This document shows, piece by piece, positions 1-64,000 of a stretch of DNA of 64,000 bases. The stretch's first letter is position 1; the number at the start of each line of letters is the position of its first letter. The notes beneath the pieces are model-generated. The model was not told the DNA's origin. It worked only from the letters and a program-made list of their open reading frames with translations, and did not search any database. The stretch is from an uncultured Bryobacteraceae bacterium. GTDB taxonomy: Bacteria; Acidobacteriota; Terriglobia; Bryobacterales; Bryobacteraceae. A program made the translations under genes and the position numbers. The DNA lies in NCBI GenBank assembly GCA_938003835.1, contig CALKXJ010000013.1, positions 124,001 through 188,000 of the forward strand, written 5' to 3'.

Positions 1-33
1 GAACATCCCGATCCCCGGGAGGAGCCGAAGTGA
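1..33 (+). CDS. 3' tail of an upstream gene (possibly purE)
   Basis: An open frame enters from the left edge and ends with TGA at 31-33. Its stop overlaps the GTG start of purK in a GTGA quartet. Only ten codons are visible (EHPDPREEPK), so no domain can be recognised. PurE is the usual upstream partner of PurK, so purE is the obvious candidate, but that is context only. Confidence 0.45.
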   Translation, partial: EHPDPREEPK

Positions 34-1181
34 AGGTGGGCATCCTCGGCGGCGGCCAGCTCGCCCGGATGCTTGCGTTGGCCGGCCATCCGCTCGGCCT
101 GAGGTTTGCGGTGATCGATCCGGCGCCCGACGGCTGCGCTTTTGCCGTTGCCGAGCCCCTCTGCGGAGCCTGGAATGACCGGGAGCTGCTCGACCGACTG
201 GCCCGTGGGGCCGATGTGGTTACCTGTGAGTTCGAGAACGTCCCCGTCGAGAGCCTGCGCTACCTTGCCGAGCGCGTTCCCACCTACCCCCCGCCGGAGG
301 CGCAGGCCGCCAAGCGAGACCGGTTGCGGGAAAAGCAGCTCTTCGACGAGCTCGGGATCCCCACAGCGGCCTACGCGGCGGTGAGTTCGCCCGAGGAATT
401 GCGCGAGGCGGTGGCGCGGCTCGGCCTTCCGCTGGTGCTCAAGACTCGCTCCCACGGCTATGACGGGAAAGGGCAACGGGTGCTGCGACGCCAGGAGGAG
501 GTCTCGTCCGCCGCCCGGGAGCTCGGCGCGCCGATGATCGCCGAGCAGTTCATTCCGTTCCTTCGGGAAGTCTCCATCGTCGCCGTGCGCGGCCGCAACG
601 GGCAGACGGCTTACTACCCGTTGGCCGAAAACGTCCACACGCACGGCATCCTGTTTACTTCACGCTGCCGGCCGGCGGATCCGCTCGAGGCGCCGGCCAG
701 GGACTATGCCCGGCGGCTGCTCGACCGGCTCGACTATGCGGGCGTGCTGGCGATCGAGTTCTTTGACGTGGGCGGCCGGCTCCTGGCCAACGAATTCGCT
801 CCGCGGGTTCACAACACCGGCCACTGGACGATCGAAGGGGCTGAGACCAGCCAGTTCGAGAACCACCTGCGGGCCATCCTCGGCTGGCCGCTCGGGGCGA
901 CGTGCCCGGTCGGACTGGCGGCCATGGTCAACTGCATCGGCGGCCTGCCGGAACGCGAGCCGCTGCTGGAGCTCAACGGCGCCCACCTTCACTTTTACGG
1001 GAAGCAGCCGAGGCCCGGACGCAAGGTCGGCCACGTGACCGTGCGCTCGAACTCTGAGCCGGAACTGGAGAGCGTCTTCGGGCGTGTCGTGGCGCTCGTC
1101 CGACGCCAGGCTCACGACGTCCGCCCGGCGGAACTGCAACGGCCGCCCGAGGCGGCGCCTCGCCAGGTGCAGCTTCGCTGA
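30..1181 (+). CDS. purK: N5-carboxyaminoimidazole ribonucleotide synthase
   Basis: ATP-grasp enzyme of de novo purine synthesis: it carboxylates AIR with bicarbonate and ATP to give N5-CAIR, the substrate of PurE. The 383-residue protein has the family's usual length. It opens with the nucleotide-fold motif GGGQLARM (residues 7-14), and the central ATP-grasp region carries KTRSHGYDGKGQ and later FEFAPRVHNTGHWT-like metal/substrate residues (seen as NEFAPRVHNTGHW). The GTG start is chosen because it is preceded by GGGAGGAG at 17-24 and overlaps the previous stop, implying translational coupling. It acts in the cytosol. The 240 bases that follow hold a separate promoter and attenuator, so purK and the DAHP synthase are probably not simply one operon. 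Confidence 0.96.
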   Translation: MKVGILGGGQLARMLALAGHPLGLRFAVIDPAPDGCAFAVAEPLCGAWNDRELLDRLARGADVVTCEFENVPVESLRYLAERVPTYPPPEAQAAKRDRLREKQLFDELGIPTAAYAAVSSPEELREAVARLGLPLVLKTRSHGYDGKGQRVLRRQEEVSSAARELGAPMIAEQFIPFLREVSIVAVRGRNGQTAYYPLAENVHTHGILFTSRCRPADPLEAPARDYARRLLDRLDYAGVLAIEFFDVGGRLLANEFAPRVHNTGHWTIEGAETSQFENHLRAILGWPLGATCPVGLAAMVNCIGGLPEREPLLELNGAHLHFYGKQPRPGRKVGHVTVRSNSEPELESVFGRVVALVRRQAHDVRPAELQRPPEAAPRQVQLR

Positions 1182-1220
1182 GAGCGACCGCCGCCGGCCG
1201 CGCTGGCCCCACCTTGGGTC

Positions 1221-1250
1221 TTGCATTTTCCTCCGGGCTTGGTCTATCAT
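1221..1250 (+). promoter_or_regulatory. putative promoter of the aromatic leader / DAHP synthase unit
   Basis: TTGCAT (1221-1226) and TATCAT (1245-1250) are separated by 18 bases and resemble sigma-70 -35/-10 boxes. The predicted transcription start, about 1257, lies just before the leader-peptide ATG at 1261. The leader would therefore be translated from a nearly leaderless RNA. An AGGG at 1251-1254 could act as a ribosome site only if transcription starts further upstream. Confidence 0.55.
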
Positions 1251-1260
1251 AGGGCTTCTG

Positions 1261-1314
1261 ATGTCGTATCGGTACGCCAACGCGTTCTGGTTTCGATTTA
1301 GCTGGCTCGGCTGA
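1261..1314 (+). CDS. aromatic leader peptide of the DAHP synthase attenuator
   Basis: A 17-codon frame, ATG to TGA, encodes [17 protein letters not shown]. Seven of the 17 residues are aromatic (2 Tyr, 3 Phe, 2 Trp), with Phe-Trp-Phe consecutive at codons 9-11. Such density is very unlikely by chance and matches the logic of trp/phe leader peptides, where ribosomes stall for lack of charged aromatic tRNA. Codons 5-8 (1273-1284) are complementary to a downstream segment that also forms the antiterminator, so ribosome position would decide the RNA fold. A longer in-frame extension reaches back into purK, but the promoter lies inside it, so ATG 1261 is preferred. It probably has no function beyond regulation. 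Confidence 0.85.
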
Positions 1315-1389
1315 GCCGGTGCGAGTGGCGTTGGCGTAGCGATCGCAATCCAATTCGAGAACCAACCCACTCGCAAGAGTGGGTTTTTT
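1273..1389 (+). promoter_or_regulatory. transcription attenuator (protector, antiterminator, terminator)
   Basis: Three competing helices can be read directly. Protector: 1273-1283 pairs perfectly with 1328-1338 (11 bp). Antiterminator: 1320-1334 pairs with 1362-1375 (14 bp, single bulged C1329). Terminator: 1364-1372 pairs with 1377-1385 (9 bp, GCAA loop) before a T-run. Segment 1328-1334 is shared by the first two helices and 1364-1372 by the last two, so they are mutually exclusive as in the trp operon. Inferred mechanism: a ribosome stalled on codons 9-13 of the leader hides 1273-1283, the antiterminator forms and the DAHP synthase is transcribed. Without a stall the protector forms and transcription stops. 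Confidence 0.85.
1364..1389 (+). terminator. intrinsic terminator of the attenuator
   Basis: The stem AACCCACTC/GAGTGGGTT closes on a GCAA tetraloop (1373-1376) and runs into six T residues (1384-1389), followed by ATTT. It lies 33 bases before the DAHP synthase start codon and after the leader-peptide stop, so it ends transcripts before the structural gene. Confidence 0.9.
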
Positions 1390-1421
1390 ATTTGGGAGGT
1401 GCTTCCCGGAAGGGGGCCGAC

Positions 1422-2471
1422 ATGATCATTTCCATGAAACTGCACGCCACGAAAGAGGAGATCGAGGAGGTCTGTCAGCGGATTCGCGAGTTCGGCTATA
1501 AGATCCACACCATCGAGGGAGCCGAACGGGTGGTGATCGGCGCCATCGGTATCGGCGACGTCACCCCCTGCATCGAGGCCCTGGAGGCCATGCCGCAGGT
1601 GGACAAGGCGGTGCCGATCTCGGCGCCGTACAAGTTTGTCAGCCGGGAGTTCCGCCGCGAGCCGACCGTGGTGCGGGTGAACGGCATCGAGATCGGCGGC
1701 TCGGAGTTTGTGGTCATGGCGGGCCCGTGCTCGGTCGAATCCGAAGAGCAGATCATGGAGGCGGCCTACGCGGTGGCCGAGGCCGGCGCCAGGCTCCTGC
1801 GCGGCGGCGCGTTCAAGCCCCGCACCTCGCCCTATGAGTTCCAGGGGCTCGAGCTCGAGGGGCTGAAACTGCTGCGCAAGGCCAAGGAGGCCACCGGTCT
1901 CGCCATCGTCACCGAGGTGATGAGCGAGCACGACATTCCGCTGGTGGCCGAGTATGCCGACCTGCTGCAAATCGGCGCGCGCAACATGCAGAATTTCCCG
2001 CTGCTCAAGGCCCTCGGCCGTTGCGGGCGCCCGGTGCTGCTCAAGCGGGGCATGAGCTCCACCATCAAGGAGTTGCTGATGTCGGCCGAATACATCGTGG
2101 CGCACGGCAACCCCAACGTGGTGCTCTGCGAGCGGGGCATCCGGACCTTCGAGACCGCGACGCGCAACACCTGCGACATCGTGGCGGTGCCGGTCCTCAA
2201 GGAGCTGACCCACCTGCCCGTGGTCGTCGACCCGAGCCACGCCACCGGCAAGCGGAGTCTTGTGCCGCCGCTCTGCCGGGCCGCGGTCGCCATCGGCGCC
2301 GACGGCCTGCTCGTCGAGGTTCACCCGCACCCGGACAAGGCTCGAAGCGACGGCGCGCAGTCGCTCTACATTTCGCAGTTCCGCGCCGTGATGCAGGAGC
2401 TGCGGCCGTATGTCGAACTCTGGAAGGCGGCGCGGATGACAGAGGCCGCTCCGGCCGTATACGCTCATTGA
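1422..2471 (+). CDS. aroF: 3-deoxy-7-phosphoheptulonate (DAHP) synthase, type I-beta with N-terminal regulatory domain
   Basis: First enzyme of the shikimate pathway: it condenses phosphoenolpyruvate with erythrose 4-phosphate. The 349-residue protein has a ferredoxin-like N-terminal domain (about residues 1-70, [17 protein letters not shown]...) fused to the catalytic barrel. GPCSVES (101-107) and the later [11 protein letters not shown] are family signatures. In the Thermotoga-type enzymes this N-terminal domain binds Tyr/Phe for feedback inhibition, so here end products would act on both the enzyme and its transcription. ATG 1422 is chosen over an upstream TTG at 1392 because GGAAGGGGG (1408-1416) sits five bases before it, and the TTG lies in the terminator tail. 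The symbol is used loosely for DAHP synthase. Confidence 0.95.
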
Positions 2472-2475
2472 GAAG

Positions 2476-3402
2476 GTGGCCTTGCGTTTCCGTCCGTGGC
2501 ATCTGGCGTGGCTGCTGATGCTGGTGGCGACCGGCGTGGTCGGTGGCGTGTACCTGTGGCGTGTCCGCTCTGCCTCGGAGGTGGCGCGGCTGGCGGCGCG
2601 CTTGCCTCGGGGTGAGTTCACGGTGGCCCACATCGACCTTCGGGCGCTCCGGGCCGCGGGCCTGCTCCGGGTGCTGGCGCGCCCCGACGGCGAGCAGGAG
2701 GCCGAGTATCTGGACTTTGTGCGGGAGACGGGCTTCGACTATGCCCGGGACCTGGACACGGTTGTGGCGGCATTCGGCGGCGAGGAGACCTTCGCGCTGC
2801 TGGTGGGCCGGTTCGACTGGAGGCGCCTGATCGCCTTCGTCAACGGGCGCGGCGGGGACTGCTACAACGGCTTCTGCCGGGTCCCGAGCGGCAAGCCGAA
2901 CCGGTGGTTCTCGTTCTTCGCCGTGACGCCGTCGATCATGGGGTTGGCCGTCAGCCGGGACTCCTGGGCCGCCAGCGCCCTGCTGGACGAGCAGGCGTCG
3001 GCCCCGCTCGGCCTGCCTCCGCCGCAACCGCTTTGGGTGACCTTCTCCGGCGCGACGCTCAGGCGGGCCTCCTGGCTTCCGGCGGGCACCCGGGCCTTTG
3101 TCACCCCGATCGCCGCCGCCGAGCGGGTCACCGTAGCGCTGGGCGCCTCCGGATCGGCCTATGAGGCGGTGCTCGAAGTCCAGTGCCGGACAGCGGAGGA
3201 GGCCTCCCGCATCGCCCGCCAGCTCACCGAAGTCACCGAGGCGCTGAACCGGATGATCCGGCTGGAGAACAAGGAGCCCAACCCGCGCGACCTGAGCGGC
3301 GTGCTGACGGCAGGCGTCTTCACGAGCCGGGAAACCCGCGTCGAGGGCCGCTGGCCGGTGCCGGCCGAGTTTCTTCAGGCCCTGGCCGAGGGTTCCGAGT
3401 GA
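2476..3402 (+). CDS. membrane-anchored protein of unknown function
   Basis: I do not recognise this family. The 308-residue product begins with a short basic stretch and one hydrophobic segment (about residues 9-29, WHLAWLLMLVATGVVGG). It is thus likely to be anchored in the inner membrane with the rest outside. The remainder is mixed alpha/beta without a motif I can name, and holds one CYNGFC pair of cysteines near residue 136 that could form a disulfide. It starts with GTG four bases after the DAHP synthase stop, with GAGAAGG overlapping that stop, so it is probably translated from the same attenuated transcript. Its last 28 bases overlap the convergent tctA. Confidence 0.75.
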   Translation: MALRFRPWHLAWLLMLVATGVVGGVYLWRVRSASEVARLAARLPRGEFTVAHIDLRALRAAGLLRVLARPDGEQEAEYLDFVRETGFDYARDLDTVVAAFGGEETFALLVGRFDWRRLIAFVNGRGGDCYNGFCRVPSGKPNRWFSFFAVTPSIMGLAVSRDSWAASALLDEQASAPLGLPPPQPLWVTFSGATLRRASWLPAGTRAFVTPIAAAERVTVALGASGSAYEAVLEVQCRTAEEASRIARQLTEVTEALNRMIRLENKEPNPRDLSGVLTAGVFTSRETRVEGRWPVPAEFLQALAEGSE

Positions 3403-4880
3403 GTCCGGGCACGCCAGGCCTTCCAGACGGGCCAGGCCAGGGAGGCGACCGCCGCCGCCAGTAACGCCACCACCAGGGGGCGCGCCAGCAGGGCGGACCA
3501 GTCGCCCCGGCTCAGGATCAAAGCACGGCGCAGGTTTGCCTCCATCATCGGGCCGAGGATCAGACCCAGCACCAGAGGCCCCACCGGCACGCGAGCCCGG
3601 CGGCAGACGAGGCCGAGAAGCCCGGCGCCGAACATCACCCAGACGTCCACCAGGCTGTTGTTCAGCGCATAGGAGCCCACCACGCCGAGTACGATCACCC
3701 CGGCCCACAGCCATGGTTCGGGGATGCGGAGGGCCCGAGCCAGGGGCCGCGCCCCGGCCAGCCCGAGGGCGAGGATCAGCAGAGCGGCCAGCAACATCGA
3801 GAAGATGATCGAGTAGACCAGCGCGCCGTGATCGCGGAACAGCAGCGGCCCGGGCTGCACCCCGTGAATGAGCAGCGCGCCGATGAGCACCGCCGAGGGC
3901 GCATCGCCCGGGATGCCTAGCGTCAGCATCGTCGTCATGGCGCCTCCGATGGCGGCATTGGCGGCGCTTGCCGAAGCCGCCAGGCCTTCGACGGAACCCT
4001 CGCCGAACTCCTCCGGCCGCCGGGAGACCCGCCGGGCTTGCTCCCAGGCGATCACCGAGGCGATGTCGCCGCCCGCCGCCGGAATGGCCCCTACCAGGGT
4101 GCCGGTGGCCGAGCCCAGCAGACCGGGCGCTGCCATGCGGCGTAGCTCGGACCAGCCCGGCCAGATGCGGCTCAGCGGCGGCGGCGCCAGGCCCGGGCCC
4201 GCCGTGCGCTCCATCATCCGGGCCAGCACCTCGCCGAGGCCGAACAGGCCGATCATGGCGGGCACAAAAGCCAGGCCGTCGAGCAGCTCGGCGCTGCCGA
4301 AGGTGAAGCGCGGATAAGCCGTCATCGGGTCCAGGCCCACGGTGGCCAGCGCCAGGCCGAGCATGCCAGCCAACAGCCCCGGAATGATCCGGCCGCCGGA
4401 GACGCCGGCCATGAGGCTGATGCCGAACACTGCCAGGGCGAAATATTCGGCCGGGCCGAAACGCAAGCCGAAGGAGGCGATCGGGAAGGCAGCCAGGGCC
4501 AGAAACAAGATGCTCGCGAACTGGCCCAGGAAAGCAAACAGGGAGTTGATGCCCAGAGCCAGTCCAGCCCGGCCGCGCCGCGCCAGCGCGTATCCGTCCC
4601 AGGTGGCGGCGATCGAGGCGGGTGTGCCGGGAATATTGATGAGCACGGCGGGAATGCCGCCGGCGGGAATGGCGCCGCAGTAGATGCCGATCAACATCGC
4701 CAGGCCCTGTTCGGTGGAGACCCAGAAGGTCAGCGGCGTCAGGATCGCGACCCCCATGGTGGCGGTCAGTCCGGGCAAGGCCCCGAAGACGGCGCCCAAT
4801 AATGTCCCGGCCAGCAGGAAGAGCAGGACGTCCCAAGCCAGCACCGCAGCCAGCCCGGCGGCAATTTCCGAACCGGTCAT
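3375..4880 (-). CDS. tctA: tripartite tricarboxylate transporter, large permease subunit TctA
   Basis: The large membrane subunit of a TTT-family secondary transporter importing a carboxylate delivered by the periplasmic TctC protein. The 501 residues match the family and form about a dozen hydrophobic segments. The signatures GALPGLTATMGVAIL, IYCGAIPAGGIPAVLINIPGTPAS and a second internal-repeat copy, LVGAIPAAGGDIASVIAW, are all visible. The ATG start overlaps the tctB stop by four bases (ATGA), so the three genes are translationally coupled. The last 28 bases overlap the convergent unknown gene. The substrate cannot be read from sequence. Confidence 0.94.
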   Translation of the reverse strand: MTGSEIAAGLAAVLAWDVLLFLLAGTLLGAVFGALPGLTATMGVAILTPLTFWVSTEQGLAMLIGIYCGAIPAGGIPAVLINIPGTPASIAATWDGYALARRGRAGLALGINSLFAFLGQFASILFLALAAFPIASFGLRFGPAEYFALAVFGISLMAGVSGGRIIPGLLAGMLGLALATVGLDPMTAYPRFTFGSAELLDGLAFVPAMIGLFGLGEVLARMMERTAGPGLAPPPLSRIWPGWSELRRMAAPGLLGSATGTLVGAIPAAGGDIASVIAWEQARRVSRRPEEFGEGSVEGLAASASAANAAIGGAMTTMLTLGIPGDAPSAVLIGALLIHGVQPGPLLFRDHGALVYSIIFSMLLAALLILALGLAGARPLARALRIPEPWLWAGVIVLGVVGSYALNNSLVDVWVMFGAGLLGLVCRRARVPVGPLVLGLILGPMMEANLRRALILSRGDWSALLARPLVVALLAAAVASLAWPVWKAWRARTHSEPSARA

Positions 4881-5296
4881 GGCAAGCCCACCCGCAGGCC
4901 GTATTGAAAGGCGGCCACGACGAAGAGGGTCAATCCCAGCGCCACCTGGACCGCTGCGCGCCAGCTCTGGCCCAGGCAGCGGAGATAGAGCGCGACAAAA
5001 AGAAGCGTCCGGGGGGCGAGTGGCACGCGCTCCCAGAGCGCGAGATAGCCGGCCAGCAGAAGCACGGTGAGGAGGACCGGTTTCAGTGGAGCCGCGCCAG
5101 GCGCCGGGCCGGGCCTCCGCCAGGCGAACGCAAGCAACAGGGCAGCGAGCGCCGCCATGACGGCTCCGATGACGCGGGGGAAGAAGCCGGGTCCGGGCAG
5201 CCCTCCCACACCCGGCGGAAACGTAGCGGCGGAGGTCAACAGGAGAAGCCCAACTACCAGGAAGGCGCTCGCGGCGGCGAAATCGCTGCGGTTCAC
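4877..5296 (-). CDS. tctB: tripartite tricarboxylate transporter, small permease subunit TctB
   Basis: Small membrane subunit of the TctABC transporter: 139 residues with four predicted membrane segments (FLVVGLLLLTSAATF, VIGAVMAALAALLLAFAW, VLLTVLLLAGYLALW, and a C-terminal AVQVALGLTLFVVAAF). The motif LPGPGFFPRVIGA is typical of TctB. GTG 5296 is preferred because it makes a GTGA overlap with the tctC stop and gives VNRSDFAAA just before the first membrane helix. A longer frame would add an arginine-rich stretch that is out of character. Confidence 0.88.
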   Translation of the reverse strand: MNRSDFAAASAFLVVGLLLLTSAATFPPGVGGLPGPGFFPRVIGAVMAALAALLLAFAWRRPGPAPGAAPLKPVLLTVLLLAGYLALWERVPLAPRTLLFVALYLRCLGQSWRAAVQVALGLTLFVVAAFQYGLRVGLP

Positions 5297-6261
5297 CGGG
5301 CGCCCCCTGCCAGCAGCTCCGGGATGGCTTTGCGGAAGAAGGCGGCCTGTGCCAGGGCGAACTCGCGGAACGGCTCGGGCTCGAGGAAGATTGCTTCCAT
5401 GCCCCGCTCCTGGCACAGCGCCTGAAATCGCGGGCTCGCGAAGGCGTTGCGGAAGGCGGCCACCAGTTTCGCCCTCGCCTCGGGCGCGAGACCCTTTGGC
5501 CCATAAAACCCGCCCCAGGCGCTGACGCCCAGCCGGTAGCCGGCCTCCGCGACGGCCGGTGTGTCGGGAAACAGGGGCGAGCGCGACTCGTCAAAGACCG
5601 CCAGCGCGCGCAGCGTACCCGCTTTGGCGTGGGGGCCCACCTCGCCCGTGCCCGCCACGGCGGCGTCGACATGGCCGCCGAGCAGCGCCGTCAGGGCCGC
5701 CGAAGAGCCTGAGAAAGGACAGTGAACCAGCCGGATGCCGGTCTCCCGTTCGAGCAACAACGCGTTGATGTGCCAGATCGAACCGGTCCCCGAGTTGGCC
5801 ACGATGTAGTAGCCCGGCCGGGCGCGAGCCGCCTGGAGAAAATCTTCCAGCCGGCGCCACGGTCCCGCCGCCCGCACGGCCAGGACGGGTTTGGTCTTCG
5901 TTACCAGGCACAACAGGTCCATGTCTTCCGGGCCGACGTTGGCGTAGCCCAAGGCCTTGACCATGGCGATCTCGACCGGTCCGTGACCGATCAGGTAGCC
6001 GGTGGGCGCCTGGCGGGTGACGTAGGAAAAGGCCAGGGCGCCGGCGGCGCCCGGACGGTTCTCGCAAACCACCGGAACGCCCAGCTCGGGCTCCATCAAG
6101 GCCGCCAACACGCGCGAGACCGTGTCGGAGAGCCCGCCGGGCGTCGACTGAATGACGAGCTTGATCTCCCGTGAGGGGTACGGCCCCGTGGGCCGGCCGC
6201 AGGCGGACGTGTGGGTGAGAGCCGCGGCCAAGGTCAACACGAGCGCCGCCGATCGCCGCAT
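5293..6261 (-). CDS. tctC: tripartite tricarboxylate transporter substrate-binding protein TctC
   Basis: Extracytoplasmic solute-binding subunit of 322 residues. It starts with a signal sequence (MRRSAALVLTLAAALTHTSAC) whose terminal TSAC is a marginal lipobox, so it may be a lipoprotein. The mature start has the TctC hallmark YPSREIKLVIQSTPGGLSD, then CENRPGAAG and NSGTGS substrate-contact motifs. It is the first gene of the operon, and TACAAT (6276-6281 complement) 14 bases before the ATG is a possible -10 box. Genes of this family are heavily amplified in some beta-proteobacteria. Here there is a single complete set, divergent from the GAF gene. Confidence 0.93.
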   Translation of the reverse strand: MRRSAALVLTLAAALTHTSACGRPTGPYPSREIKLVIQSTPGGLSDTVSRVLAALMEPELGVPVVCENRPGAAGALAFSYVTRQAPTGYLIGHGPVEIAMVKALGYANVGPEDMDLLCLVTKTKPVLAVRAAGPWRRLEDFLQAARARPGYYIVANSGTGSIWHINALLLERETGIRLVHCPFSGSSAALTALLGGHVDAAVAGTGEVGPHAKAGTLRALAVFDESRSPLFPDTPAVAEAGYRLGVSAWGGFYGPKGLAPEARAKLVAAFRNAFASPRFQALCQERGMEAIFLEPEPFREFALAQAAFFRKAIPELLAGGAR

Positions 6262-6331
6262 CGCAACCAGAGGCCATTGTAGGACGTCCGCGAGCTCTGG
6301 CTCTGCGGGCGGATTTGGGATAATAACGTCA

Positions 6332-6907
6332 GTGGCGCGAGTCAAGGAACTGGAGCAGCAGCTCCAGCGCACCGAGGAACAGCTCCGACTGTACCAGCAA
6401 GTGAGCCGGCTCATGGTGAAGGAGATGAGCCTCCAGGAGGTGCTCCAGAGCATCGTCTCCCTGGTGGTCGAGTTCATGCGGTGCGATTCCTGCCTGCTGT
6501 ATCTGGTGGACGGCGAGGAACTGGTATTGTGCGCTGCGCATCCGTCCACTCCGGCAGCCGGCAGCGTCCGGCTCAAGCTCGACGAGGGCTTGACGGGCTG
6601 GGTGGCTCGCGAACGCAGGCTCTTGGCCATCTCCCGCGAAAGCTATCTCGACCCCCGGTTCAAGTTTTTCCAGGGCTTGCCCGAAGACAGCTACGAAGCT
6701 TTCCTTTCGGCGCCGGTGATTGCACGCAATCGTGTTGTGGGCGTCATCAACGTGCAGCATCGGCAGCCGCACGCGCACACGGGCAGCGAGATGGAGATGT
6801 TGACGACGGTGGGCGAACAGGTAGGCTGTCTGCTGGCCCTGGCTCGCCTGGAGGGTGTGCCGGCCCAGGGCGCCCTGGCGCTTTCGCCGAGTTCCGTGGC
6901 GCCGTAG
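6332..6907 (+). CDS. GAF domain protein with N-terminal coiled coil
   Basis: A cytosolic sensor-type protein of 191 residues. Residues 1-30 (VARVKELEQQLQRTEEQLRLYQQ) form a heptad coiled coil, probably a dimerisation handle. Residues 35-175 are a GAF fold (LQEVLQSIVSLVVEFMRCDSCLLYLVD ... LTGWVARERRLLAISR ... SAPVIARNRVVGVINVQH). No output domain follows, so it may act on a partner; the ligand is unknown. GTG 6332 is preferred: GATAAT at 6319-6324 lies seven bases before it with no ribosome site, a leaderless arrangement seen at other genes here. A longer frame reaches back over tctC and looks like non-coding read-back. Confidence 0.85.
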   Translation: MARVKELEQQLQRTEEQLRLYQQVSRLMVKEMSLQEVLQSIVSLVVEFMRCDSCLLYLVDGEELVLCAAHPSTPAAGSVRLKLDEGLTGWVARERRLLAISRESYLDPRFKFFQGLPEDSYEAFLSAPVIARNRVVGVINVQHRQPHAHTGSEMEMLTTVGEQVGCLLALARLEGVPAQGALALSPSSVAP

Positions 6908-6919
6908 AGACGCGAGCTC

Positions 6920-8038
6920 ATGAGACTCTGGCCGGTGATCCTGGCCCTGCTGGCCGCCGGCGGAACGCCGTGTCGCGCCGGCGCGCGCTGGGCGCTCCAG
7001 TTCTTTCACGATGCTCTCGACTCGGAACTTGTCATCACCGACCTGGCCTTCCCCTCGCCGCGCACCGGCATCGCCGCGGGGTACCTCCTCGAGCGCGGCC
7101 GCGTGAAACCCCGCGTGCTTCTGACGCGCGACGGGGGGCAGAATTGGAGGTCGATCGAGACGCGCGAGTCCCCGCTGGCGCTCTACTTCCTCGAGGAAGA
7201 CCTCGGCTGGATGGTGACCGAACGCGGCCTGTGGGGCACCGCTGACGGCGGCGCCACCTGGACCAAGCTCAGCAACCTGAGAGGGCTGCTCCGGGTTCAT
7301 TTCCTGGACAGGCAGCGGGGCTTTGCCGTGGGACTGAAAAAGTCGGCATACGAGACCGCCGACGGAGGCCGGACCTGGAAGCGCCTGGCGGCGGCGGACC
7401 TGCCCGACTCGAACCCGGAGCGGACCGTGTACGGATGGATCGAGTTCGCCGGGCCGCACGTCGGTTCGATCGTGGGCTGGAGCTCACCGCGGCGGGAGCC
7501 GGAGGCGCAACTGCCGGATTGGCTGGATCCGGAGGCGGCCGAGAAGCGGCGCCAGTGGCCGACTTTCACGATCGTGCTCCAGACGAGCGACGGGGGCCGG
7601 AGCTGGCAGCACTCCACGACGTCGATGTTTGGAAGGATTACGCGGCTGCGCCGCACCCCGGACGGGCGTGGCCTGGCGCTGGTTGAGTTCCACGACGCTT
7701 TCGAGTGGCCGGCGGAGGTCTTTCGCATCGATCTCAGGGAGAACAGCACGGAACGCGCCTACCGGGAGAAGACCCGTGCGGTCACTGACGTGGTGCTGGC
7801 AGCAGAAACGGCCTATCTGGCGGCGATCGAGCCGCCGGGGAAGCTGCGCCAGACTCCGGTGCCGGGCCGGCTGGTAATGATCCGGAGTTCGAATCTGCGG
7901 GATTGGGAGGAGATGGAGGTGGATTACCGGGCATTCGGGCGGCGGGCGGTGCTGGCGGTGGGCGGCGACAGCGACGTTTGGGTGGCCACCGACACGGGGA
8001 TGATCCTGCGGCTGGAGGGGGAGGCGCCGCGCCGATAA
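6920..8038 (+). CDS. exported Ycf48-like / BNR-repeat beta-propeller protein
   Basis: The 372-residue product has a signal peptide (MRLWPVILALLAAGGTPCRAGA) and repeated blades containing Asp-box-like motifs: LTRDGGQNWRSI, TADGGATWTKL, TADGGRTWKRL, TSDGGRSWQHS. This pattern matches the photosystem II assembly factor Ycf48-like propellers that are common as secreted proteins of unknown role in Acidobacteria. No catalytic site is visible, so a binding or structural role is more likely than a hydrolase. It follows the GAF gene by 12 bases and is probably co-transcribed. A weak 7-bp inverted repeat (8035-8041/8058-8064) follows the stop. Confidence 0.82.
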   Translation: MRLWPVILALLAAGGTPCRAGARWALQFFHDALDSELVITDLAFPSPRTGIAAGYLLERGRVKPRVLLTRDGGQNWRSIETRESPLALYFLEEDLGWMVTERGLWGTADGGATWTKLSNLRGLLRVHFLDRQRGFAVGLKKSAYETADGGRTWKRLAAADLPDSNPERTVYGWIEFAGPHVGSIVGWSSPRREPEAQLPDWLDPEAAEKRRQWPTFTIVLQTSDGGRSWQHSTTSMFGRITRLRRTPDGRGLALVEFHDAFEWPAEVFRIDLRENSTERAYREKTRAVTDVVLAAETAYLAAIEPPGKLRQTPVPGRLVMIRSSNLRDWEEMEVDYRAFGRRAVLAVGGDSDVWVATDTGMILRLEGEAPRR

Positions 8039-8156
8039 AACAAAACTCCTCTCGTGCGTTTTATTCACACTTTCCCCTCCGCCCGGTTCCTGTAACAGAT
8101 TGATAAACAAGGAAAAATAAATTCTGGAAAAGCGGTGTTTTTCAATTCGATTTCAG

Positions 8157-8186
8157 TTGACTCCGCCGCCGTTTCGTTGCAAGATA
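8157..8186 (+). promoter_or_regulatory. putative promoter of the large structured RNA, with AT-rich upstream tract
   Basis: TTGACT (8157-8162) is a near-consensus -35. An AAGATA at 8181-8186, 18 bases on, is a weak -10. The preceding 120 bases (about 8040-8156) are strikingly A/T-rich for this genome, with AAGGAAAAATAAATT and GTTTTTCAATTCGATTT tracts that could serve as an UP element. The predicted start is close to the 5' strand of the closing helix of the RNA. Confidence 0.5.
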
Positions 8187-8769
8187 AGAGTGGCTCCAAG
8201 AGGTTCACCGAGCAGTGAGCCGGATGGGCCGTCAAGCTCCGGAAGCGGAGCCGGGAGTGACCGCAAGGTCATTCCGGATGAGCGCACCGGGGCAAAGGCG
8301 GAACATCCAGGCAAGCTTCGCCAACTCGGAGCGGCCGAGCGCTACGAGCCGAAGGGGGTAAAACCCCGACGGGGAGCGGCGGTCGCCGAGAGCGAGCGGG
8401 CGCATCAAGCTCACCGGGGGAGCCGGCTCCGGCAATGAACTGCCTCGTAAGTGGCCAGTTGCGAGGCAGGGAGTCGCGGCAGGGCGAGCCCGGTGGAAAG
8501 ATGCGTGGAGGCAACGGGGCAGGCCAGGAGCGATGACCCCTCCGCGGGCCGGCTCGCAAGAGCTGGGTCGCTGGGGGCGAGCGAAAGGCCGTTCCAAGCT
8601 TCCGGCTTCTCTCGGTTTGGGGCGAAGGCGCTGCACTTGATCCTGAGCGCTCCAAAGGCCCCGGGAGAGAGGCAACGCCCGAGCAACCAAGGCCGAGGGC
8701 CACGCCCGGGCCGTGCATGCCGGCTGGCGGGGACACTGCGGAGTGGGTCACTTGGAGCCACCTCTTTTG
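8186..8769 (+). ncRNA. candidate large structured non-coding RNA (about 580 nt)
   Basis: The two ends pair. 8190-8200 is the exact complement of 8751-8761 (11 bp), and four more pairs follow past a bulged C (8186-8189 with 8763-8766). Nested inside are 8212-8217 with 8734-8739 (6 bp), 8218-8223 with 8720-8725 (6 bp) and 8224-8226 with 8716-8718. Local hairpins include 8236-8241/8246-8251, 8254-8262/8267-8275 with a GCAA loop, 8325-8329/8335-8339, 8355-8358/8364-8367, 8440-8447/8462-8469 and 8549-8555/8560-8566 with a second GCAA loop. The 3' side runs into CTCTTTT. GNRA loops on this strand set the orientation. No reading frame here resembles a protein. I find no RNase P, tmRNA, SRP, 6S or group II domain V signature, so the family is unknown. 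Confidence 0.72.
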
Positions 8770-8796
8770 TCGCCCCGCTTTCTCTATCCCAGAGGA

Positions 8797-9675
8797 TCAG
8801 CGCACCCCGGCAGGCACCGCCCTGTTCTTCGCCTGGGCCACGTAGCGGTCCACGTAGGCGGCCAAGGCCTCCTCGAGCGGTCCCCGCGTATGAGTTTCCT
8901 GTCGTATCTTCAGCCCTTCGACAGACAACACAGGCAGCAGGCCACGCGTGGTCGAAGTGATGAACACTTCGTCGGCCTTCTCGAGATCGCCGAGCCGCAG
9001 CGGTTTTTCCCCGATCGTGATGCCCGGCACACGGATCTCCTCGAGCAGGATCTCGCGCGTGACGCCGGGCAGGCATCCGGAGCTCAGCGGCGGCGTCCAC
9101 ACTTGGTTTCCCTCGGCGGTGAAGATGTTGGCTGAGGTGCATTCGCTCACCTCGCCGCGCTCGTTCAGCAGGACCACCTCGTCGAGCCCTCTCGACTGCG
9201 CCTCTTCGAGCCAGGTGAGGTTGTGCGACCAGGAGAGGATCTTTGTCCCGGCGAAGGGCCAGGCCGCGAAGCGTGCGTTGGGCACTACGCCGAGCCGCGC
9301 GCCGGCGCCCCACTCTTTGAGGTTCGTGGTGAAGGCGATCAGATCGAAGTCCCGGCTGATGGCCGGGCCTTCCCAGAGCCCGCCGCGGTTGCGCACGAGG
9401 ATGACGCGCAGCGTCGCATCATAGGCGCCGTTGGCCTCCACGAGCTCGAGCAGCGGCTTCTCGATCTCCTCGATCGAATCGGGGAACGGAATGCGCATCA
9501 GCGCGGCGTCCCGGCGCATGCGCCGGTAATGCCGCTCGAAAGCGAACAGAACGCCGCGAATAACGCGGACAGTGGAGAACACGCCCCAGCCGTTCATCAG
9601 GCCCACTTGGCCGGGAGAGAGCAGGACTGCGCCGGAGTCGCAGATCTTGCCGTTGTGCAGCAAGTAGCGGTGCAT
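8797..9675 (-). CDS. class IV (fold-type IV) PLP aminotransferase / aminodeoxychorismate lyase-like
   Basis: The 292-residue enzyme belongs to the fold-type IV PLP family (branched-chain aminotransferase, D-amino acid aminotransferase, PabC). Visible signatures are GLMNGWGVFSTVRV near residue 26, RHYRRMRR, the TKILSWSHNLTWLEEA segment bearing the PLP lysine, EVSECTSANIF and SGCLPGVTRE. The reaction cannot be chosen from sequence alone; a PabC-like or D-amino acid role is as likely as BCAA transamination. TAGAAT lies nine bases before ATG with no ribosome site, suggesting a leaderless transcript. It faces the structured RNA tail-to-tail, so it is not that RNA's target in cis. Confidence 0.85.
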   Translation of the reverse strand: MHRYLLHNGKICDSGAVLLSPGQVGLMNGWGVFSTVRVIRGVLFAFERHYRRMRRDAALMRIPFPDSIEEIEKPLLELVEANGAYDATLRVILVRNRGGLWEGPAISRDFDLIAFTTNLKEWGAGARLGVVPNARFAAWPFAGTKILSWSHNLTWLEEAQSRGLDEVVLLNERGEVSECTSANIFTAEGNQVWTPPLSSGCLPGVTREILLEEIRVPGITIGEKPLRLGDLEKADEVFITSTTRGLLPVLSVEGLKIRQETHTRGPLEEALAAYVDRYVAQAKNRAVPAGVR

Positions 9676-9716
9676 CTTGGCTTCATTCTAGCCGACGCGG
9701 CGCCCGCGCGCCGCAC

Positions 9717-10547
9717 CTAACGCCAGTTCGGAAATGCATCCCTGAGGTTTCGGGCGGTCTCCCGCAGCAGGTCCGGGACGCGCCGGGCGCGGCGCAGCAG
9801 GGCGTGAAGCAAAGCCTCCAGGGCGCTCTCGTCACCCTCGAGCCACTCCGGGGGGATGCGCCGGCAGGCGTCGTCGATGACCTCGTCGGGAAAATGCACC
9901 ACGCGCTCCAGCCAGGGCTGGAAGTCATCCAGGGAGCGCACCTGACGATAGACGGCAGGACGGAAGTAGAGCCCGGCGCGAGGCGCATCGACGAAGTCCC
10001 AATGCGGCCCGTTGAAGATGAAGCCGTGGTCGATCATCTGGGCGACGAAGGCGAGGCGCGCCGGCGTACTGGCGCCCGGCGCCCACTCGCGCACCGTCGA
10101 GCGGAAAAAGATGGCCTGGCGTACGTCGGCATTTCCGGTCCACTTGTCGAAGACCAGCGTGCCCAGGAAGTCGCGCAGGTTGACGACCCTCTCGAGCAGC
10201 AGGTCAGGTACGAAATCGTAGACCGCCAGCCGGTCGGGGTCGCCCGGGAAGCGGGAACCGAAATGCCGGCCGGCTTCGACGCTCAGGCGCCGGCCGCCGA
10301 GCTGGATGAAGAGCTCCGGATTCTGGGCCAGAAAGGCGGAGGTGAATTCGACGACGGCCGCCGCCGGTGCGGAGATCTCCAGGTACTCGAGGAAGACCGA
10401 GGCGATTAGCTCGTTGACGAGGATGCGGCGGTGCTGCGGGTTGTTCCGGAACTTGACGACATAGAAGTGGCCGTCGTCAGCTTCGACCAGGTGGGCCTGG
10501 GCGCCCCCGCGCATCTTCCGAACCAGTCGCCGGGCCAGAACGGGCAT
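9717..10547 (-). CDS. HipA-like kinase domain protein
   Basis: A 276-residue protein resembling the stand-alone HipA-like kinase family (HipA_2) rather than full HipA. Kinase-like landmarks can be read: a phosphate-loop-like GGAQAHLVEADDG, K32 in VVKFRNN, the catalytic-loop analogue FDKWTGNADVRQAIF, and MIDHGFIFNG in the position of the metal-binding Asp loop. There is no N-terminal HipA subdomain and no HipB-type antitoxin. In HipA the target is a glutamyl-tRNA synthetase; here the target is unknown. TAGATT 12 bases before the start may be its -10. It is divergent from a 73-codon gene across 53 bases. Confidence 0.78.
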   Translation of the reverse strand: MPVLARRLVRKMRGGAQAHLVEADDGHFYVVKFRNNPQHRRILVNELIASVFLEYLEISAPAAAVVEFTSAFLAQNPELFIQLGGRRLSVEAGRHFGSRFPGDPDRLAVYDFVPDLLLERVVNLRDFLGTLVFDKWTGNADVRQAIFFRSTVREWAPGASTPARLAFVAQMIDHGFIFNGPHWDFVDAPRAGLYFRPAVYRQVRSLDDFQPWLERVVHFPDEVIDDACRRIPPEWLEGDESALEALLHALLRRARRVPDLLRETARNLRDAFPNWR

Positions 10548-10600
10548 CGAGGATCGAGTAATCTAGTCGTTTACCACACGGAGGGAGGCTGACAGAAGGC

Positions 10601-10822
10601 ATGGACCAGGAATCGGTTACGCTGGCGGCGCCGGTGCGCAGCAAGGACGAGCTCGCCCTGGAGCTCATGAAGTTCATCTCGATCACAACAGGGATCGGCA
10701 AATCGGCGCCGGCCGCCGGCTTCACCGGCAAGACAGCGCGAAGCCCGGAGGAGCATGCCGAGGTGCTGATCCAGTTGTTCGAGCGATGCCGGGCGATTCT
10801 GCACAAAGAACCCGGCGGCTGA
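10601..10822 (+). CDS. small protein of unknown function
   Basis: I do not recognise the family. The 73-residue product is a mostly helical soluble protein (DELALELMKFISI, SPEEHAEVLIQLFERCRAIL) with a Gly/Lys/Ala-rich middle. ATG follows a purine-rich leader (GGAGGGAGG at 10580-10588, AGAAGG at 10593-10598). It is transcribed divergently from the HipA-like kinase gene and could be its partner, but nothing in it looks like a DNA-binding antitoxin. The following gene is convergent. Confidence 0.65.
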   Translation: MDQESVTLAAPVRSKDELALELMKFISITTGIGKSAPAAGFTGKTARSPEEHAEVLIQLFERCRAILHKEPGG

Positions 10823-10875
10823 TGCGCCCGGTGGGCCGGCGCAGCCTGCTGCGCTCCGCCGGAAAGGCCGCTCAC

Positions 10876-11373
10876 CTAGCGGCGCGCCTTCCGGGCGGCT
10901 TTCTTGACGGCCTTTTTGGCCGCTTTCTTCGCGGTCTTCTTGACGGCTTTGGCCACCTTTTTCGCCGTCTTCTTCGGCGCGGCTTTCCTGGCTGCGGTCT
11001 TCTTGGCCGCCGCCTTCTTGGCCGCCTTCTTCTTTGCGACGGCTTTCACCGCCTTCTTGCTGGCCGGGGCCTTCTTCGCTTTGGGTCGGGCCTTCCGGGA
11101 GGGGGCCGGGGCCTTGGCGACGGGCTTCCTGGGGGTGGGAGCGACCTCCGGCGCCGGCGGTTCGGCCGGAGGCGGAGGAGGGGCCTCGGCGGCGGGTGGG
11201 GCGGCAGGCACCGCCTCGGCGGTGCGGGCTGGCTCCATCACGATCTGTGCCTCTTCCTCCTCGTCGTGCTCGTACTGCACGATTTCGGACTCGATCTCGA
11301 CGGGACCTTCGTCAAAGCCGCTCTCTTCCCACTGGTCGGGGTCCGCGGGGAGAAACAGAACCTGCGCCATCAT
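10876..11373 (-). CDS. histone H1-like Lys/Ala-rich protein with acidic N-terminus
   Basis: Three regions are obvious in the 165 residues. Residues 1-50 are acidic (ESEIVQYEHDEEEEAQ), residues 55-85 are Pro/Ala-rich, and the last 80 are repeats of KKAAKKAAAK/KKTAKK type like the tail of histone H1 and bacterial H1-like nucleoid proteins. It probably binds DNA or RNA by charge; the acidic head may shield the tail or recruit a partner. ATG 11373 is chosen because CAGGAGG precedes it by six bases, and a second in-frame ATG follows directly. The low-complexity tail is encoded by repetitive GCC/AAG codons, so length variation between strains is likely. Confidence 0.85.
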   Translation of the reverse strand: MMAQVLFLPADPDQWEESGFDEGPVEIESEIVQYEHDEEEEAQIVMEPARTAEAVPAAPPAAEAPPPPPAEPPAPEVAPTPRKPVAKAPAPSRKARPKAKKAPASKKAVKAVAKKKAAKKAAAKKTAARKAAPKKTAKKVAKAVKKTAKKAAKKAVKKAARKARR

Positions 11374-11404
11374 TGCAGCCTCCTGTCGCGCGTGATCACC
11401 AGAT

Positions 11405-11432
11405 AGGATAACGCGTTTTGGGTTGGGCGCAA
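11405..11432 (-). promoter_or_regulatory. putative promoter of the H1-like gene
   Basis: On the minus strand TTGCGC (11427-11432) and TATCCT (11405-11410) are 16 bases apart, about 30 bases before the start codon. The stretch is less GC-rich than its surroundings and has a run of A/T (AACATTTTTTGTG on the plus strand) just upstream. Confidence 0.5.
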
Positions 11433-11632
11433 ACATTTTTTGTGGACTTCGTCTTCTTGGCCGGCTCCTGCTAGACTGAAGAACGGGGCTTGCGTTGGAC
11501 CACTCCTTGCCCGTCGCTGCATCACGGGCCGGAAGTTCTCCCGCGATCCGCTGCCGGCGCAGCGCCTTCGCAACGCCAGTTTTCAAGCGGCTGAGAAGCC
11601 GGGGCCCTCGAGGAAGGAGGAACCGAGACGCT

Positions 11633-11821
11633 ATGGCAGGACGCGGAAGAACGAGTTTCCAGAAGCGCCAAAAAGAACAGGCTCGTCTCGAGAGGCGCCA
11701 GCAGAAGGCCGCCCGTAAGCTCGCCCGGAAGGCCGCCAAGCAGAGCCAGCAGGGTTCGGCCGACGCGCCGGAGGAGTTCGAACCTCTGTCGGGCCTCGAG
11801 CGCCATCCCACAGGCGGCTAG
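11633..11821 (+). CDS. small basic protein
   Basis: A 62-residue protein with a strongly basic helical N-terminal two thirds (TSFQKRQKEQARLERRQQ, then RKLARKAAK) and an acidic/neutral tail (DAPEEFEPLSGLE). Small basic proteins of this style are conserved and functionally unassigned in several phyla; nucleic-acid or ribosome association is a guess. ATG 11633 is preferred over an upstream frame start at 11495 because AAGGAGG (11614-11620) precedes it and the extension is arginine-rich noise. About 150 bases separate it from the nearest -10-like TAGACT (11472-11477). Confidence 0.7.
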   Translation: MAGRGRTSFQKRQKEQARLERRQQKAARKLARKAAKQSQQGSADAPEEFEPLSGLERHPTGG

Positions 11822-11830
11822 CTTCGCCGT

Positions 11831-13249
11831 TCAATCGGCCAGCACTTCTTCCAGGGCCAGCCGCGCCGCGAAATAACCGCACATGCCGTGCACGCCGGGG
11901 CCGGGCGGGGTGGCTGCCGAGCACAGGTAGAGCCCCCGCAGGGGCGTGCGGTAGTGCCGCCAGGTAGGGCGGAAGAAGCTCTGGCGCAAGTCCATTCTGC
12001 CCGCGCCGATGTCGCCGCCGACGTAGTTGGGGTTGTGCCGCTCCAGGTCCGCCGGCGACATCAGGTGCCGCGCCAGAATCAAGTCGCGGAAGCCGGGCGC
12101 AAACCGCTCGACCTGGTTCTCGATCTGCTCCAGCCGGTCGTGCGGAGAGGCGTTTGGGACATGGCAATAGGCCCAGGCCGTGTGGCGGCCCGCCGGCGCC
12201 CGGCCGGGATCAAAGAGGCTGGGCTGCACCAGAATGACGAAGGGCCGGCCCGGGTGGCGGCCGGCAAAGACCTCTCGCTCGGAATGGGCGATTTCGTCGA
12301 GGCTCCCCCCGAGGTGCACCGTAGCCGCCAGCCGGCACTCCGCGGCTTTCCAGGGAATCGGTGCGGCGAGGGCCCAATCCAGCTTGAAGCAGCCCACCCC
12401 GTACCGGTAGCGGGCCAGGCGCCGCCGATAGGTCTCCGGCAGCCGGGGACCGGCGATCTCCAAAAACGGGCGCGGTGCCAGATCGCACAGAACCGCCCGG
12501 CTGCGCGGCAACTCCTCAAGAGAGCGGACGCGTACGCCGGTGACGACTGTGCCCCCATGTGCGGCGAGACACCTGGCGAGCGCCGCGGTGAGCCGCCGTG
12601 CGCCGCCCCTTGCCAGCGGCCAGCCGGCCACATGGGCCAAAAGGCCAAGCAGCAGGCCGACGCCTGTGGTCAGCGGCCGCTCCAGCGGCATCATGGAGTG
12701 CGCCGCCAACCCGGCAAAGAGCGCGCGCGCTCGCCGGCCGCGGAACCGCGTCCGTGCAAACCAGCTCGCCGGTTGCAGAGCCCAAAGCCCGAAGCGCGCC
12801 AACGCGACCGGCTCGGTCGGCCAGGCAAACGGGCCGAGGACGTTTTCGCCGATCCGCGGCCACAGCTCCACGAGACGCTCCATCAGCTCCCGGTACGGGC
12901 CGCTGTCGACGCCCAACTGCGCCGCCGTGTCCTCGATGGAAGGCCACAACAGGACGGCTGTGCCGTCGTCCAGCGGGTGGGCCAGGGCGGCGGGCGGGTG
13001 AACCCACTCCAGTCCCCTCCGCTCGAGCTCGAGCGCGCGAAGGAACGGAGAAGCCACCGCCAGCGGGTAAACCGTCGAGCAAATGTCGTGCAGCAGCCCG
13101 GGCAGCGTAAATTCGGCGGAGCGCACTCCGCCGCCAATGGTCTCTTCCGCCTCGAGCACGATCACCGAGCGGCCCGCGCGCGCCAGGGTGATGCCCGCAG
13201 CCAGTCCGTTCGGCCCGGCGCCGATCACCACTGCATCCGGATCTCTCAC
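11831..13249 (-). CDS. NAD(P)/FAD-dependent oxidoreductase, phytoene desaturase-like
   Basis: The 472-residue flavoprotein has the dinucleotide-binding GAGPNGLAAGITLARAG (residues 10-26) followed by VLEAEETIGGGVRS, and ends with GLYLCSAATPPGPGVHGMCGYFAA, the FAD-binding C-terminus seen in CrtI and PYROXD2-like proteins. Overall resemblance is to the PYROXD2 branch more than to authentic carotenoid desaturases, and no crtB-like gene is nearby, so a carotenoid role is not supported. It overlaps the upstream FG-GAP gene by four bases (ATGA), which makes one operon. Confidence 0.85.
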   Translation of the reverse strand: MRDPDAVVIGAGPNGLAAGITLARAGRSVIVLEAEETIGGGVRSAEFTLPGLLHDICSTVYPLAVASPFLRALELERRGLEWVHPPAALAHPLDDGTAVLLWPSIEDTAAQLGVDSGPYRELMERLVELWPRIGENVLGPFAWPTEPVALARFGLWALQPASWFARTRFRGRRARALFAGLAAHSMMPLERPLTTGVGLLLGLLAHVAGWPLARGGARRLTAALARCLAAHGGTVVTGVRVRSLEELPRSRAVLCDLAPRPFLEIAGPRLPETYRRRLARYRYGVGCFKLDWALAAPIPWKAAECRLAATVHLGGSLDEIAHSEREVFAGRHPGRPFVILVQPSLFDPGRAPAGRHTAWAYCHVPNASPHDRLEQIENQVERFAPGFRDLILARHLMSPADLERHNPNYVGGDIGAGRMDLRQSFFRPTWRHYRTPLRGLYLCSAATPPGPGVHGMCGYFAARLALEEVLAD

Positions 13250-14898
13250 CCCTCAGGCTCCTCCACCCGCAGGATCTGGTCGGCCTGAACGCCTTCGAGC
13301 GTCTGTAGCTTGCCGCTGGGCCAGCGGATCTCGATCGAGGCCACCGCCTCCTCGGCGCCGAGCCCGAAATGCACCCGCTTGTCGCTCGAGGACATGAAGC
13401 CGACGCTCGTCGTGACGTGGTTGTAGAGCTGGCGGCCGGAGGCGGTGGTGACCTTGATCTTCGTCCCGATGCCGTCGCGGTTCGATTGGCGCCCGCGCAC
13501 TTCAATGAGCAGCCAGTGGTTGCCGCCGCCGGCCGTGTTCAGGAGGATGCGCGGCCTGGCGTTCAGCGACGTGACCACGAGGTCCGGCCAGCCGTCATTG
13601 TTCAGATCGCCGAAGGCCGAGCCGCGCTGGAAGCCCACCCGCAGAAAATCCGGCCCCATGGCTTCGGAGACGTCGACGAAATACTTGCCCTCGATGTTAC
13701 GGAACATGGTGTCGTGCTGGGCGGCATTAGCGGCCAGATAATCGACATCGCCGTTTGCAGAGTACAGGTCTTTCCAGCCGTCGTTGTCGTAATCGATGAA
13801 GCCGTTGCTCCAGCCGGAGCGCGTCTCGCTCAACTGGACCAGGCGGGTGGCCGGCGTGATGTAGCGAAACATTTTGCCGCGCTGATTCTTGAAAAGCGCC
13901 CAGGTCTGCCGCATCAGGTTGTTGTAGAAGATGTCCACCCAGCCGTCGTTATCGTAGTCCTTGGCGTCGCAGCCCATCGAGGAGACGGTCAGGCCGGAGT
14001 CGTTGTAGGCGACGCCGTACAGCAGGCCCACTTCCCGGAAAGTTCCGTCGCCCTGATTGAGATAGAGAAAGTTGGGCTCGGTGTCATTGGCGATGAAGAC
14101 GTCCGTCCAGCCGTCCTCATTAAAGTCGGCAATGCCAATGCCCATCCCTTTTCCCAGTGCCTTGGCGAAGCCGGACTTCTCGGTTACGTCCTCGAATTTG
14201 CCGTTGCCGAGGTTGCGATAGAGCCGGTGCGGCACCGGCGGGTAGGTGCTCGGATGGCAATAGAAATCGACGCCGTCGTGACGGACGCAGCGGCGGTCTT
14301 TTTCCGGGGTCCACAACGTGTAGTTCGACAGCACCAGGTCGAGCCACCCGTCGCGGTCGTAATCGAACCAGGCGCCCTGCACGCTCAGCGTCTCCGCCGG
14401 CTTCGCCGCCAGGCCCGACTCGTCGGTGACGTCGCGGAAGGTGCCGTCGCCCAGGTTCCGGTAGAGCGTGTTCTTGCCGGTGTTGGCGATGAACAGGTCG
14501 ACAAAGCCGTCGTTATCGTAGTCGCCGGCGGCAACGCCGTAGCTGAAGTCGATGTGCTCGCCGGTGAGGCCTGCCGCCCGAGTGACGTCCTCGAAGGTGC
14601 CGTCGCCGCGGTTGCGTAACAGGCATTGATAAAACGACGGATCGGTCTTCTTGTTCTCGGGAAGCTTGGCGCCGTTCGTGAAAAAGATGTCCATCCGGCC
14701 GTCGTTGTCGTAGTCGAAGATGGCGACGCCGCCGCACATCGGCTGGGGGAAATACTTGCGGCCGGTGAAGTTGTTGTTGGTGATATAGGCGAACTGGGAA
14801 CGCGGGGCGATGTCGACAAACCGCGGCTCGGCGCCGGCTCCAGCGGCCGCCAGCAGGATCAGGCCGACCCCCTGTTGCACCCGGACGGGCAATCCCAT
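13246..14898 (-). CDS. exported FG-GAP/VCBS repeat protein with ASPIC/UnbV domain (CRTAC1-like)
   Basis: The 550-residue protein has an N-terminal signal peptide and a seven-bladed-type propeller built from FG-GAP repeats. Each blade carries a calcium-loop DxDxDG motif (DYDNDGRMDIFF, DYDNDGFVDLFI, DYDRDGWLDLVL, DFNEDGWTDVFI, DYDNDGWVDIFY, DYDNDGWKDLYS, DLNNDGWPDLVV). The last 110 residues are an ASPIC/UnbV domain (NWLLIEVRG-like, GIGTKIKVTTASGRQ, VHFGLG, IEIRWPSG). Such proteins are plentiful in Acidobacteria and are thought to bind extracellular ligands. TACGAT 12 bases before ATG may be the -10. Confidence 0.92.
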   Translation of the reverse strand: MGLPVRVQQGVGLILLAAAGAGAEPRFVDIAPRSQFAYITNNNFTGRKYFPQPMCGGVAIFDYDNDGRMDIFFTNGAKLPENKKTDPSFYQCLLRNRGDGTFEDVTRAAGLTGEHIDFSYGVAAGDYDNDGFVDLFIANTGKNTLYRNLGDGTFRDVTDESGLAAKPAETLSVQGAWFDYDRDGWLDLVLSNYTLWTPEKDRRCVRHDGVDFYCHPSTYPPVPHRLYRNLGNGKFEDVTEKSGFAKALGKGMGIGIADFNEDGWTDVFIANDTEPNFLYLNQGDGTFREVGLLYGVAYNDSGLTVSSMGCDAKDYDNDGWVDIFYNNLMRQTWALFKNQRGKMFRYITPATRLVQLSETRSGWSNGFIDYDNDGWKDLYSANGDVDYLAANAAQHDTMFRNIEGKYFVDVSEAMGPDFLRVGFQRGSAFGDLNNDGWPDLVVTSLNARPRILLNTAGGGNHWLLIEVRGRQSNRDGIGTKIKVTTASGRQLYNHVTTSVGFMSSSDKRVHFGLGAEEAVASIEIRWPSGKLQTLEGVQADQILRVEEPEG

Positions 14899-14949
14899 CG
14901 CCTACGGTCCATCGTAGTACGGGCAAGGGCGGCTTCAGGCGGCGCCCCG

Positions 14950-14955
14950 TATAAT
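14950..14955 (+). promoter_or_regulatory. -10 box of the M20 peptidase gene
   Basis: A perfect TATAAT, 21 bases before the ATG, with the ribosome-site candidates AGGGAGGG and AAGGG between. No good -35 is seen 16-18 bases upstream, so the promoter may depend on an extended -10 or an activator. Confidence 0.55.
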
Positions 14956-14976
14956 TCAGGGAGGGATTCAAGGGCT

Positions 14977-16353
14977 ATGTCCAGTTCCGTCGACGCTTAT
15001 GTAGAGAGTAACCGGGCGAGATTCCTCGAGGAGCTTGAGGCGTTTCTGCGCATTCCAAGCGTGAGCACGCTGCCGGAGCACCGCGCCGATGTCGCCCGCG
15101 CGGCCGGCTTCGTCGCCGGGGCGCTCGAAGCGGCGGGCCTCGAGCATGTGGAGGTGATCCCCGCCGGCGGGCATCCGCTGGTCTATGCCGACTGGCTGCA
15201 CGCGCCCGGCAAGCCCACCGTGCTCTGTTACGGGCATTACGACGTCCAGCCGCCTGATCCTTTGGAGGAGTGGCACAGTCCGCCGTTCGAACCCACCATC
15301 CGCGACGGCAACCTCTATGCCCGCGGCGCCGCCGATGACAAGGGGCAGATGTACATGCACATCAAGGCGGTCGAAGCGCTCCGCGCGGTCCATGGAAGGC
15401 TGCCGCTGAACGTCAAATTCCTGATCGAGGGCGAAGAGGAGGTGGGCGGCGCTTCGATCGCCCGCTACGTCAAGGAGAACCCGGAGAAGCTTCGGGCCGA
15501 TGTGGCGCTCGTCTCCGATACCGCGCTCTACGCCCAGGGCATCCCGACGCTGTGCACCGGCCTGCGCGGCCTGATCTACTTCGAGGTCGATTCGCGCGGG
15601 CCGGCGCGGGACCTGCATTCGGGCCTGTACGGCGGCGCGGCGCCGAATGCCGTCTTCGGCCTGATCGAGTTGCTGGCGAAGGCCAAGGATGCGGGCGGCG
15701 TGATCCAGATACCGGGCATCTATGACGATGTGGTGCCCCCGGCGGAGGCGGAGCTCGAAAGCTGGCGGCGCCTGCCCTTCCGCGAGGAAGATTTCCTGCG
15801 CGACGAGGTCGGCTCGAGCGCCCTGACCGGGGAGGCGGGCTATTCCGTGCTCGAACGCATCTGGGCGCGCCCGACCTTCGAGGTGCACGGCATCGCCGGA
15901 GGTTTCACCGGCGCGGGCGCCAAGACGGTGATCCCGGCGCGGGCGACGGCGAAGGTCAGCATCCGCCTGGTGCCGCGCCAGGATCCGGAGAAGGTTTCGG
16001 CCGCCTTCGAGCGTTTCGTCAGGGAGAATACCCCGCAGGGTATCGCCACCGAGGTGCGCGTGCTGTCAGCCAGCCCTGCCGTGCTGGTCGAGACCGACCA
16101 CCCGGCCATCCGCACGGCCGCCGCGGCGCTTGAGGAGATTTTCGGGCGGCCCACCGTTTACATCCGCTCCGGCGGCTCGGTGCCCATCGTGGGTGACCTG
16201 AGCCGGCATCTGGGCATTCCCACGGTGATGATGGGAATGGGCCTGCCGGACGACGGGCTTCACTCCCCGAACGAGAAATTCCGGCTCGAGAACTTCTACA
16301 CTGGCATTAGAGCCGTGGCAAGCTTCTTCGAGCGCTACGCTCAGGCGGCCTGA
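14977..16353 (+). CDS. M20 family metallodipeptidase
   Basis: A di-zinc exopeptidase of 458 residues, of the type that cleaves small peptides in the cytosol (CNDP/DapE-like M20). Metal ligands and catalytic residues can be read in order: GHYDVQPP (H87, D89), GAADDKGQ (D120/D121), EGEEEVGG (glutamates 153-155), VSDT, and a C-terminal PDDGLHSPNEKF with the last histidine. The dimerisation lid lies between about 215 and 330 (DLHSGLYGG at its start). No signal peptide. The frame is open upstream, but ATG 14977 has both a ribosome site and a TATAAT. It is followed by murJ after 12 bases. Confidence 0.93.
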   Translation: MSSSVDAYVESNRARFLEELEAFLRIPSVSTLPEHRADVARAAGFVAGALEAAGLEHVEVIPAGGHPLVYADWLHAPGKPTVLCYGHYDVQPPDPLEEWHSPPFEPTIRDGNLYARGAADDKGQMYMHIKAVEALRAVHGRLPLNVKFLIEGEEEVGGASIARYVKENPEKLRADVALVSDTALYAQGIPTLCTGLRGLIYFEVDSRGPARDLHSGLYGGAAPNAVFGLIELLAKAKDAGGVIQIPGIYDDVVPPAEAELESWRRLPFREEDFLRDEVGSSALTGEAGYSVLERIWARPTFEVHGIAGGFTGAGAKTVIPARATAKVSIRLVPRQDPEKVSAAFERFVRENTPQGIATEVRVLSASPAVLVETDHPAIRTAAAALEEIFGRPTVYIRSGGSVPIVGDLSRHLGIPTVMMGMGLPDDGLHSPNEKFRLENFYTGIRAVASFFERYAQAA

Positions 16354-16365
16354 AGGGCCGCGGGG

Positions 16366-18030
16366 GTGTCGCCACTGTCCAGCCCGAATACGGAGACCAC
16401 GCCCGCGCACCATGTCGTCCGGTCGGCCGGGATCGTCTCGGCGGCCTTGCTTTTGAGCCGCATTACCGGCCTCGTCCGGGAGATCATCATGGCGCGCCTG
16501 TTCGGCGCGGGCATGGCCTATGATGCGTTCCTGCTGGGGTTCCGTATTCCAAATCTCACACGGGACCTGTTTGCCGAAGGCGCGCTCTCGTCGGCGTTCG
16601 TGCCGACCTTCACGGAATATTTGACGCAGAAGAGCCGGCAGGAGGCGGCGGCGCTGGCCAATCTGGTGGCTACGGCCGTCATCATCGTAGTCGGCTCGCT
16701 GTGCCTGGCCGGCGTCATTTTCAGCCCGCAGCTCGTGATGCTGCTGGCGCCGGGCTTTGCCGAGGTGCCCGGCAAGTTCGAGCTGGCGGTGCGGATGACG
16801 CGCATCATGTTTCCGTTCCTGCTGCTGGTGGCGCTGGCGGCCCAGGCCATGGGCATCCTGAACGCGTGCAACCAGTTCGCCGTGCCGGCCCTGGCTTCGA
16901 CCTTCTTCAACGTCGGCTCGATCCTGGCCGGGCTGGCGCTCGGTTTCTGGGCGGGCCCGTGGATCGGGCTGGAGCCCATCGAAGGCATGGCCGTCGGGGT
17001 GGTCATTGGCGGCGCCCTTCAACTCATCTGGCAGGTTCCGAGCCTTCACCGCGCCGGGTTCCGTTTTCGCCCGCGCATCGATTGGGACGATCCGGGCCTA
17101 CGGCGCATCATCCGGCTGATGGGCCCGGCGATTCTGGGCGGCGCCGCCGTGCAGATCAACATTCTGGTGAACACAAACTTCGCCTCGCGCGTCGACGACG
17201 CGCTGCGAGGCCCGGACGGCCCAGTGAGCTGGCTCGGCTACGCCTTCCGGTTCATGCAACTGCCGCTGGCGCTGTTCGGCGTTGCCATCGCCTCGGCCAC
17301 GCTGCCGTCGATTTCGCGCAGCGTCGCCAACGGCCTGATGGATGAGTTTCGCCGGACGCTGGCTCGCAGTCTGGGCGTGGTCTTCCTTTTGACGCTGCCC
17401 TCGGCGGTCGGGCTGGTGGTGCTGGGCGAGGCGATGATCGGGGCGATCTATCAAGGGGGCAAGTTCGAGCAGTACGACACCCAGCAGACGGCCCTGGCGC
17501 TCTCCTGTTACGCGCTGGGGCTCACCGGCTATGCCGCCATCAAGGTCCTGACGCCCGCCTTTTATGCGCTGGGCGACTCGCGCACGCCGATGTACGTCAG
17601 CCTGCTGTCGATCGGCGTGAACCTGGCTGCCGTCATTCTGCTTTTGCGCTACACGCGCCTGGGACATGCAGGCCTGGCGCTTTCGACCTCGGCGGTAGCC
17701 CTGGTCGGCTTCGCCGTGCTGTTCTGGGCGCTGCGCAACCGGCTGGGCGGGCTCGACGGGCGAAACCTGCTCGAAAGCGGGCTCAAGGTGCTTGTGGCCT
17801 CTGCGGTGATGGGCGCGCTCATCGCGATGCTGCGGGAGGGCCTCCAGGCCGCCTGGGGGATCTCGCGCCTGGCCCGGCTGGGGGAACTGGCCCTAGCGAT
17901 CCCCGCCGGGCTTCTGGTCTTCTACGCGCTCTGCCGGCTCCTGCGCGTCGCCGAACTCGAGCTGGCCCTGAGCGCGGCCGCCGGGCCCCTGCGGCGGTTT
18001 CTGGCGATGCGCCGTGCTAGAATCCTGTAA
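16366..18030 (+). CDS. murJ: lipid II flippase MurJ
   Basis: Integral membrane protein of 554 residues with about 14 membrane segments, moving undecaprenyl-linked peptidoglycan precursor across the inner membrane. MurJ/MviN signatures are clear: SRITGLVREIIMARLFGAGMAYDAFLLGFRIPNLTRDLFAEGALSSAFVPTF at residues 31-82, which contains the essential arginines, and GKFEQYDTQQTALAL later. The GTG start gives a short cytosolic leader before the first helix and follows the M20 stop by 12 bases. The zinc-ribbon gene begins three bases after its stop. Confidence 0.95.
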   Translation: MSPLSSPNTETTPAHHVVRSAGIVSAALLLSRITGLVREIIMARLFGAGMAYDAFLLGFRIPNLTRDLFAEGALSSAFVPTFTEYLTQKSRQEAAALANLVATAVIIVVGSLCLAGVIFSPQLVMLLAPGFAEVPGKFELAVRMTRIMFPFLLLVALAAQAMGILNACNQFAVPALASTFFNVGSILAGLALGFWAGPWIGLEPIEGMAVGVVIGGALQLIWQVPSLHRAGFRFRPRIDWDDPGLRRIIRLMGPAILGGAAVQINILVNTNFASRVDDALRGPDGPVSWLGYAFRFMQLPLALFGVAIASATLPSISRSVANGLMDEFRRTLARSLGVVFLLTLPSAVGLVVLGEAMIGAIYQGGKFEQYDTQQTALALSCYALGLTGYAAIKVLTPAFYALGDSRTPMYVSLLSIGVNLAAVILLLRYTRLGHAGLALSTSAVALVGFAVLFWALRNRLGGLDGRNLLESGLKVLVASAVMGALIAMLREGLQAAWGISRLARLGELALAIPAGLLVFYALCRLLRVAELELALSAAAGPLRRFLAMRRARIL

Positions 18031-18033
18031 ACA

Positions 18034-18783
18034 ATGGCTCCAGGAATTGAACTGGTTCTCAAGCTCCAGGGGCTGGACAACCGGGTGGCGGAGATCGAAC
18101 GCGAAATTGCCACGCTGCCCAGGCGCGTGGCGGAGCTCGAACAGGCCCTGGTTGCCCACCAGAAGAAGCTCGAGGCCGACCGGGCCGCGCTGGCGGCCAA
18201 CCAGAAGGAGCGACGCAAGCTCGAAGGCGACATCCAGATGCTCGAGCAGAAGATTTCGCGCCTCAAGGACCAGATGCTCGAGGCCAAGACCAACCAGCAG
18301 TACTGGGCTTTTCAGCACGAGATCGAGTACTGCGAGGGGCAGGTGCGCAAGGCCGAGGATCGCATTCTTGATCTGATGGCCTCCTCCGAGCCGCTCGAGG
18401 AGAACGTCCAGGCCGCCGAGGCGGCGCTCAAGAAGGAGATCGCACAGGTGGAGCGCGAAAAGGTGGCGGCGCGCAAGAAGACCGAAGAGGACCGGCGCCT
18501 GCTCGGCGAACTGCATGCGGAGCGGGAACGCCTGGTGGCGCAGCTTGACCCGCAGATCTATGCCATCTACGAGCGCGCGCGGCGCAAGTACCGGGGCCCG
18601 GCGGTCGCCGAGGGCACCGACGGGCGCTGCTCGGCCTGCAACATCGTGCTCCGGCCCCAGTTCTATCAGGACCTGAAGAAGGCCGAGCAGGTCATGGTCT
18701 GCGAGAGCTGCGGGCGCCTGCTCTACTACAACCCGCCGATCGACCTCACCCCGGAGGTGGAGAGCCGCCCGGCGGGCGTTTGA
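18034..18783 (+). CDS. coiled-coil protein with C-terminal C4 zinc ribbon (CT398-like)
   Basis: Of the 249 residues, 10-170 form a long antiparallel coiled coil (repeated LEQ/KKLE/RKLEGDIQMLEQKISRLKDQ heptads). Residues 200-230 are a C4 zinc ribbon, CSACNIV and CESCGR, matching the CT398/zf-RING_7 family, whose founder from Chlamydia interacts with flagellar and RNA polymerase sigma-54 components. Its role here is unknown. TAGAAT (18018-18023) lies ten bases before the ATG, inside the end of murJ, so it may have its own start in addition to read-through. Confidence 0.88.
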   Translation: MAPGIELVLKLQGLDNRVAEIEREIATLPRRVAELEQALVAHQKKLEADRAALAANQKERRKLEGDIQMLEQKISRLKDQMLEAKTNQQYWAFQHEIEYCEGQVRKAEDRILDLMASSEPLEENVQAAEAALKKEIAQVEREKVAARKKTEEDRRLLGELHAERERLVAQLDPQIYAIYERARRKYRGPAVAEGTDGRCSACNIVLRPQFYQDLKKAEQVMVCESCGRLLYYNPPIDLTPEVESRPAGV

Positions 18784-18786
18784 ACC

Positions 18787-19890
18787 TCAGGCCAGACGAT
18801 CGGCGCCGCCGCTTAGCCATTCGAGGTTGAACCGGGCGAAACAGATCTTCTCATACGGGTGCTGGTCGCCTCGTTCGTACAGGCAGCCGATCGTCTGATC
18901 GGCCAGCACGACCAGGCACGAGTAGGCGGCCGGGCCCTCGTGGATCGTCCGGGAAACCGGCCAGCTTGCTCCCTCGTCGTAGCTGAGGCGCACGGTGAGG
19001 CGAACGCGTTTGTCCCGGCTGGCCGGATTGGAGAACAGCAGCCGGTTGCGATCGTGTGCCGGGGCGAGCGTATAGCGCAGGAAACTGGCCTGGCAGACCG
19101 GCTCGATGAGCGTCTCGTCGAAGGAGAGCCCGGTCCAGGAGTCGCCGCCGTCGCGGCTGTAGGCGATGGCGCGCATGCCGCCGCGCTCGGGCCGCCCCCC
19201 GTCGCGCTCCCAGTAATTGCGCATGTTGATGAGCAGATCGCCGCCGGCGGTCTCTACCACCTGGCACTCATCGGTGTGGTCGGCCACCCAACCGCCGAGC
19301 CTCCAGCTACGGCCGTGATCGTCGGAATAGAAGACGTGGGAGCGCTTCACGGGGCGCCCCTCCGAGAGCGTCTGATGATCGCAGGGGATGAGAAGCCGCC
19401 CGCGGTGCGGACCCGAGGCCAGTTGGATGCCGACGCCGGGCCCGGTGGCCACCCAGCCCCACTCGGGGCGCTTGACGTATGGCGTAATCTCCACCGGCCA
19501 GCTCCAGCGGATGCCGTCGTCGGTGCTGCGGGTGATCAGCACGCGCCGGTTGTCGCGGCAGAAGGGCAGCCAGACGGCGCCGGTCGCCTGCTCCACCACC
19601 GGGCACGGGTTGCCGATGGTGATTTCGGCTGTGCCGCCCTCCTCATAGACGATCTGCTGCGCAGACCAGGTACGCCCGCCGTCGCTGCTTCGTTTGACGA
19701 GCAGGTCGATATCGCCATGGTCACGCGGGCTCGTCTTGCGGCCCTCGCAAAAGGCGAGCAGCGTGCCGGCAGGGGTGCGGGCGATGGCCGGAATCCGGTA
19801 GGTGTGGTAGCCGTCGGCGCCGGAGACCCAGACGTCGGTCTGCTCGAAAAGAGGCCCGGCCGGAGGGGCCTGCGAGCTCAGCCGGCGCAC
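18787..19890 (-). CDS. exo-alpha-sialidase-like glycosyl hydrolase (GH33 type)
   Basis: A six-bladed-propeller sialidase-like protein of 367 residues. The arginine motif YRIPAIARTPAGTLLAFCEGR is present near the start. Five Asp boxes follow: SSDGGRTW, STDDGIRW, SDDHGRSW, SRDGGDSW and SYDEGASW. The acid/base and nucleophile regions (SPRDHGDIDL and GPAAYSCLV) are recognisable. It lacks a signal peptide in the chosen form. The GTG start overlaps the end of the upstream isomerase gene by 13 bases, and any longer version would read back far into that gene, so the two are coupled. The true substrate may be another ulosonic acid rather than N-acetylneuraminate. Confidence 0.85.
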   Translation of the reverse strand: MRRLSSQAPPAGPLFEQTDVWVSGADGYHTYRIPAIARTPAGTLLAFCEGRKTSPRDHGDIDLLVKRSSDGGRTWSAQQIVYEEGGTAEITIGNPCPVVEQATGAVWLPFCRDNRRVLITRSTDDGIRWSWPVEITPYVKRPEWGWVATGPGVGIQLASGPHRGRLLIPCDHQTLSEGRPVKRSHVFYSDDHGRSWRLGGWVADHTDECQVVETAGGDLLINMRNYWERDGGRPERGGMRAIAYSRDGGDSWTGLSFDETLIEPVCQASFLRYTLAPAHDRNRLLFSNPASRDKRVRLTVRLSYDEGASWPVSRTIHEGPAAYSCLVVLADQTIGCLYERGDQHPYEKICFARFNLEWLSGGADRLA

Positions 19891-20738
19891 CGGGCCACCT
19901 CCGCGCGCACCCAGGCCAGGCTCCGCTCGATCATCGGGCCGCCCTGCCCCTCGCATTCGATGCTGAGCACGCCCCGGTAGCCGACATCGCGCAGCAGCCG
20001 GAGGCAGCGCCGGATGTTCTCGGCGTTGACGCCCTCGCCGATGGCGCAATGGCTGACGGCGATGCCGGTGAGCTCGCCCCGCGCCGCCCGCGCCAGCGAC
20101 TCGCTGACGTCCTTGATATGGACATGGCTGACCTTATCTAGAAACCGCTCGAGAAAGGCCACCGGGTCCTGCCCAGCGATGTAGGTGTTGCCGGTGTCCA
20201 TGTTCATCCGGAGCCAAGGTGAGTCGGCGAAGGCCAGCATCTCGGCCATGAAGTCCGGCTTGGTGGTGTAGTAGCCGTGCGGCTCGATGTTGATGACGAT
20301 CTCGTAGGCCTCGGCGACGCGGAGGATCTGGCGGTAGATGCGCCGCATGTGCTCGAGCGCCTCCGTGTCGGTGAGGCCCTCGGGCCGGTGGCGGTCGTCG
20401 GTGGTGTCGACCGAGGGCACGCCGGCGAGCTTGGCCCAGCGGATCGTGTGCAGGACGTATTCGACCCCGAGCGTGGCGCCCTCGGGCAATGACAGCGGGA
20501 AGGCCGCGTCGATCTGGGAGAAACGCACGCCGTAGCGGTCCATCTTGCGGCGCAGCAGCACGGGGTCCTCCCAGAGCGCGATGTGGGGCTGGTAGCCGAG
20601 CCCGTGGATCCAGCTCACGCCGTCGATGGCGCCGCATTCGATGTAGTGCAGGTTCTGGCGTTGGGCCCACTCCAGGCACTGCTCGAAACTCCAGTAACTT
20701 GAATTGAAGGCGTCAGTGTGGAATCCGATCTCGAACAT
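19878..20738 (-). CDS. sugar phosphate isomerase/epimerase (xylose isomerase-like TIM barrel)
   Basis: The 286-residue protein belongs to the AP-endonuclease-2/xylose-isomerase-like barrel family. Metal-ligand motifs at strand ends are visible: NIEPHG (Glu), MNMDTGNT (Asp), HVHIKD (His-x-His and Asp) and SIECEG (Glu). No signal peptide, so a cytosolic sugar or inositol-type epimerase/dehydratase is likely. It is the promoter-proximal gene of a two-gene operon with the sialidase-like hydrolase, which suggests processing of a sugar released by that enzyme. It is divergent from a second, unrelated-sequence member of the same superfamily. Confidence 0.85.
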   Translation of the reverse strand: MFEIGFHTDAFNSSYWSFEQCLEWAQRQNLHYIECGAIDGVSWIHGLGYQPHIALWEDPVLLRRKMDRYGVRFSQIDAAFPLSLPEGATLGVEYVLHTIRWAKLAGVPSVDTTDDRHRPEGLTDTEALEHMRRIYRQILRVAEAYEIVINIEPHGYYTTKPDFMAEMLAFADSPWLRMNMDTGNTYIAGQDPVAFLERFLDKVSHVHIKDVSESLARAARGELTGIAVSHCAIGEGVNAENIRRCLRLLRDVGYRGVLSIECEGQGGPMIERSLAWVRAEVARCAG

Positions 20739-20786
20739 GGCACTAAGGCTACTATATAGTTGGCGGAAGGAGGAAGATCGAGCGCC

Positions 20787-21665
20787 ATGGCGATCTCACG
20801 CAGGCAATGGCTCACCGGGTTGATCGCGGCCCAGCACGCGCGCGCGCAGGGAGGCTACCGCCCGCAGCTTGCGGCCCAGGTCTTTGTCTGGACCCAGTAC
20901 CTGCGCAAAGAAAATCGGAGCCTCGAAGAGGGCCTTGAGGATATCATCGCGGGCACGCGCGCCGCCGGATACGAGCACGTCGAACTGATGTGGACGTTCT
21001 TCACTCCGGCCCTGCGCAACCGGACTCTGGAGCTGCTCAAGACGCACGGGCTGAGCATGCCCATCGTCTATCACGGCGGTCCGATGCACGAGGCGGCGGG
21101 CGCGGACAGGACGATCGCCGAGGCGCTCGAGCTCGCCGAGGCGGCCTCACCGGCCGGGCTCCGCATGCTGAACGTGAACCCCAGTCCAAAGCCGGGTCGC
21201 GAGCGCAAGACCGACCGCGAGCTCGAATTCCAGGCACGCGCCGTGAATCGGCTCGATAAGGAGCTCGAGCGCAAAGGCCTCCGCCTGATCCTCCATCATC
21301 ACGATCCGGAGATGGCCGAAGGGGCGCGGGAATGGCATCACTTGCTCGAGAACACGCGGGCCGGCATCTGTCTGGATCCGATGTGGGTGGCTCGCGGCGG
21401 CCAGAACGTCATGGAGATCGTGCGCAAGGCCGGCGACCGGCTGGCCAGCCTGCACTTGCGCAACATGCAGGGCGGCGTGTGCACCGAAGCTTTGGGCGAT
21501 GGCGAGATCGACTACCGCGAGATGGCCGCTTGGCTGCGCCGGAACAACTTCCAGGGCTGGCTGGTCGTCGAGCTCTTCCACGAGGAGAAGACCGAGGTGA
21601 CGCGCCCGCTCGAGGAGAACCTGCGCCTAAGCCGGCGTTACGCCGAGGAGGTGTTTGGCCTCTAA
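20787..21665 (+). CDS. exported sugar phosphate isomerase/epimerase family protein
   Basis: A 292-residue TIM-barrel protein with a twin-arginine-like export signal ([19 protein letters not shown]). Barrel motifs include [10 protein letters not shown] near residue 60, [29 protein letters not shown] and LVVELFHEE, in which the usual metal ligands can be picked out. Exported members of this family are typical of Acidobacteria and Planctomycetes, and their substrates are mostly unknown. GGAAGGAGGAAG (20765-20776) precedes ATG 20787; a TTG further up is less likely. Its last 39 bases overlap the convergent threonine aldolase gene. A TATATA in the 48-base divergent gap could serve both directions. 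Confidence 0.85.
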
Positions 21666-22709
21666 AGCCGCCGCTGCCACCCGCCTCATTGCCTCGATGG
21701 CGCGGAGGCAACCGGCGCGGTCGACGTCCAGATGCGTCACCATGCGGATTTCGGTGGCGCTGACGCCGCCGGCGAGCACTCCCCGCGCCTTCAGTTCACG
21801 ACTGACCTCGTCCGGGGTGAGCCCCAGCCCGCTGACATCGAGGATCAGGATGTTGGTTTCAACCTTCGAGGGGTCGATGCGCAGGCCGGGGATCTGCGCC
21901 AGTCCTTCGGCCAGCAGCCGGGCGTTGGCATGATCCTCGTGAAGCCGCTTGGGCATCTCTTCCAGAGCGATCAGGCCGGCGGCAGCCAGCACGCCGACCT
22001 GGCGCATAGCGCCGCCTAACCGCTTGCGGTAGAGACGGGCCTGGGCGATCAGATCGGCCGGGCCTACGAGCATCGAGCCGACCGGCGCGCCCAGCCCTTT
22101 CGACAGGCAGAACATGACGGTGTCGACCTTGGCGCAGAGCTCGCGCACGCTTGAGCCCAGGTAGGTGGCCGCGTTGAAGATGCGCGCGCCGTCCAGGTGC
22201 ACTTTGAGACCGCGCTCGTGAGCGTGGTCGCAGATCTCATCGAGCACCTCCTTCGGCATCACCCGGCCGCCGGCCATGTTGTGCGTGTTTTCGAGCGCGA
22301 TGAGACCGGTGCGCGCCCAGTGGACGCTCAGGGGCTGAATGTGCGGTTCGATGTCGCGCCAGCGCAGGATGCCGTCTTCGGCCTTCACCGGACGCGCCAG
22401 GCATCCGGCGAACCAGGCCATCATCGCCAGCTCATAGTTGTACACATGCGAGCGCGCCTCGCAGATCACCTCCTCGCCGTGGCGCGTATGCAGCTTGACG
22501 GCGATCGTGTTGCCCATCGTGCCGGAGGGCACAAACAGCGCGGCCTCCTTGCCAAAGATCTCGGCGGCGCGCTCCTGGAGGCGGTTGACCGTGGGATCCT
22601 CGCCGTGTACGTCGTCGCCCACTTCGGCCTCGGCCATCGCCCGGCGCATCGCCGGGGTGGGCTTGGTCACGGTGTCGCTGCGCAGATCGACGAACGCATT
22701 CTCGCTCAT
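21627..22709 (-). CDS. ltaE: low-specificity L-threonine aldolase
   Basis: PLP-dependent fold-type I enzyme of 360 residues that cleaves L-threonine/allo-threonine to glycine and acetaldehyde. Signatures are [18 protein letters not shown] at the start, [35 protein letters not shown] and the PLP lysine K204 in [12 protein letters not shown]. The start overlaps the hemW stop by four bases, so it is translated from the hemW transcript. It is slightly longer than typical at the C-terminus, where it runs under the convergent isomerase gene. Confidence 0.94.
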
Positions 22710-23803
22710 ATCTGGATAAACTCCTGGAACACTTCATTCGAGAGCAGGACGCCCCGGCGGGTCAAGCGCAGAGCCTCGCCGCGGAATTCCAGCAGGCCGG
22801 TCTCGACGAAGCGCCTGATGGGAGCCTCATAGCGGCGCCGCAGCTCGGGCGGCAAGCGTACGCCCTCCAGCAGCCGCAGCCCCAGGAAGAGGCTCTCCTC
22901 GTCCAGCCGCGCCGGCTCCTGCTCTGCCACCGGAGACCGGCCTTGCCGGATGCGCTCGATGTATTCGGCTGCGGATTCGACATTCCGGATGCGCTGGACG
23001 CCGTCGAACGAGTGGGCGTCGGCGCCGAAGCCGGCGTAGGGCTCCAGGCGCCAGTATTTGAGGTTATGAAGCGACTCCTCGCCGGGACGGGCGAAGTTGG
23101 AGATCTCGTAGTGGGCGAAGCCGGCGCGCTCCAGGCGTTCCACGGCCAGCTCGTAGAGCTCGGGGATCAAATCTTCATCCGGCGTCTCGGGGGCGCCGAA
23201 CCGGGAGCCGCCGCGCAGGATCTCGCGTCCCAGGCGGCTGTCTTCATCGACTTCGAGCATGTAGACGGAGACATGACCGGCGTCGAGGCGCTCCACCCAG
23301 TCCAGCGACTCGCGCCAGGACTCGATGCTCTGGCCGGGCAAGCCGGCGATCAGGTCGATGTTGATCGAGCGGATGCCCGAAGCCCGGAGTGTGGCGACGT
23401 CGGCAGCCACCTGTTCGGCGGTGTGGCGCCTGCCGGTGCGCGCGATTTCGCTCCGGACGAAGGACTGCACGCCCAAGCTCGCGCGACGAATCCCGGCACG
23501 GCGCCAGGCTTGCGCCTTTTCGGGCGTGATTTCGCCCGGTGCAGCCTCGATCGTCGCCTCTCGCCAGGGCCGTCCCGGGATGCCCGCAAGCAGCGTCTCG
23601 AGCGCTTCCGGCTCGATCCGGTCCGGCGAGCCGCCGCCCAGGTACACAGTCTCCGGCCGCCACTGCCAGGCGTGGGCGCGGATCTCTTCGAGCAGCGCCG
23701 CCAGGTAGTCGCGCTCCGCCTGGCGGGTCGAGACACCCGAGGCGAAGTTGCAGTAGGTGCACTTCTGGCGGCAGAAAGGGTACGAGAGATAGACGCCCGC
23801 CAT
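22706..23803 (-). CDS. hemW: radical SAM heme chaperone HemW (coproporphyrinogen III oxidase-like)
   Basis: The 365-residue radical SAM protein has its 4Fe-4S cysteines at C11, C15 and C18 (CRQKCTYC), followed by [10 protein letters not shown], the GVQSF segment, [12 protein letters not shown] and a HemW-type C-terminal domain ([25 protein letters not shown]). In HemW the fourth-position residue after CxxxCxxC is not the cysteine found in true HemN; here it is Asn-Phe, supporting HemW. It inserts heme into respiratory proteins, which fits the cydAB genes elsewhere in the window. A GATAAG just before ATG may be the -10. Confidence 0.92.
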
Positions 23804-23915
23804 TTCTTATCCGGCGAGGCAGGCCGCCTGCGGCGGCTCCGTCACCTTTCACGGTAGCAAACCGGCGCCGCAACTTTGCCCCTGCGCGAATCATCTGGTA
23901 CGTTTGGACTTTCCG

Positions 23916-25484
23916 ATGGAAGCCGCCTGCATCCGCCACGCCGCGATCCCTCACACCACGGCTTTGTTCGCCGATTTTCTCTACCGTTTCGACCGTGTGG
24001 CCGGCTTCTTCGGCGCCGCCGGGGCTGACGGGTTTGCGCAATCCGCCGCCCGAATCGACTATCCCGCCGAGCGCCGCGCCGCGCTGGTGGAGGCCCTGCG
24101 GGAGTTGAACGGCGAGTCGGCGGAACTGGAGCGACTGGCGCAGCCCGGAACCTTCGCGGTAGTGACAGGCCAGCAGGTGGGCCTGTTCACGGGTCCCAGC
24201 TACACCATCTATAAAGCGCTCACGGCGGCGAAGCTGGCCCGCGCGCTCACCGCGTCCGGCCTCTCCTCGGTGGCAGTCTTCTGGCTGGCGACCGAAGACC
24301 ACGATGCCGCCGAGGTGAATCACTGCTGGACGTTCGATGCGGAGCACCGCCCGGTGCGGCTGGAGGTCGCAACGCCGGCGGCAGGACGCCCTGTCGGCAC
24401 GCTCGAGCTCACCGAGCCGCCGCTCGCGGCCCTGCGCGCAGCTCTCGAGGGTCTGCCGCATGGCGAGCAGGTAGCGGGCCTGGTCGAGGAGTGTTATGCG
24501 CCGGGACAGACCTTCGGCGAAGCCTTCCGGCGGCTGCTTGAGCGGCTTGTCGGCAAGTATGGCCTTGTCTTCGCCGACCCGTTGCGGCCGAGCTTCCGGC
24601 GACTGGCGGCTCCGCTACTTGCGCACTCCCTGCGTCTTGCGCCGGAGCTGGTCCGGCTGCTGGTGGAACGCAGCAAGGCGCTCGAGGCCGCAGGCTATCA
24701 CGCCCAGGTGCGCGTCGAGCCCTCCTCTTCGCTTCACTTCCTGCTCGACGGCGACCGGCGAGTTCCCCTGCGGCGTGCGGAGACGGGTTACCGGGCCGGG
24801 GACCGGCATCTCGGCGCGGAGGAGCTCGAGGCCTCTGCCGAGCGGCTTTCGCCGACTGCGCTGCTGCGTCCGGTGATGCAGGATTACGTGCTGCCCACGA
24901 TCGCCTATATCGGCGGGCCGGCGGAGATCGCCTATCTGGCGCAGGCCCAGGTGCTCTACCAGGCCCTCATCGGTCGCATGCCGGTAGTGGTCGCGCGCAG
25001 CGGCTTCACCCTGCTCGATACGCGCGCGAGGAAGCTCCTCGACCGGTACGGGCTTTCGCCCACCGACGTGTTCCAGGGCGAGCAGGCGCTTCGCGAGAAG
25101 ATCGCGCGAAAGCTCATTCCCAGCGAACTCGACGGGCTGTTCCGCTCGGCCAGAGCGGGCGTCGAGGCCGAGACCGCGCGGGTGGGCCAGGCTCTGGCGC
25201 GCTTCGACGCCACGCTGGTGGTGGCGCTCGAAAAGAGCCGGGCCAAGATGCTTTACCAACTGGAGAAGATCGAGCGAAAAACGGCGCGGGAAGCCCTGCG
25301 GCGCTCGGCGCGGGCCGCTGCCGAGGCCGAGTACCTGGCGAACCTGCTCTATCCGCACAACCACCTGCAAGAGCGCTTCTACAGCATCCTTCCTTTCCTG
25401 GCCCGCCACGGTTTGGATCTGGTGGACCGGATCTACGAGGCGGTGAACCTGAACTGTCCTGATCACGTGGCCCTGGCCCTTTGA
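23916..25484 (+). CDS. bshC: bacillithiol biosynthesis cysteine-adding enzyme BshC
   Basis: The 522-residue protein matches BshC, which adds cysteine to glucosaminyl-malate in the last step of bacillithiol synthesis. Characteristic parts are TGQQVGLFTGPSYTIYKALTA (about residues 80-100), FWLATEDHDAAEVNH, the YIGGPAEIAYLAQ nucleotide-site segment, and a long helical hairpin near the C-terminus ending in FLARHGLDLVDRIYE. BshA and BshB are not in the window. ATG 23916 is chosen over TTG 23904. No ribosome site is visible at either start. Bacillithiol is best known in Firmicutes, and the gene is also found in Acidobacteria. Confidence 0.92.
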   Translation: MEAACIRHAAIPHTTALFADFLYRFDRVAGFFGAAGADGFAQSAARIDYPAERRAALVEALRELNGESAELERLAQPGTFAVVTGQQVGLFTGPSYTIYKALTAAKLARALTASGLSSVAVFWLATEDHDAAEVNHCWTFDAEHRPVRLEVATPAAGRPVGTLELTEPPLAALRAALEGLPHGEQVAGLVEECYAPGQTFGEAFRRLLERLVGKYGLVFADPLRPSFRRLAAPLLAHSLRLAPELVRLLVERSKALEAAGYHAQVRVEPSSSLHFLLDGDRRVPLRRAETGYRAGDRHLGAEELEASAERLSPTALLRPVMQDYVLPTIAYIGGPAEIAYLAQAQVLYQALIGRMPVVVARSGFTLLDTRARKLLDRYGLSPTDVFQGEQALREKIARKLIPSELDGLFRSARAGVEAETARVGQALARFDATLVVALEKSRAKMLYQLEKIERKTAREALRRSARAAAEAEYLANLLYPHNHLQERFYSILPFLARHGLDLVDRIYEAVNLNCPDHVALAL

Positions 25485-25556
25485 TCGGGCCCCCGGCTAT
25501 CCTGCGCCGGTCCGGCGGGCGTACAATAGTGCGGCGCGACTGGCGCGGCGGTTGGC

Positions 25557-26183
25557 GTGACGGAAGAAGATCAGGCGCTGCTCGAAGCAATCCATTTACT
25601 CCGGCAAGGGCGTCACGGGGAGGCTGAGGAGCGCTTCCTTGCCGTAATTCTGGCCGGTTCCGGCTTTCCCTCCCTGGAGGAACTGGACCGCTCCGTAAGA
25701 CGCGCAGCCGCCGAGCAGCGGCCAACCAGCCTCCCCCTGGAGGTCAGGGCCGCGCTGTTCGGGCAGGGTCTTGCGTACGCCCGCGAGCAACGCTTCCGGG
25801 ATGCTGAGCACTGCATCTTGAACGCCGCGTACTCGTCGCCCGATCCCGCTCTGTGGGTGCTTGCCGGCACCTACTACCTTGCGCTGTACAATGCCGAAGT
25901 CGATACGGCGCTCGCCTACCTGGAGGAGGCCTGCCGCGCTTCGGCAGCCTGGCACGGACGTGCGGCGGAGGCAGTTTCCCGGTTCACCAAGACTCGCCTG
26001 ATGTACTACCCGTACTCCGCCATCGTGCCCTACCTCAAACATTGGGAACGCTTCGAGCAGCAAATGGGGCCGAAGCCCGGGGAGCGTGCGGTCGAACCGG
26101 AGTGGGTAGCGAGCCTGTTCGAGGTCCTGGAGGAGTTTCACGAGGCGGAGACGGCGAAATTCCGCGAGTTGTTCAGGGACTGA
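25557..26183 (+). CDS. helical repeat protein of unknown function (TPR-like)
   Basis: A cytosolic 208-residue helical protein. Residues 5-30 (LLEAIHLLRQGRHGEAEERFLAVI) and 70-135 (FGQGLAYAREQRFRDAEHCILNAAYSSPDPALWVLAGTYYLAL...) read like degenerate TPR helices. No enzyme motif is visible and I cannot assign a function. GTG is used; TACAAT at 25522-25527 gives a plausible -10 and a leader of about 20 bases. The rhomboid gene follows after 47 bases. Confidence 0.75.
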   Translation: MTEEDQALLEAIHLLRQGRHGEAEERFLAVILAGSGFPSLEELDRSVRRAAAEQRPTSLPLEVRAALFGQGLAYAREQRFRDAEHCILNAAYSSPDPALWVLAGTYYLALYNAEVDTALAYLEEACRASAAWHGRAAEAVSRFTKTRLMYYPYSAIVPYLKHWERFEQQMGPKPGERAVEPEWVASLFEVLEEFHEAETAKFRELFRD

Positions 26184-26230
26184 GATCGCCTGACCGGCGC
26201 ACGAAGCAGCCGATTGTACAATGAAGCGAA

Positions 26231-27061
26231 GTGGAACAGCGGCGGATGTGCCCGAATTGCCGGGCCTTCATCACCATACGCGACAAGGTCTGTCCCTACT
26301 GCGGTGTCAAGCTCGGCCCGCGGGCCATCGACCGCCGCTCGCCGCGCGACCTGCTGGGAGGGCTGATCCCGCACGCCCGCTTCACGACGACCATCATCCT
26401 GATGATCAACTTCGGGCTGTATCTGGCCATGGCCGTCTACAGCCTGCGGGCGGGCAACGAAAGCGCGTTCTTTTCGCTCGACGGGCGCACGCTGTTCGAC
26501 TTTGGCGCCAAGTTCCGGGAGGCGATCCTGCTCGGTCAGTGGTGGCGCCTGATCACCGCCGGATTCCTGCACGGCGGGCTCTTTCACATCCTGATGAACT
26601 CCTGGGTGCTGTTCGATCTCGGGACCACGGTCGAGCACTTCTACGGCACCAGCCGGATGCTGGTGATCTACTTCGTTTCGACCGTTACAGGCTTTACGGC
26701 CAGCATGTATTTCAATCCGGGGATTTCGGTGGGCGCCTCGGCGGCGCTGTTCGGCCTGATCGGCGCCATGATCGCCCTGGGTGTCACCGAGCGCACGGCC
26801 CTCGGGGCAGCCATCAAGGCGATGTATGTTCGCTGGGCGATCTACGGGCTCATCTTCGGCCTGCTGTTGCCGATGATCGACAACGCGGCTCATCTCGGAG
26901 GTCTCGCCGGAGGCTTCGCTCTGGGTTATCTGGCCGGCACGCCGCGCCTCGTCGAGGACTGGCGGGAGCGGTTGTGGCGCTACGCTTCCTATGTTGCCAT
27001 CGCCGTGACGGCCTACGCCTTCCTGCGCATGGTGCTGTGGTTTACCTCGCGCGCCTCCTGA
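26231..27061 (+). CDS. rhomboid intramembrane serine protease with N-terminal zinc ribbon
   Basis: The first 30 residues form a C4 zinc ribbon (CPNC ... CPYCG), followed by a rhomboid domain with about six membrane segments plus one more at the C-terminus. Catalytic residues are visible: the nucleophile in SVGASAALFG and the histidine in NAAHLGGLAGG. The supporting HGGLFHILMNSW loop is intact, so the protease is probably active. The cytosolic zinc ribbon is a common add-on of unknown role. TACAAT (26217-26222) lies eight bases before GTG, with no ribosome site between, which suggests leaderless translation. Nucleoside hydrolase begins one base after the stop. Confidence 0.92.
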   Translation: MEQRRMCPNCRAFITIRDKVCPYCGVKLGPRAIDRRSPRDLLGGLIPHARFTTTIILMINFGLYLAMAVYSLRAGNESAFFSLDGRTLFDFGAKFREAILLGQWWRLITAGFLHGGLFHILMNSWVLFDLGTTVEHFYGTSRMLVIYFVSTVTGFTASMYFNPGISVGASAALFGLIGAMIALGVTERTALGAAIKAMYVRWAIYGLIFGLLLPMIDNAAHLGGLAGGFALGYLAGTPRLVEDWRERLWRYASYVAIAVTAYAFLRMVLWFTSRAS

Positions 27062-27062
27062 G

Positions 27063-28025
27063 ATGACGGCGGCCGGCCCGGCGACAAGAAAGCGCGTCCT
27101 GATCGATTGCGATCCGGGCATCGACGACGCTCTGGCGCTGTTTCTGGCCCTGGCTTCGCCGGAGCTGAGCGTCGAGGCGATCACCGTGGTGGCGGGCAAT
27201 GTCCCCGTGGCGCAGGGAGTGGACAACGCTCTGCGCCTGCTCGAGCTCGCCGGGCGCCCGGAGATTCCGGTGGCCCGCGGCGCCGTCTCGCCGCTCCTGC
27301 GCAAGCTGATCACGGGCGAGGCGATTCACGGCGAGAACGGTCTGGGGGGAGTCCGCCTGCCTGCGCCCAGCCGGGGTCCGGATGCGCGCCACGCCGCCGA
27401 CCTGATGATCGAGCTGGCCCAGGCGCGGCCCGGCGAGATCACCTGGGTGGCCATCGGGCCGCTCACCAACGTGGCGCTCGCGCTCGCCAAGGCGCCTGAG
27501 CTGGGCGAGCTGGTTCCGGAGATCATCCTGATGGGCGGCGCGCTCTCGGGCGGCAACATCACGCCGGCCGCCGAGTACAACATCTACGCCGACGCCGAGG
27601 CCGCCCGGATTGTTTTCGCCTCGGGCATCCCGATCACCATGCTCGAGCTGGGGGCGACCTCGCAGGTGGCGCTCACGCGCGAACACCTGGCGCTCTGGCA
27701 GGCCGCCTCCTCGCCGGTGGCTCGCGCCGCCGCGGCGATGGCGGATCACTACTTGCGCGTCTATGAAGCTCGCGGTCTGCGCGGCGGCCATCTGCATGAT
27801 CCGCTCGCCGTGGGCATGGCGATCGACAAGAATTTCGCCCGCGCCAGCCGGCGGCTCCGCGTCGAGATCGAAACGCGCGGGGAGTTTACCGACGGCGCGA
27901 CCGTGGCCGACTGCCGGCCGGGCCAGGCCGGGCGCCGGGCGCCGAATGCCGACGTGCCGGCCATCATCGACAGCGAGCGGTTTCTGGCGCTGTTTCTCGA
28001 GAGGCTGACGCTGCTGCCCCGATGA
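27063..28025 (+). CDS. inosine/uridine-preferring nucleoside hydrolase
   Basis: Cleaves the N-glycosidic bond of ribonucleosides for salvage. The 320-residue protein has the calcium-binding DCDPGIDDALAL (from about residue 14) that defines the family. It also has VAGNVPVAQGVDNALRLLELAG, WVAIGPLTNVALAL, the ILMGGALSGGNITPAAEYNIYADAEAA active-site region, and a C-terminal HDPLAVG histidine-aspartate motif. It overlaps the CNT transporter gene by four bases (ATGA), so uptake and cleavage are coupled. Base specificity cannot be read. Confidence 0.94.
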   Translation: MTAAGPATRKRVLIDCDPGIDDALALFLALASPELSVEAITVVAGNVPVAQGVDNALRLLELAGRPEIPVARGAVSPLLRKLITGEAIHGENGLGGVRLPAPSRGPDARHAADLMIELAQARPGEITWVAIGPLTNVALALAKAPELGELVPEIILMGGALSGGNITPAAEYNIYADAEAARIVFASGIPITMLELGATSQVALTREHLALWQAASSPVARAAAAMADHYLRVYEARGLRGGHLHDPLAVGMAIDKNFARASRRLRVEIETRGEFTDGATVADCRPGQAGRRAPNADVPAIIDSERFLALFLERLTLLPR

Positions 28026-29266
28026 TCTTGCAGAGTCTCGCCGGCTACTTTCTCATCGCCGCGCTCGCCTGGCTGGTGAGCGAAGACCGGCGCCGGGTGG
28101 CCTGGCGGACGGTGCTGGCCGGGGCGGGCCTCCAGCTTGCGCTCGCACTGGTGCTCTTGCGCGTCTCCCTCTTCCGCGACGCGCTGCTGGCGCTCAACCG
28201 CCTGCTCGATACCGTCATGCAAGCCAACGAGGCGGGCACGAGCTTCGTGTTCGGCTATCTGGGCGGCGGCACGCCTCCCTACGCGGTCACGAACGCCGAG
28301 GCGCAGTTCATCTTCGCCTTCCGCGTGCTGCCGCTGGTGCTCTTCATCAGCGCCCTGTCGGCGCTCCTCTACCACTGGGGGGTGCTGCCGCTGATCGTCC
28401 GCGCGCTCTCGGCGATCTTTCGCCGCCTGATGCGCATCGGAGGCGCCGTGGCGCTGGGGGCGGCGGCCAACGTCTTTGTCGGCATGGTCGAGGCGCCGCT
28501 GCTGATTCGTCCTTACCTCAGCCGCCTGAGCCGTGGCGAGCTGTTTGCCGTGATGACGTCCGGCATGGCCACCATCGCGGGCACGGTGATGTTCCTCTAC
28601 GCGACGATCCTGGCGCCGGTGGTGCCGGACGCGATGGGCCAGATTCTGGCCGCCTCGCTGATGAACGCGCCGGCGGCGATCGTGGTGGCCGCGCTGATGG
28701 TTCCGCCGGGCGATCACCGCACCGAGGCCGAGCTGGGGCTGCCGCGGACCGCCAGGAGCTCCATGGACGCGCTGACGCAGGGCACCGTTCAGGGGGTGCA
28801 GCTTTTGCTGAACATCGGCGGCATGCTGATTGTGCTGGTGGCTCTGGTGAGTCTCCTCAACCAGATACTCGGCCTGGCGCCCCAGATCGGCGGGCAGCCG
28901 CTCACGCTTCAGCGGCTGCTCGGTTGGGGGATGGCGCCGCTGGTCTGGTTGATGGGCGTTCCCGCCTCGGAGGCGGTGGTGGCCGGCGGGTTGATGGGGA
29001 CCAAGACGGTGCTGAACGAGCTGATCGCCTACCTCGATCTGGCGCGCCTCGGGCCGGAGGCGCTCAGTCTGCGCAGCCGGCTGATCCTCACCTACGCCAT
29101 GTGCGGCTTTGCCAACTTCGGCAGCCTGGGCATCATGATCGGGGGCATGGGGACGCTCGTGCCGGAGCGCCGTGCCGAGATTGCCGAGCTGGGGCTCAAG
29201 TCGATCGTCGCCGGCACGCTCGCCACCTCGCTCAGCGGCGCCGCCGTCGGGGTGCTCGCCCCCTGA
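28022..29266 (+). CDS. concentrative nucleoside transporter (CNT/NupC family)
   Basis: The 414-residue membrane protein of the CNT family imports nucleosides with protons or sodium. Family signatures include EAGTSFVFGYLGGG, FIFAFRVLPLVLFISALSALLY, VFVGMVEAPLLIRPYL, SGMATIAGTVMFLY and CGFANFGSLGIMIGG near the C-terminus, which form the two halves of the substrate site. It is encoded directly after the nucleoside hydrolase in an ATGA overlap. The next gene is convergent after four bases. Confidence 0.95.
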   Translation: MILQSLAGYFLIAALAWLVSEDRRRVAWRTVLAGAGLQLALALVLLRVSLFRDALLALNRLLDTVMQANEAGTSFVFGYLGGGTPPYAVTNAEAQFIFAFRVLPLVLFISALSALLYHWGVLPLIVRALSAIFRRLMRIGGAVALGAAANVFVGMVEAPLLIRPYLSRLSRGELFAVMTSGMATIAGTVMFLYATILAPVVPDAMGQILAASLMNAPAAIVVAALMVPPGDHRTEAELGLPRTARSSMDALTQGTVQGVQLLLNIGGMLIVLVALVSLLNQILGLAPQIGGQPLTLQRLLGWGMAPLVWLMGVPASEAVVAGGLMGTKTVLNELIAYLDLARLGPEALSLRSRLILTYAMCGFANFGSLGIMIGGMGTLVPERRAEIAELGLKSIVAGTLATSLSGAAVGVLAP

Positions 29267-29270
29267 AGTC

Positions 29271-31421
29271 TTACTCGAGAAAGCGCCGGAGGGGTTCCCG
29301 GCCGCCGCGGTAAAGGACAGCCACGCGCTCGGGCGCCCCGAGCTTCTTCGAGTTCTCCATGAGCGCCGCACAGAGCCGCCGGTATTCGGCCAGCCGGAGC
29401 GGCCGGTCCAGCAGATCGACCGGGTTGATCACCCTCACCGGGCGGGGATGGAGCGCCAGGATCAGATCGTCGAGATCGTAGCGGCGAAGCACGCCGGGGA
29501 TGGCGATTTCGTAAAGATGGCGGTGAATCGGCCGTTCGAGCGCCAGCCGGTAGGCTGCCGGCGCGCGTTCCAAGGCCACGCCGCGAATCCGGTCGTCCAC
29601 AAGGGCGGCGTGCAGAAGGTAGACTCCCGCCTGGCCGTAGGCGTAGCCCGAGATGCGCGCCGGGTCCACGTCGGAGCGGGAAACCAGGTAATCGACGCTT
29701 CGGATCACGTCCTCGGCCCGGACGCCCGCCAGACTCTCCCCGATGAGGGCGGCGCGGAAGGCCAGGGCGAAGTCGCCGACCAGATTCGTAGCGCCGGCCG
29801 GGGCAACCTCAGGCGTGCCGCGCGGCTGGATGAGGAGGACGAGATAGCCGGCTCTTGCCAGCTCTTCGAGATCGCTTCCCGCAGCGGCCGCCGCCTGTTT
29901 GGGCCGCGCGTCCACGGCCAGCACCGCCGGCCTGGCGCCTTCGCCCACGGGCACGAACAACAGGCCAGTCAGCGAAACACCGCGTTCCACCTCCAGGGAG
30001 ACAAGCTCGAGCGTGTAGCCGGGGCGAATCTCGCGCCGGTGCACGCGGGCCTCCGGAGGCCGGCCGCCGGGGGCCAGGCGCACTCCGGCCACCTGGCGAA
30101 CCGCTTCGATCAGGCGCGTCTGGAGCGCTGGGACTTCGGCCGGCGTGCTTGCGGCGGGCCGGGCTGCCATCATCGCCAGACCGCGCTTGCGGTTCAGGGT
30201 GAACAGCGTCTCGCCGCCGAGCGAGTCGGAAACCTGCCCCGTCTCGGTGCACAGGATGTTCTCCGGCGGATCCAGTTCGGCAGGCGCCTCGCGGGGGTCG
30301 CCTTCGCCGTTCTTCAGGTGCCGGATGAAGAACTCATAGATGGCCTCACGGGACTGGAGCGGCACGCCGTGCGGCCCCGGCCCGACAAACCACTCCAGGC
30401 GGTCCCGCGCGCCGAAAAGCGCATAGAACTTGCGAGCTTCGTCGAAGGTCTGCCGCGCGCCTTCGAGCGGGAAGAAATCCTCGATGGTGGAAGCGATCAG
30501 GTAGGGCTTGGGCGCGAACAGCTCGACGAAGTCGGCGATGTTGAGCCCCTCGGCGAGGAAGCGGGGGAAGGTCTGCTCGGCGTCCTGCGGGCCGAGCTTT
30601 TCGAGCAGTTGCTCCCAACTGGTGATGTAACAGGCCGGGGCGGCGGCCTTGACGCGCTCATCGAGCGCCGCGATGTAGGTGGTGAGCGTCCCTCCGCCCG
30701 AGCAGCCGGTGCAGCCAATGCGGTTCGGATCGACGTCCCGGCGCGAGACGAGATAGTCGATCCCCCGCATGCCGTCCCAGATCCGGTATCGAGCCAGATT
30801 GTCCCCGATGAGCATCATGGGAGCGTTGGCGTGGCTGTGCTCCTGAGTGGGGCCGCCGACCTTGGAGGCGCGCAGGTCCGGATCGTAGTACTGCAACCGC
30901 TCCCCCTGTCCCACCGGATCGTATTTGAGTACCACAAAGCCTTTGCGCGCCAGGCCGACGGCGGCGACGCGCTCACCCTCTTTGCCTTCGGCGCTATGGC
31001 CGACCGGCATGAGGATCGCCGGGTAGGGCGGGCGGCCGCGCGCCGGAACGTAGACGTTGGCGGGTACGTAAAAGCCGGGCAGGCTCTCGTAGATGATCTT
31101 TTCGAACCGGTAGTCGCCGCGGTCCACCGTCCCGACATGGCGGGTGTTCAAGGGCGGGCGCTCCGCAGGCAGGCCGCCGATCAACTCGAGAATCTTCTCC
31201 CGGACCTGCCTCTGGCGCCGCTCCGCTCCTTCGCGGGCGCTCAACGAGGCGACGGTCCGCGCGCGCTCGCGCAACAGGCGCTGCCCCGTTTCATCGAGGT
31301 GGCGCGTGAGTTGGTCCCGGGTTCCCTCGCCGGGCTGGGGGAAGACCAGCCAGTCCTGAGCCGGCAGCCCCGCAACTGAGACAAGTGTCGCCACGCATAT
31401 CCGCAAACGTAGTGGTGTCAT
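29271..31421 (-). CDS. secreted acetylxylan-esterase-like hydrolase, duplicated alpha/beta-hydrolase fold
   Basis: A 716-residue exported protein (signal peptide MTPLRLRICVATLVSVAGLPAQ) made of two alpha/beta-hydrolase units. The N-terminal unit has the nucleophile in GCTGCSGGGTL, a likely Asp in TIEDFFPLEG and His in GPGPHGVP, so it should be active. The C-terminal unit (from about 440) keeps the order SVDYLVSRSDVDPARISGY but has GYAYGQAG where the nucleophile should be, with Ala for Ser, so it looks catalytically dead. Substrate is probably an acylated sugar polymer. AGGAGG lies 14 bases and GGAAG four bases before the ATG. Divergent from the AtuA-like pair. Confidence 0.85.
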   Translation of the reverse strand: MTPLRLRICVATLVSVAGLPAQDWLVFPQPGEGTRDQLTRHLDETGQRLLRERARTVASLSAREGAERRQRQVREKILELIGGLPAERPPLNTRHVGTVDRGDYRFEKIIYESLPGFYVPANVYVPARGRPPYPAILMPVGHSAEGKEGERVAAVGLARKGFVVLKYDPVGQGERLQYYDPDLRASKVGGPTQEHSHANAPMMLIGDNLARYRIWDGMRGIDYLVSRRDVDPNRIGCTGCSGGGTLTTYIAALDERVKAAAPACYITSWEQLLEKLGPQDAEQTFPRFLAEGLNIADFVELFAPKPYLIASTIEDFFPLEGARQTFDEARKFYALFGARDRLEWFVGPGPHGVPLQSREAIYEFFIRHLKNGEGDPREAPAELDPPENILCTETGQVSDSLGGETLFTLNRKRGLAMMAARPAASTPAEVPALQTRLIEAVRQVAGVRLAPGGRPPEARVHRREIRPGYTLELVSLEVERGVSLTGLLFVPVGEGARPAVLAVDARPKQAAAAAGSDLEELARAGYLVLLIQPRGTPEVAPAGATNLVGDFALAFRAALIGESLAGVRAEDVIRSVDYLVSRSDVDPARISGYAYGQAGVYLLHAALVDDRIRGVALERAPAAYRLALERPIHRHLYEIAIPGVLRRYDLDDLILALHPRPVRVINPVDLLDRPLRLAEYRRLCAALMENSKKLGAPERVAVLYRGGREPLRRFLE

Positions 31422-31795
31422 CGGCTTCCGCTGACCTCCTCAGGTCGCTCTCCGGAGAGCGCCTCGCCCAAGCATAGCGTGGCAAGGGATGGAACGCTGC
31501 GGTCAGGGAGGCTCCTCCCGCGGATGCTGGGCCTGGGCGAATCTGCCGGTCTGGCGGGCGGGCCGGACTGGAGTCGGAGGAGAAAACTCCAGATGGGCTG
31601 GCAGGGGGGCGCCAGCACTGGGGCAGCGGCCCGCCCATACGGGTTAGCTCAAACTACCTCAGCAGCCGGAGTGGACTAGATTCACTCCCCTTGCTTCCAG
31701 TTTACCATCCAAGACGCCGGACGCAAGTCCGAACTTCACGTCGGTTACATAAAATGTTCAGTGTTCAAGGTGCGTTCCGCGAAAGAGAGCCCGAG
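31422..31795. other. divergent intergenic region with inverted repeats
   Basis: 374 bases without a convincing gene. Two local inverted repeats are visible: GGGAG/CTCCC around 31506-31519, and 31568-31574 with 31586-31592 (7 bp, purine-rich loop). TACATA at 31747-31752 may be the -10 of the AtuA-like gene. I recognise no riboswitch or tRNA. Confidence 0.5.
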
Positions 31796-33127
31796 ATGAT
31801 CCGCCTCGCCAGCGCGCCGCTCGTGGGGGCGGAAGAGCCCGCCCGGATCGTTGAGCTTCTCGATGCGTCTCCGGTCGACTTCCTGGTCTTCGGCTGCCGG
31901 AGCGACGCCGCCGCGGAGCGACTCGAAAAACAGCGCCGCGAAGATCCCTCGCGGGGCTTCATCGAGGAGTTTCCGGAGTGGCTCGAACGCCTGGCGCCGC
32001 AGCTTGGCAAGCGGGGCGTAGGCGTGCTCTCGGGAGCGGGCGGCTTGAATCCGCTGGCTTGTGCCCGCGAGGTCCGGCGCCGGGCACCGGGCCTGCCAGT
32101 TGCGGTGGCCAGCTACGGCGACCTCGCCAGCCGGATCGAGATGCTTGTGGCCGGAGGGCACAGGCTCGCTCACCTGGAGACCGGCGAGGGAATCGACCGC
32201 ATCGACGGCCGGATCTTGGGGGCCGCTGTCCCCGTGGGCGCCGAGGCGCTCCAGCGGGCGCTGGCTGCGGGCGCGCAGGTCGTCGTCACCGGCTGGCCGG
32301 CGGGCCCGGCTTTGGCGCTCGCGGCGGCCGCATTCCGCTTTGGCTGGCGGCCCCCGGACTGGAACCGGCTGGCGGCCGGCGCAATCGCGGGCCATCTGTT
32401 GACAGGCGGGAGCGGGCTCATGAGCACTGCCTGCGCCTCCTGGCGATCGTTCGACCGGCTCGAGGAGAACGCTTTCGCGGGCATCGAGCTTTTCGAGGAC
32501 GGCTGTCTTGAGATCGTGAGGCTACCGGCGAGTGCCGCGGGAATCGATGCGCATGCCGTCAAGGAGCAACTCCTGAGTGGCGTCGGGAACCTGCGCGCGT
32601 TCGAGACACCCGATTGCGCCGTGGATCTGACCCATCTGGCGATCGAGGAGCAGAGCGCCGGCCGGCTGCGCATCACCGGCTCTCGGGGGGCGGCTCCGTC
32701 GGGTCAGGCCCGCCTCTGGATCGCCTATCAGGCCGGTTGGAAGGCAAGCGGCGGGCTGCTGTATTGCTGGCCGGAAGCTTTCGAGAAGGCCCGCGCGGCC
32801 GAGCGCCTCCTTCGCCGGCGACTGGAGCGCCTCGGGCTGGCGGTGGAGGAGATGCGCAGCGAATACATCGGGGTGAACGCGTGTCTCGGCCCGGGTGCTC
32901 CCCCGGTGGAGGACTACCCGGAGGTCGAGCTGCGGATCCGGGTGCGGTGCGGGGACCGCGGCTCGGCCGAGCGGGCCGCGCGGGAGCTCGACAGGCTCGC
33001 CGCGGTCGGGCCGCCTGGTGCGCTGAGCCCGGAAAGCCGGAGTGCGGCTGTCGAGGAGGTGATTGGCTTCTGGCCCACGGCCGTGCCCGCAAGCGAGCTC
33101 CAGGCCAAGGTCGAGGTGCTCCCATGA
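31796..33127 (+). CDS. AtuA-like (DUF1446) acyclic terpene utilisation family protein, main subunit
   Basis: The 443-residue protein belongs to the AtuA/DUF1446 family, named from the acyclic terpene utilisation cluster of Pseudomonas, where AtuA's exact reaction is unsettled. Readable landmarks are DFLVFGCRSDAAAE, the Rossmann-like GKRGVGVLSGAGGLNPLACARE, the central AHLETGEGIDRIDGRILGAAVPVG and ARLWIAYQAGWKASGGLLYCWPEAFEKA. GAAAGAGAG precedes ATG 31796; another ATG at 31754 is possible. The small ferredoxin-fold part found fused in other AtuA proteins is a separate overlapping gene here. No other atu genes are nearby, so terpene use is not supported by context. Confidence 0.82.
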   Translation: MIRLASAPLVGAEEPARIVELLDASPVDFLVFGCRSDAAAERLEKQRREDPSRGFIEEFPEWLERLAPQLGKRGVGVLSGAGGLNPLACAREVRRRAPGLPVAVASYGDLASRIEMLVAGGHRLAHLETGEGIDRIDGRILGAAVPVGAEALQRALAAGAQVVVTGWPAGPALALAAAAFRFGWRPPDWNRLAAGAIAGHLLTGGSGLMSTACASWRSFDRLEENAFAGIELFEDGCLEIVRLPASAAGIDAHAVKEQLLSGVGNLRAFETPDCAVDLTHLAIEEQSAGRLRITGSRGAAPSGQARLWIAYQAGWKASGGLLYCWPEAFEKARAAERLLRRRLERLGLAVEEMRSEYIGVNACLGPGAPPVEDYPEVELRIRVRCGDRGSAERAARELDRLAAVGPPGALSPESRSAAVEEVIGFWPTAVPASELQAKVEVLP

Positions 33128-33435
33128 GGGTTCGCGTAGCGGAACTGGCGCGGGTGACCTCGGGCGCCTGGGGCGAGACCGTGAACATCGGGGTCATCGC
33201 CCGGCGCGAGGAGGACTACCAGGTGCTTGCACGCCACCTGACGCCGGAGCGCGTGCTGGCCTGGTTTGCCGGCCGGGTGCGCGGTCCGGTCGAACGCTAC
33301 GAGGCGCCCAACCTCGGAGCTCTCAATTTCGTCCTGCACGGGGCGCTCGGCGGCGCCGGGCTCTCGCTGCGCACCGACGCCGAAGGCCGGGGGCTCGCCG
33401 CCGCCCTGCTGCGCATGGAAATCGACACCGGCTGA
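33124..33435 (+). CDS. AtuA-associated small ferredoxin-fold protein
   Basis: The 103-residue protein matches the AtuA-like ferredoxin-fold domain: VRVAELARVTSGAWGETVNIGVIAR at the start, then RVLAWFAGRVRGPVERYEAPNLGALNFVLHGALGGAG and a C-terminal LAAALLRMEI. The family usually has SGDKGDTANIGVIAR; here SGAWGETVNIGVIAR shows that the Asp-Lys-Gly is replaced, so a functional residue may be changed. ATGA overlap with the main subunit indicates co-translation and a two-chain complex. Confidence 0.85.
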   Translation: MRVRVAELARVTSGAWGETVNIGVIARREEDYQVLARHLTPERVLAWFAGRVRGPVERYEAPNLGALNFVLHGALGGAGLSLRTDAEGRGLAAALLRMEIDTG

Positions 33436-33460
33436 AAGCGGGGGGCACCCGCGGATGCGC

Positions 33461-34708
33461 CTACCGCGAGGGGCGTTTCTCCGCTTTCAGGAACCGGTCG
33501 AAGAAGGCGAAGGCGTCGGCCTGCATGGCGCGGTCGAATTTGTGGCCGCCCTCGTAGAAGTTGGTCCGGTAGTGGTCGCCTGCCTTGGCGCGGTTGAAGA
33601 TCTCCTGCATCATGCGGTCGGCGCGCTCCATCTCGCTCAGCGTAAAGAGCGCGTCCTGGCGGCAGTTGAGCACCAGCGTGGGAGCCGGCGCGCGCAGGGC
33701 GAGAATCTCGGGGAAGTCCAGATCCTTCGGCAGCAGCGGGACGTAGGTCATCCAGGTGTGCGTGAAGCACTTGTCCAGCAGGAAGTCGCGCCAGGTGGTC
33801 ATAAATCCCACAGCGACGGCGACTTTCACCCGGTCGTCGAGTCCGCCGAGGAAACAGGTCCGCATGCCGCCGCCGGAAAGGCCGGCGCAGCCCACGCGCG
33901 AGGCATCCACTTCAGGCCGGGCGCACAGCACATCGAGTGCGCGCTGGTCCTCGACCAGGTAGACTCCGGGCCAAGTGGTTCCGGCCGAGAACAGGCTCTT
34001 AGCCATGATGTGCTCGTGCGCGGCGGCGAAAGCGTTGTACTTGGCGATGCCCTCCAGATCGTGCGGCTCCGGGTCGACGCCGCCCGCCTTGACCGGCTGT
34101 GCCACGTCCCTGACCAGCACCCGGCGGCTGGCGAACGGGAAAGTATCGTGGACCAGCACGGCGTAGCCGCGCTTGGCGATCTCGTTAGCCCAGGCCAGGC
34201 CCTCGTAGTAGCGGTCCCAGTGGCGGCGCTGGATTTCCCAGCAATTCTCCTCCGTGCGGGCGATCTTGCGCCAGCCCAGGAACTTGTTGCCCGCGTGGTC
34301 GTGCAGGGCGAGGATGCCAGGCAGCGGGCCGCGCGCCCCGGCGGGCTTCAGAAAAACGGCCTCGGTGGGCGGGCCGGCGGCCAGTTGCCAGGTGAGGAAC
34401 TCGATCTCGAGGCCGTCGTAGACGGTGCGCCCGGTGACGGTCACCTTCGGCGCCGGGCCGAGGTCGACCGGCGCCAGCAACTCCAGCAGACGCCGGCGTG
34501 CGGCACGCCGCCATTCCTCGACGCTCCGCCACTTGCCGGTGCGGAGAGACAGGCGTCCGGGCGCGCTCCCCAGGACCTGATCGGCCAGCCAGGGCCCGTA
34601 GGCGCCCACCATATTCGGGCGCGGCGCTTCACCTGAGGTTTGAGCCTGCATGAAAGCCAGTGCACCACCTAAGCCGAGAAGAAGGCAAGTCGTCTGTAGC
34701 GGCTTCAT
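33461..34708 (-). CDS. secreted alpha/beta hydrolase (acetylxylan esterase/dienelactone-hydrolase-like)
   Basis: The 415-residue exported hydrolase (signal peptide MKPLQTTCLLLGLGGALAFMQAQ) has a complete triad by motif: nucleophile in GCAGLSGGGMR, Asp in NCRQDALFT and His in EGGHKFD. It belongs to the same broad acetylxylan-esterase-like group as two other genes in this stretch, but sequence outside the motifs differs, so it is not a recent duplicate. TAGCAT lies eight bases before ATG 34708 with no ribosome site; a start further upstream is possible but would precede that box. Confidence 0.82.
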   Translation of the reverse strand: MKPLQTTCLLLGLGGALAFMQAQTSGEAPRPNMVGAYGPWLADQVLGSAPGRLSLRTGKWRSVEEWRRAARRRLLELLAPVDLGPAPKVTVTGRTVYDGLEIEFLTWQLAAGPPTEAVFLKPAGARGPLPGILALHDHAGNKFLGWRKIARTEENCWEIQRRHWDRYYEGLAWANEIAKRGYAVLVHDTFPFASRRVLVRDVAQPVKAGGVDPEPHDLEGIAKYNAFAAAHEHIMAKSLFSAGTTWPGVYLVEDQRALDVLCARPEVDASRVGCAGLSGGGMRTCFLGGLDDRVKVAVAVGFMTTWRDFLLDKCFTHTWMTYVPLLPKDLDFPEILALRAPAPTLVLNCRQDALFTLSEMERADRMMQEIFNRAKAGDHYRTNFYEGGHKFDRAMQADAFAFFDRFLKAEKRPSR

Positions 34709-34780
34709 CGTCTCGAATGCTATCACGACGGCTGTCGAGCGCGGTTTCACCCCGGGCGCCGATGGGGCTACGCTGAAGGT

Positions 34781-35833
34781 GTGACGGGGCGAAGGTGGCT
34801 GCGTTTGCTCGCGGCGGCGGCCGTTGCGTGGTCGCTGGCCGCGATAGCTCAGGAGCCGCCATCAGCCGCCGAGCTCAACCGCCGCGGGGCGCAGCTTCTC
34901 GAGAAAGGCGATTATGCGGGCGCGCTGAAACAGTTTCAGGCGGCGGCGCGGCTGCGCCCGGACGATGCGGCCATCCAGTTCAACGTCGGCCTGGCGCTGT
35001 TCCGGCTGGGCCGCTATGCGGAAGCGCTGAAGCCACTGGCTCGGGCGCTGGCGCATCCGGGCTCGGCGGCCGAGGCGCGCTATCTGCGCGGGGTGATCTT
35101 TTTCGAGCGGGGAGATTTCGCCTCCTGTGTCAAGGAGCTCGAACGCTTGCGCGGGCACGAGCGCTACGGCGAGCATGTGCTCTACATGCTGGTGGAGAGC
35201 TACCGGAACCTGAACGACGGGAAGCGCTCGCAGGAGGCGTTCGCCGAACTCAACGCCCGGTATCCGGACTCGGCCCTGCTGCACAAGCTGCTGGGCATCG
35301 CGCACGAGTGGCAGGGCAACGAGACCAAAGCGATCGAGGAGTTTGAGGCGGCGCTACGTTTGAATCCCCGCATGCCGGAGATGGCGCTCGCCATCGGCTT
35401 CATTTACTTCAAGCAACAGCGCTACGCGGAGGCTCGCCGGTGGCTCGAGCGGGAGCTTGCGCTCGATCCCTGCTCGGCCAAATCGCTGCACTACCTCGGC
35501 GAGATGGACTATCTCGAAGACCGCCTCGAAGAGGCGGCGGCGCGCTACAAGAAGGCGATCGATTGCGACCGGGGCCTGGCCGAGCCATACCTCGGACTGG
35601 GCATGGTCCATGAGCGGCGGGGCGAAATCGAGAGGGCGATCGCCATGTACCGCGAGGCGGTGAAGCGCAAGCCCGAGGATGCGCAGGCGCGCTTCAAGCT
35701 CGGTACGGCGCTGCGCAAGGCCGGCCGGCGCGAGGAAGGCGATCAGGAGCTGGCCGTCGCCCGGCGGCTGTACGCCGAACAGGCGAAGGCAAAGCCCCCA
35801 GCGCGGAGTGCGCTGCCCGCTCAGGGTCGCTGA
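34781..35833 (+). CDS. exported TPR-repeat protein
   Basis: The 350-residue protein has a signal peptide (MTGRRWLRLLAAAAVAWSLAAIAQ) and about eight tetratricopeptide repeats covering nearly all the mature chain (for example AAELNRRGAQLLEKGDYAGALKQF, ALFRLGRYAEALKPLARAL, LLGIAHEWQGNETKAIEEFEAAL, LGMVHERRGEIERAIAMYREAV). It is probably a periplasmic scaffold. GTG 34781 is six bases after TACGCT (34769-34774), with no ribosome site. The end overlaps the convergent hydrolase gene by 13 bases. Confidence 0.88.
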   Translation: MTGRRWLRLLAAAAVAWSLAAIAQEPPSAAELNRRGAQLLEKGDYAGALKQFQAAARLRPDDAAIQFNVGLALFRLGRYAEALKPLARALAHPGSAAEARYLRGVIFFERGDFASCVKELERLRGHERYGEHVLYMLVESYRNLNDGKRSQEAFAELNARYPDSALLHKLLGIAHEWQGNETKAIEEFEAALRLNPRMPEMALAIGFIYFKQQRYAEARRWLERELALDPCSAKSLHYLGEMDYLEDRLEEAAARYKKAIDCDRGLAEPYLGLGMVHERRGEIERAIAMYREAVKRKPEDAQARFKLGTALRKAGRREEGDQELAVARRLYAEQAKAKPPARSALPAQGR

Positions 35834-37758
35834 GAACCACGGACCGCCGTCGGGGCGGCCAGATGCGCCAGGCCGTCCAGGTCGAACTCCTTGAAGAGGT
35901 CGAGACAGAACAGATCCGGGGCGTCTTCGTAGCGCACGGGCGCCTCGAGCAGGTGAGCGAGCGAAGCCATGCCGTTGCGCACTACGACCTCGGCAAAGAG
36001 GCCGGGTTCGAGTGCGGCGGCAACGAGGGCGGCCGTCTGGCTGCGGATTCCGTCGGCCTCGAGCCTCAGCCGCGGCGCCCCCTGCGCGCGCAACCAGCGG
36101 GCCAGGGCCGCAAGCTGCGCCGCCTGGTGTCCGAGCGCGCGGTCTCCGAGCGTCGCCAGAAGCTGCGCCAAAGCGCGTGTACCGGGATTCTGGGGCTCGG
36201 CATCGCCGGTGAAGATCAGGTCGGCGGCCAGGACCTGCTCGCCGCGATTGACTCGATCGGCCACCAGAGGCGCGGCAGCCTTCTTGCCCTGGTCGTGAAG
36301 CACGATCGAGCCGGGCGCATTGGCCTCCGCCGCCAGGGCTTTCACCCAAACGCCGGCCGCGCTCAGGCTATTGCTGAACTCGAAACGAAACGAGCGCGTC
36401 TCGATCTCGTTGCGGTGGGTGGTGGTGAGGGCCCAGGCGTGCTTGATCTCGACGGGCCGGTAGCGCACGACGGCCTCCAGCCGGCGCCGGGCCTCCTCCG
36501 GCGTGCGTTCCGGCCGGCGGATTCCGGCCGCCAGTTTCCGCGCCAGGCCGAGAACCGTCAGGTTGTTCTCCGGCAGGCCGACCACGAGTTCCTCATAGCT
36601 GTTGATCTCCGAGCTGACGGGAATCTCCTCGTCCGTCTCCTTGAGCCCGAAGTGCCGGGTGAAAAAGCGATAGGCCTGGCGGCGGTTGTCGAGCTGGTAG
36701 TTGTGGTCGCTGGGGTCGGTGTTCAGGTGCCAGGCCAGGCGGTCGGCTGCTCCATAGAGAGCGAAGAACGGCCTGACCTGGTCGTAGATGTAGGGCCGGA
36801 CCAGGTTGCCGCGGAAGCAGCAGTCGTCTTCCGCGTTGTAGATGAGCAGGGTGGGCCGCGGCGCGCGCATGGCCGTCAGGTGGGAATAGTCGGCGATGGT
36901 GAGCATGTCGGTGGCGTTCTGCTCGATGTCGCCGGTATCCTCGGGGCGCTCGATGCGCGAGATCACGGCGCTATAGCCGGCCACCGGCACGGCGACGGCG
37001 ACGCGTTCATCGAGCGCGCTGAGCACGATCGTCTGCCAGCCGCCGCCCGAAAGCCCGGTGACGCCCAGCCGCGAGCGGTCCACGTTCGGATGCTGCTCGA
37101 GATAATCGAGACCCTTGCGCATAGCCAGGTAGAACAGACCGGCGGCGTTGGCGCCCACCAGATCCAGGTGCCCGCCGAACCAGTGGAGATTTTCCGGATG
37201 GTTCAGCTCGCCGAAGGAGATCCATTCCAGGTTCAGCGCGACGATGCCGCGCAGGGCCTGGTTGATGCAGCGCTTCTGCTTGTACTCGACGCTCTTGCCG
37301 GGCGGGCCGACGTGGCCGTTGACGTTGAGGATCGCGGGCGCTCTGCCCGCGAGCGTCTCCGGTTCGTATAGGATGGCGGTGGACCAGAAGCCCGGCACGA
37401 TCTCGTAGCGGAGCTTGCGCATGCGATAACCCTTGCCCGAAGGAATCGGGCCGAGGTCCTCGAAACGCAAAGGCGCCTCCACCCACTCGCGTGGCCAGCC
37501 GTGAAAAACGATCTCCTCGAGCAGCCGGCGGCGCAGCGCGGCGCTCTGTCGAGTCCATTCCGCGGCCGAGGTGACCTTGGGCAGCGCAGGCGCCTTGGCG
37601 GCGAGATACCGCTGTAACTCCCAAGCGACCGTCTCGGGGCGCAGCAAGGCCGGCTCCAGAATTGGCCGGAGGCGGCGCGCCTCGGTTTGGGCCGGGACAA
37701 GAGACGGCAGCAGTGCGGCCAGACAGAGCGATATTGAGGTGAATCGCATAGCTTCCAT
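35821..37758 (-). CDS. secreted acetylxylan-esterase-like hydrolase with C-terminal extension
   Basis: A 645-residue exported protein: signal peptide, helical N-terminal region, then an alpha/beta-hydrolase domain (about residues 130-420) with nucleophile in GVTGLSGGGWQ, acid in NAEDDCCFRG and His in DPSDHNYQ. The last 200 residues form a second domain without nucleophile motif, reminiscent of the larger neighbour. Two starts are possible: ATG 37758 (MEAMRF) or ATG 37749, which lies seven bases after TAACAT as in other leaderless-looking genes. The substrate is likely an esterified carbohydrate. Confidence 0.82.
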   Translation of the reverse strand: MEAMRFTSISLCLAALLPSLVPAQTEARRLRPILEPALLRPETVAWELQRYLAAKAPALPKVTSAAEWTRQSAALRRRLLEEIVFHGWPREWVEAPLRFEDLGPIPSGKGYRMRKLRYEIVPGFWSTAILYEPETLAGRAPAILNVNGHVGPPGKSVEYKQKRCINQALRGIVALNLEWISFGELNHPENLHWFGGHLDLVGANAAGLFYLAMRKGLDYLEQHPNVDRSRLGVTGLSGGGWQTIVLSALDERVAVAVPVAGYSAVISRIERPEDTGDIEQNATDMLTIADYSHLTAMRAPRPTLLIYNAEDDCCFRGNLVRPYIYDQVRPFFALYGAADRLAWHLNTDPSDHNYQLDNRRQAYRFFTRHFGLKETDEEIPVSSEINSYEELVVGLPENNLTVLGLARKLAAGIRRPERTPEEARRRLEAVVRYRPVEIKHAWALTTTHRNEIETRSFRFEFSNSLSAAGVWVKALAAEANAPGSIVLHDQGKKAAAPLVADRVNRGEQVLAADLIFTGDAEPQNPGTRALAQLLATLGDRALGHQAAQLAALARWLRAQGAPRLRLEADGIRSQTAALVAAALEPGLFAEVVVRNGMASLAHLLEAPVRYEDAPDLFCLDLFKEFDLDGLAHLAAPTAVRGSQRP

Positions 37759-37784
37759 GTTATTGCCCAGAGCCGGCGCCCCGG

Positions 37785-39722
37785 CTACGGCAGCACGGTC
37801 CCGGCCGGCGAGTCCAGCAGCCGCACTTCGATACGCGAGGCGTGCTCGGCCGAGCGGTAGACCCGCTGGGTGGCCTTCTGGAAGTCGCTCTCCCCGGCCT
37901 TGTAGATGTCGACGAACTTTTGCGGATTGCGGTCCACCAGGGGAAACCACGAGCTCTGGATCTGGATCATGATCCGGTGTCCGCGTCGGAAGGTGTGGTG
38001 GACGTCGGGCATCACGAACTCGATCCGGCTGACCTGGCCCGGTACGAACGGCTCGGGTTTTTCGAAGCTGTTGCGGAACTTGCCCCGGAAGACCTCGCCG
38101 CGCACGAGCTGCTGGTAGCCGCCCATGCGCACTCCCGCCGGGTTAGGATCGGGATCGGGAAAGTCGCCGGGATAGACGTCGATGAGTTTGACGACGAAGT
38201 CGGAATCGGTGCCGGTGGTGGAGACGAACAGCGTGGGCTTGATCGGGCCGGCGAGCGTAAGGTCGGTGTCGAGCTCGCGCGTCTCGTAGACGAGCACGTC
38301 GGTGCGACGGGCGGCGAAACGCTGATCGTCGACCATGTGTTCGACCGTCATCCCCTGGGCGATGTAGGGAATGTAGGGGACGGGTTTGGCCGGGTCGCTC
38401 ACGTACTCGTCGAAGGCGTCGCGCGAGGCCGCGGGAGGCTTGGTGGAGAGGCCCCCGCCGGGCTGGAGATAGAGAGTCACCGGGCGGGCTTGGCGCGGCG
38501 GCCAGGCGTCATAGCGGCGCCATTGGTTCGTTCCGGTCTCGAAGATGAAGGCTTCGGCGGGCTCGAAGACATCCGGCTGGTCTTTGAGGAAGCGGACGAA
38601 GAACGCGAGCTCGATCTTTTCGCGGTAGTAGGGTCCGGTCTTCGAGTGGAACGAGACGGGACCGAGCCGGTCAGCTTCGGCGTCGCCCGACCAGCCGCCG
38701 TGCCGCCAAGGGCCCATCACCAAGAAGTTGACGATGCCCGGGTTGCGCTGCTCGGTCGATTCGTAGATCTTGAGCGGCCCGTAGAGGTCCTCGGCGTCGA
38801 ACCAGCCCCCTACGGTCATCACGGCGGCGCGGATCCGGTTGAGGTGAGGCAACAGATTGCGCGCCTGCCAGAACTCGTCGTACGTGCCGTGCTCCATCAG
38901 TTCGTTCCAGAAGGGGATCCTGTTCTTGAAGTATTTCTCGTTGGCGTTGGCGAGCGGCCCCAGCTGGAGGTAGAACTCGTAGCCGTCGGGCGTCTTGTAG
39001 TCGAACGGCTCCGGCGCGCGCCGCGTCGGCTCCTCGACCGGCGTGCCGAAGCGGTAGAAGAAAGTGAACGTGTGGGCGAGATAGAAGGCGCCGTTATGGT
39101 GCCAGTCGTCGCCCAGGAACCAGTCGGCGATGGGCGCCTGCGGGGAGACGGCCTTGAGGGCCGGGTGAGAGTCGATCATGCCCGCAGCGGCATAGAAGCC
39201 CGGGTAGGAGATGCCCCAAAGACCCGCGCGCCCGTTGTGATTCGGGATGTGCTTGAGCAGCCATTCGATGGTGTCGTAGGTGTCGGTGCTCTCGTCGATG
39301 TCGGCGGGACCGCTCTTGGATGGCTTGTGCGGCCGGACATGGACGAATTCGCCTTCTGAGGCCATGCGCCCGCGCACGTCCTGGTAGACGAAGATGAAGC
39401 CCTCGCGGGTGAACAGGGTCGAGGGGCCGAGCCGCTCCGGGTAGCGGTCGGCGCCGTAGGGACGCACGCTATAGGGCGTGCGCAGGATCAGGAACGGGTA
39501 CTTCCTGGTTTGATCCTTCGGCAAATAGACCGAGGTGAACAGCCGGACGCCGTCGCGCATCGGCACCAGGTACTCGTGCTTGGTGTAATGCGCCTTCACA
39601 TAGGCGGCATCCACCTTTTCTTCGGTCCGGGGCGCCTGGGCGGCCGCGGGCACGGCCACGAGGAGGGCGGCGAGGGCGGCGCAGCGAAGGCGCGCCGTTC
39701 GAGAGAAATATGTCTGTTTCAT
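37785..39722 (-). CDS. CocE/NonD family hydrolase (X-Pro dipeptidyl-peptidase-like)
   Basis: The 645-residue exported hydrolase has a signal peptide ending in VPAAAQA and the CocE architecture: alpha/beta hydrolase, helical cap and C-terminal jelly-roll. The triad can be located: S172 in GLWGISYPGF, Asp in GGWFDAEDL and His in GPWRHGGWSGD. YQDVRGRMASEGEF is the family's oxyanion-side motif. Relatives hydrolyse alpha-amino acid esters, cocaine or X-Pro peptides, and the natural substrate here is unknown. It is transcribed away from the TonB receptor across a 131-base gap and is encoded directly behind the esterase-like genes. Confidence 0.9.
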   Translation of the reverse strand: MKQTYFSRTARLRCAALAALLVAVPAAAQAPRTEEKVDAAYVKAHYTKHEYLVPMRDGVRLFTSVYLPKDQTRKYPFLILRTPYSVRPYGADRYPERLGPSTLFTREGFIFVYQDVRGRMASEGEFVHVRPHKPSKSGPADIDESTDTYDTIEWLLKHIPNHNGRAGLWGISYPGFYAAAGMIDSHPALKAVSPQAPIADWFLGDDWHHNGAFYLAHTFTFFYRFGTPVEEPTRRAPEPFDYKTPDGYEFYLQLGPLANANEKYFKNRIPFWNELMEHGTYDEFWQARNLLPHLNRIRAAVMTVGGWFDAEDLYGPLKIYESTEQRNPGIVNFLVMGPWRHGGWSGDAEADRLGPVSFHSKTGPYYREKIELAFFVRFLKDQPDVFEPAEAFIFETGTNQWRRYDAWPPRQARPVTLYLQPGGGLSTKPPAASRDAFDEYVSDPAKPVPYIPYIAQGMTVEHMVDDQRFAARRTDVLVYETRELDTDLTLAGPIKPTLFVSTTGTDSDFVVKLIDVYPGDFPDPDPNPAGVRMGGYQQLVRGEVFRGKFRNSFEKPEPFVPGQVSRIEFVMPDVHHTFRRGHRIMIQIQSSWFPLVDRNPQKFVDIYKAGESDFQKATQRVYRSAEHASRIEVRLLDSPAGTVLP

Positions 39723-39724
39723 GA

Positions 39725-39753
39725 TTGACGATGCGATTTTCTGATTGTATAAT
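39725..39753 (+). promoter_or_regulatory. consensus-like sigma-70 promoter of the TonB-dependent receptor
   Basis: TTGACG (39725-39730), a 17-base spacer and a perfect TATAAT (39748-39753). It is the best complete promoter in the window, and gives a 5' leader of roughly 94 bases before the receptor's ribosome site and ATG. Confidence 0.75.
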
Positions 39754-39853
39754 CCGGCTGATGTAAACAAGCGCTCCATTGGGCGGACAAAGGCGGGTGG
39801 AGTTTGCCTGCCGGGAGCGAGCTCGCCGCGGGGGGCGCCTGGGAGGTTTCAGG

Positions 39854-42800
39854 ATGACAAAGAGAATCTCTCCGCTTCTTGCCCTGTTGCTGGTCCCGAT
39901 TCTCGGCTTCGCCCAGGGCGACCGGGGCACCATCACGGGCATCGTCACCGATCCGACGCAGGCCGCCGTGCCGGATGTCGAGATCACGGTGGTGCACACC
40001 GCCACCGGCGTCCGGACCACGACGCGCACCGGTCCGACCGGCAGCTACACGCTGTTGCGGCTGCCCATCGGCACCTATACCCTGACTGCGCGGAAGGAAG
40101 GTTTCCGCGCCTACGAGCAAAGCGGAATTGTCGTCCAGGTCGGCATCACCCATCGCCTGGACATCACGCTCGAGGTCGGCGCCGTCACCGAGCAGGTGAC
40201 GGTGAGCGCGGCGGCGCCGTTGATTCAGTCCGAGTCGGCGGAGGTCAACCTCGTGCTCAGCAGCTCGCAGTTTGTCGAGCTGCCGCTGACGCTCGGCGGC
40301 GCCATCCGCAATCCGAGCTCGTTCATCTTCCTGCAACCGGGAGTGACGCCGGGCGCTACCTGGGAAAAGCATATCTCGGGCAACCCGGCCTTCACCGACC
40401 AGGTCTACTACGACGGCATCGCGCTCAGCCGGGGTGATCTGGCCAACGACATCGAGGTCAATCCCTCGGTGGACGCCATCGCCGAGTTCAAACTGATCAC
40501 CAACAACTATTCGGCCGAATACGCCCATGCGCTGGGCGGCATCACCTCGTTCACCATGAAGAGCGGCACCAACGAGCTGCACGGCTCCGGCTTCTGGTTC
40601 AACAGCATCGAGAAGTACAACGCGCGGAACTTCTTCCAGGGCGCCAAGCCGCCGTACAAACAGAACGAGTGGGGCGGCACCGTCGGCGGGCCGATCTGGC
40701 TGGGCAAGCTCTACGACGGGCGCAACCGGTCGTTTTTCTTCTTCTCGTTCGACCAGTTCTACCGCCGCAGCCCGGGTTCGCCGGGGCTGGCCACCGTGCC
40801 CACGGCGCGCATGCTCGAGGGCGATTTCACGGAGTGGGTGGAGGCCGGTCGCGGCCTGGTCTACGATCCGCGCAGCGGCCGCCGCGACGCCAATACCGGC
40901 GCCTGGATTCGCGATCCCTTCCCGGCCAACTTGATCCCGAAGGCGCGCTGGAGCGCCATCTCGAGCAAGATGGCAGCCATGCATCCGAAGCCGGACTTTC
41001 CCGGTCTGGTCAACAACTACCAACTCGTGAGCGGCTACCGCTGGACGGATGAGCGCACCAGTGGCTTCAAGATCGACCATGTCTTCAGCGAGGCGCACCG
41101 GCTGAGCGGCATGTTCAATTTCACGGACCGGCCGGCGGAGAAGTGCCCGGGCGGCAACAACGTGGGCGGTCACTCACTAGCCGGCGACCTGGAGTGCCAT
41201 AACATCCAGCGCGTCACCACGCGCCTGTTGCGTCTCAACTACGACTGGATGATCAGCCCGCAGACGTTCAACAACTTCGCCGCGGGTCTGTCGCGCTTCC
41301 GCAACCCGAACTTCTCGGTGCACTTCCGCAAGGGCTGGATCGAGAAGATCGGACTCAAAGGCGTGGCCGACGACCTGTTCCCGTGGGTCGATTTCAACCA
41401 CGACTACGTGCGCTTCGGCGACACGATCGCTTCCGACAACTACTTCACCAACTTCACCTTCCTCGACACCGTCAGCATGATGCGCGCCAACCACACCATC
41501 AAGTTCGGCGCCGAAGTGCAGCGGCATCGCAACAACTACCGGAATTTCGGCACCACGGGCGGCAACTTCCAGTTCAACCAGCTTTCGACCGGCCTGCCGG
41601 GCGTCTCCCGCAGCGGCAATGCCTGGGCGAGCTTCCTGCTGGGAGACGTCTACAGCTCGAACTGCTTCTTCCCCTATGCGCAGAGCGGCAACCGGAACAG
41701 CTACTTCAGCCTGTGGATCAACGACAACTGGAAGATGACGCCGCGGCTGACGCTCAACCTCGGCATGCGCTGGGAGGTGCAGCCGCCTTTCACCGATCCG
41801 AACAACCGGTTCTCCTGGATGGATCCGAACACGCCCAACCCGCCGCTCGGAGGCTTCAAGGGCGCTTACATTTTCGCGGGCAACTGCCAGGGCTGCTCCG
41901 GCTTCACCAGCACCGGCAACACGCACTGGAAGGACTTCTCACCGCGGTTCGGCATCGCCTACCGGGTGACCGACACCACCGTGGTGCGCGGCGGCTACGG
42001 GATCTTCTTTGCTCAGATCATCACGCAGGGAACCGGGGTGAGCAGCCTGATCGAGGGCTTCAACGTCACCGCCCCGTTCGTGTCGCCGGATCAGGGCATC
42101 ACGCCCGCCTTCAACTGGGATAACGGCTATCCGCAGAACTTTCCGCGCCCGCCGCGGATCGACCCGGCGCTGAAGAACGGCTCAGGCGCCTTCTTCCAGG
42201 ACGTCAACCGCAGCACGCTGGTGCCTTACACGCAGCAGTTCAACCTACTCGTCGAGAAGCAGGTCGGCTCGAGCATGTCCTTCCGTGTCGGATATGTCGG
42301 CAATCTGGGCCGGCGCCTGCATATGGGCTGGGGCTCGGGCTACGACTGGAACCAGGTCCATCCGGCGAACCTGCGCTACGGTGATCTGCTGTTGCGCCGG
42401 CTGACCGATCCGGCCGTGCAGGCGCTCGGCATCAGCGAGCCCTTCCCCGGCTTCAACACGCTCTGGGGTGCCGGCGCCACGCTGCGGCAAGCCCTGCGGC
42501 GCTTCCCGCAATACCTGGGGGTGAGCCAGATGGGGTCGACCTTCGGCCTGTCGAACTATCACTCGCTCCAGATCAGCGGCGAGCGGCGCATGAGCCGCGG
42601 GCTGATGTTCACCGTGGCCTACACCTTCTCGAAGAGCATCGCCGACACGGAGGGCTTCTCCTCGGGGACGGGTCCGACCGACTATTTCAACCGGCGCCTG
42701 GACCGCTCGATCACCTCCATCGACCAGCCGCACGTGCTGACCTTCAGCTACATCTACGAGCTGCCCTTCGGGCCGGGCAAGCCGTACCTGTCAGCCGGCA

Positions 42801-43279
42801 CCGCCTCGAAGGTGCTCGGGGGCTGGAAGCTCACCGGGTTGCACATGTACTCTTCGGGGACCCCCATCTCGGTAACGACGCTGAACACCCTGCCGTTGTT
42901 CAACCCAAGCCTGCGGCCGAACGTGGTCTCGAGCAAGGTTCGGACCGACATCAGCGCCGGCGACTTCGATCCGGGCCGGGGCGATCTGTGGCTGAACCCG
43001 GCGGCCTTTGCCAACCCGGCCCCGTACAGCTTCGGCAATGCGCCGCGCTATTTGGGCGATGCCCGGATCGCGACGCGCATCTCGGAGTCCTTCGGACTGC
43101 TTAAAGACACACGCTTGGCGGAGCGCTACAACCTCCAGTTCCGCATGGAGATGAGCAATCCGTTGAACCGCGTGGTTTGGGGCGGCCCCGTGTCGAACTT
43201 TGCCTCGGCTTCCTTCGGACGGATTGGCAGTGCGGGCGGCGCCCGGCAGATTCAGTTCGGCCTGAAGCTGTACTTCTAA
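39854..43279 (+). CDS. Oar-like TonB-dependent receptor with N-terminal carboxypeptidase-regulatory-like domain
   Basis: Outer-membrane receptor of 1141 residues. After the signal peptide (MTKRISPLLALLLVPILGFAQ) comes a CarboxypepD-regulatory-like beta sandwich (residues 22-110, GTITGIVTDPTQAAVPDVEIT...). Then follow a plug-like region and a large beta barrel rich in aromatic/Asn turns (MTPRLTLNLGMRWEVQPPF, YHSLQISGERRMSRGLMFTVAYTFSKS), ending in a terminal strand IQFGLKLYF with C-terminal Phe, as outer-membrane barrels require. GGGAGG (39841-39846) fixes ATG 39854. Such receptors are hugely expanded in Solibacter-type genomes and are thought to import oligosaccharides or similar. Next to secreted esterases, a polymer-breakdown role is a reasonable inference. 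Confidence 0.93.
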   Translation: MTKRISPLLALLLVPILGFAQGDRGTITGIVTDPTQAAVPDVEITVVHTATGVRTTTRTGPTGSYTLLRLPIGTYTLTARKEGFRAYEQSGIVVQVGITHRLDITLEVGAVTEQVTVSAAAPLIQSESAEVNLVLSSSQFVELPLTLGGAIRNPSSFIFLQPGVTPGATWEKHISGNPAFTDQVYYDGIALSRGDLANDIEVNPSVDAIAEFKLITNNYSAEYAHALGGITSFTMKSGTNELHGSGFWFNSIEKYNARNFFQGAKPPYKQNEWGGTVGGPIWLGKLYDGRNRSFFFFSFDQFYRRSPGSPGLATVPTARMLEGDFTEWVEAGRGLVYDPRSGRRDANTGAWIRDPFPANLIPKARWSAISSKMAAMHPKPDFPGLVNNYQLVSGYRWTDERTSGFKIDHVFSEAHRLSGMFNFTDRPAEKCPGGNNVGGHSLAGDLECHNIQRVTTRLLRLNYDWMISPQTFNNFAAGLSRFRNPNFSVHFRKGWIEKIGLKGVADDLFPWVDFNHDYVRFGDTIASDNYFTNFTFLDTVSMMRANHTIKFGAEVQRHRNNYRNFGTTGGNFQFNQLSTGLPGVSRSGNAWASFLLGDVYSSNCFFPYAQSGNRNSYFSLWINDNWKMTPRLTLNLGMRWEVQPPFTDPNNRFSWMDPNTPNPPLGGFKGAYIFAGNCQGCSGFTSTGNTHWKDFSPRFGIAYRVTDTTVVRGGYGIFFAQIITQGTGVSSLIEGFNVTAPFVSPDQGITPAFNWDNGYPQNFPRPPRIDPALKNGSGAFFQDVNRSTLVPYTQQFNLLVEKQVGSSMSFRVGYVGNLGRRLHMGWGSGYDWNQVHPANLRYGDLLLRRLTDPAVQALGISEPFPGFNTLWGAGATLRQALRRFPQYLGVSQMGSTFGLSNYHSLQISGERRMSRGLMFTVAYTFSKSIADTEGFSSGTGPTDYFNRRLDRSITSIDQPHVLTFSYIYELPFGPGKPYLSAGTASKVLGGWKLTGLHMYSSGTPISVTTLNTLPLFNPSLRPNVVSSKVRTDISAGDFDPGRGDLWLNPAAFANPAPYSFGNAPRYLGDARIATRISESFGLLKDTRLAERYNLQFRMEMSNPLNRVVWGGPVSNFASASFGRIGSAGGARQIQFGLKLYF

Positions 43280-43297
43280 GCGTCTGCTTTCCCTCAC

Positions 43298-43319
43298 GGG
43301 GGCGGCCCGCTCCGCCCCC
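43298..43319 (+). terminator. strong GC hairpin after the TonB receptor gene
   Basis: GGGGGCGG (43298-43305) pairs with CCGCCCCC (43312-43319) around a six-base loop, 18 bases after the receptor stop. No T-run follows, so it is a terminator-like or RNA-protecting hairpin rather than a classical intrinsic terminator. It sits just before the argS -10 box. Confidence 0.55.
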
Positions 43320-43339
43320 TACGCTATACTCTGGATCTT

Positions 43340-45289
43340 GTGCTGAGCCAGATCGAGCGCCGGATCCAGGAGGCTGTTGCCGCGCGGCTGCGCGAGCATT
43401 ACGGAATCGAAGATCTTCCCGTGACGCTCGAGCAGCCGCGCGAGGTGTCTTTCGGCGAGCTGGCCGTCCCGGCGGCCTTCCAGCTTGCCCGCCGGCTGCG
43501 CCGCCCTCCGAGGGAGATTGCGGCGGAGCTGGCCGCCGGGCTCGGTCCCATCGAAGGAGTGGCGCGGTTGGAGGTAGCCGGCAACGGCTATATCAACGTC
43601 CGGCTCGACCGCGGTCACTACGGCTGGGCCTTGCTTCAGGGCGGCGAATGGGAGAAGGAGCCCAGGCCAGGCAAGGTCATCGTCGAGCACACCAACATCA
43701 ACCCGAACAAGGCGGCGCACATCGGCCATCTGCGCAACGCCGTGCTGGGCGACACGTTCGCGCGCATGCTGCGCGCCGCCGGGCGCCAGGTCGAGGTGCA
43801 GAACTATATCGACAACACGGGAGTGCAGGTGGCCGACGTGGTGGTCGGTTTCCTGCATCTCGAGGGCAAGTCCGCTCGCGAGGTGGAGCGGCTGGCCGCC
43901 GCCGAGCGGTTCGACTACCTCTGCTGGGACCTCTACGCCCGGGTTTCGGCCTACTACAAGGAGCACCCGGAAGCGCTCGCCTGGCGCCAGGCGGCGCTGC
44001 ACGCCATCGAGGAGGGCGAAGGCGAGGCCGCCGAGATGGCTCACGTAATCGCCGATGCCATCATGCTGGCGCATCTGGCGACCATGCGCCGCATAGGCAT
44101 CACCTACGACGTGCTCCCCCGCGAGAGCGAGATCCTTCACCTGCGCTTCTGGGCGACGGCGTTCGAGCTGCTCAAAGAGCGCGGCGCGATTCATTTCGAG
44201 ACGTCGGGCAAGAACGCCGGCTGCTGGGTGATGCCGGCCGCGGCGTTCAGCGAGGATTCCGGAGAGGGCGACGGCAAGGTGATCGTGCGCAGCGACGGCA
44301 CGGTCACCTACGTGGGCAAGGACATCGCCTACCAGCTCTGGAAGTTCGGCCTGCTCGGCAAGGATTTTTATTACCGGCCGCTGGTGCGCGAGCCGGACGG
44401 GCACATCGTCTGGGTGACGGCCGACGAGCCGGGTGAAGAGCCGGCGCCGGAGTTCGGCCGCGCCAGCGAGGTCTACAACGTCATCGACTCGCGCCAGTCC
44501 TACTTGCAGGACGTGGTGGTGGCGGGCCTGCGCGCGCTCGGTTTCGAGGAGCAGGCAGCCCGCTCGATTCACTTCTCCTACGAGATGGTGGCGCTGTCGC
44601 CGCGCACCGCCGTCGAGCTGGGCATCGAGCTCACCGAAGAGGACTCGCGGCGGCCCTACGTCGAGGTCTCGGGACGGAAGGGCCAGGGTGTGAAGGCCGA
44701 CGACCTCATCGACAAGCTCGTCGAGACGGCGCGGCGCGAGGTCGACGCCCGGCATCCGGAGGCGCCCGCGGCCGAACGCGCGCGGGTGGCCGAGCAGATC
44801 GCCGCGGGCGCCCTGCGCTACTTCATGCTGAAGTTCACGCGGAATGCCGTGATCGCCTTCGACTTGCAGGAGGCCTTGAGCTTCGAGGGCGAGACCGGTC
44901 CTTATGTCCAGTACGCCGCCGTGCGCGCGCGAAACATCCTGCGCAAGTATGCGGAGCGCGGCGAGCGCCTGCCGGAGTTCGCCTCCGTGCTGAACCGAGA
45001 GGCCATGGCCCGCCAGCTGGCCTTCGAGGATTTCTGGCAACTGCTGCTCGCCGCCTCGAAAGCCGATACCGCCGTCCGGCGGGCCGTGGCCACAGGCGAG
45101 CCGGCGCAGGTGGCCAAGTATGCCTTCCAGCTCGCGCAGGCCTTCAACACCTTCTATCACGACTGCCCGGTGATCCACGAGCAGGACGCCGAGAGGCGAA
45201 CCTTCCTGCTGTGGATGACGGACTACTTCCGGCGGCAGCTCGAGGCGACGCTCGCCGTGCTCGGCATCGGGGTGCCGGAGTATATGTAG
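43340..45289 (+). CDS. argS: arginyl-tRNA synthetase
   Basis: Class Ia synthetase of 649 residues charging tRNA-Arg. It has an N-terminal additional domain (residues 1-100), the HIGH motif at 127-130 (AHIGHLRNA), a long catalytic domain with HIVWVTADEPG and VVVAGLRALG, and a C-terminal DALR anticodon-binding domain (YVQYAAVRARNILRK onwards to the terminal GVPEYM). As in most ArgS enzymes a canonical KMSKS is replaced (VEVSGRKGQGVKADDL). GTG 43340 is nine bases from TATACT (43325-43330) with no ribosome site, so the mRNA may be leaderless. Confidence 0.95.
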   Translation: MLSQIERRIQEAVAARLREHYGIEDLPVTLEQPREVSFGELAVPAAFQLARRLRRPPREIAAELAAGLGPIEGVARLEVAGNGYINVRLDRGHYGWALLQGGEWEKEPRPGKVIVEHTNINPNKAAHIGHLRNAVLGDTFARMLRAAGRQVEVQNYIDNTGVQVADVVVGFLHLEGKSAREVERLAAAERFDYLCWDLYARVSAYYKEHPEALAWRQAALHAIEEGEGEAAEMAHVIADAIMLAHLATMRRIGITYDVLPRESEILHLRFWATAFELLKERGAIHFETSGKNAGCWVMPAAAFSEDSGEGDGKVIVRSDGTVTYVGKDIAYQLWKFGLLGKDFYYRPLVREPDGHIVWVTADEPGEEPAPEFGRASEVYNVIDSRQSYLQDVVVAGLRALGFEEQAARSIHFSYEMVALSPRTAVELGIELTEEDSRRPYVEVSGRKGQGVKADDLIDKLVETARREVDARHPEAPAAERARVAEQIAAGALRYFMLKFTRNAVIAFDLQEALSFEGETGPYVQYAAVRARNILRKYAERGERLPEFASVLNREAMARQLAFEDFWQLLLAASKADTAVRRAVATGEPAQVAKYAFQLAQAFNTFYHDCPVIHEQDAERRTFLLWMTDYFRRQLEATLAVLGIGVPEYM

Positions 45290-45314
45290 CGCTGCGCGGG
45301 GCGACAATCGGGAT

Positions 45315-45577
45315 GTGAGCGACCTCGAATCCATCCTGAACAAGTTAGCCGCGATGGAGAGCCTGCCGCCTCGATCGGCGATTTGCGGGACGCTCTCATT
45401 GTTCCTGCTGAGATCCAGCGCCGCCAGGCCGAGGTGCAGCGGGGCCAGGCCGAATGGCTTGCGACCCACCGGCAGCGCCTCTGGCGCATCGAGCTGAACC
45501 TGGCCGAAGCTACCGACAAGCTCAACGGCCTGATCGGCTTGCTCGACAACTTCCTCCGCCGCCGCTCGCCGGAGTGA
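45315..45577 (+). pseudogene. small coiled-coil gene split by a frameshift
   Basis: A GTG start seven bases after GACAAT (45302-45307) encodes SDLESILNKLAAMESLPPR. The sensible continuation, a coiled coil (IVPAEIQRRQAEVQRGQAEW ... ATDKLNGLIGLLDNFLRRR), is in another frame from about 45370. Joining the frames gives one coherent protein of about 85 residues, so a one-base indel near 45365-45380 is likely. It may be a real pseudogene or an assembly error. The downstream half alone could only start at a TTG. Function unknown. Confidence 0.6.
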
Positions 45578-45580
45578 ACC

Positions 45581-46059
45581 TCACCGCCGCGGCACGAACT
45601 TCTGCACTCGCATGCCCCACCAGACGTCGCCGACCTAGACTTCGTCCTTCGGACCCACGGCGATGTCGTGCGCCCAGTCGAACTGGCCGTCGTAGCTGCC
45701 GAGGCAGCCCCATTGGGCCACGATCCTGCCGTCGAGATCGAGCTGAAGTGGCGGGCATCGTCGCCGGGGACATCTTTGGCGCCGACCGCCAGGCCATGTG
45801 CGGAGGCGATCATGCCGTCGCCCCAGGAGGCTAGAATCGGGCCCGTCTCCCCATCGAGGCACAGGATCGGGCGGTGGCCGCGGTGAAAGACGAAGACGTG
45901 ACCGTGAGGATCGACGCCGACGCCGCCCACCTCACGCGTGGCGAAGCCCTCCGGATATTGGGGTCAGCCGTGGACGACCTGGTAGGGCGCTTCCTTCGTC
46001 TGGCCGAGAATGCCTGGCGCGAGGAGCGCGCCGGTGGCGAGCAACAAAAGGATTCCCAT
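45581..46059 (-). pseudogene. decayed NHL-repeat beta-propeller gene
   Basis: The frame from ATG 46059 encodes a signal-peptide-like MGILLLLATGALLAPGILG, then QTKEAPYQVVHG, then TGA (45964-45966) where the family has Trp in VHGWP. It resumes PQYPEGFATREVGGVGVDPHGHV. Near 45746 the frame slips by one base into QLDLDGRIVAQWG ... FDWAHDIAVGPKDEV. A TAG (45635-45637) then replaces an expected Tyr before VGDVWWGMRVQKFVPRR and the final stop. The middle blades are missing, since only about 160 codons remain of a family usually about twice as long. Two nonsense mutations, one frameshift and a deletion mark it as dead. Confidence 0.8.
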
Positions 46060-46118
46060 CGCCGACCTCGTTGCGGCTACCGTTGTACCGCGGCGCGGCG
46101 GCTGCGAGCAAGCGCCGC

Positions 46119-47042
46119 TCAGTGAGATTCGGCTTCGAGGAACCGCTCGGCCTCGATGGCGGCCATGCAGCCGGCCGCGGCGGCGGTGATCGCCTGGCGG
46201 TAGACGCGGTCCTGTACGTCGCCGGCATGAAAGACGCCCGGAACGCTGGTGCGCGCGCCTCCCTTGGAGACGATGTAGCCGTCGGCGTCGAGCTCGATCT
46301 GGCCCCGGAAGACGGCCGTGTTCGGGATGTGGCCGATGGCGATGAACAGGCCGTCGACCTGCCGGGTCCAGGTCTCGCCGGTCTCGACGTTGCGCAGCCG
46401 GACGCCCGTAACGTAGCCTTTGTCGACGTCGAAGACCTCGTCGATGACCGCCGGGGTGATGAAGCGGATCTTCGGGTTGCGCTGCGCGCGCTCGAGCATG
46501 ATCTTGGAGGCGCGGAACTGGTTGCGCCGGTGAACGATGACCACCTCGGAGCCGAAGCGCGTCAGGAAGATCGCCTCCTCCATGGCCGAGTCGCCACCGC
46601 CCACCACCATGATCTTCTTGTCCCGGAAGAAGAAGCCGTCACAGGTGGCGCAGGAGCTCACGCCGTGGCCGATGAGCTTTTGCTCGGAGGGCAGGCCCAG
46701 CCAGCGGGTCGAAGCGCCCGAGGCGATAATCAGGGCGCGGGTCTCGATCCAGTCGCCGTCCACCCGGAGGCGGAACGGGCGTTTGGAGAGATCGGCCTCC
46801 TCCACCACTCCGGAGCGATACTCGGCGCCGAACTTCTCGGCCTGCTTGCGCATATTCTCAACCAGCACCGGACCGTCGATGCCGTCGGGAAAGCCGGGAA
46901 AGTTTTCGACCAGGGTCGTCAGCGAGAGCTGCCCGCCGGGCTCGTGTCCGGTGACGACCAGGGGTTCGAGCTGAGCGCGCGCCGCGTAGATGGCGGCCGT
47001 GTTACCGGCGCAGCCGGAGCCGATGATGACGAGGTTTCTCAT
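46119..47042 (-). CDS. trxB: thioredoxin reductase (NADPH)
   Basis: The 307-residue flavoprotein reduces thioredoxin with NADPH. The FAD-binding GSGCAGNTAAIYAARAQL at residues 8-25 has Cys-Ala-Gly where most homologues have Pro-Ala-Gly. The redox pair is C131/C134 in SSCATCDGFF. The NADPH-binding motif is VVGGGDSAMEEAIFLTRFG, and the C-terminal FAD motif reads GVFHAGDVQDRVYRQAITAAAAGCMAAIEAERFL. Lengths and spacing are standard. It is a stand-alone gene: the decayed NHL gene lies downstream and feoB upstream in the same direction 53 bases away. Confidence 0.95.
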   Translation of the reverse strand: MRNLVIIGSGCAGNTAAIYAARAQLEPLVVTGHEPGGQLSLTTLVENFPGFPDGIDGPVLVENMRKQAEKFGAEYRSGVVEEADLSKRPFRLRVDGDWIETRALIIASGASTRWLGLPSEQKLIGHGVSSCATCDGFFFRDKKIMVVGGGDSAMEEAIFLTRFGSEVVIVHRRNQFRASKIMLERAQRNPKIRFITPAVIDEVFDVDKGYVTGVRLRNVETGETWTRQVDGLFIAIGHIPNTAVFRGQIELDADGYIVSKGGARTSVPGVFHAGDVQDRVYRQAITAAAAGCMAAIEAERFLEAESH

Positions 47043-47095
47043 AGGATGCGTGGGATGGCGATGACAGCCTCTAAGATGCTACCACGCCGCCGGGC

Positions 47096-48997
47096 TCATG
47101 CCGTCCAGGCCGACACCAGCCGGTAGGCCACAAAGGCTCCGGCATAGGCAAGCGCGCCCATGTAGGCGAACTGGGCCAGAGGCCACCTCCAGCCGCCGGT
47201 TTCGCGGCGGACCACGGCCAGCGTTGAGATGCACTGCATGGCGAAGGCGAAAAAGATCAGCAAGGCGACGGCGCCCGCGGGCGTCAGGTCCTGCTGCAAG
47301 GCCTCGCGCAGGCCCATCGAGTTCTCGTCGCCCTCGATGCCGTAGATCGTCCCGAGCGTGCCGACGATGACCTCCCGGGCCGCCAGCGAGGTGACCAGCC
47401 CGATGCCGATCTTCCAGTTGAAGCCGAGCGGCTCAATGACGGGTTCGATCAGCCGGCCGATGGTGCCTGCGACGCTCGCCTCGATCGGCGGCGCCGCTCC
47501 GTCGACCAGAGGCAGATGGGCGAGCACCCATAGCACGATTGCCGCCGTGAGAATCACCGTCCCGGCGCGGCGGAGAAACAGCCAGGCCCGGTCGTATAAC
47601 CGCAATCCGAGCGACCGCAAGGTCGGCCAGCGGTAGGGAGGCAGCTCGAGCAGGAAGGGGGTGCGCTCGCTCTTCAAAATCGAGGATTTGAGCAGCCGGG
47701 CCGTCATTACGGCGGCCAGGAACCCCAGCACGTACAGTCCCAGCATGGCCGCCGCGCGCGTGCCGAGCAGGTTGCCTATCAAGGGCCGTTCGGGGATGAA
47801 GGCGGCGATGATCAGTGTGTAGACCGGCAGGCGGGCCGAGCAGGTCATGAAGGGAGCAATCAGGATGGTGGCGATCCGGTCACGCTTGTTCTCGATCGTG
47901 CGCGTCGCCATGATGGCCGGCACGGCGCAGGCGTAGGCCGACAGCAGCGGGATGAAGGACTTGCCCTGAAGGCCCACCCGGGCCATGGTGCGGTCCGCGA
48001 TGACCGCGGCGCGCGCCAGGTAGCCTGAGTCTTCGAGAATGCCGATGAACAGGAACAGCAGGAGGATCTGGGGGAGGAAAACCACCACCGAGCCGACGCC
48101 GCCCCAGACGCCTTCCACCAGCAGGTCCCGGAACGGCGATTCGGGCAGAGCGGCGGCCACCCAGGCGCCGGAACGCTCGATGAGAACCTCGACGCCCTCC
48201 ATCAGAGGGCGCGCGCCGCTGAAGATCGTCTGAAATACGGCCACCACCACCGCGGCAAACACCAGCGGCCCGGCGACGGGATGCAGGAAAACGGCGTCCA
48301 GCCGGTGCGTCCAGACCGGCGGCGCGGGCGGCCGGTAACCGGCCCTCGCACCGATCCGGACGGCCCACTCCCGGCACTTCGGCACATCCTGGATCACTGG
48401 GAGCTCGACGGGCCGGGGAACGCCGAGCTCGCCGGTGAGGAACTCGAGGACGGGTTCGAGCCCCTCGCCTCTGGCGGCGCTCACCAGCACCACAGGGGCG
48501 CCGAGTTGGCGGGCCAGCGCGGCGGTGTCGACCTCGCCGCCACGATCGCGCAGTGCATCGGCCATGTTCAGGACGACGAGCGTAGGCAGGCCGAGGCTCA
48601 AGACGGGAGCGGCCAGCAACAGGTGGCGCGCCAGGTTGGTCGAATCCAGAATCAAGATGACGGCGTCGGGCCGTCTGACGCCCGGCATGCGTCCTTTCAG
48701 GACGTCGTGGGCGACCTGCTCGTCCTCCGAGCGCGGCTCCAGGCTGTAGACGCCCGGCAAATCGATCAGGTCCACCTCCTGGTCGTGAGCCTGGCGGAGG
48801 CGTCCGACGCGCTGCTCGACGGTCACGCCGGGATAATTGGCTACCTTCTGCCGGACGCCGGTGAGGCGGTTGAACAGCGTCGACTTGCCGGAGTTGGGCG
48901 GGCCGACGATAGCCACGGTGCGGTGGCGGCGGACTGGGGGGCGCCGTGGCGGCGGCGCCGTCTCTGCTGACCGGGGCTGCGCCGGGCACTCGGCCAC
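47096..48997 (-). CDS. feoB: ferrous iron transport protein B
   Basis: Inner-membrane Fe(II) transporter of 633 residues. The cytosolic G domain has G1 GPPNSGKST at 32-40, the switch region NYPGVTVE, G3 DLPGVYSL and G4-like NMAD. About ten membrane segments follow, with two Gate motifs (AYACAVPAIMATRTIENKRDR and FMTCSARLPVYTLII) that carry the conserved cysteines. It is shorter than the E. coli protein, lacking much of the terminal region, but within the family range. GTG 48997 has GAGGAG seven bases before it and lies ten bases after feoA, so they form one operon. Confidence 0.95.
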   Translation of the reverse strand: MAECPAQPRSAETAPPPRRPPVRRHRTVAIVGPPNSGKSTLFNRLTGVRQKVANYPGVTVEQRVGRLRQAHDQEVDLIDLPGVYSLEPRSEDEQVAHDVLKGRMPGVRRPDAVILILDSTNLARHLLLAAPVLSLGLPTLVVLNMADALRDRGGEVDTAALARQLGAPVVLVSAARGEGLEPVLEFLTGELGVPRPVELPVIQDVPKCREWAVRIGARAGYRPPAPPVWTHRLDAVFLHPVAGPLVFAAVVVAVFQTIFSGARPLMEGVEVLIERSGAWVAAALPESPFRDLLVEGVWGGVGSVVVFLPQILLLFLFIGILEDSGYLARAAVIADRTMARVGLQGKSFIPLLSAYACAVPAIMATRTIENKRDRIATILIAPFMTCSARLPVYTLIIAAFIPERPLIGNLLGTRAAAMLGLYVLGFLAAVMTARLLKSSILKSERTPFLLELPPYRWPTLRSLGLRLYDRAWLFLRRAGTVILTAAIVLWVLAHLPLVDGAAPPIEASVAGTIGRLIEPVIEPLGFNWKIGIGLVTSLAAREVIVGTLGTIYGIEGDENSMGLREALQQDLTPAGAVALLIFFAFAMQCISTLAVVRRETGGWRWPLAQFAYMGALAYAGAFVAYRLVSAWTA

Positions 48998-49007
48998 GCC
49001 AGGCTCC

Positions 49008-49301
49008 TCAGGCTCCGCCGGAGGGTCGCAGGCGGATGAGGGCCGCCGTCTCCAGGCGCAGAGCGATCTCGGAGCCGTCGATGCGAAAGACGCGCGGATC
49101 GCCGCCGGGAGCGCGGCGGACGGTGATGACGCTGCTGCCGGGGACGAAGCCGAGCTCCATCAGGCGCCGGGCGAGATCGGGGGGCGCCTCGAGCGCCTCG
49201 ATGACTGCCTGGCGGCCTTCCTCGAGCTCAGCGAGGGTGCGGGGCTCGGCGGCGACGCCGGCCGAAGCGGGCTCGGTAGTGAAAATTAGTTGCAGCAGCA
49301 C
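49008..49301 (-). CDS. feoA: FeoA-family ferrous iron transport accessory protein
   Basis: A 97-residue protein with an SH3-like FeoA domain (RTLAELEEGRQAVIEAL ... LARRLMELGFVPGSSVITVRRAPGGDPRVFRIDGSEIALRLETAALIRLRP). It stimulates FeoB at the membrane. The GTG start is chosen because a consensus TTGACA promoter ends six bases before it; the longer frame would begin upstream of the transcription start. The short N-terminal extension (VLLQLIFTTEPASAG) is not part of the domain. Confidence 0.9.
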   Translation of the reverse strand: MLLQLIFTTEPASAGVAAEPRTLAELEEGRQAVIEALEAPPDLARRLMELGFVPGSSVITVRRAPGGDPRVFRIDGSEIALRLETAALIRLRPSGGA

Positions 49302-49307
49302 GATTCC

Positions 49308-49337
49308 AGTATGCAGGCCGGGTTGGCGAATTGTCAA
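49308..49337 (-). promoter_or_regulatory. promoter of feoAB
   Basis: On the minus strand a perfect TTGACA (49332-49337) and CATACT (49308-49313) are 18 bases apart. The -10 lies six bases from the GTG of feoA, so transcription should begin at or within a base or two of the start codon. I see no convincing Fur-box palindrome. Confidence 0.75.
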
Positions 49338-49441
49338 GAGAATCGAGCAACAGTTTCCGGCCCGAATCTGCCGAAAAAGGACAAAGTGCAACTCATTTGT
49401 TTTTGCCGCCGCCCCCTGCTTGCCATGGTAGAATCGCTGGC

Positions 49442-50362
49442 GTGACCCCCGCGCTCACCACCGGGCGCTTCGGGCGCCGCGAAGTCCGCCGGTGGCTGAA
49501 CCTCTCGGAGCGCCAGCTCCGCAGTTGGGAGCGGCAGGGGCTGATCGCTCCGGCCGAAGCCTACGGCTTTCGCGAACTAATCGCGCTCCGCAGCCTGGTC
49601 AAACTCCGCCGGGATCGCGTGCCGCCCCGCAAGATCCGCCAGGCGATCTTGGCGCTTCGCGCGCGGCTCCGTGATGTCGCCGATCCGCTGGTCGAGCTCA
49701 AACTCTTTAGCGAAGGCGGCCAGGTCCGCGTGCAGGTGGGAGGCTGTCCGATGGAGCCGGTCACCGGGCAACTGTTGCTCGACTTCGGTCCCGAGGAGCT
49801 GCGCAAGCTGGTTCAGTTCCCCGAGCCGAGCCGCGAACCGGCCGGCCTTCCCGCAGGCCGGGCGGCAGCGGCTGCCGACCGGCTCTTCGAAGAGGGTGTG
49901 CGCCTGGAGCATGCGGGCGCCGTCGAGGAGGCGCGCGAGGTCTATCTGCGCGCGCTCGAGGCCGACCCGAACCATGCAGGCGCGCTCATCAATCTGGGAA
50001 CGATTCATTTCACCGCGCGGGAGTTCGGCCAGGCGCGCCAATACTACGAGCGGGCGGTGGCGGCCGATCCGGACAACGCCTTGGCCCGGTTCAATCTGGC
50101 CAACGTCTTCGACGAACTGGGCCTGCGGCTCGAAGCGCTGGTTCACTACCAGGCGGCCCTGAAGCTCGCGCCCGATTACGCCGATGCGCACTACAATCTC
50201 GCGCTGCTGTACCAGACCATCGGCCAGCCCCTGCGGGCGGTCCGTCACTGGCGCATCTATCTCCGGCTCGATCCGGGCAGTCCCTGGGCGGCTATTGCTC
50301 GGCGGGAGCTTGACCGGATCTACCGCGAGACGGTGGTCGAAAGCGGCGAGCCGCGCCCCTGA
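49442..50362 (+). CDS. MerR-type DNA-binding domain fused to TPR repeats
   Basis: The 306-residue protein starts with a MerR-like winged helix (residues 8-75, RFGRREVRRWLNLSERQLRSWERQGLIAPAEAYGFRELIALRSLVKLRRDRVPPRKIRQAI). After a linker come four TPR units (RLFEEGVRLEHAGAVEEAREVYLRAL, ALINLGTIHFTAREFGQARQYYERAV, ARFNLANVFDELGLRLEALVHYQAAL, AHYNLALLYQTIGQPLRAVRHWRIYL). It is probably a transcription regulator whose sensor is a protein-binding TPR array. TAGAAT (49429-49434) is seven bases before GTG. It is divergent from feoA by 140 bases, so feoAB is a candidate target. Its end overlaps the convergent adenylate kinase-like gene by 43 bases. Confidence 0.85.
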   Translation: MTPALTTGRFGRREVRRWLNLSERQLRSWERQGLIAPAEAYGFRELIALRSLVKLRRDRVPPRKIRQAILALRARLRDVADPLVELKLFSEGGQVRVQVGGCPMEPVTGQLLLDFGPEELRKLVQFPEPSREPAGLPAGRAAAAADRLFEEGVRLEHAGAVEEAREVYLRALEADPNHAGALINLGTIHFTAREFGQARQYYERAVAADPDNALARFNLANVFDELGLRLEALVHYQAALKLAPDYADAHYNLALLYQTIGQPLRAVRHWRIYLRLDPGSPWAAIARRELDRIYRETVVESGEPRP

Positions 50363-50958
50363 TCCGGCTCGGCGGCGCGTTGAGGTTTCCTGAGGCCGAG
50401 TGCCTTCAGTATCGATTCGTAGACCACCTCGATGGGCGGGGTGGCGTCGATGCGGATCAGCATCTCCTTCTTCTCGAACAACTCGAGCAGGGGGGCCGTC
50501 TTCTGCAAGTACTCGCGCAAGCGTACGCGCAGCGCCTCGGGGGTGTCGTCGGCGCGCTTGGTGAAAGTGGGACCTTCGCCCACCGCGGCCCGGTGCATGA
50601 CGCGCTCGAAGATCACCTCCTCGGGAATGTCCAGGTAGATGGCCTTGTCCAGATTCCACCTCTCGAAGAGGTACTCGGCCTGGGAGCGGGTGCGCGGGAA
50701 GCCGTCCAACACGAAGCCGTAATTCCAGTCGTGTTCCTCGAGCCGCTGGCGCACCACCTCCTCGACAATCTCGTCGGGTACCAGCAGGCCCTGATTCATG
50801 ATGCGCTGGATCCGGGCAGCCAGCTTCGTGTGGTGCTGCATGTGCCAGCGGAAGATGTCCCCGATCGAGATATGGACGAAGTCGAAGTCCTGGCAAAGTA
50901 ACCGGGCCTGGGTGCCCTTGCCGGAGCCCTGAGGGCCGATGATGATGTATTTATGCAT
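50320..50958 (-). CDS. adk: adenylate kinase family nucleoside monophosphate kinase
   Basis: The 212-residue kinase transfers phosphate between ATP and a nucleoside monophosphate, probably AMP. The P-loop IIGPQGSGKGTQ lies at residues 7-18, DGFPRTRSQAEYL is the NMP-binding signature, and the LID region is short (RAAVGEGPTFTKRADDTPEALRVRLREY), with no zinc cysteines. The C-terminal 25 residues are extra. The gene has an unusual LID compared with textbook Adk, so it may be a second family member rather than the housekeeping copy. It is divergent from thiL. Confidence 0.85.
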   Translation of the reverse strand: MHKYIIIGPQGSGKGTQARLLCQDFDFVHISIGDIFRWHMQHHTKLAARIQRIMNQGLLVPDEIVEEVVRQRLEEHDWNYGFVLDGFPRTRSQAEYLFERWNLDKAIYLDIPEEVIFERVMHRAAVGEGPTFTKRADDTPEALRVRLREYLQKTAPLLELFEKKEMLIRIDATPPIEVVYESILKALGLRKPQRAAEPDQGRGSPLSTTVSR

Positions 50959-51023
50959 GGTGGATTACGGTTTCCGGGACTGCGTAACCGCATTGTATCG
51001 AATCCCGGAGCGATGAGAACCGG

Positions 51024-51935
51024 ATGAGCGAACTCGAAATTCTGGAACGCCTTCGCGCCAGGGCGAGGCCGTTTCCGCGCTCCGGCGTCCGCCTGGGCAT
51101 CGGCGACGATTGCGCCATCTTCGCCGCCCGCAAAGGGGAGGAGCTGCTCATCACCACGGACCTGCTGCTCGAGGGGGTGCACTTTGAGCGAGGCAGCCAT
51201 CCGCCGGCAACGTTGGGCCGCAAGGCGCTGGCGCGCGCTCTGAGCGACATTGCCGCCATGGGGGGCCAGGCGCGCTTGTGCCTGGTGTCGCTGGCGGCGC
51301 CGCGCTGGGCGGGCCGGGGCTTCATCGACGGGTTCTTTCGAGGCTTGCTCGGTCTGGCGAGCCGTTACAAGGTGACGCTCGCCGGGGGCGACCTGACGCA
51401 GAGCGAGGCGCTCGCCTGCGACGTGGTGGTCTGTGGGGCGGTCGAGCGGGGCGGCGCGCTCACGCGCAGCGGCGCCCGCGCGGGTGACCGGATCTACGTT
51501 TCCGGCGTCCTGGGCGGCTCTGCCCTGGGCTTGAGGACGCGGAGAGGAGCTGCCTGGCGGCGGCATGCGGCGCCCGAGCCGCGGCTCGAGCTGGGCGCGC
51601 TCCTAAGGCGCCTGGGGGCGACCGCGGCGATCGACCTAAGCGACGGGCTCGCGCTCGATCTACACCGGCTGGCCAAGGCCTCCGGCGTTGCGGCCTCGGT
51701 TCACCTGCCGCTGCCTGTCTTTCCCGGCGCCTCGTTCGAGGAGGTCCTGCACGGGGGCGAGGATTACGAGCTGCTGTTCACGGTGCGGCCGGGCGTAGTG
51801 GTTCCGGAGGCACACGGCGGGGTGCCGCTGACGTGCATCGGCGCGATGCGCAGAGGCCGCCCGGGCGCACTCGAGCTGTTCGGCCGGCCGCTGGCGCCCG
51901 TTGGCTGGGACCCGTTCCGGAAGCGGGATCGATGA
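51024..51935 (+). CDS. thiL: thiamine-monophosphate kinase
   Basis: Final step of thiamine pyrophosphate synthesis: phosphorylates thiamine monophosphate with ATP. The 303-residue protein has the AIR-synthase-like fold with family motifs GIGDDCAIF (residues 25-33), TTDLLLEGVHF (44-54), ALSDIAAMGG (72-81), AGGDLTQSE, IDLSDGLALDLHRL and HGGEDYELLFTV. All Mg-binding Asp residues are present. ATG lies within purine-rich GATGAGAACCGGATGAG. A thi riboswitch is not seen. Confidence 0.95.
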   Translation: MSELEILERLRARARPFPRSGVRLGIGDDCAIFAARKGEELLITTDLLLEGVHFERGSHPPATLGRKALARALSDIAAMGGQARLCLVSLAAPRWAGRGFIDGFFRGLLGLASRYKVTLAGGDLTQSEALACDVVVCGAVERGGALTRSGARAGDRIYVSGVLGGSALGLRTRRGAAWRRHAAPEPRLELGALLRRLGATAAIDLSDGLALDLHRLAKASGVAASVHLPLPVFPGASFEEVLHGGEDYELLFTVRPGVVVPEAHGGVPLTCIGAMRRGRPGALELFGRPLAPVGWDPFRKRDR

Positions 51936-52005
51936 GGAAAAAGAGGGACAGTATACTCAATCCCCAATTTCGGCGACGCCGTCGATGGGAGATAATATCT
52001 GGGCG

Positions 52006-52962
52006 ATGCAGAAGCTGCTCGCTCTCTTTTTGGTTGCCGCCATGTCCACACCCGCTGCCGTGAAGATTGAGAAGACCAGCTACAAAGGCTGGCCGAACTG
52101 TTACCGCATCTCGAACGGCGCCGTCGAGTTGATCGTGACCGCTGATGTCGGCCCTCGCGTCATCCGCTACGCGTTCGTCGGCTCTGAGAACATCTTCAAG
52201 GAGTACCCGGAGCAGCTCGGCAAGAGCGGGGAGAAGGAGTTCCAGCTCCGCGGCGGGCACCGCCTGTGGGTGGCGCCGGAGCGCCTGGAGACCACCTGGG
52301 CGCCCGACAACGGGCCGGTGAACATTCGCGTGGACGGGGATGTGCTCGAGGCGCGGCAGCCGGTGGATGCGGCCGGGCTCGAGAAGACGATCCTGGTCAA
52401 GCTGGGCGCCTCGGGCAGCCGCGTCGAGGTGGTGCACCGGGTCCGGAACGCCACCCCCTGGGATATCGAATTCGCACCCTGGGCGCTGACGATGATGGCG
52501 CCGGGCGGCCGGGCGATCACCGGCTTCCCGCCCCGGGGCAAGCATCCGGAAGTGCTTTTGCCGACGAACCCGCTGGTCATGTGGGCTTACACGGACCTGT
52601 CGGATCCGCGCTGGAGTTTCACCAAGAAATATCTGATGCTCCGCCAGGACCCGGCGGTAGCGGCGCCGCAGAAGATCGGCCTGTTCAACGAACAGACCTG
52701 GGCCGGCTATCTGCTGGGTTCCGAGCTGTTTCTGAAACGCACGCGGGCGATGGCGGGTCGGGCCTATCCGGATTTTGGCAGCTCGTTTGAGACCTTCACG
52801 AATGACGAGATGCTGGAGCTCGAGACGCTCGGACCGCTCGAAAGGGTTCCAAGCGGCGCCACGGTCGAGCACATCGAGCGCTGGAGCCTTCACCGCGACA
52901 TTCGCATTCCGAGCTGGACGGATGAGGAGCTGGACCGGGTACTCGCGCCGCTCGTAGAATAG
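52006..52962 (+). CDS. exported DUF4380-like (aldose-epimerase-like fold) protein
   Basis: The 318-residue product has a short signal peptide (MQKLLALFLVAAMSTPAAV) and a beta-sandwich rich sequence of the DUF4380 type: NGAVELIVTADVGPRVIRYAFVGSENIFKEY near the start, GGHRLWVAPE, VVHRVRNATPWDIEFAPWALTMMAPGG and GLFNEQTWAGYLLGSELFLKR. The family resembles galactose-mutarotase folds and is probably carbohydrate-binding; no enzyme activity is established. GATAAT (51991-51996) lies nine bases before ATG with no ribosome site. Confidence 0.82.
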   Translation: MQKLLALFLVAAMSTPAAVKIEKTSYKGWPNCYRISNGAVELIVTADVGPRVIRYAFVGSENIFKEYPEQLGKSGEKEFQLRGGHRLWVAPERLETTWAPDNGPVNIRVDGDVLEARQPVDAAGLEKTILVKLGASGSRVEVVHRVRNATPWDIEFAPWALTMMAPGGRAITGFPPRGKHPEVLLPTNPLVMWAYTDLSDPRWSFTKKYLMLRQDPAVAAPQKIGLFNEQTWAGYLLGSELFLKRTRAMAGRAYPDFGSSFETFTNDEMLELETLGPLERVPSGATVEHIERWSLHRDIRIPSWTDEELDRVLAPLVE

Positions 52963-52995
52963 CCGTCGGCGAACGCCTGATGTAGAATCATCGCC

Positions 52996-54021
52996 ATGAA
53001 CAGGAAACGACTCCTTGTGGCAGTTCTTGCTGCGGCCGCCATGATGGCCGCCTGCGCCCGCCGCGAAGCCCCCGCTCCCGCCAAAGAGGAACCCGCTCCC
53101 ATTGGACAGATCGAACGTCTGGATCCGGCCATGGACGAGATCGCGCCGCCGGGTGCCCGCATCGAGAAGCTCGCCGGCGGCTTCGGCTTCACCGAGGGGC
53201 CGGTCTGGATGAAGGAAGGCTATCTGCTGTTCAGCGACATCCCGGCCAACGTCATTCGCAAGTGGACCCCCGACGGGCAGGTGACGGTCTTTCTGGAGAA
53301 GAGCGGCTATGAAGGGACCGACGCGCCGGCCGGCGCCTTCATCGGTCCCAACGGCCTGACGCTCGACTCCGAGGGCCGGCTCATCATCTGCGAGCACGGC
53401 AACGGGCGCGTGACGCGCCTGGAGAAGGACGGCTCGCGCACCGTGCTGGCCGACAAGTACCAGGGCAAGCGGCTCAACAGCCCGAACGACGCCGTCTTCA
53501 AGAGCGACGGCTGGCTTTACTTCACCGACCCGCCTTACGGCTTCGTCAAGCAGGATGAGGACCCAAAGAAGGAGCTGAAGTTCAACGGCATCTACCGGGT
53601 GAAGGACAAGAAGCTCGAGCTTCTCTACCAGGAGATGACCCGTCCCAACGGCCTGGCGTTTTCGCCGGACGAGAAATATCTCTACGTGGCCAACTCCGAT
53701 CCGGCCCGGAAGGTCTGGATGCGGTTCGAGGTGACGGCGAAAGGCGGGCTCGCCAACCCGCAGGTGTTCTTCGACGTCACGTCCTCGACCGAGGAGGGGC
53801 TGCCTGACGGCATGAAGGTCGATCAGAAGGGCAACCTATACTGCACCGGGCCGGGCGGGGTCTGGATCTTCTCGCCCGAGGGCAAGCATCTCGGCACGAT
53901 CAAGCCGCCGGAAGTGCCGGCCAACTGCGCCTGGGGCGACGAGGACGGCAAGACGCTGTACATGACGGCGCGCACCGGCCTGTACCGCATCAAACTGGGC
54001 ATCGCGGGCATCCGGCCGTAA
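52996..54021 (+). CDS. SMP-30/gluconolactonase family lipoprotein
   Basis: A 341-residue protein with a lipoprotein signal (lipobox MAAC, cysteine 20) and a Pro/Glu-rich linker. The six-bladed propeller is of the SMP-30/gluconolactonase type: GFGFTEGPVWMKEGYLLFSDI with the metal Glu, GPNGLTLDSEGRLIICEHGN, LNSPNDAVFKSDGWLYFTDPPYGF with the Asn-Asp pair, RPNGLAFSPDEKYLYVANSD and GLPDGMKVDQKGNLY with a further Asp ligand. It is probably a periplasmic sugar-lactone hydrolase. TAGAAT (52983-52988) is seven bases before ATG. Confidence 0.9.
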   Translation: MNRKRLLVAVLAAAAMMAACARREAPAPAKEEPAPIGQIERLDPAMDEIAPPGARIEKLAGGFGFTEGPVWMKEGYLLFSDIPANVIRKWTPDGQVTVFLEKSGYEGTDAPAGAFIGPNGLTLDSEGRLIICEHGNGRVTRLEKDGSRTVLADKYQGKRLNSPNDAVFKSDGWLYFTDPPYGFVKQDEDPKKELKFNGIYRVKDKKLELLYQEMTRPNGLAFSPDEKYLYVANSDPARKVWMRFEVTAKGGLANPQVFFDVTSSTEEGLPDGMKVDQKGNLYCTGPGGVWIFSPEGKHLGTIKPPEVPANCAWGDEDGKTLYMTARTGLYRIKLGIAGIRP

Positions 54022-54025
54022 CGAT

Positions 54026-54745
54026 TCAGTTTTTGCCGGGCACCATCGGCACGAACATCACGGGAATCAGCGAGCGGCGCCGGATTTTTCCCTCTTTGTT
54101 CTTTTCGACGAGCACGAGCTCCTGGCTCCACGGGCTGCGGCCCACTGGAGCGATCAGTTTGCCGCCGGGCTTGAGCTGATCGATGAGGGCCTGGGGGATC
54201 TCGGGCGGCGCCGCCGTCAACATGATGCGATCGAAAGGCGCCTCCTCGGGCCAGCCCTTGTAGCCGTCGCCCTGGCGCACGTTGACGTTCGGATAACGCG
54301 CCAGCTTCTTGGCGGCAGAGGCGGCAAGCTCCGGCACGATCTCGATGGTGAAGACCTGGGCGGCCAGCGGCGCCAGCACCGCCGCCTGGTAGCCGGAGCC
54401 GGTGCCGATCTCGAGGACCTTGTGCGTCTTGGCCACGTCCAACGCCTCGGTCATATAGGCGACGATGTAGGGCTGAGAAATCGTCTGGCCATAGCCGATA
54501 GGCAGGGGGCGGTCCTCGTAGGCCGAGCGGCGAATCTCCTCGGGCACGAATTCGTGCCGCGGCGTCATCCGCATCACGCGGAGCACGTCCGGATTTTTGA
54601 TGCCGCGCGCTTCGATCTGGTCGCGGACCATGGCTTCGCGCAGCTTCTCGTAAGGATCCTGACCGAATCCGGGTCCAAGGGCGGCGCAAACGGCCAGCGC
54701 CGCAACAGCAAAGCGGAGGGCGAAGCGAGCGGCAGGCGGTGTCAT
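54026..54745 (-). CDS. pcm: exported protein-L-isoaspartate O-methyltransferase
   Basis: A 239-residue SAM-dependent methyltransferase that starts repair of isoaspartyl residues. After an apparent signal peptide (MTPPAARFALRFAVAALAVCAALGPGFGQ) comes a complete PCMT core: MVRDQIEARGIKNPDVLRVMRMTPRHEFVP, IGYGQTISQPYIVAYMTEAL, the SAM motif VLEIGTGSGYQAAVLAPLA, QGDGYKGWPEEAPFDRIMLTAAPPEIP and LVAPVG-type LIAPVG. Export of this enzyme is unusual because SAM is cytosolic. TACGAT is six bases before ATG 54745, so the signal-bearing form is the expected product. Divergent from the permease gene by 29 bases. Confidence 0.87.
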   Translation of the reverse strand: MTPPAARFALRFAVAALAVCAALGPGFGQDPYEKLREAMVRDQIEARGIKNPDVLRVMRMTPRHEFVPEEIRRSAYEDRPLPIGYGQTISQPYIVAYMTEALDVAKTHKVLEIGTGSGYQAAVLAPLAAQVFTIEIVPELAASAAKKLARYPNVNVRQGDGYKGWPEEAPFDRIMLTAAPPEIPQALIDQLKPGGKLIAPVGRSPWSQELVLVEKNKEGKIRRRSLIPVMFVPMVPGKN

Positions 54746-54774
54746 ACCCGCATCGTAGAACGTCTCGTCGTAAA

Positions 54775-56196
54775 ATGTCGAAGGTGAACCCAGCCACGCC
54801 GGCGGCGCGAGCCGCATCGAGCGACAAAGCGGTCCCGCTGCTGCGCCAGTTGGGCGTCGTCAGCGCGACGGCGCTCGTGGTCTCGAACATGATCGGGACC
54901 GGGATCTTTACCACCACCGGCTTTCTCGCCGGAGATCTGGGCGCGGCGTCGCTCGTGCTGGTGATCTGGCTGGTGGGCGCCGTCTGCGCGCTGGCCGGGG
55001 CGCTGTGCTATTCCGAGCTGGGCGTCAACTTTCCGAGCTCCGGCGGCGAATACGTTTATCTGACGCGCGCCTTTGGGCCCACCTGGGGATTCATGACCGG
55101 CTGGATCTCGTTCTTTGCCGGCTTTTCGGCGCCCATTGCCGCGGCGGCGCTCGCCTTCGCCGACTACATCGGCTACTTCTTCCCGGCCACCAAGCAGGAG
55201 AACGCCGTCTATCGGATCGGCTCGGGCGCTTACGCCATCGAGCTGGGCGGGGCACAGGTGGCCGCCTGCGCGCTGATCGGCGTCTTCACGCTGCTCAACT
55301 TCTTCGGCATCCAGCGGGTGGCCCGGCTGCAAAACGTGCTGACGGCGATCAAGGTGCTCGTGCTGGTGTCGTTCATCGTGCTCGGGCTTTGGGCAGGCAC
55401 GGGCAGCTGGGAGCACTTCTCGCAGCCGGCGACGCGGACCTCCTCGCATCCTCTGGCGGCGCAGTTCGCCATCAGCCTGTTCTTTATCTACGTTAGTTAC
55501 AGCGGCTGGAACGCGGCAACGTACGTGGCGGAGGAGCTGAAGCAGCCGGCGCGGACGCTGCCCATTGCGCTGGCCGTCGGGACGGCGCTGGTGGCCGTGC
55601 TCTATGTCGGGCTCAATATCGTCTTCATCTACGCCACACCGCTCGAGTCGATGAAGGGAGAGGTGGCTATCGGAGCACTGGCCGCCTCGCGCCTGTTCGG
55701 TCCGGGGGTCGCCGGGATCTTCAGCGCCTTGATGGCGCTTTCGCTGGTCTCCACCGTGAACGCGATGGTGACCATCGGGCCGCGCGTCTATTACGCCATG
55801 GCGCAGAACGGGGCTTTCTTCGCTGCGGCGGCGCGGGTGAGCCGGCGCTGGCACACGCCCGTGTTTGCCATCGCCTGCCAGGGCGTCACGGCGATGCTGA
55901 TCACCGCCACGCCGTTTCCGGACCTGCTCATGTACATCGGTTTCACGCTCAACTTCTCCGCCGTCATGAGCGTGATCTCGCTGGTGGTCTTCCGCCGCCG
56001 CGCCAACTGGCAGAAGCTGCGGGTGGTGAGCTTCGCCTGGCCGCTGTTTCCGGCGCTGTTTATCGTCGTCGGCGTCTGGATGTTCATCTTTGGGATGACG
56101 CTCAAGCCGGTGGTTTCCCTGGCGGCGATTCTGACGGTGGCGACCGGCGCACTGATTTACCATTTCCGGATTCGGCCGAAGCCGGTGGCCGGCTGA
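54775..56196 (+). CDS. APC-family amino acid permease
   Basis: The 473-residue inner-membrane transporter has about 12 hydrophobic segments. The first helix carries the APC motif VVSNMIGTGIFTTTGFLAGDLG, followed by ALCYSELGVNFPSSGGEYVYLTRAFGP, and a sixth-helix FIYVSYSGWNAATYVAEELKQPARTLP. The order and spacing match the LAT/Gad-like APC group, which exchanges or imports amino acids. The substrate is not predictable. TAGAAC 13 bases before ATG may be the -10. Confidence 0.92.
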   Translation: MSKVNPATPAARAASSDKAVPLLRQLGVVSATALVVSNMIGTGIFTTTGFLAGDLGAASLVLVIWLVGAVCALAGALCYSELGVNFPSSGGEYVYLTRAFGPTWGFMTGWISFFAGFSAPIAAAALAFADYIGYFFPATKQENAVYRIGSGAYAIELGGAQVAACALIGVFTLLNFFGIQRVARLQNVLTAIKVLVLVSFIVLGLWAGTGSWEHFSQPATRTSSHPLAAQFAISLFFIYVSYSGWNAATYVAEELKQPARTLPIALAVGTALVAVLYVGLNIVFIYATPLESMKGEVAIGALAASRLFGPGVAGIFSALMALSLVSTVNAMVTIGPRVYYAMAQNGAFFAAAARVSRRWHTPVFAIACQGVTAMLITATPFPDLLMYIGFTLNFSAVMSVISLVVFRRRANWQKLRVVSFAWPLFPALFIVVGVWMFIFGMTLKPVVSLAAILTVATGALIYHFRIRPKPVAG

Positions 56197-56217
56197 AGAG
56201 CGTTGAGAACTGACCTG

Positions 56218-57144
56218 ATGGCAAAGCAACTGAGTGGAACCTGGGTGCGCGACCAGCTCCTCGAGGAGCTGAAGCCGCGCGTGGAGGAACTCCGCCGGCG
56301 GGCCCGCCCGCCGGGCCTGGCGGTGATTCTCGCCGGCAACAATCCGGCGTCGCAGATCTATGTCCGCAACAAGGTGAAGGCCTGCCAGGAGTTGGGGATT
56401 CTGAGCGAGACGCACACGCCGCCGGAGGAGGTCACGACCGAGGAGCTGGTGGCGCTGGTCGAGACGCTGAACAAGCGGGAGGAGATCGACGGCATCTTGG
56501 TGCAGATGCCGCTGCCCGCGCAGGTGGATGCCTCGCGCGTGCTGCTGGCCGTCTCGCCGGAGAAGGACGTCGACGGCTTTCATCCGCTCAACATGGGCTA
56601 CCTTCTCACCGGGCGGCCGGGGCCGCGGGCCTGCACCCCGGCCGGCATCCTGGAGCTGCTCCGGCGCTACGAGATTCCGATCAAGGGCCGGCGGGCGGTG
56701 GTGCTCGGCCGCAGCGACATCGTGGGGAAGCCGATGGCGGTTCTGCTGATGCACGAGCACGCCACGGTGACGATCTGCCATTCGCGCACCGTCAACCTGG
56801 CCGAGGAGGCGCGCCGCGCCGAGATCCTGGTGGCCGCCATGGGGCGACCGGCGCTGGTGACCGGCGAGTTCATTCAGCCGGGCGCCGTGGTCATCGACGT
56901 CGGCATCAACCGCATCACAGACCGCGCCGAAGCGGTGCGGATCTTCGGGGCGGAGTCGGAGCGCGTCCAGGCCTTCGACCGCACGGGAAGCGTGCTGGTG
57001 GGCGACGTCCATCCGCGGGATGTGGAGGAGAAGGCGAGCGCCTACACGCCCGTACCCGGTGGCGTGGGGCCTTTGACCATCGCGATGCTCATGGTGAATA
57101 CCGTCGAGGCGGCGGAGCGGAGACTCGGCGCGTGCTCCGCGTAG
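56218..57144 (+). CDS. folD: bifunctional methylenetetrahydrofolate dehydrogenase/cyclohydrolase
   Basis: The 308-residue enzyme interconverts 5,10-methylene-THF, methenyl-THF and 10-formyl-THF in the cytosol. FolD signatures are complete: VILAGNNPASQIYVRNKVKACQELGI with the catalytic Lys, DGILVQMPLPAQ, VSPEKDVDGFHPLNMGYL, the NADP site VLGRSDIVGKPMAVLLM and PVPGGVGPLTIAMLM. ATG 56218 is used; a TTG five codons earlier is possible. It overlaps coaE by 13 bases. Confidence 0.96.
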   Translation: MAKQLSGTWVRDQLLEELKPRVEELRRRARPPGLAVILAGNNPASQIYVRNKVKACQELGILSETHTPPEEVTTEELVALVETLNKREEIDGILVQMPLPAQVDASRVLLAVSPEKDVDGFHPLNMGYLLTGRPGPRACTPAGILELLRRYEIPIKGRRAVVLGRSDIVGKPMAVLLMHEHATVTICHSRTVNLAEEARRAEILVAAMGRPALVTGEFIQPGAVVIDVGINRITDRAEAVRIFGAESERVQAFDRTGSVLVGDVHPRDVEEKASAYTPVPGGVGPLTIAMLMVNTVEAAERRLGACSA

Positions 57145-57737
57145 GGCTCACCGGCGGCCTGGCGACCGGCAAGAGCTTCGTCGGGCAGGTGCTGGCCGAT
57201 TTGGGCTGCTTCTGGATCCAGGCCGACCAGCTCGGCCACCGTGTGCTGGCCCCCGGCGGCGAGGCCTATCAGGCCGTGGTCGACCGTTTCGGGAGCGGTA
57301 TTCTGAAAGAAGATGGCTCCATCGACCGGAACAAGCTCGCCGAAGAGGTGTTCGATCGGCCGGAGAAGCTCGCCTTGCTCACGAGCCTCGTCCACCCGCC
57401 GGTCATCCGGATGGAAGAGGAGTTGATTCGAGAGTTCGCCGCCCGCAACCCTGCGGGCATCGCGGTGGTGGAGGCGGCCATCCTGATTGAGACGGGCAGC
57501 CACAAGCGGTTCGACCGCTTGATCGTGACGCGGTGCACCGAGCAGCAGCAGATCGAGCGGGCGCTCCGGCGTCCGGGGGCGACGCTCGAGCAGGTGCTGG
57601 CGCGGCTCCGGCGTCAGCTCCCCATCGAGGAGAAGGCGCGCCTGGCCGACTACGTCATCGACACCTCCGGAACGAAAGAGGAGACCATCGCTCAGGTAAA
57701 GAGCGTTTACGAATCCTTACGGAGAATTGCGTCATGA
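57132..57737 (+). CDS. coaE: dephospho-CoA kinase
   Basis: Last step of coenzyme A synthesis, phosphorylating the ribose 3'-hydroxyl. The 201-residue P-loop kinase has GLTGGLATGKS at residues 5-15, ADQLGHRVLAPGGEAYQAVVDRFG, HPPVIRMEEE and VEAAILIETGSHKRFDRLIVTRC. GTG starts inside the end of folD, implying coupling. It overlaps the protease gene by four bases (ATGA). Confidence 0.95.
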   Translation: MLRVGLTGGLATGKSFVGQVLADLGCFWIQADQLGHRVLAPGGEAYQAVVDRFGSGILKEDGSIDRNKLAEEVFDRPEKLALLTSLVHPPVIRMEEELIREFAARNPAGIAVVEAAILIETGSHKRFDRLIVTRCTEQQQIERALRRPGATLEQVLARLRRQLPIEEKARLADYVIDTSGTKEETIAQVKSVYESLRRIAS

Positions 57738-58873
57738 GAGGGCGTACCCTGTTGCTGGCCGCGCTGCTGGTGGGCGGCTTCATCTGGCTGACTTCCAAGC
57801 GGGACGCCGGCGTGCGTCGCTGGCTCAGCGCCCCGAGCCAGCCGAGCGTCTCCTGGACGGGGCCGGACGTGGCCCGCTCGGCCGGCATGAGCGCCGACGA
57901 GCAGAACAATATCGAGATCTACAAGTACGCCAACCAGGCCACGGTCAACATCACCAGCACGGTGTTTCAGCGCGGCTTTTTCTTCGAAATCTATCCCGCG
58001 CGCGAGTCCGGCTCCGGCTTTCTGATCAGCGAGGACGGGCAGATCATCACCAACAATCACGTCATCAGCGGCCGCTCGCCGCGCATCCAGGTGACGCTCG
58101 CCGACAAGAGCCAGTACGACGCGGAAGTGGTGGTGCGCGATCCGATGAACGACCTGGCGCTGATCCGGATCCGGGCCAACCGTAAGCTCCCGTTCCTCCG
58201 GCTGGGCGACTCCGACCATATCCAGGTGGGCCAGAAGGTGCTCGCCATCGGCAATCCGTTCGGCCTGGCCGGAACGCTGACCACGGGTATCATCAGTTCC
58301 CTGGGCCGCACGATCCGCGACGAGAACGGCAACGAGCTCGAGGACATGATCCAGACCGACGCCGCGATCAACCCGGGTAATTCGGGCGGGCCGCTGCTCG
58401 ATTCGCAGGGTAACGTCATCGGGGTGAACACGGCCATTTACGGGCCGGGGGGCAACATCGGCATCGGCTTCGCCATGCCCATCAACGCCGCCAAGCGGAT
58501 GCTCGAGGAGCGACAGACCGGCCGCCCGGTGCTGGGCGTCACCGGCACGCCGATCTTCGGGGGCCTGGCGGAGGCGCTCGACCTACCCCGGGAGGGGGGC
58601 TTCCTGATTTACGAGGTGACGCCGGGTTCGCCGGCCGAGCGCGCGGGCCTGCGCGGGGCGCGCCGCCGGGTCATCGTGGGCAACTACGAGGTGCTGGTGG
58701 GCGGCGATTTGATCATGTCGGTCGACGGCCGGCCGATTCAGGGGCAGAATGATCTGACGCGCGCGCTGCGGCGGAAGCGTCCCGGCGAGACCGTCGAACT
58801 CGAGATCTTCCGCGACGGCCGGAGGATGAAGGTCAAGGTCGAGCTGGGTTCGGCGCGCGCGACGCGGATCTGA
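57734..58873 (+). CDS. HtrA/DegP-family serine protease, membrane-anchored, one PDZ domain
   Basis: A 379-residue envelope protease with an N-terminal anchor (residues 5-20), a trypsin-like domain with triad H109 (ITNNHV), D140 (PMNDLALI) and S217 (INPGNSGGP), and one C-terminal PDZ (about 275-370, FLIYEVTPGSPAERAGLRGA ... GDLIMSVDGRPIQGQNDL). A single PDZ and an uncleaved anchor suggest a DegS-like or HtrA-like quality-control role. ATG follows GGAG (57721-57724) and overlaps the coaE stop, making a folD-coaE-htrA unit. Confidence 0.93.
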   Translation: MRGRTLLLAALLVGGFIWLTSKRDAGVRRWLSAPSQPSVSWTGPDVARSAGMSADEQNNIEIYKYANQATVNITSTVFQRGFFFEIYPARESGSGFLISEDGQIITNNHVISGRSPRIQVTLADKSQYDAEVVVRDPMNDLALIRIRANRKLPFLRLGDSDHIQVGQKVLAIGNPFGLAGTLTTGIISSLGRTIRDENGNELEDMIQTDAAINPGNSGGPLLDSQGNVIGVNTAIYGPGGNIGIGFAMPINAAKRMLEERQTGRPVLGVTGTPIFGGLAEALDLPREGGFLIYEVTPGSPAERAGLRGARRRVIVGNYEVLVGGDLIMSVDGRPIQGQNDLTRALRRKRPGETVELEIFRDGRRMKVKVELGSARATRI

Positions 58874-58898
58874 GCGGGGCGCTCCCGGGCAGGCCGCC

Positions 58899-59942
58899 TC
58901 AGTAATGGCCCATCTGATCCAGGCGGACCTTGCCGGCGAAGCGCTTGTAGGTGAAGATGAAGTAGCCGGTGACGAGCACCATGCCGGGGATCCACCACGC
59001 CAGGCCTACCCTAAGGCCGTAATCGGCGGCGGCCGTGTTGTAAATGGTCAGGCCGAACTCGGCGCCCGTGGTGGCCGGCAGCACGTACGGATAGAGGCCG
59101 AAGGCCGCGCTGGTGAGCATGCCGATGATAAACAGGCAGGAGGCCAGGAAGGCCTTTCGTTCGGTTTCGATGCGCAGCCAGAGGCGCACGCCGATGAGGC
59201 CCGCCAAGGCCAGCGCCGGAAAGATCGCCCCCCAGGGATAGCGCGAGAAGTTGCCGGGCACCTGCGGCTGGATCGCGAAGGTGGCGATGGTGACCAGGAT
59301 CGTCAGAGCCGCGGTGACGGGCCAGGCCCAGCGCGCCCAGCGATGCGCCCGCTGCTGGAGCTCCCCGTCGGTCTTGAAGGCGACCCAGAGGGAGCCGTGA
59401 AGCGTCAGCGTCGCCGCCGCCAGCACGCCCACCAGGATCGTGTACCAGTCCAGGATGCCGACTTCAGCACCCACGCGGAAGTTGGTCCACAGCGGCAGGA
59501 AGAAGTCGCCGCGCGCGTCGAGCGAGACCCCGCGCACGACGTTGCCCAGAGCTGCCCCGAAGAAGACGGCCAGCAGGAGACTGGCGCCGCCGAAGACGAC
59601 GTCCCAGAAGGGCCGCCAGAGATCGGACTGGATGTGGCTGCGGAATTCGATGGCCAGCGCACGCAGGATCAGTAGCCAGAGCACGATGATCAGCGGCAGA
59701 TAAAAGCCGGCGAAGCTCGAGGCGTAGAGCTTGGGGAAGGCGAAATAGAGCGTGCCGCCACCGGCCAGCAGCCACACTTCGTTGCCATCCCAGACCGGCC
59801 CGATCGAGGCCAGCACTTTGCGCCGTTCCTGGTCGGTCCTGGCGGCAAAGTTGTGGATGATGCCCGCCCCGATGTCGAAGCCGTCCAGGACGACGTACAT
59901 GGCGATCATCACGGCAACGAGACAGAACCAGAGCGTTTCCAT
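58899..59942 (-). CDS. cydB: cytochrome bd ubiquinol oxidase subunit II
   Basis: The 347-residue membrane subunit of the bd oxidase has about eight hydrophobic segments and the CydB N-terminal WFCLVAVMIAMYVVLDGFDIGAG, followed by GPVWDGNEVWLLAGGGTLYFAFP and EFRSHIQSDLWRPFWD. It partners CydA to reduce oxygen at low oxygen tension. GGAGG precedes the ATG, nine bases after cydA. No cydX-like small frame is evident after it. Confidence 0.95.
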   Translation of the reverse strand: METLWFCLVAVMIAMYVVLDGFDIGAGIIHNFAARTDQERRKVLASIGPVWDGNEVWLLAGGGTLYFAFPKLYASSFAGFYLPLIIVLWLLILRALAIEFRSHIQSDLWRPFWDVVFGGASLLLAVFFGAALGNVVRGVSLDARGDFFLPLWTNFRVGAEVGILDWYTILVGVLAAATLTLHGSLWVAFKTDGELQQRAHRWARWAWPVTAALTILVTIATFAIQPQVPGNFSRYPWGAIFPALALAGLIGVRLWLRIETERKAFLASCLFIIGMLTSAAFGLYPYVLPATTGAEFGLTIYNTAAADYGLRVGLAWWIPGMVLVTGYFIFTYKRFAGKVRLDQMGHY

Positions 59943-59951
59943 GGCGCCTCC

Positions 59952-61283
59952 TCAGGATGCGTGTGCGGGCTCGGGGCCGCGGTCGATCTCCCGGTAGCAC
60001 AGGAACAGCCACAGCACGGTGAGCAGCGCGTACATGCCCATGAAGCCGATCAGGGTGAACATGGCGTTGCCGGAGGAGACCTGGACCGACGCGCCTTCGC
60101 TGGTGCGCACCAGGCCGTAGATGAGCCAGGGCTGCCGTCCCAACTCGGCGGTGAACCAGCCCGCCGTGTTGGCGATGTAGGGGAAGGGCAGCATCAGCAT
60201 CAGAGTCCACAGCAAGGGCCGGCTCTCGAACAGCCGGCCCTTGCGGAGCAGGACGAAGGCAATGGTCATTACGGCAATAAAGATTGTGCCCAGGCCGAGC
60301 ATGATGTGGAAAGAGTAATAAAGAAGCGGGATCTGGTCCGGCCAGAGGTCGCGCGGATAGGCGTCTAGCCCTTTGACCTCGGCGGCCCAGTTCCGGTAGG
60401 TCAGAAAGCTCAGCACGCCGGGGATCGTGAGCGGGTTGTCCAACCGGCCGCGCTCGACGTCCGGTTGCCCAAGGATGGCCACCGGCGCCCACTCGCGCGT
60501 CTCGAAGAGGCCCTCCATGGCGGCCAGCGTCACCGGTTGATGCTTCGCGATCATGCGGCCCTGGCCGTCGCCGGTCGGAAACAGCATCAGGATCGAGGCC
60601 AGGAAACCGGCGGTCACGCCCAGGCGCACGAAGGTCCGGCCGTATTCCTCGTGTTTGCGAGCCAGCAGGTAGTAGGCGCCGATCGAGGCCATCACGAAGG
60701 CGGCCGTCACCACCGAGCCGATCATGGTGTGCAGGTACATCCACAGAATCCACGGGTTGAGGATCAAGGCCCAGAAGCTTTCGAGCGCGATCTTGCCATC
60801 GGGCGTCATCGTGTAGCCGACCGGGTGCTGCATCCAGGCGTTCGTGGCCACAATGAAATAGCCGGACAGCCACGTGCCGAGGAACAATAAGAAACCGGCG
60901 ACCCAGTGGCCGATCCGCCCGAGCAGCTTCTCGCCAAAGAGGAACAGGCCGAGGAAGGTCGACTCCAGGAAAAAGGCGTAGATGCCTTCGAGGGCGAGCG
61001 TGTGGCCGATGACGCCGCCGGCGGCCTCGGAGAACCGCGACCAGTTTGTCCCGAACTGGAACTCCATCGGGATGCCGGTGACGACGCCCATGACGAAATT
61101 GATGGCAAAGATCTTCGCCCAGAAGCGCGCTGAGCGGTTATAGTGCTCGTCGTTGGTGCGCAGAAATTGGGTCTTCAGGATGACGAGGAGCAGGGCCAGC
61201 CCCATCGTCAATTGCGGAAACAGGTAGTGGTACGTGACTGTAAACGCAAACTGAAAGCGGTGGATCCCTAGCGCGGTATCCAT
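59952..61283 (-). CDS. cydA: cytochrome bd ubiquinol oxidase subunit I
   Basis: The heme-bearing subunit, 443 residues, with nine membrane segments. Heme ligands can be placed: H19 in TYHYLF (heme b595/d side), the mid-chain His in LHTMIGSVV and a later Met. MEFQFGTNWSRFSEAAG and EGIYAFFLESTFLGLFLFGEKLLGRIGHW carry the acidic proton-channel residues. The quinol-binding Q loop is of the short type, and GRQPWLIYGLVRT is the family signature. GAAGGGTGG precedes ATG. It forms an operon with cydB. Confidence 0.96.
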   Translation of the reverse strand: MDTALGIHRFQFAFTVTYHYLFPQLTMGLALLLVILKTQFLRTNDEHYNRSARFWAKIFAINFVMGVVTGIPMEFQFGTNWSRFSEAAGGVIGHTLALEGIYAFFLESTFLGLFLFGEKLLGRIGHWVAGFLLFLGTWLSGYFIVATNAWMQHPVGYTMTPDGKIALESFWALILNPWILWMYLHTMIGSVVTAAFVMASIGAYYLLARKHEEYGRTFVRLGVTAGFLASILMLFPTGDGQGRMIAKHQPVTLAAMEGLFETREWAPVAILGQPDVERGRLDNPLTIPGVLSFLTYRNWAAEVKGLDAYPRDLWPDQIPLLYYSFHIMLGLGTIFIAVMTIAFVLLRKGRLFESRPLLWTLMLMLPFPYIANTAGWFTAELGRQPWLIYGLVRTSEGASVQVSSGNAMFTLIGFMGMYALLTVLWLFLCYREIDRGPEPAHAS

Positions 61284-61353
61284 GAGTGTGCCACCCTTCG
61301 ATCAGCCGGCGGCGAGGCACCTCAATCGCCGCCGACCCTTCAGGCTATCACGC

Positions 61354-61589
61354 TCAGGCGCCGGCGCGGGCGGCCTGCTCGCGCTTTTGCTTGAGTTCAT
61401 GCCCGCACATGGGCACGCCGAGCTTCTTCAGGATCGTCATCGCCGGGCACCAGTTGGTAAAGGCCGACTGGAAGAGGTTCAACCCGACGAAGGCGGTCAG
61501 CAGAAACCAGCCCTGATGGACCCAGTAGCCGAGCGCGAGGCTGACGAGGACGATGGCGCCGGCCAGCAGGCGCAAGTATTGATTGACGG

Positions 61590-61593
<4 letters not shown>
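61354..61593 (-). CDS. DUF2892 (YgaP-like) small membrane protein
   Basis: A 79-residue protein with two hydrophobic segments ([39 protein letters not shown]) followed by [16 protein letters not shown], the conserved cysteine-containing tail of DUF2892. GGAGG lies upstream of the ATG. Its start overlaps the stop of the RND pump gene by four bases, so it is the terminal gene of an efflux operon. Relatives are often next to rhodanese or metal/thiosulfate genes. Function unknown. Confidence 0.88.

Positions 61594-64000
<2,407 letters not shown>

Follow-up and report, generated by a model that had tools for sequence, protein, structure and literature searches.

A large structured non-coding RNA of the Bryobacterales with kink-turn-like modules and a covarying palindromic loop

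Introduction

Only a few bacterial RNAs of great size and structural complexity have been described, and what they do has long been an open question. Some are found in characteristic surroundings: the gene oapA adjoins ole, and the ROOL and GOLLD RNAs occur in a phage or prophage context. Kink-turns are sites of L7Ae-type proteins. The dimerisation initiation site of HIV-1 is a hairpin loop that carries a 6-nucleotide palindrome, through which two copies of the RNA form a kissing contact.

The OLE RNA is about 600 nucleotides long, is multi-branched, includes a kink-turn and forms a dimer composed of RNA only (PMC12286853; PMC9723947). This kink-turn is bound by the protein OapC (PMC9723947). 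The kissing loop L9.3 of OLE is symmetric and covaries between palindromes, and it is this covarying-palindrome argument that supports symmetric kissing loops in both OLE and GOLLD (PMC12286853). GOLLD and ROOL are large ornate RNAs that assemble into homo-oligomers with kissing loops among their contacts, whereas the structure obtained for the raiA-motif RNA (ModT) in that work is monomeric (PMC12286853). The latter RNA is reported from Bacillota and others in the accessible part of PMC11706538. Profiles for OLE, ROOL and GOLLD are held by Rfam (PMC12286853).

Here we describe an RNA encoded in a 64,000-nucleotide stretch of DNA from an uncultured Bryobacteraceae bacterium, which is called the window below. 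The original prediction for this locus, made from its sequence alone, was that of a structured non-coding RNA of large size and unknown family that recalls OLE, ROOL and GOLLD.

A gene for a large structured RNA

The plus strand of window positions 8186-8769 (584 nucleotides) has a predicted minimum free energy of -326.7 kcal/mol, with a z-score of -6.75 against 100 dinucleotide shuffles. Folding of the opposite strand is weaker (z = -3.12). Among 129 distinct homologues, defined in the next section, the plus-strand frames contain 5.6-5.8 stops on average and none is open in any copy, which bears out the original statement that there is no protein-like frame. Of the minus-strand frames, one is open in 8 and another in 4 of the 129 homologues, and the gaps in this set mostly have lengths that are not multiples of three.

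There are no matches to Rfam 15 at gathering thresholds across the whole window, and at E ≤ 10 there are only four chance matches, all to unrelated families. At 20 loci with other full-length members there are likewise none at gathering thresholds, and two unrelated sub-gathering matches appear at E ≤ 1. Window positions ~8190-8768 encode a large structured non-coding RNA. The expectation that its family would be unknown to Rfam agrees with these searches, and covariation is very strong in alignments of both 48 and 129 sequences. Smaller details noted at the outset are also present, namely two GCAA loops, an AT-rich tract, the sequence TCTTTT and the sequence TTGACT, the last of which is a conserved -35 box. 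What had escaped the first reading are five kink-turn-like modules, the helix P3, a covarying palindromic loop and a DnaA-box-like element.

Distribution of the RNA

A blastn search of 200 genomes of the order with the window stretch gave matches at E ≤ 0.01 in 84 genomes, some of which rest on single short matches, and some of these short matches are chance. Many of the 84 contain the same four blocks in the same order. A profile made from the first alignment finds the RNA in 59 of the 64 loci that were read, and 53 of these copies are full length (580-705 nucleotides, median 612, mean pairwise identity 57%). The RNA is absent at the fetched place in the other five loci (L069, L077, L081, L085 and L087). 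One further locus, taken from a 25-nucleotide blastn match (L028), gave no alignment over the RNA and was dropped.

Three sets of sequences are used below. Alignment A1 holds 48 of the 53 full-length copies, with five omitted as divergent or long (L043, L047, L062, L063 and L064), and alignment A2 holds 45 of the 48 sequences of A1. Of 202 profile hits, 176 extend to both ends of the RNA, and the 129 distinct sequences among these make up the larger set. It includes paralogues of one genome, excludes the 57 named loci described below, and has an effective number of 99 sequences.

A covariance model of arm D, called R1, has matches at E ≤ 1e-4 in 147 of 257 genomes of Bryobacterales, which include 97 of the 163 good genomes and represent 60 of 84 genera. 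Because R1 covers one arm, it would miss copies that have no arm D. All matches lie within two families, f1 and f2, and among the 257 genomes of the order R1 finds nothing in genus g17 or in family f3. A 15-mer pattern led to 14 loci in 13 genomes of g17 and f3, none with the RNA, where one or two matches were read per genome. There are also eight genomes without an R1 match in which the aminotransferase gene that commonly neighbours the RNA is present, with no RNA within 1.5 kb. Since g17 and f3 show no copy, it appears that members of the Bryobacterales can live without this RNA, and these two groups should be useful for phylogenetic profiling of partner proteins.

In a sample of 396 genomes from the Acidobacteriota, the RNA is convincing only in two members of the order (G000 and G006), and a search of the rest of this sample with R1 followed by the full-length profile gave no credible homologue. 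Nine other genomes of the sample with weak R1 matches were counted as chance. Their matches to the full-length profile lie around arm D only and have E-values of 5e-5 at best, with one chance-level piece elsewhere (in L122), and the best of the nine (L121) overlaps open stretches of 408 and 452 codons. A very divergent homologue may exist elsewhere in the phylum.

The exact 19-mer GGGTCACTTGGAACCATTT from the 3' end of the RNA occurs in 57 named loci, and the RNA is present in 51 of them. The titles of these loci give Bryobacterales, Bryobacteraceae, Solibacteraceae, Solibacter, Acidobacteria, Acidobacteriia, Acidobacteriales or Terriglobia, and there are two odd titles, Arcobacter and Acidimicrobiia. 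The six loci without the RNA are from Companilactobacillus (five) and Streptococcus (one). In the Companilactobacillus loci (L170, L189, L191, L211 and L212) the 19-mer perhaps belongs to a conserved coding stretch. No match to the window's copy was found by blastn in 72,556 plasmid and 50,697 phage records, a search whose sensitivity for a divergent copy is limited, and a 17-mer from the 3' end of the RNA is found in no viral contig.

Secondary structure model

The consensus predicted by RNAalifold for the 48 sequences of A1 has 131 pairs, 109 of which have changes on both sides. Pairing is possible in 90.9% of cells as compared to 73.2% in shuffled alignments and 36-46% when the structure is slid along the alignment. 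There are 1098 double-change cells versus 353 in shuffled alignments, and none of 500 shuffles gave as high a count. For the 129 copies, mutual information and RNAalifold support a consensus of 187 pairs. When this consensus is imposed on the copy in the window, both bases are present for 173 pairs, and 136 of these are standard.

The architecture predicted from this covariation is that of a closing helix that ends in a U-run, two multi-way junctions, the arms A to E and a sixth arm, F (Table 1). Support for the long-range helix P3 is particularly clear, with 115 double-change cells among the 129 sequences and a z-score of 23.6 for its outer pair. The pairs of arm D, which is the source of model R1, also covary.

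The long-range helices that had been proposed originally fare differently in the alignments. The outermost, consisting of 8190-8200 with 8751-8761 and four pairs past a bulge (15 pairs in all), is upheld, since 96.4% of its cells are paired in the 48 sequences. Four of the six pairs proposed for 8212-8217 with 8734-8739 are retained as P2, and the other two are not. The third helix, 8218-8226 with 8716-8725, fails as a whole, with 65.8% of its cells paired and four of its nine pairs broken in at least 25 of the 48 sequences. Part of it survives, in that 8219-8221 can still pair with 8723-8725 in nearly all 48 sequences. What keeps these three pairs possible is conservation together with G-U changes, and they show a single double change between them. 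In the present model, 8720-8725 pair locally with 8709-8715, and 8219-8226 sit in a helix formed by 8219-8237 and 8294-8312.

Table 1. Coordinates of the RNA gene, its predicted structural and regulatory elements, and its neighbours in the window.
Feature	Position	Strand	Remarks
Ycf48-like gene (PSII_BNR)	6920-8038	+	Upstream neighbour, outside the RNA; Pfam
DnaA-box-like 9-mer TTATTCACA (TTWTNCACA)	8061-8069	+	About 125 bp upstream of the RNA
AT-rich upstream region	8070-8156	+	Family motifs GTAA, TGAnAACA, ATAnA, TGnGGAAAA (60% consensus)
Predicted -35 box TTGACT	8157-8162	+	TTGAC here in 123 of 127 homologues
Predicted -10 box CAAGAT	8180-8185	+	17-bp spacer; in the family CATAGT, CATGAT, CATATT, CATCAT
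Large structured non-coding RNA gene	~8190-8768	+	Start and end placed from promoter and terminator
P1, closing helix	8191-8208/8743-8760	+	17 pairs, 92.6% paired, 8 with double changes (129 sequences)
P2	8213-8216/8735-8738	+	97.2% paired, 4 of 4 pairs with double changes (129 sequences)
Arm A with module M1	8219-8312	+	M1 complete in 45 of 48 copies; that of the window is eroded
P3, closing helix of the junction that joins arms B, C and D	8313-8317/8604-8608	+	98.4% paired, 5 of 5 pairs with double changes
Arm B with module M2	8318-8401; bulged strand 8340-8350, opposite strand 8371-8378	+	Complete in 43 of 48 copies, the window's among them
Arm C with module M3	8403-8505; 8431-8440 and 8469-8475	+	Complete in 44 of 48, window included
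Arm D with module M4	8507-8603; 8527-8540 and 8575-8586	+	Complete in 44 of 48, window included
Arm E with module M5	8612-8696	+	M5 in 40 of 48, eroded in the window's copy; helix covaries
Arm F	8704-8732; hairpin 8709-8725, loop 8715-8720 GCAUGC	+	Self-complementary loop
P1 3' strand and U-run, terminator-like end	8743-8768	+	Mean of 7.1 U in the 10 nucleotides after GGARCC (129 homologues)
Class IV aminotransferase gene	8797-9675	-	Downstream convergent neighbour, outside the RNA; Pfam

Kink-turn-like modules

Each of the arms A to E carries, at the base of a hairpin, a 3-nucleotide bulge followed by GA on one strand opposite GA on the other and a closing pair. Judged by sequence, the modules M1 to M5 are complete in the numbers of copies given in Table 1. 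All five are complete in 29 of the 48 copies, four in 14 and three in 5. M2, M3 and M4 persist in the window's copy, from which M1 and M5 have been lost. A further symmetric GGA/GAA loop lies two pairs away in M1 and M4 and, less clearly, in M5.

At the level of sequence, these modules have the features of the kink-turn motif, namely a 3-nucleotide bulge and tandem G.A/A.G pairs flanked by C and NC helices. The C helix of M1, M4 and M5 comprises only about 2 bp before it continues into the GGA/GAA loop. Most copies have A.C as the second pair of this helix in M1, and RNAalifold places the M1 helix in a different register. For these reasons a kink in three dimensions is proposed here as probable geometry rather than as an observation.

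Proteins of the L7Ae family (PF01248) were found in none of 41 genomes, which are the window's own and those of 40 relatives; in a control, matches were found in 7 of 14 genomes, Bacillus subtilis included. The absence of such proteins from the 41 genomes leaves recognition of the kink-turns by a protein unsupported, and suggests that the modules fold alone or with another protein.

A palindromic loop that covaries

The hairpin loop of arm F has 7 nucleotides in 93 of the 129 copies and holds a 6-nucleotide palindrome. The aligned site of this hexamer is palindromic in 109 of the 129 copies (84%) and not in the remaining 20. Among 557 six-column stretches along the RNA, the runner-up has 25.6% palindromes, which are of a single recurring type. 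There are 17 copies among the 129 whose loop has no palindromic hexamer in any register.

Hairpins of fixed register are available from 112 of the 129 copies, with 11 hairpins of 19 nucleotides and six others omitted, and 102 of these 112 are palindromic. The palindromes are GCAUGC (86 copies), GCUAGC (10), GUAUAC (2), GCGCGC (2) and UCAUGA (2), and the non-palindromic hexamers include GUAUGC (4), GCAUGA (3), GCAUGU (2) and GCUAGA (1). When the hexamer differs from GCAUGC, it is again a palindrome in 16 of 26 cases, as compared to 1.1 expected from column shuffles and a maximum of 6 in 10,000 of them. Arm F hairpins that are one base longer add the palindromes UCUAGA and GUUAAC. On a tree built without the loop, GCUAGC requires six changes, GCGCGC and UCAUGA two each, and GUAUAC one.

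Because neighbouring bases of a tight loop cannot pair with one another within one chain, this covariation points to pairing between two copies of the RNA. The signature strongly suggests that the RNA forms a homodimer via the loop of arm F. A palindrome could alternatively serve a DNA-binding protein, and this possibility counts against the dimer reading.

Promoter and upstream elements

The RNA gene is predicted to have its own sigma70-type promoter. When spacers of 15-19 bp were scanned for the best-scoring -10 hexamer, which is mostly CATnnT, the spacer was 17 bp in 107 and 18 bp in 16 of the 123 homologues with TTGAC. Given the positions of the promoter and the U-run, transcription probably starts near the first pair of P1 and stops after its last, so that P1 would double as the terminator stem. 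A promoter of its own, together with neighbours that vary between loci, also agrees with the original view that the RNA is not the 5' leader of another gene.

The conserved 9-mer upstream of the RNA corresponds to TTWTNCACA, which is the DnaA consensus according to the available part of PMC5835720. It is found between positions -135 and -80 in 109 of the 127 homologues with enough upstream DNA, at a median position of -124, whereas mononucleotide shuffles give a mean of 0.175 and at most 2 occurrences in 200 shuffles. The fifth base is free (C in 50, T in 25, A in 18 and G in 16). A second box, TNCAC, is located 11 bp further in 74 of the 109 and is missing from the window. In 400 kb sampled from the relative G039, the 9-mer occurs four times when both strands are counted. 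A perfect TTWTNCACA is missing in 18 of the 127 homologues, and other regulators could bind the element.

Gene associations and copy number

The RNA most commonly lies next to the class IV aminotransferase gene, which is found downstream in 28 of the 53 full-length loci. The Ycf48-like gene is upstream in 25 of the 53 and ends within 400 bp of the RNA in 24, and a GAF gene is a neighbour in 19. None of the five commonest neighbour families is present in 12 of the 53 loci. Since there is no neighbour family common to all 53 loci, no partner gene seems obligatory. Seven neighbours in the window were scanned with Pfam, and there is no reverse transcriptase or nuclease among them as would accompany a group II intron or a HEARO/omega RNA, nor is there an Rfam match.

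Other features of the surrounding DNA may be recorded here. A gene for a HipA-like kinase (PF20613) adjoins the aminotransferase gene at 9717-10547, and its family (F4) is found in 19 of the 53 loci. Genes for TctA- and TctC-type components of a tripartite tricarboxylate transporter are located on the minus strand at 3375-6630, as assigned with Pfam. A minus-strand open reading frame at 10876-11811 has a lysine- and alanine-rich C-terminus with AAKK repeats, which by eye resembles histone H1-like tails.

The genome from which the window derives has a single copy of the RNA by blastn, and 31 of the 147 genomes with R1 matches have more than one match. The two copies were compared in nine genomes, in one of which (G048) they are cut by contig ends. 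In the other eight, the copies are 73.6-95.8% identical over 580-756 bp, and homology between them ends at the 3' end of the RNA and no more than ~130 bp upstream of it. In seven of the nine genomes, one copy lies next to a Ycf48-like, GAF or aminotransferase gene; G088 has none of these three neighbours, and G038 has only other neighbour families. In genomes with two full-length copies, the upstream motifs are by eye kept in both although the intervening DNA differs. This pattern fits duplicated genes that are kept alike by selection or gene conversion.

In three pairs of copies (L223/L224, L227/L228 and L231/L232) identity is ~95% and homology stops at or near the RNA and its promoter, a pattern that resembles concerted evolution after duplication of the RNA gene. 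Four contigs of G048 (L217, L218, L219 and L220) end inside the RNA, and because assembly breaks at repeated copies in this way, copy numbers may be underestimated in draft genomes. G163 has a third, 5'-truncated copy in tandem (L221, 6846-7281), ~0.8 kb behind a full one, which is perhaps a decaying duplicate.

Possible functions

The reading that we consider probable is that the locus is an independent gene for a large trans-acting RNA that serves as a homodimeric scaffold, which resembles OLE in style and is not its homologue. This is the best reading because it uses all of the evidence. Probably RNA polymerase with sigma70 transcribes an RNA of ~580-610 nucleotides from the promoter TTGAC-N17-CATnnT, and transcription would end as P1 forms ahead of the U-run, by pairing of its 3' strand with the 5' end. 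The five kink-turns would then bend arms A to E so that they pack around the two junctions, and the arm F loops of two molecules would pair through their palindromes to give a symmetric homodimer or a higher multimer that acts as a scaffold. The DnaA-box-like site would allow the gene to be switched with the level of DnaA and hence with the state of replication or growth. Control by DnaA is suggested by this element and is the only functional lead, and we know of no comparable regulatory lead for another large ornate RNA, nor is there one among the literature matches listed. As a tentative extension, the RNA could represent a new class of RNA machine, a homodimer or multimer with five kink-turn arms and one kissing-loop arm that dispenses with L7Ae and whose synthesis is set by DnaA. 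If this proposal is true, chromosome replication is coupled to an RNA complex in Acidobacteriota.

A monomer that acts as a folded scaffold or regulator, with a palindromic loop that serves, for example, a symmetric protein, is an unlikely alternative, although one with a precedent in the raiA-motif RNA, which is monomeric beside the multimeric OLE, ROOL and GOLLD (PMC12286853). The copies that have no palindromic loop hexamer are consistent with it. However, adjacent bases of the loop switch together between several palindromes, and they have done so more than once on the tree. Pairing of these bases within a chain is sterically impossible, and such switching would hardly be compatible with a DNA-binding protein that has a single specificity. 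It is quite unlikely that the elaborate fold positions the active site of a ribozyme, a guess that has also been made for OLE in the accessible part of PMC11332333. The size of the RNA and its many invariant bases outside helices are in keeping with catalysis, but the kink-turn-like modules account for many of these invariant bases, and there is no Rfam match at gathering thresholds, known ribozyme families included. A weak match to Twister-sister (E = 7.9, 14 bits versus a cut-off of 34) is at chance level.

The confinement of homology between two copies to the promoter and the RNA, along with the genomes that have more than one match, might indicate a selfish or mobile RNA element. We regard this as very unlikely given that seven of the nine two-copy genomes compared have one copy beside the usual neighbours, that there is no plus-strand frame in the RNA, and that the upstream motifs are kept in both copies as in a duplicated gene that is kept alike. 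A cis-acting role as leader, attenuator or 3' untranslated region of the Ycf48-like or the next gene is highly improbable. It would account for the co-oriented Ycf48-like gene that often ends just upstream, but not for a promoter with TTGAC in 123 of 127 homologues, the convergent gene that comes next in the window, the 12 loci without the commonest neighbours, or the second copies located elsewhere. The idea that the locus is part of a replication origin and the RNA a by-product is scarcely credible, even though a DnaA-box-like site and an AT-rich region lie upstream. The origin was rejected on the basis of five genomes (G000, G039, G104, G059 and G038) that have a parS-like site 4-20 kb from dnaA and in which the RNA is far away, either on another contig or more than 2 Mb from dnaA and the parS-like site. 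In G039, moreover, the GC skew, which is noisy as sampled, is positive over the 8 kb to either side of the RNA, with no switch at the RNA, and several genomes have two copies of the RNA.

Comparison with known large RNAs

The RNA family is apparently undescribed. No description of it is present among the literature matches listed, in a search that mostly excludes subscription journals, nor in the accessible part of PMC2864571. Table 1 of the latter lists the candidate RNAs Solibacter-1, Soil-1, Acido-1 and Acido-Lenti-1 from Solibacter, soil or Acidobacteria. Acido-1 and Acido-Lenti-1 have Rfam accessions (PMC2864571), and in this they differ from the new RNA, which has no Rfam match. Solibacter-1 and Soil-1 have no Rfam accession in that table (PMC2864571) and may be the same RNA.

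With the raiA-motif RNA, the new RNA shares the property of being a large structured bacterial RNA, and the two differ in the oligomeric state that we predict here. The HIV-1 dimerisation initiation site is an unrelated viral RNA that shares only the principle of a palindromic kissing loop. GOLLD and ROOL are similar in being large and ornate with kissing loops, which are a prediction for the new RNA, but the new RNA has no Rfam match and is chromosomal in the genomes read. Their phage context also finds no parallel in the phage and viral records searched, within the limited sensitivity of that search.

The original comparison with OLE, ROOL and GOLLD is apt as a likeness of style and not as a sign of homology. 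This likeness is closest for OLE, which is similar in length, branching, the possession of a kink-turn and dimerisation, the last being a prediction for the RNA described here. The loop of arm F and L9.3 of OLE are alike in their sequence signature. Differences are nevertheless numerous, as there is no match to the OLE covariance model in Rfam 15, and one kink-turn is spoken of in the accessible parts of PMC12286853 and PMC9723947, compared to five kink-turn-like modules here. OLE is associated with an L7Ae/OapC-type protein, whereas PF01248 is absent from all 41 genomes searched, and OLE is found in Bacillota, whereas the new RNA is found in Acidobacteriota and has a DnaA-box-like promoter element. 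Alongside OLE, GOLLD and ROOL, the RNA adds an independent family from a phylum common in soil, with a strong prediction of homodimerisation from sequence. It combines five kink-turn-like modules with the absence of the usual kink-turn protein from the genomes searched, and an element in its promoter suggests a link to DnaA.
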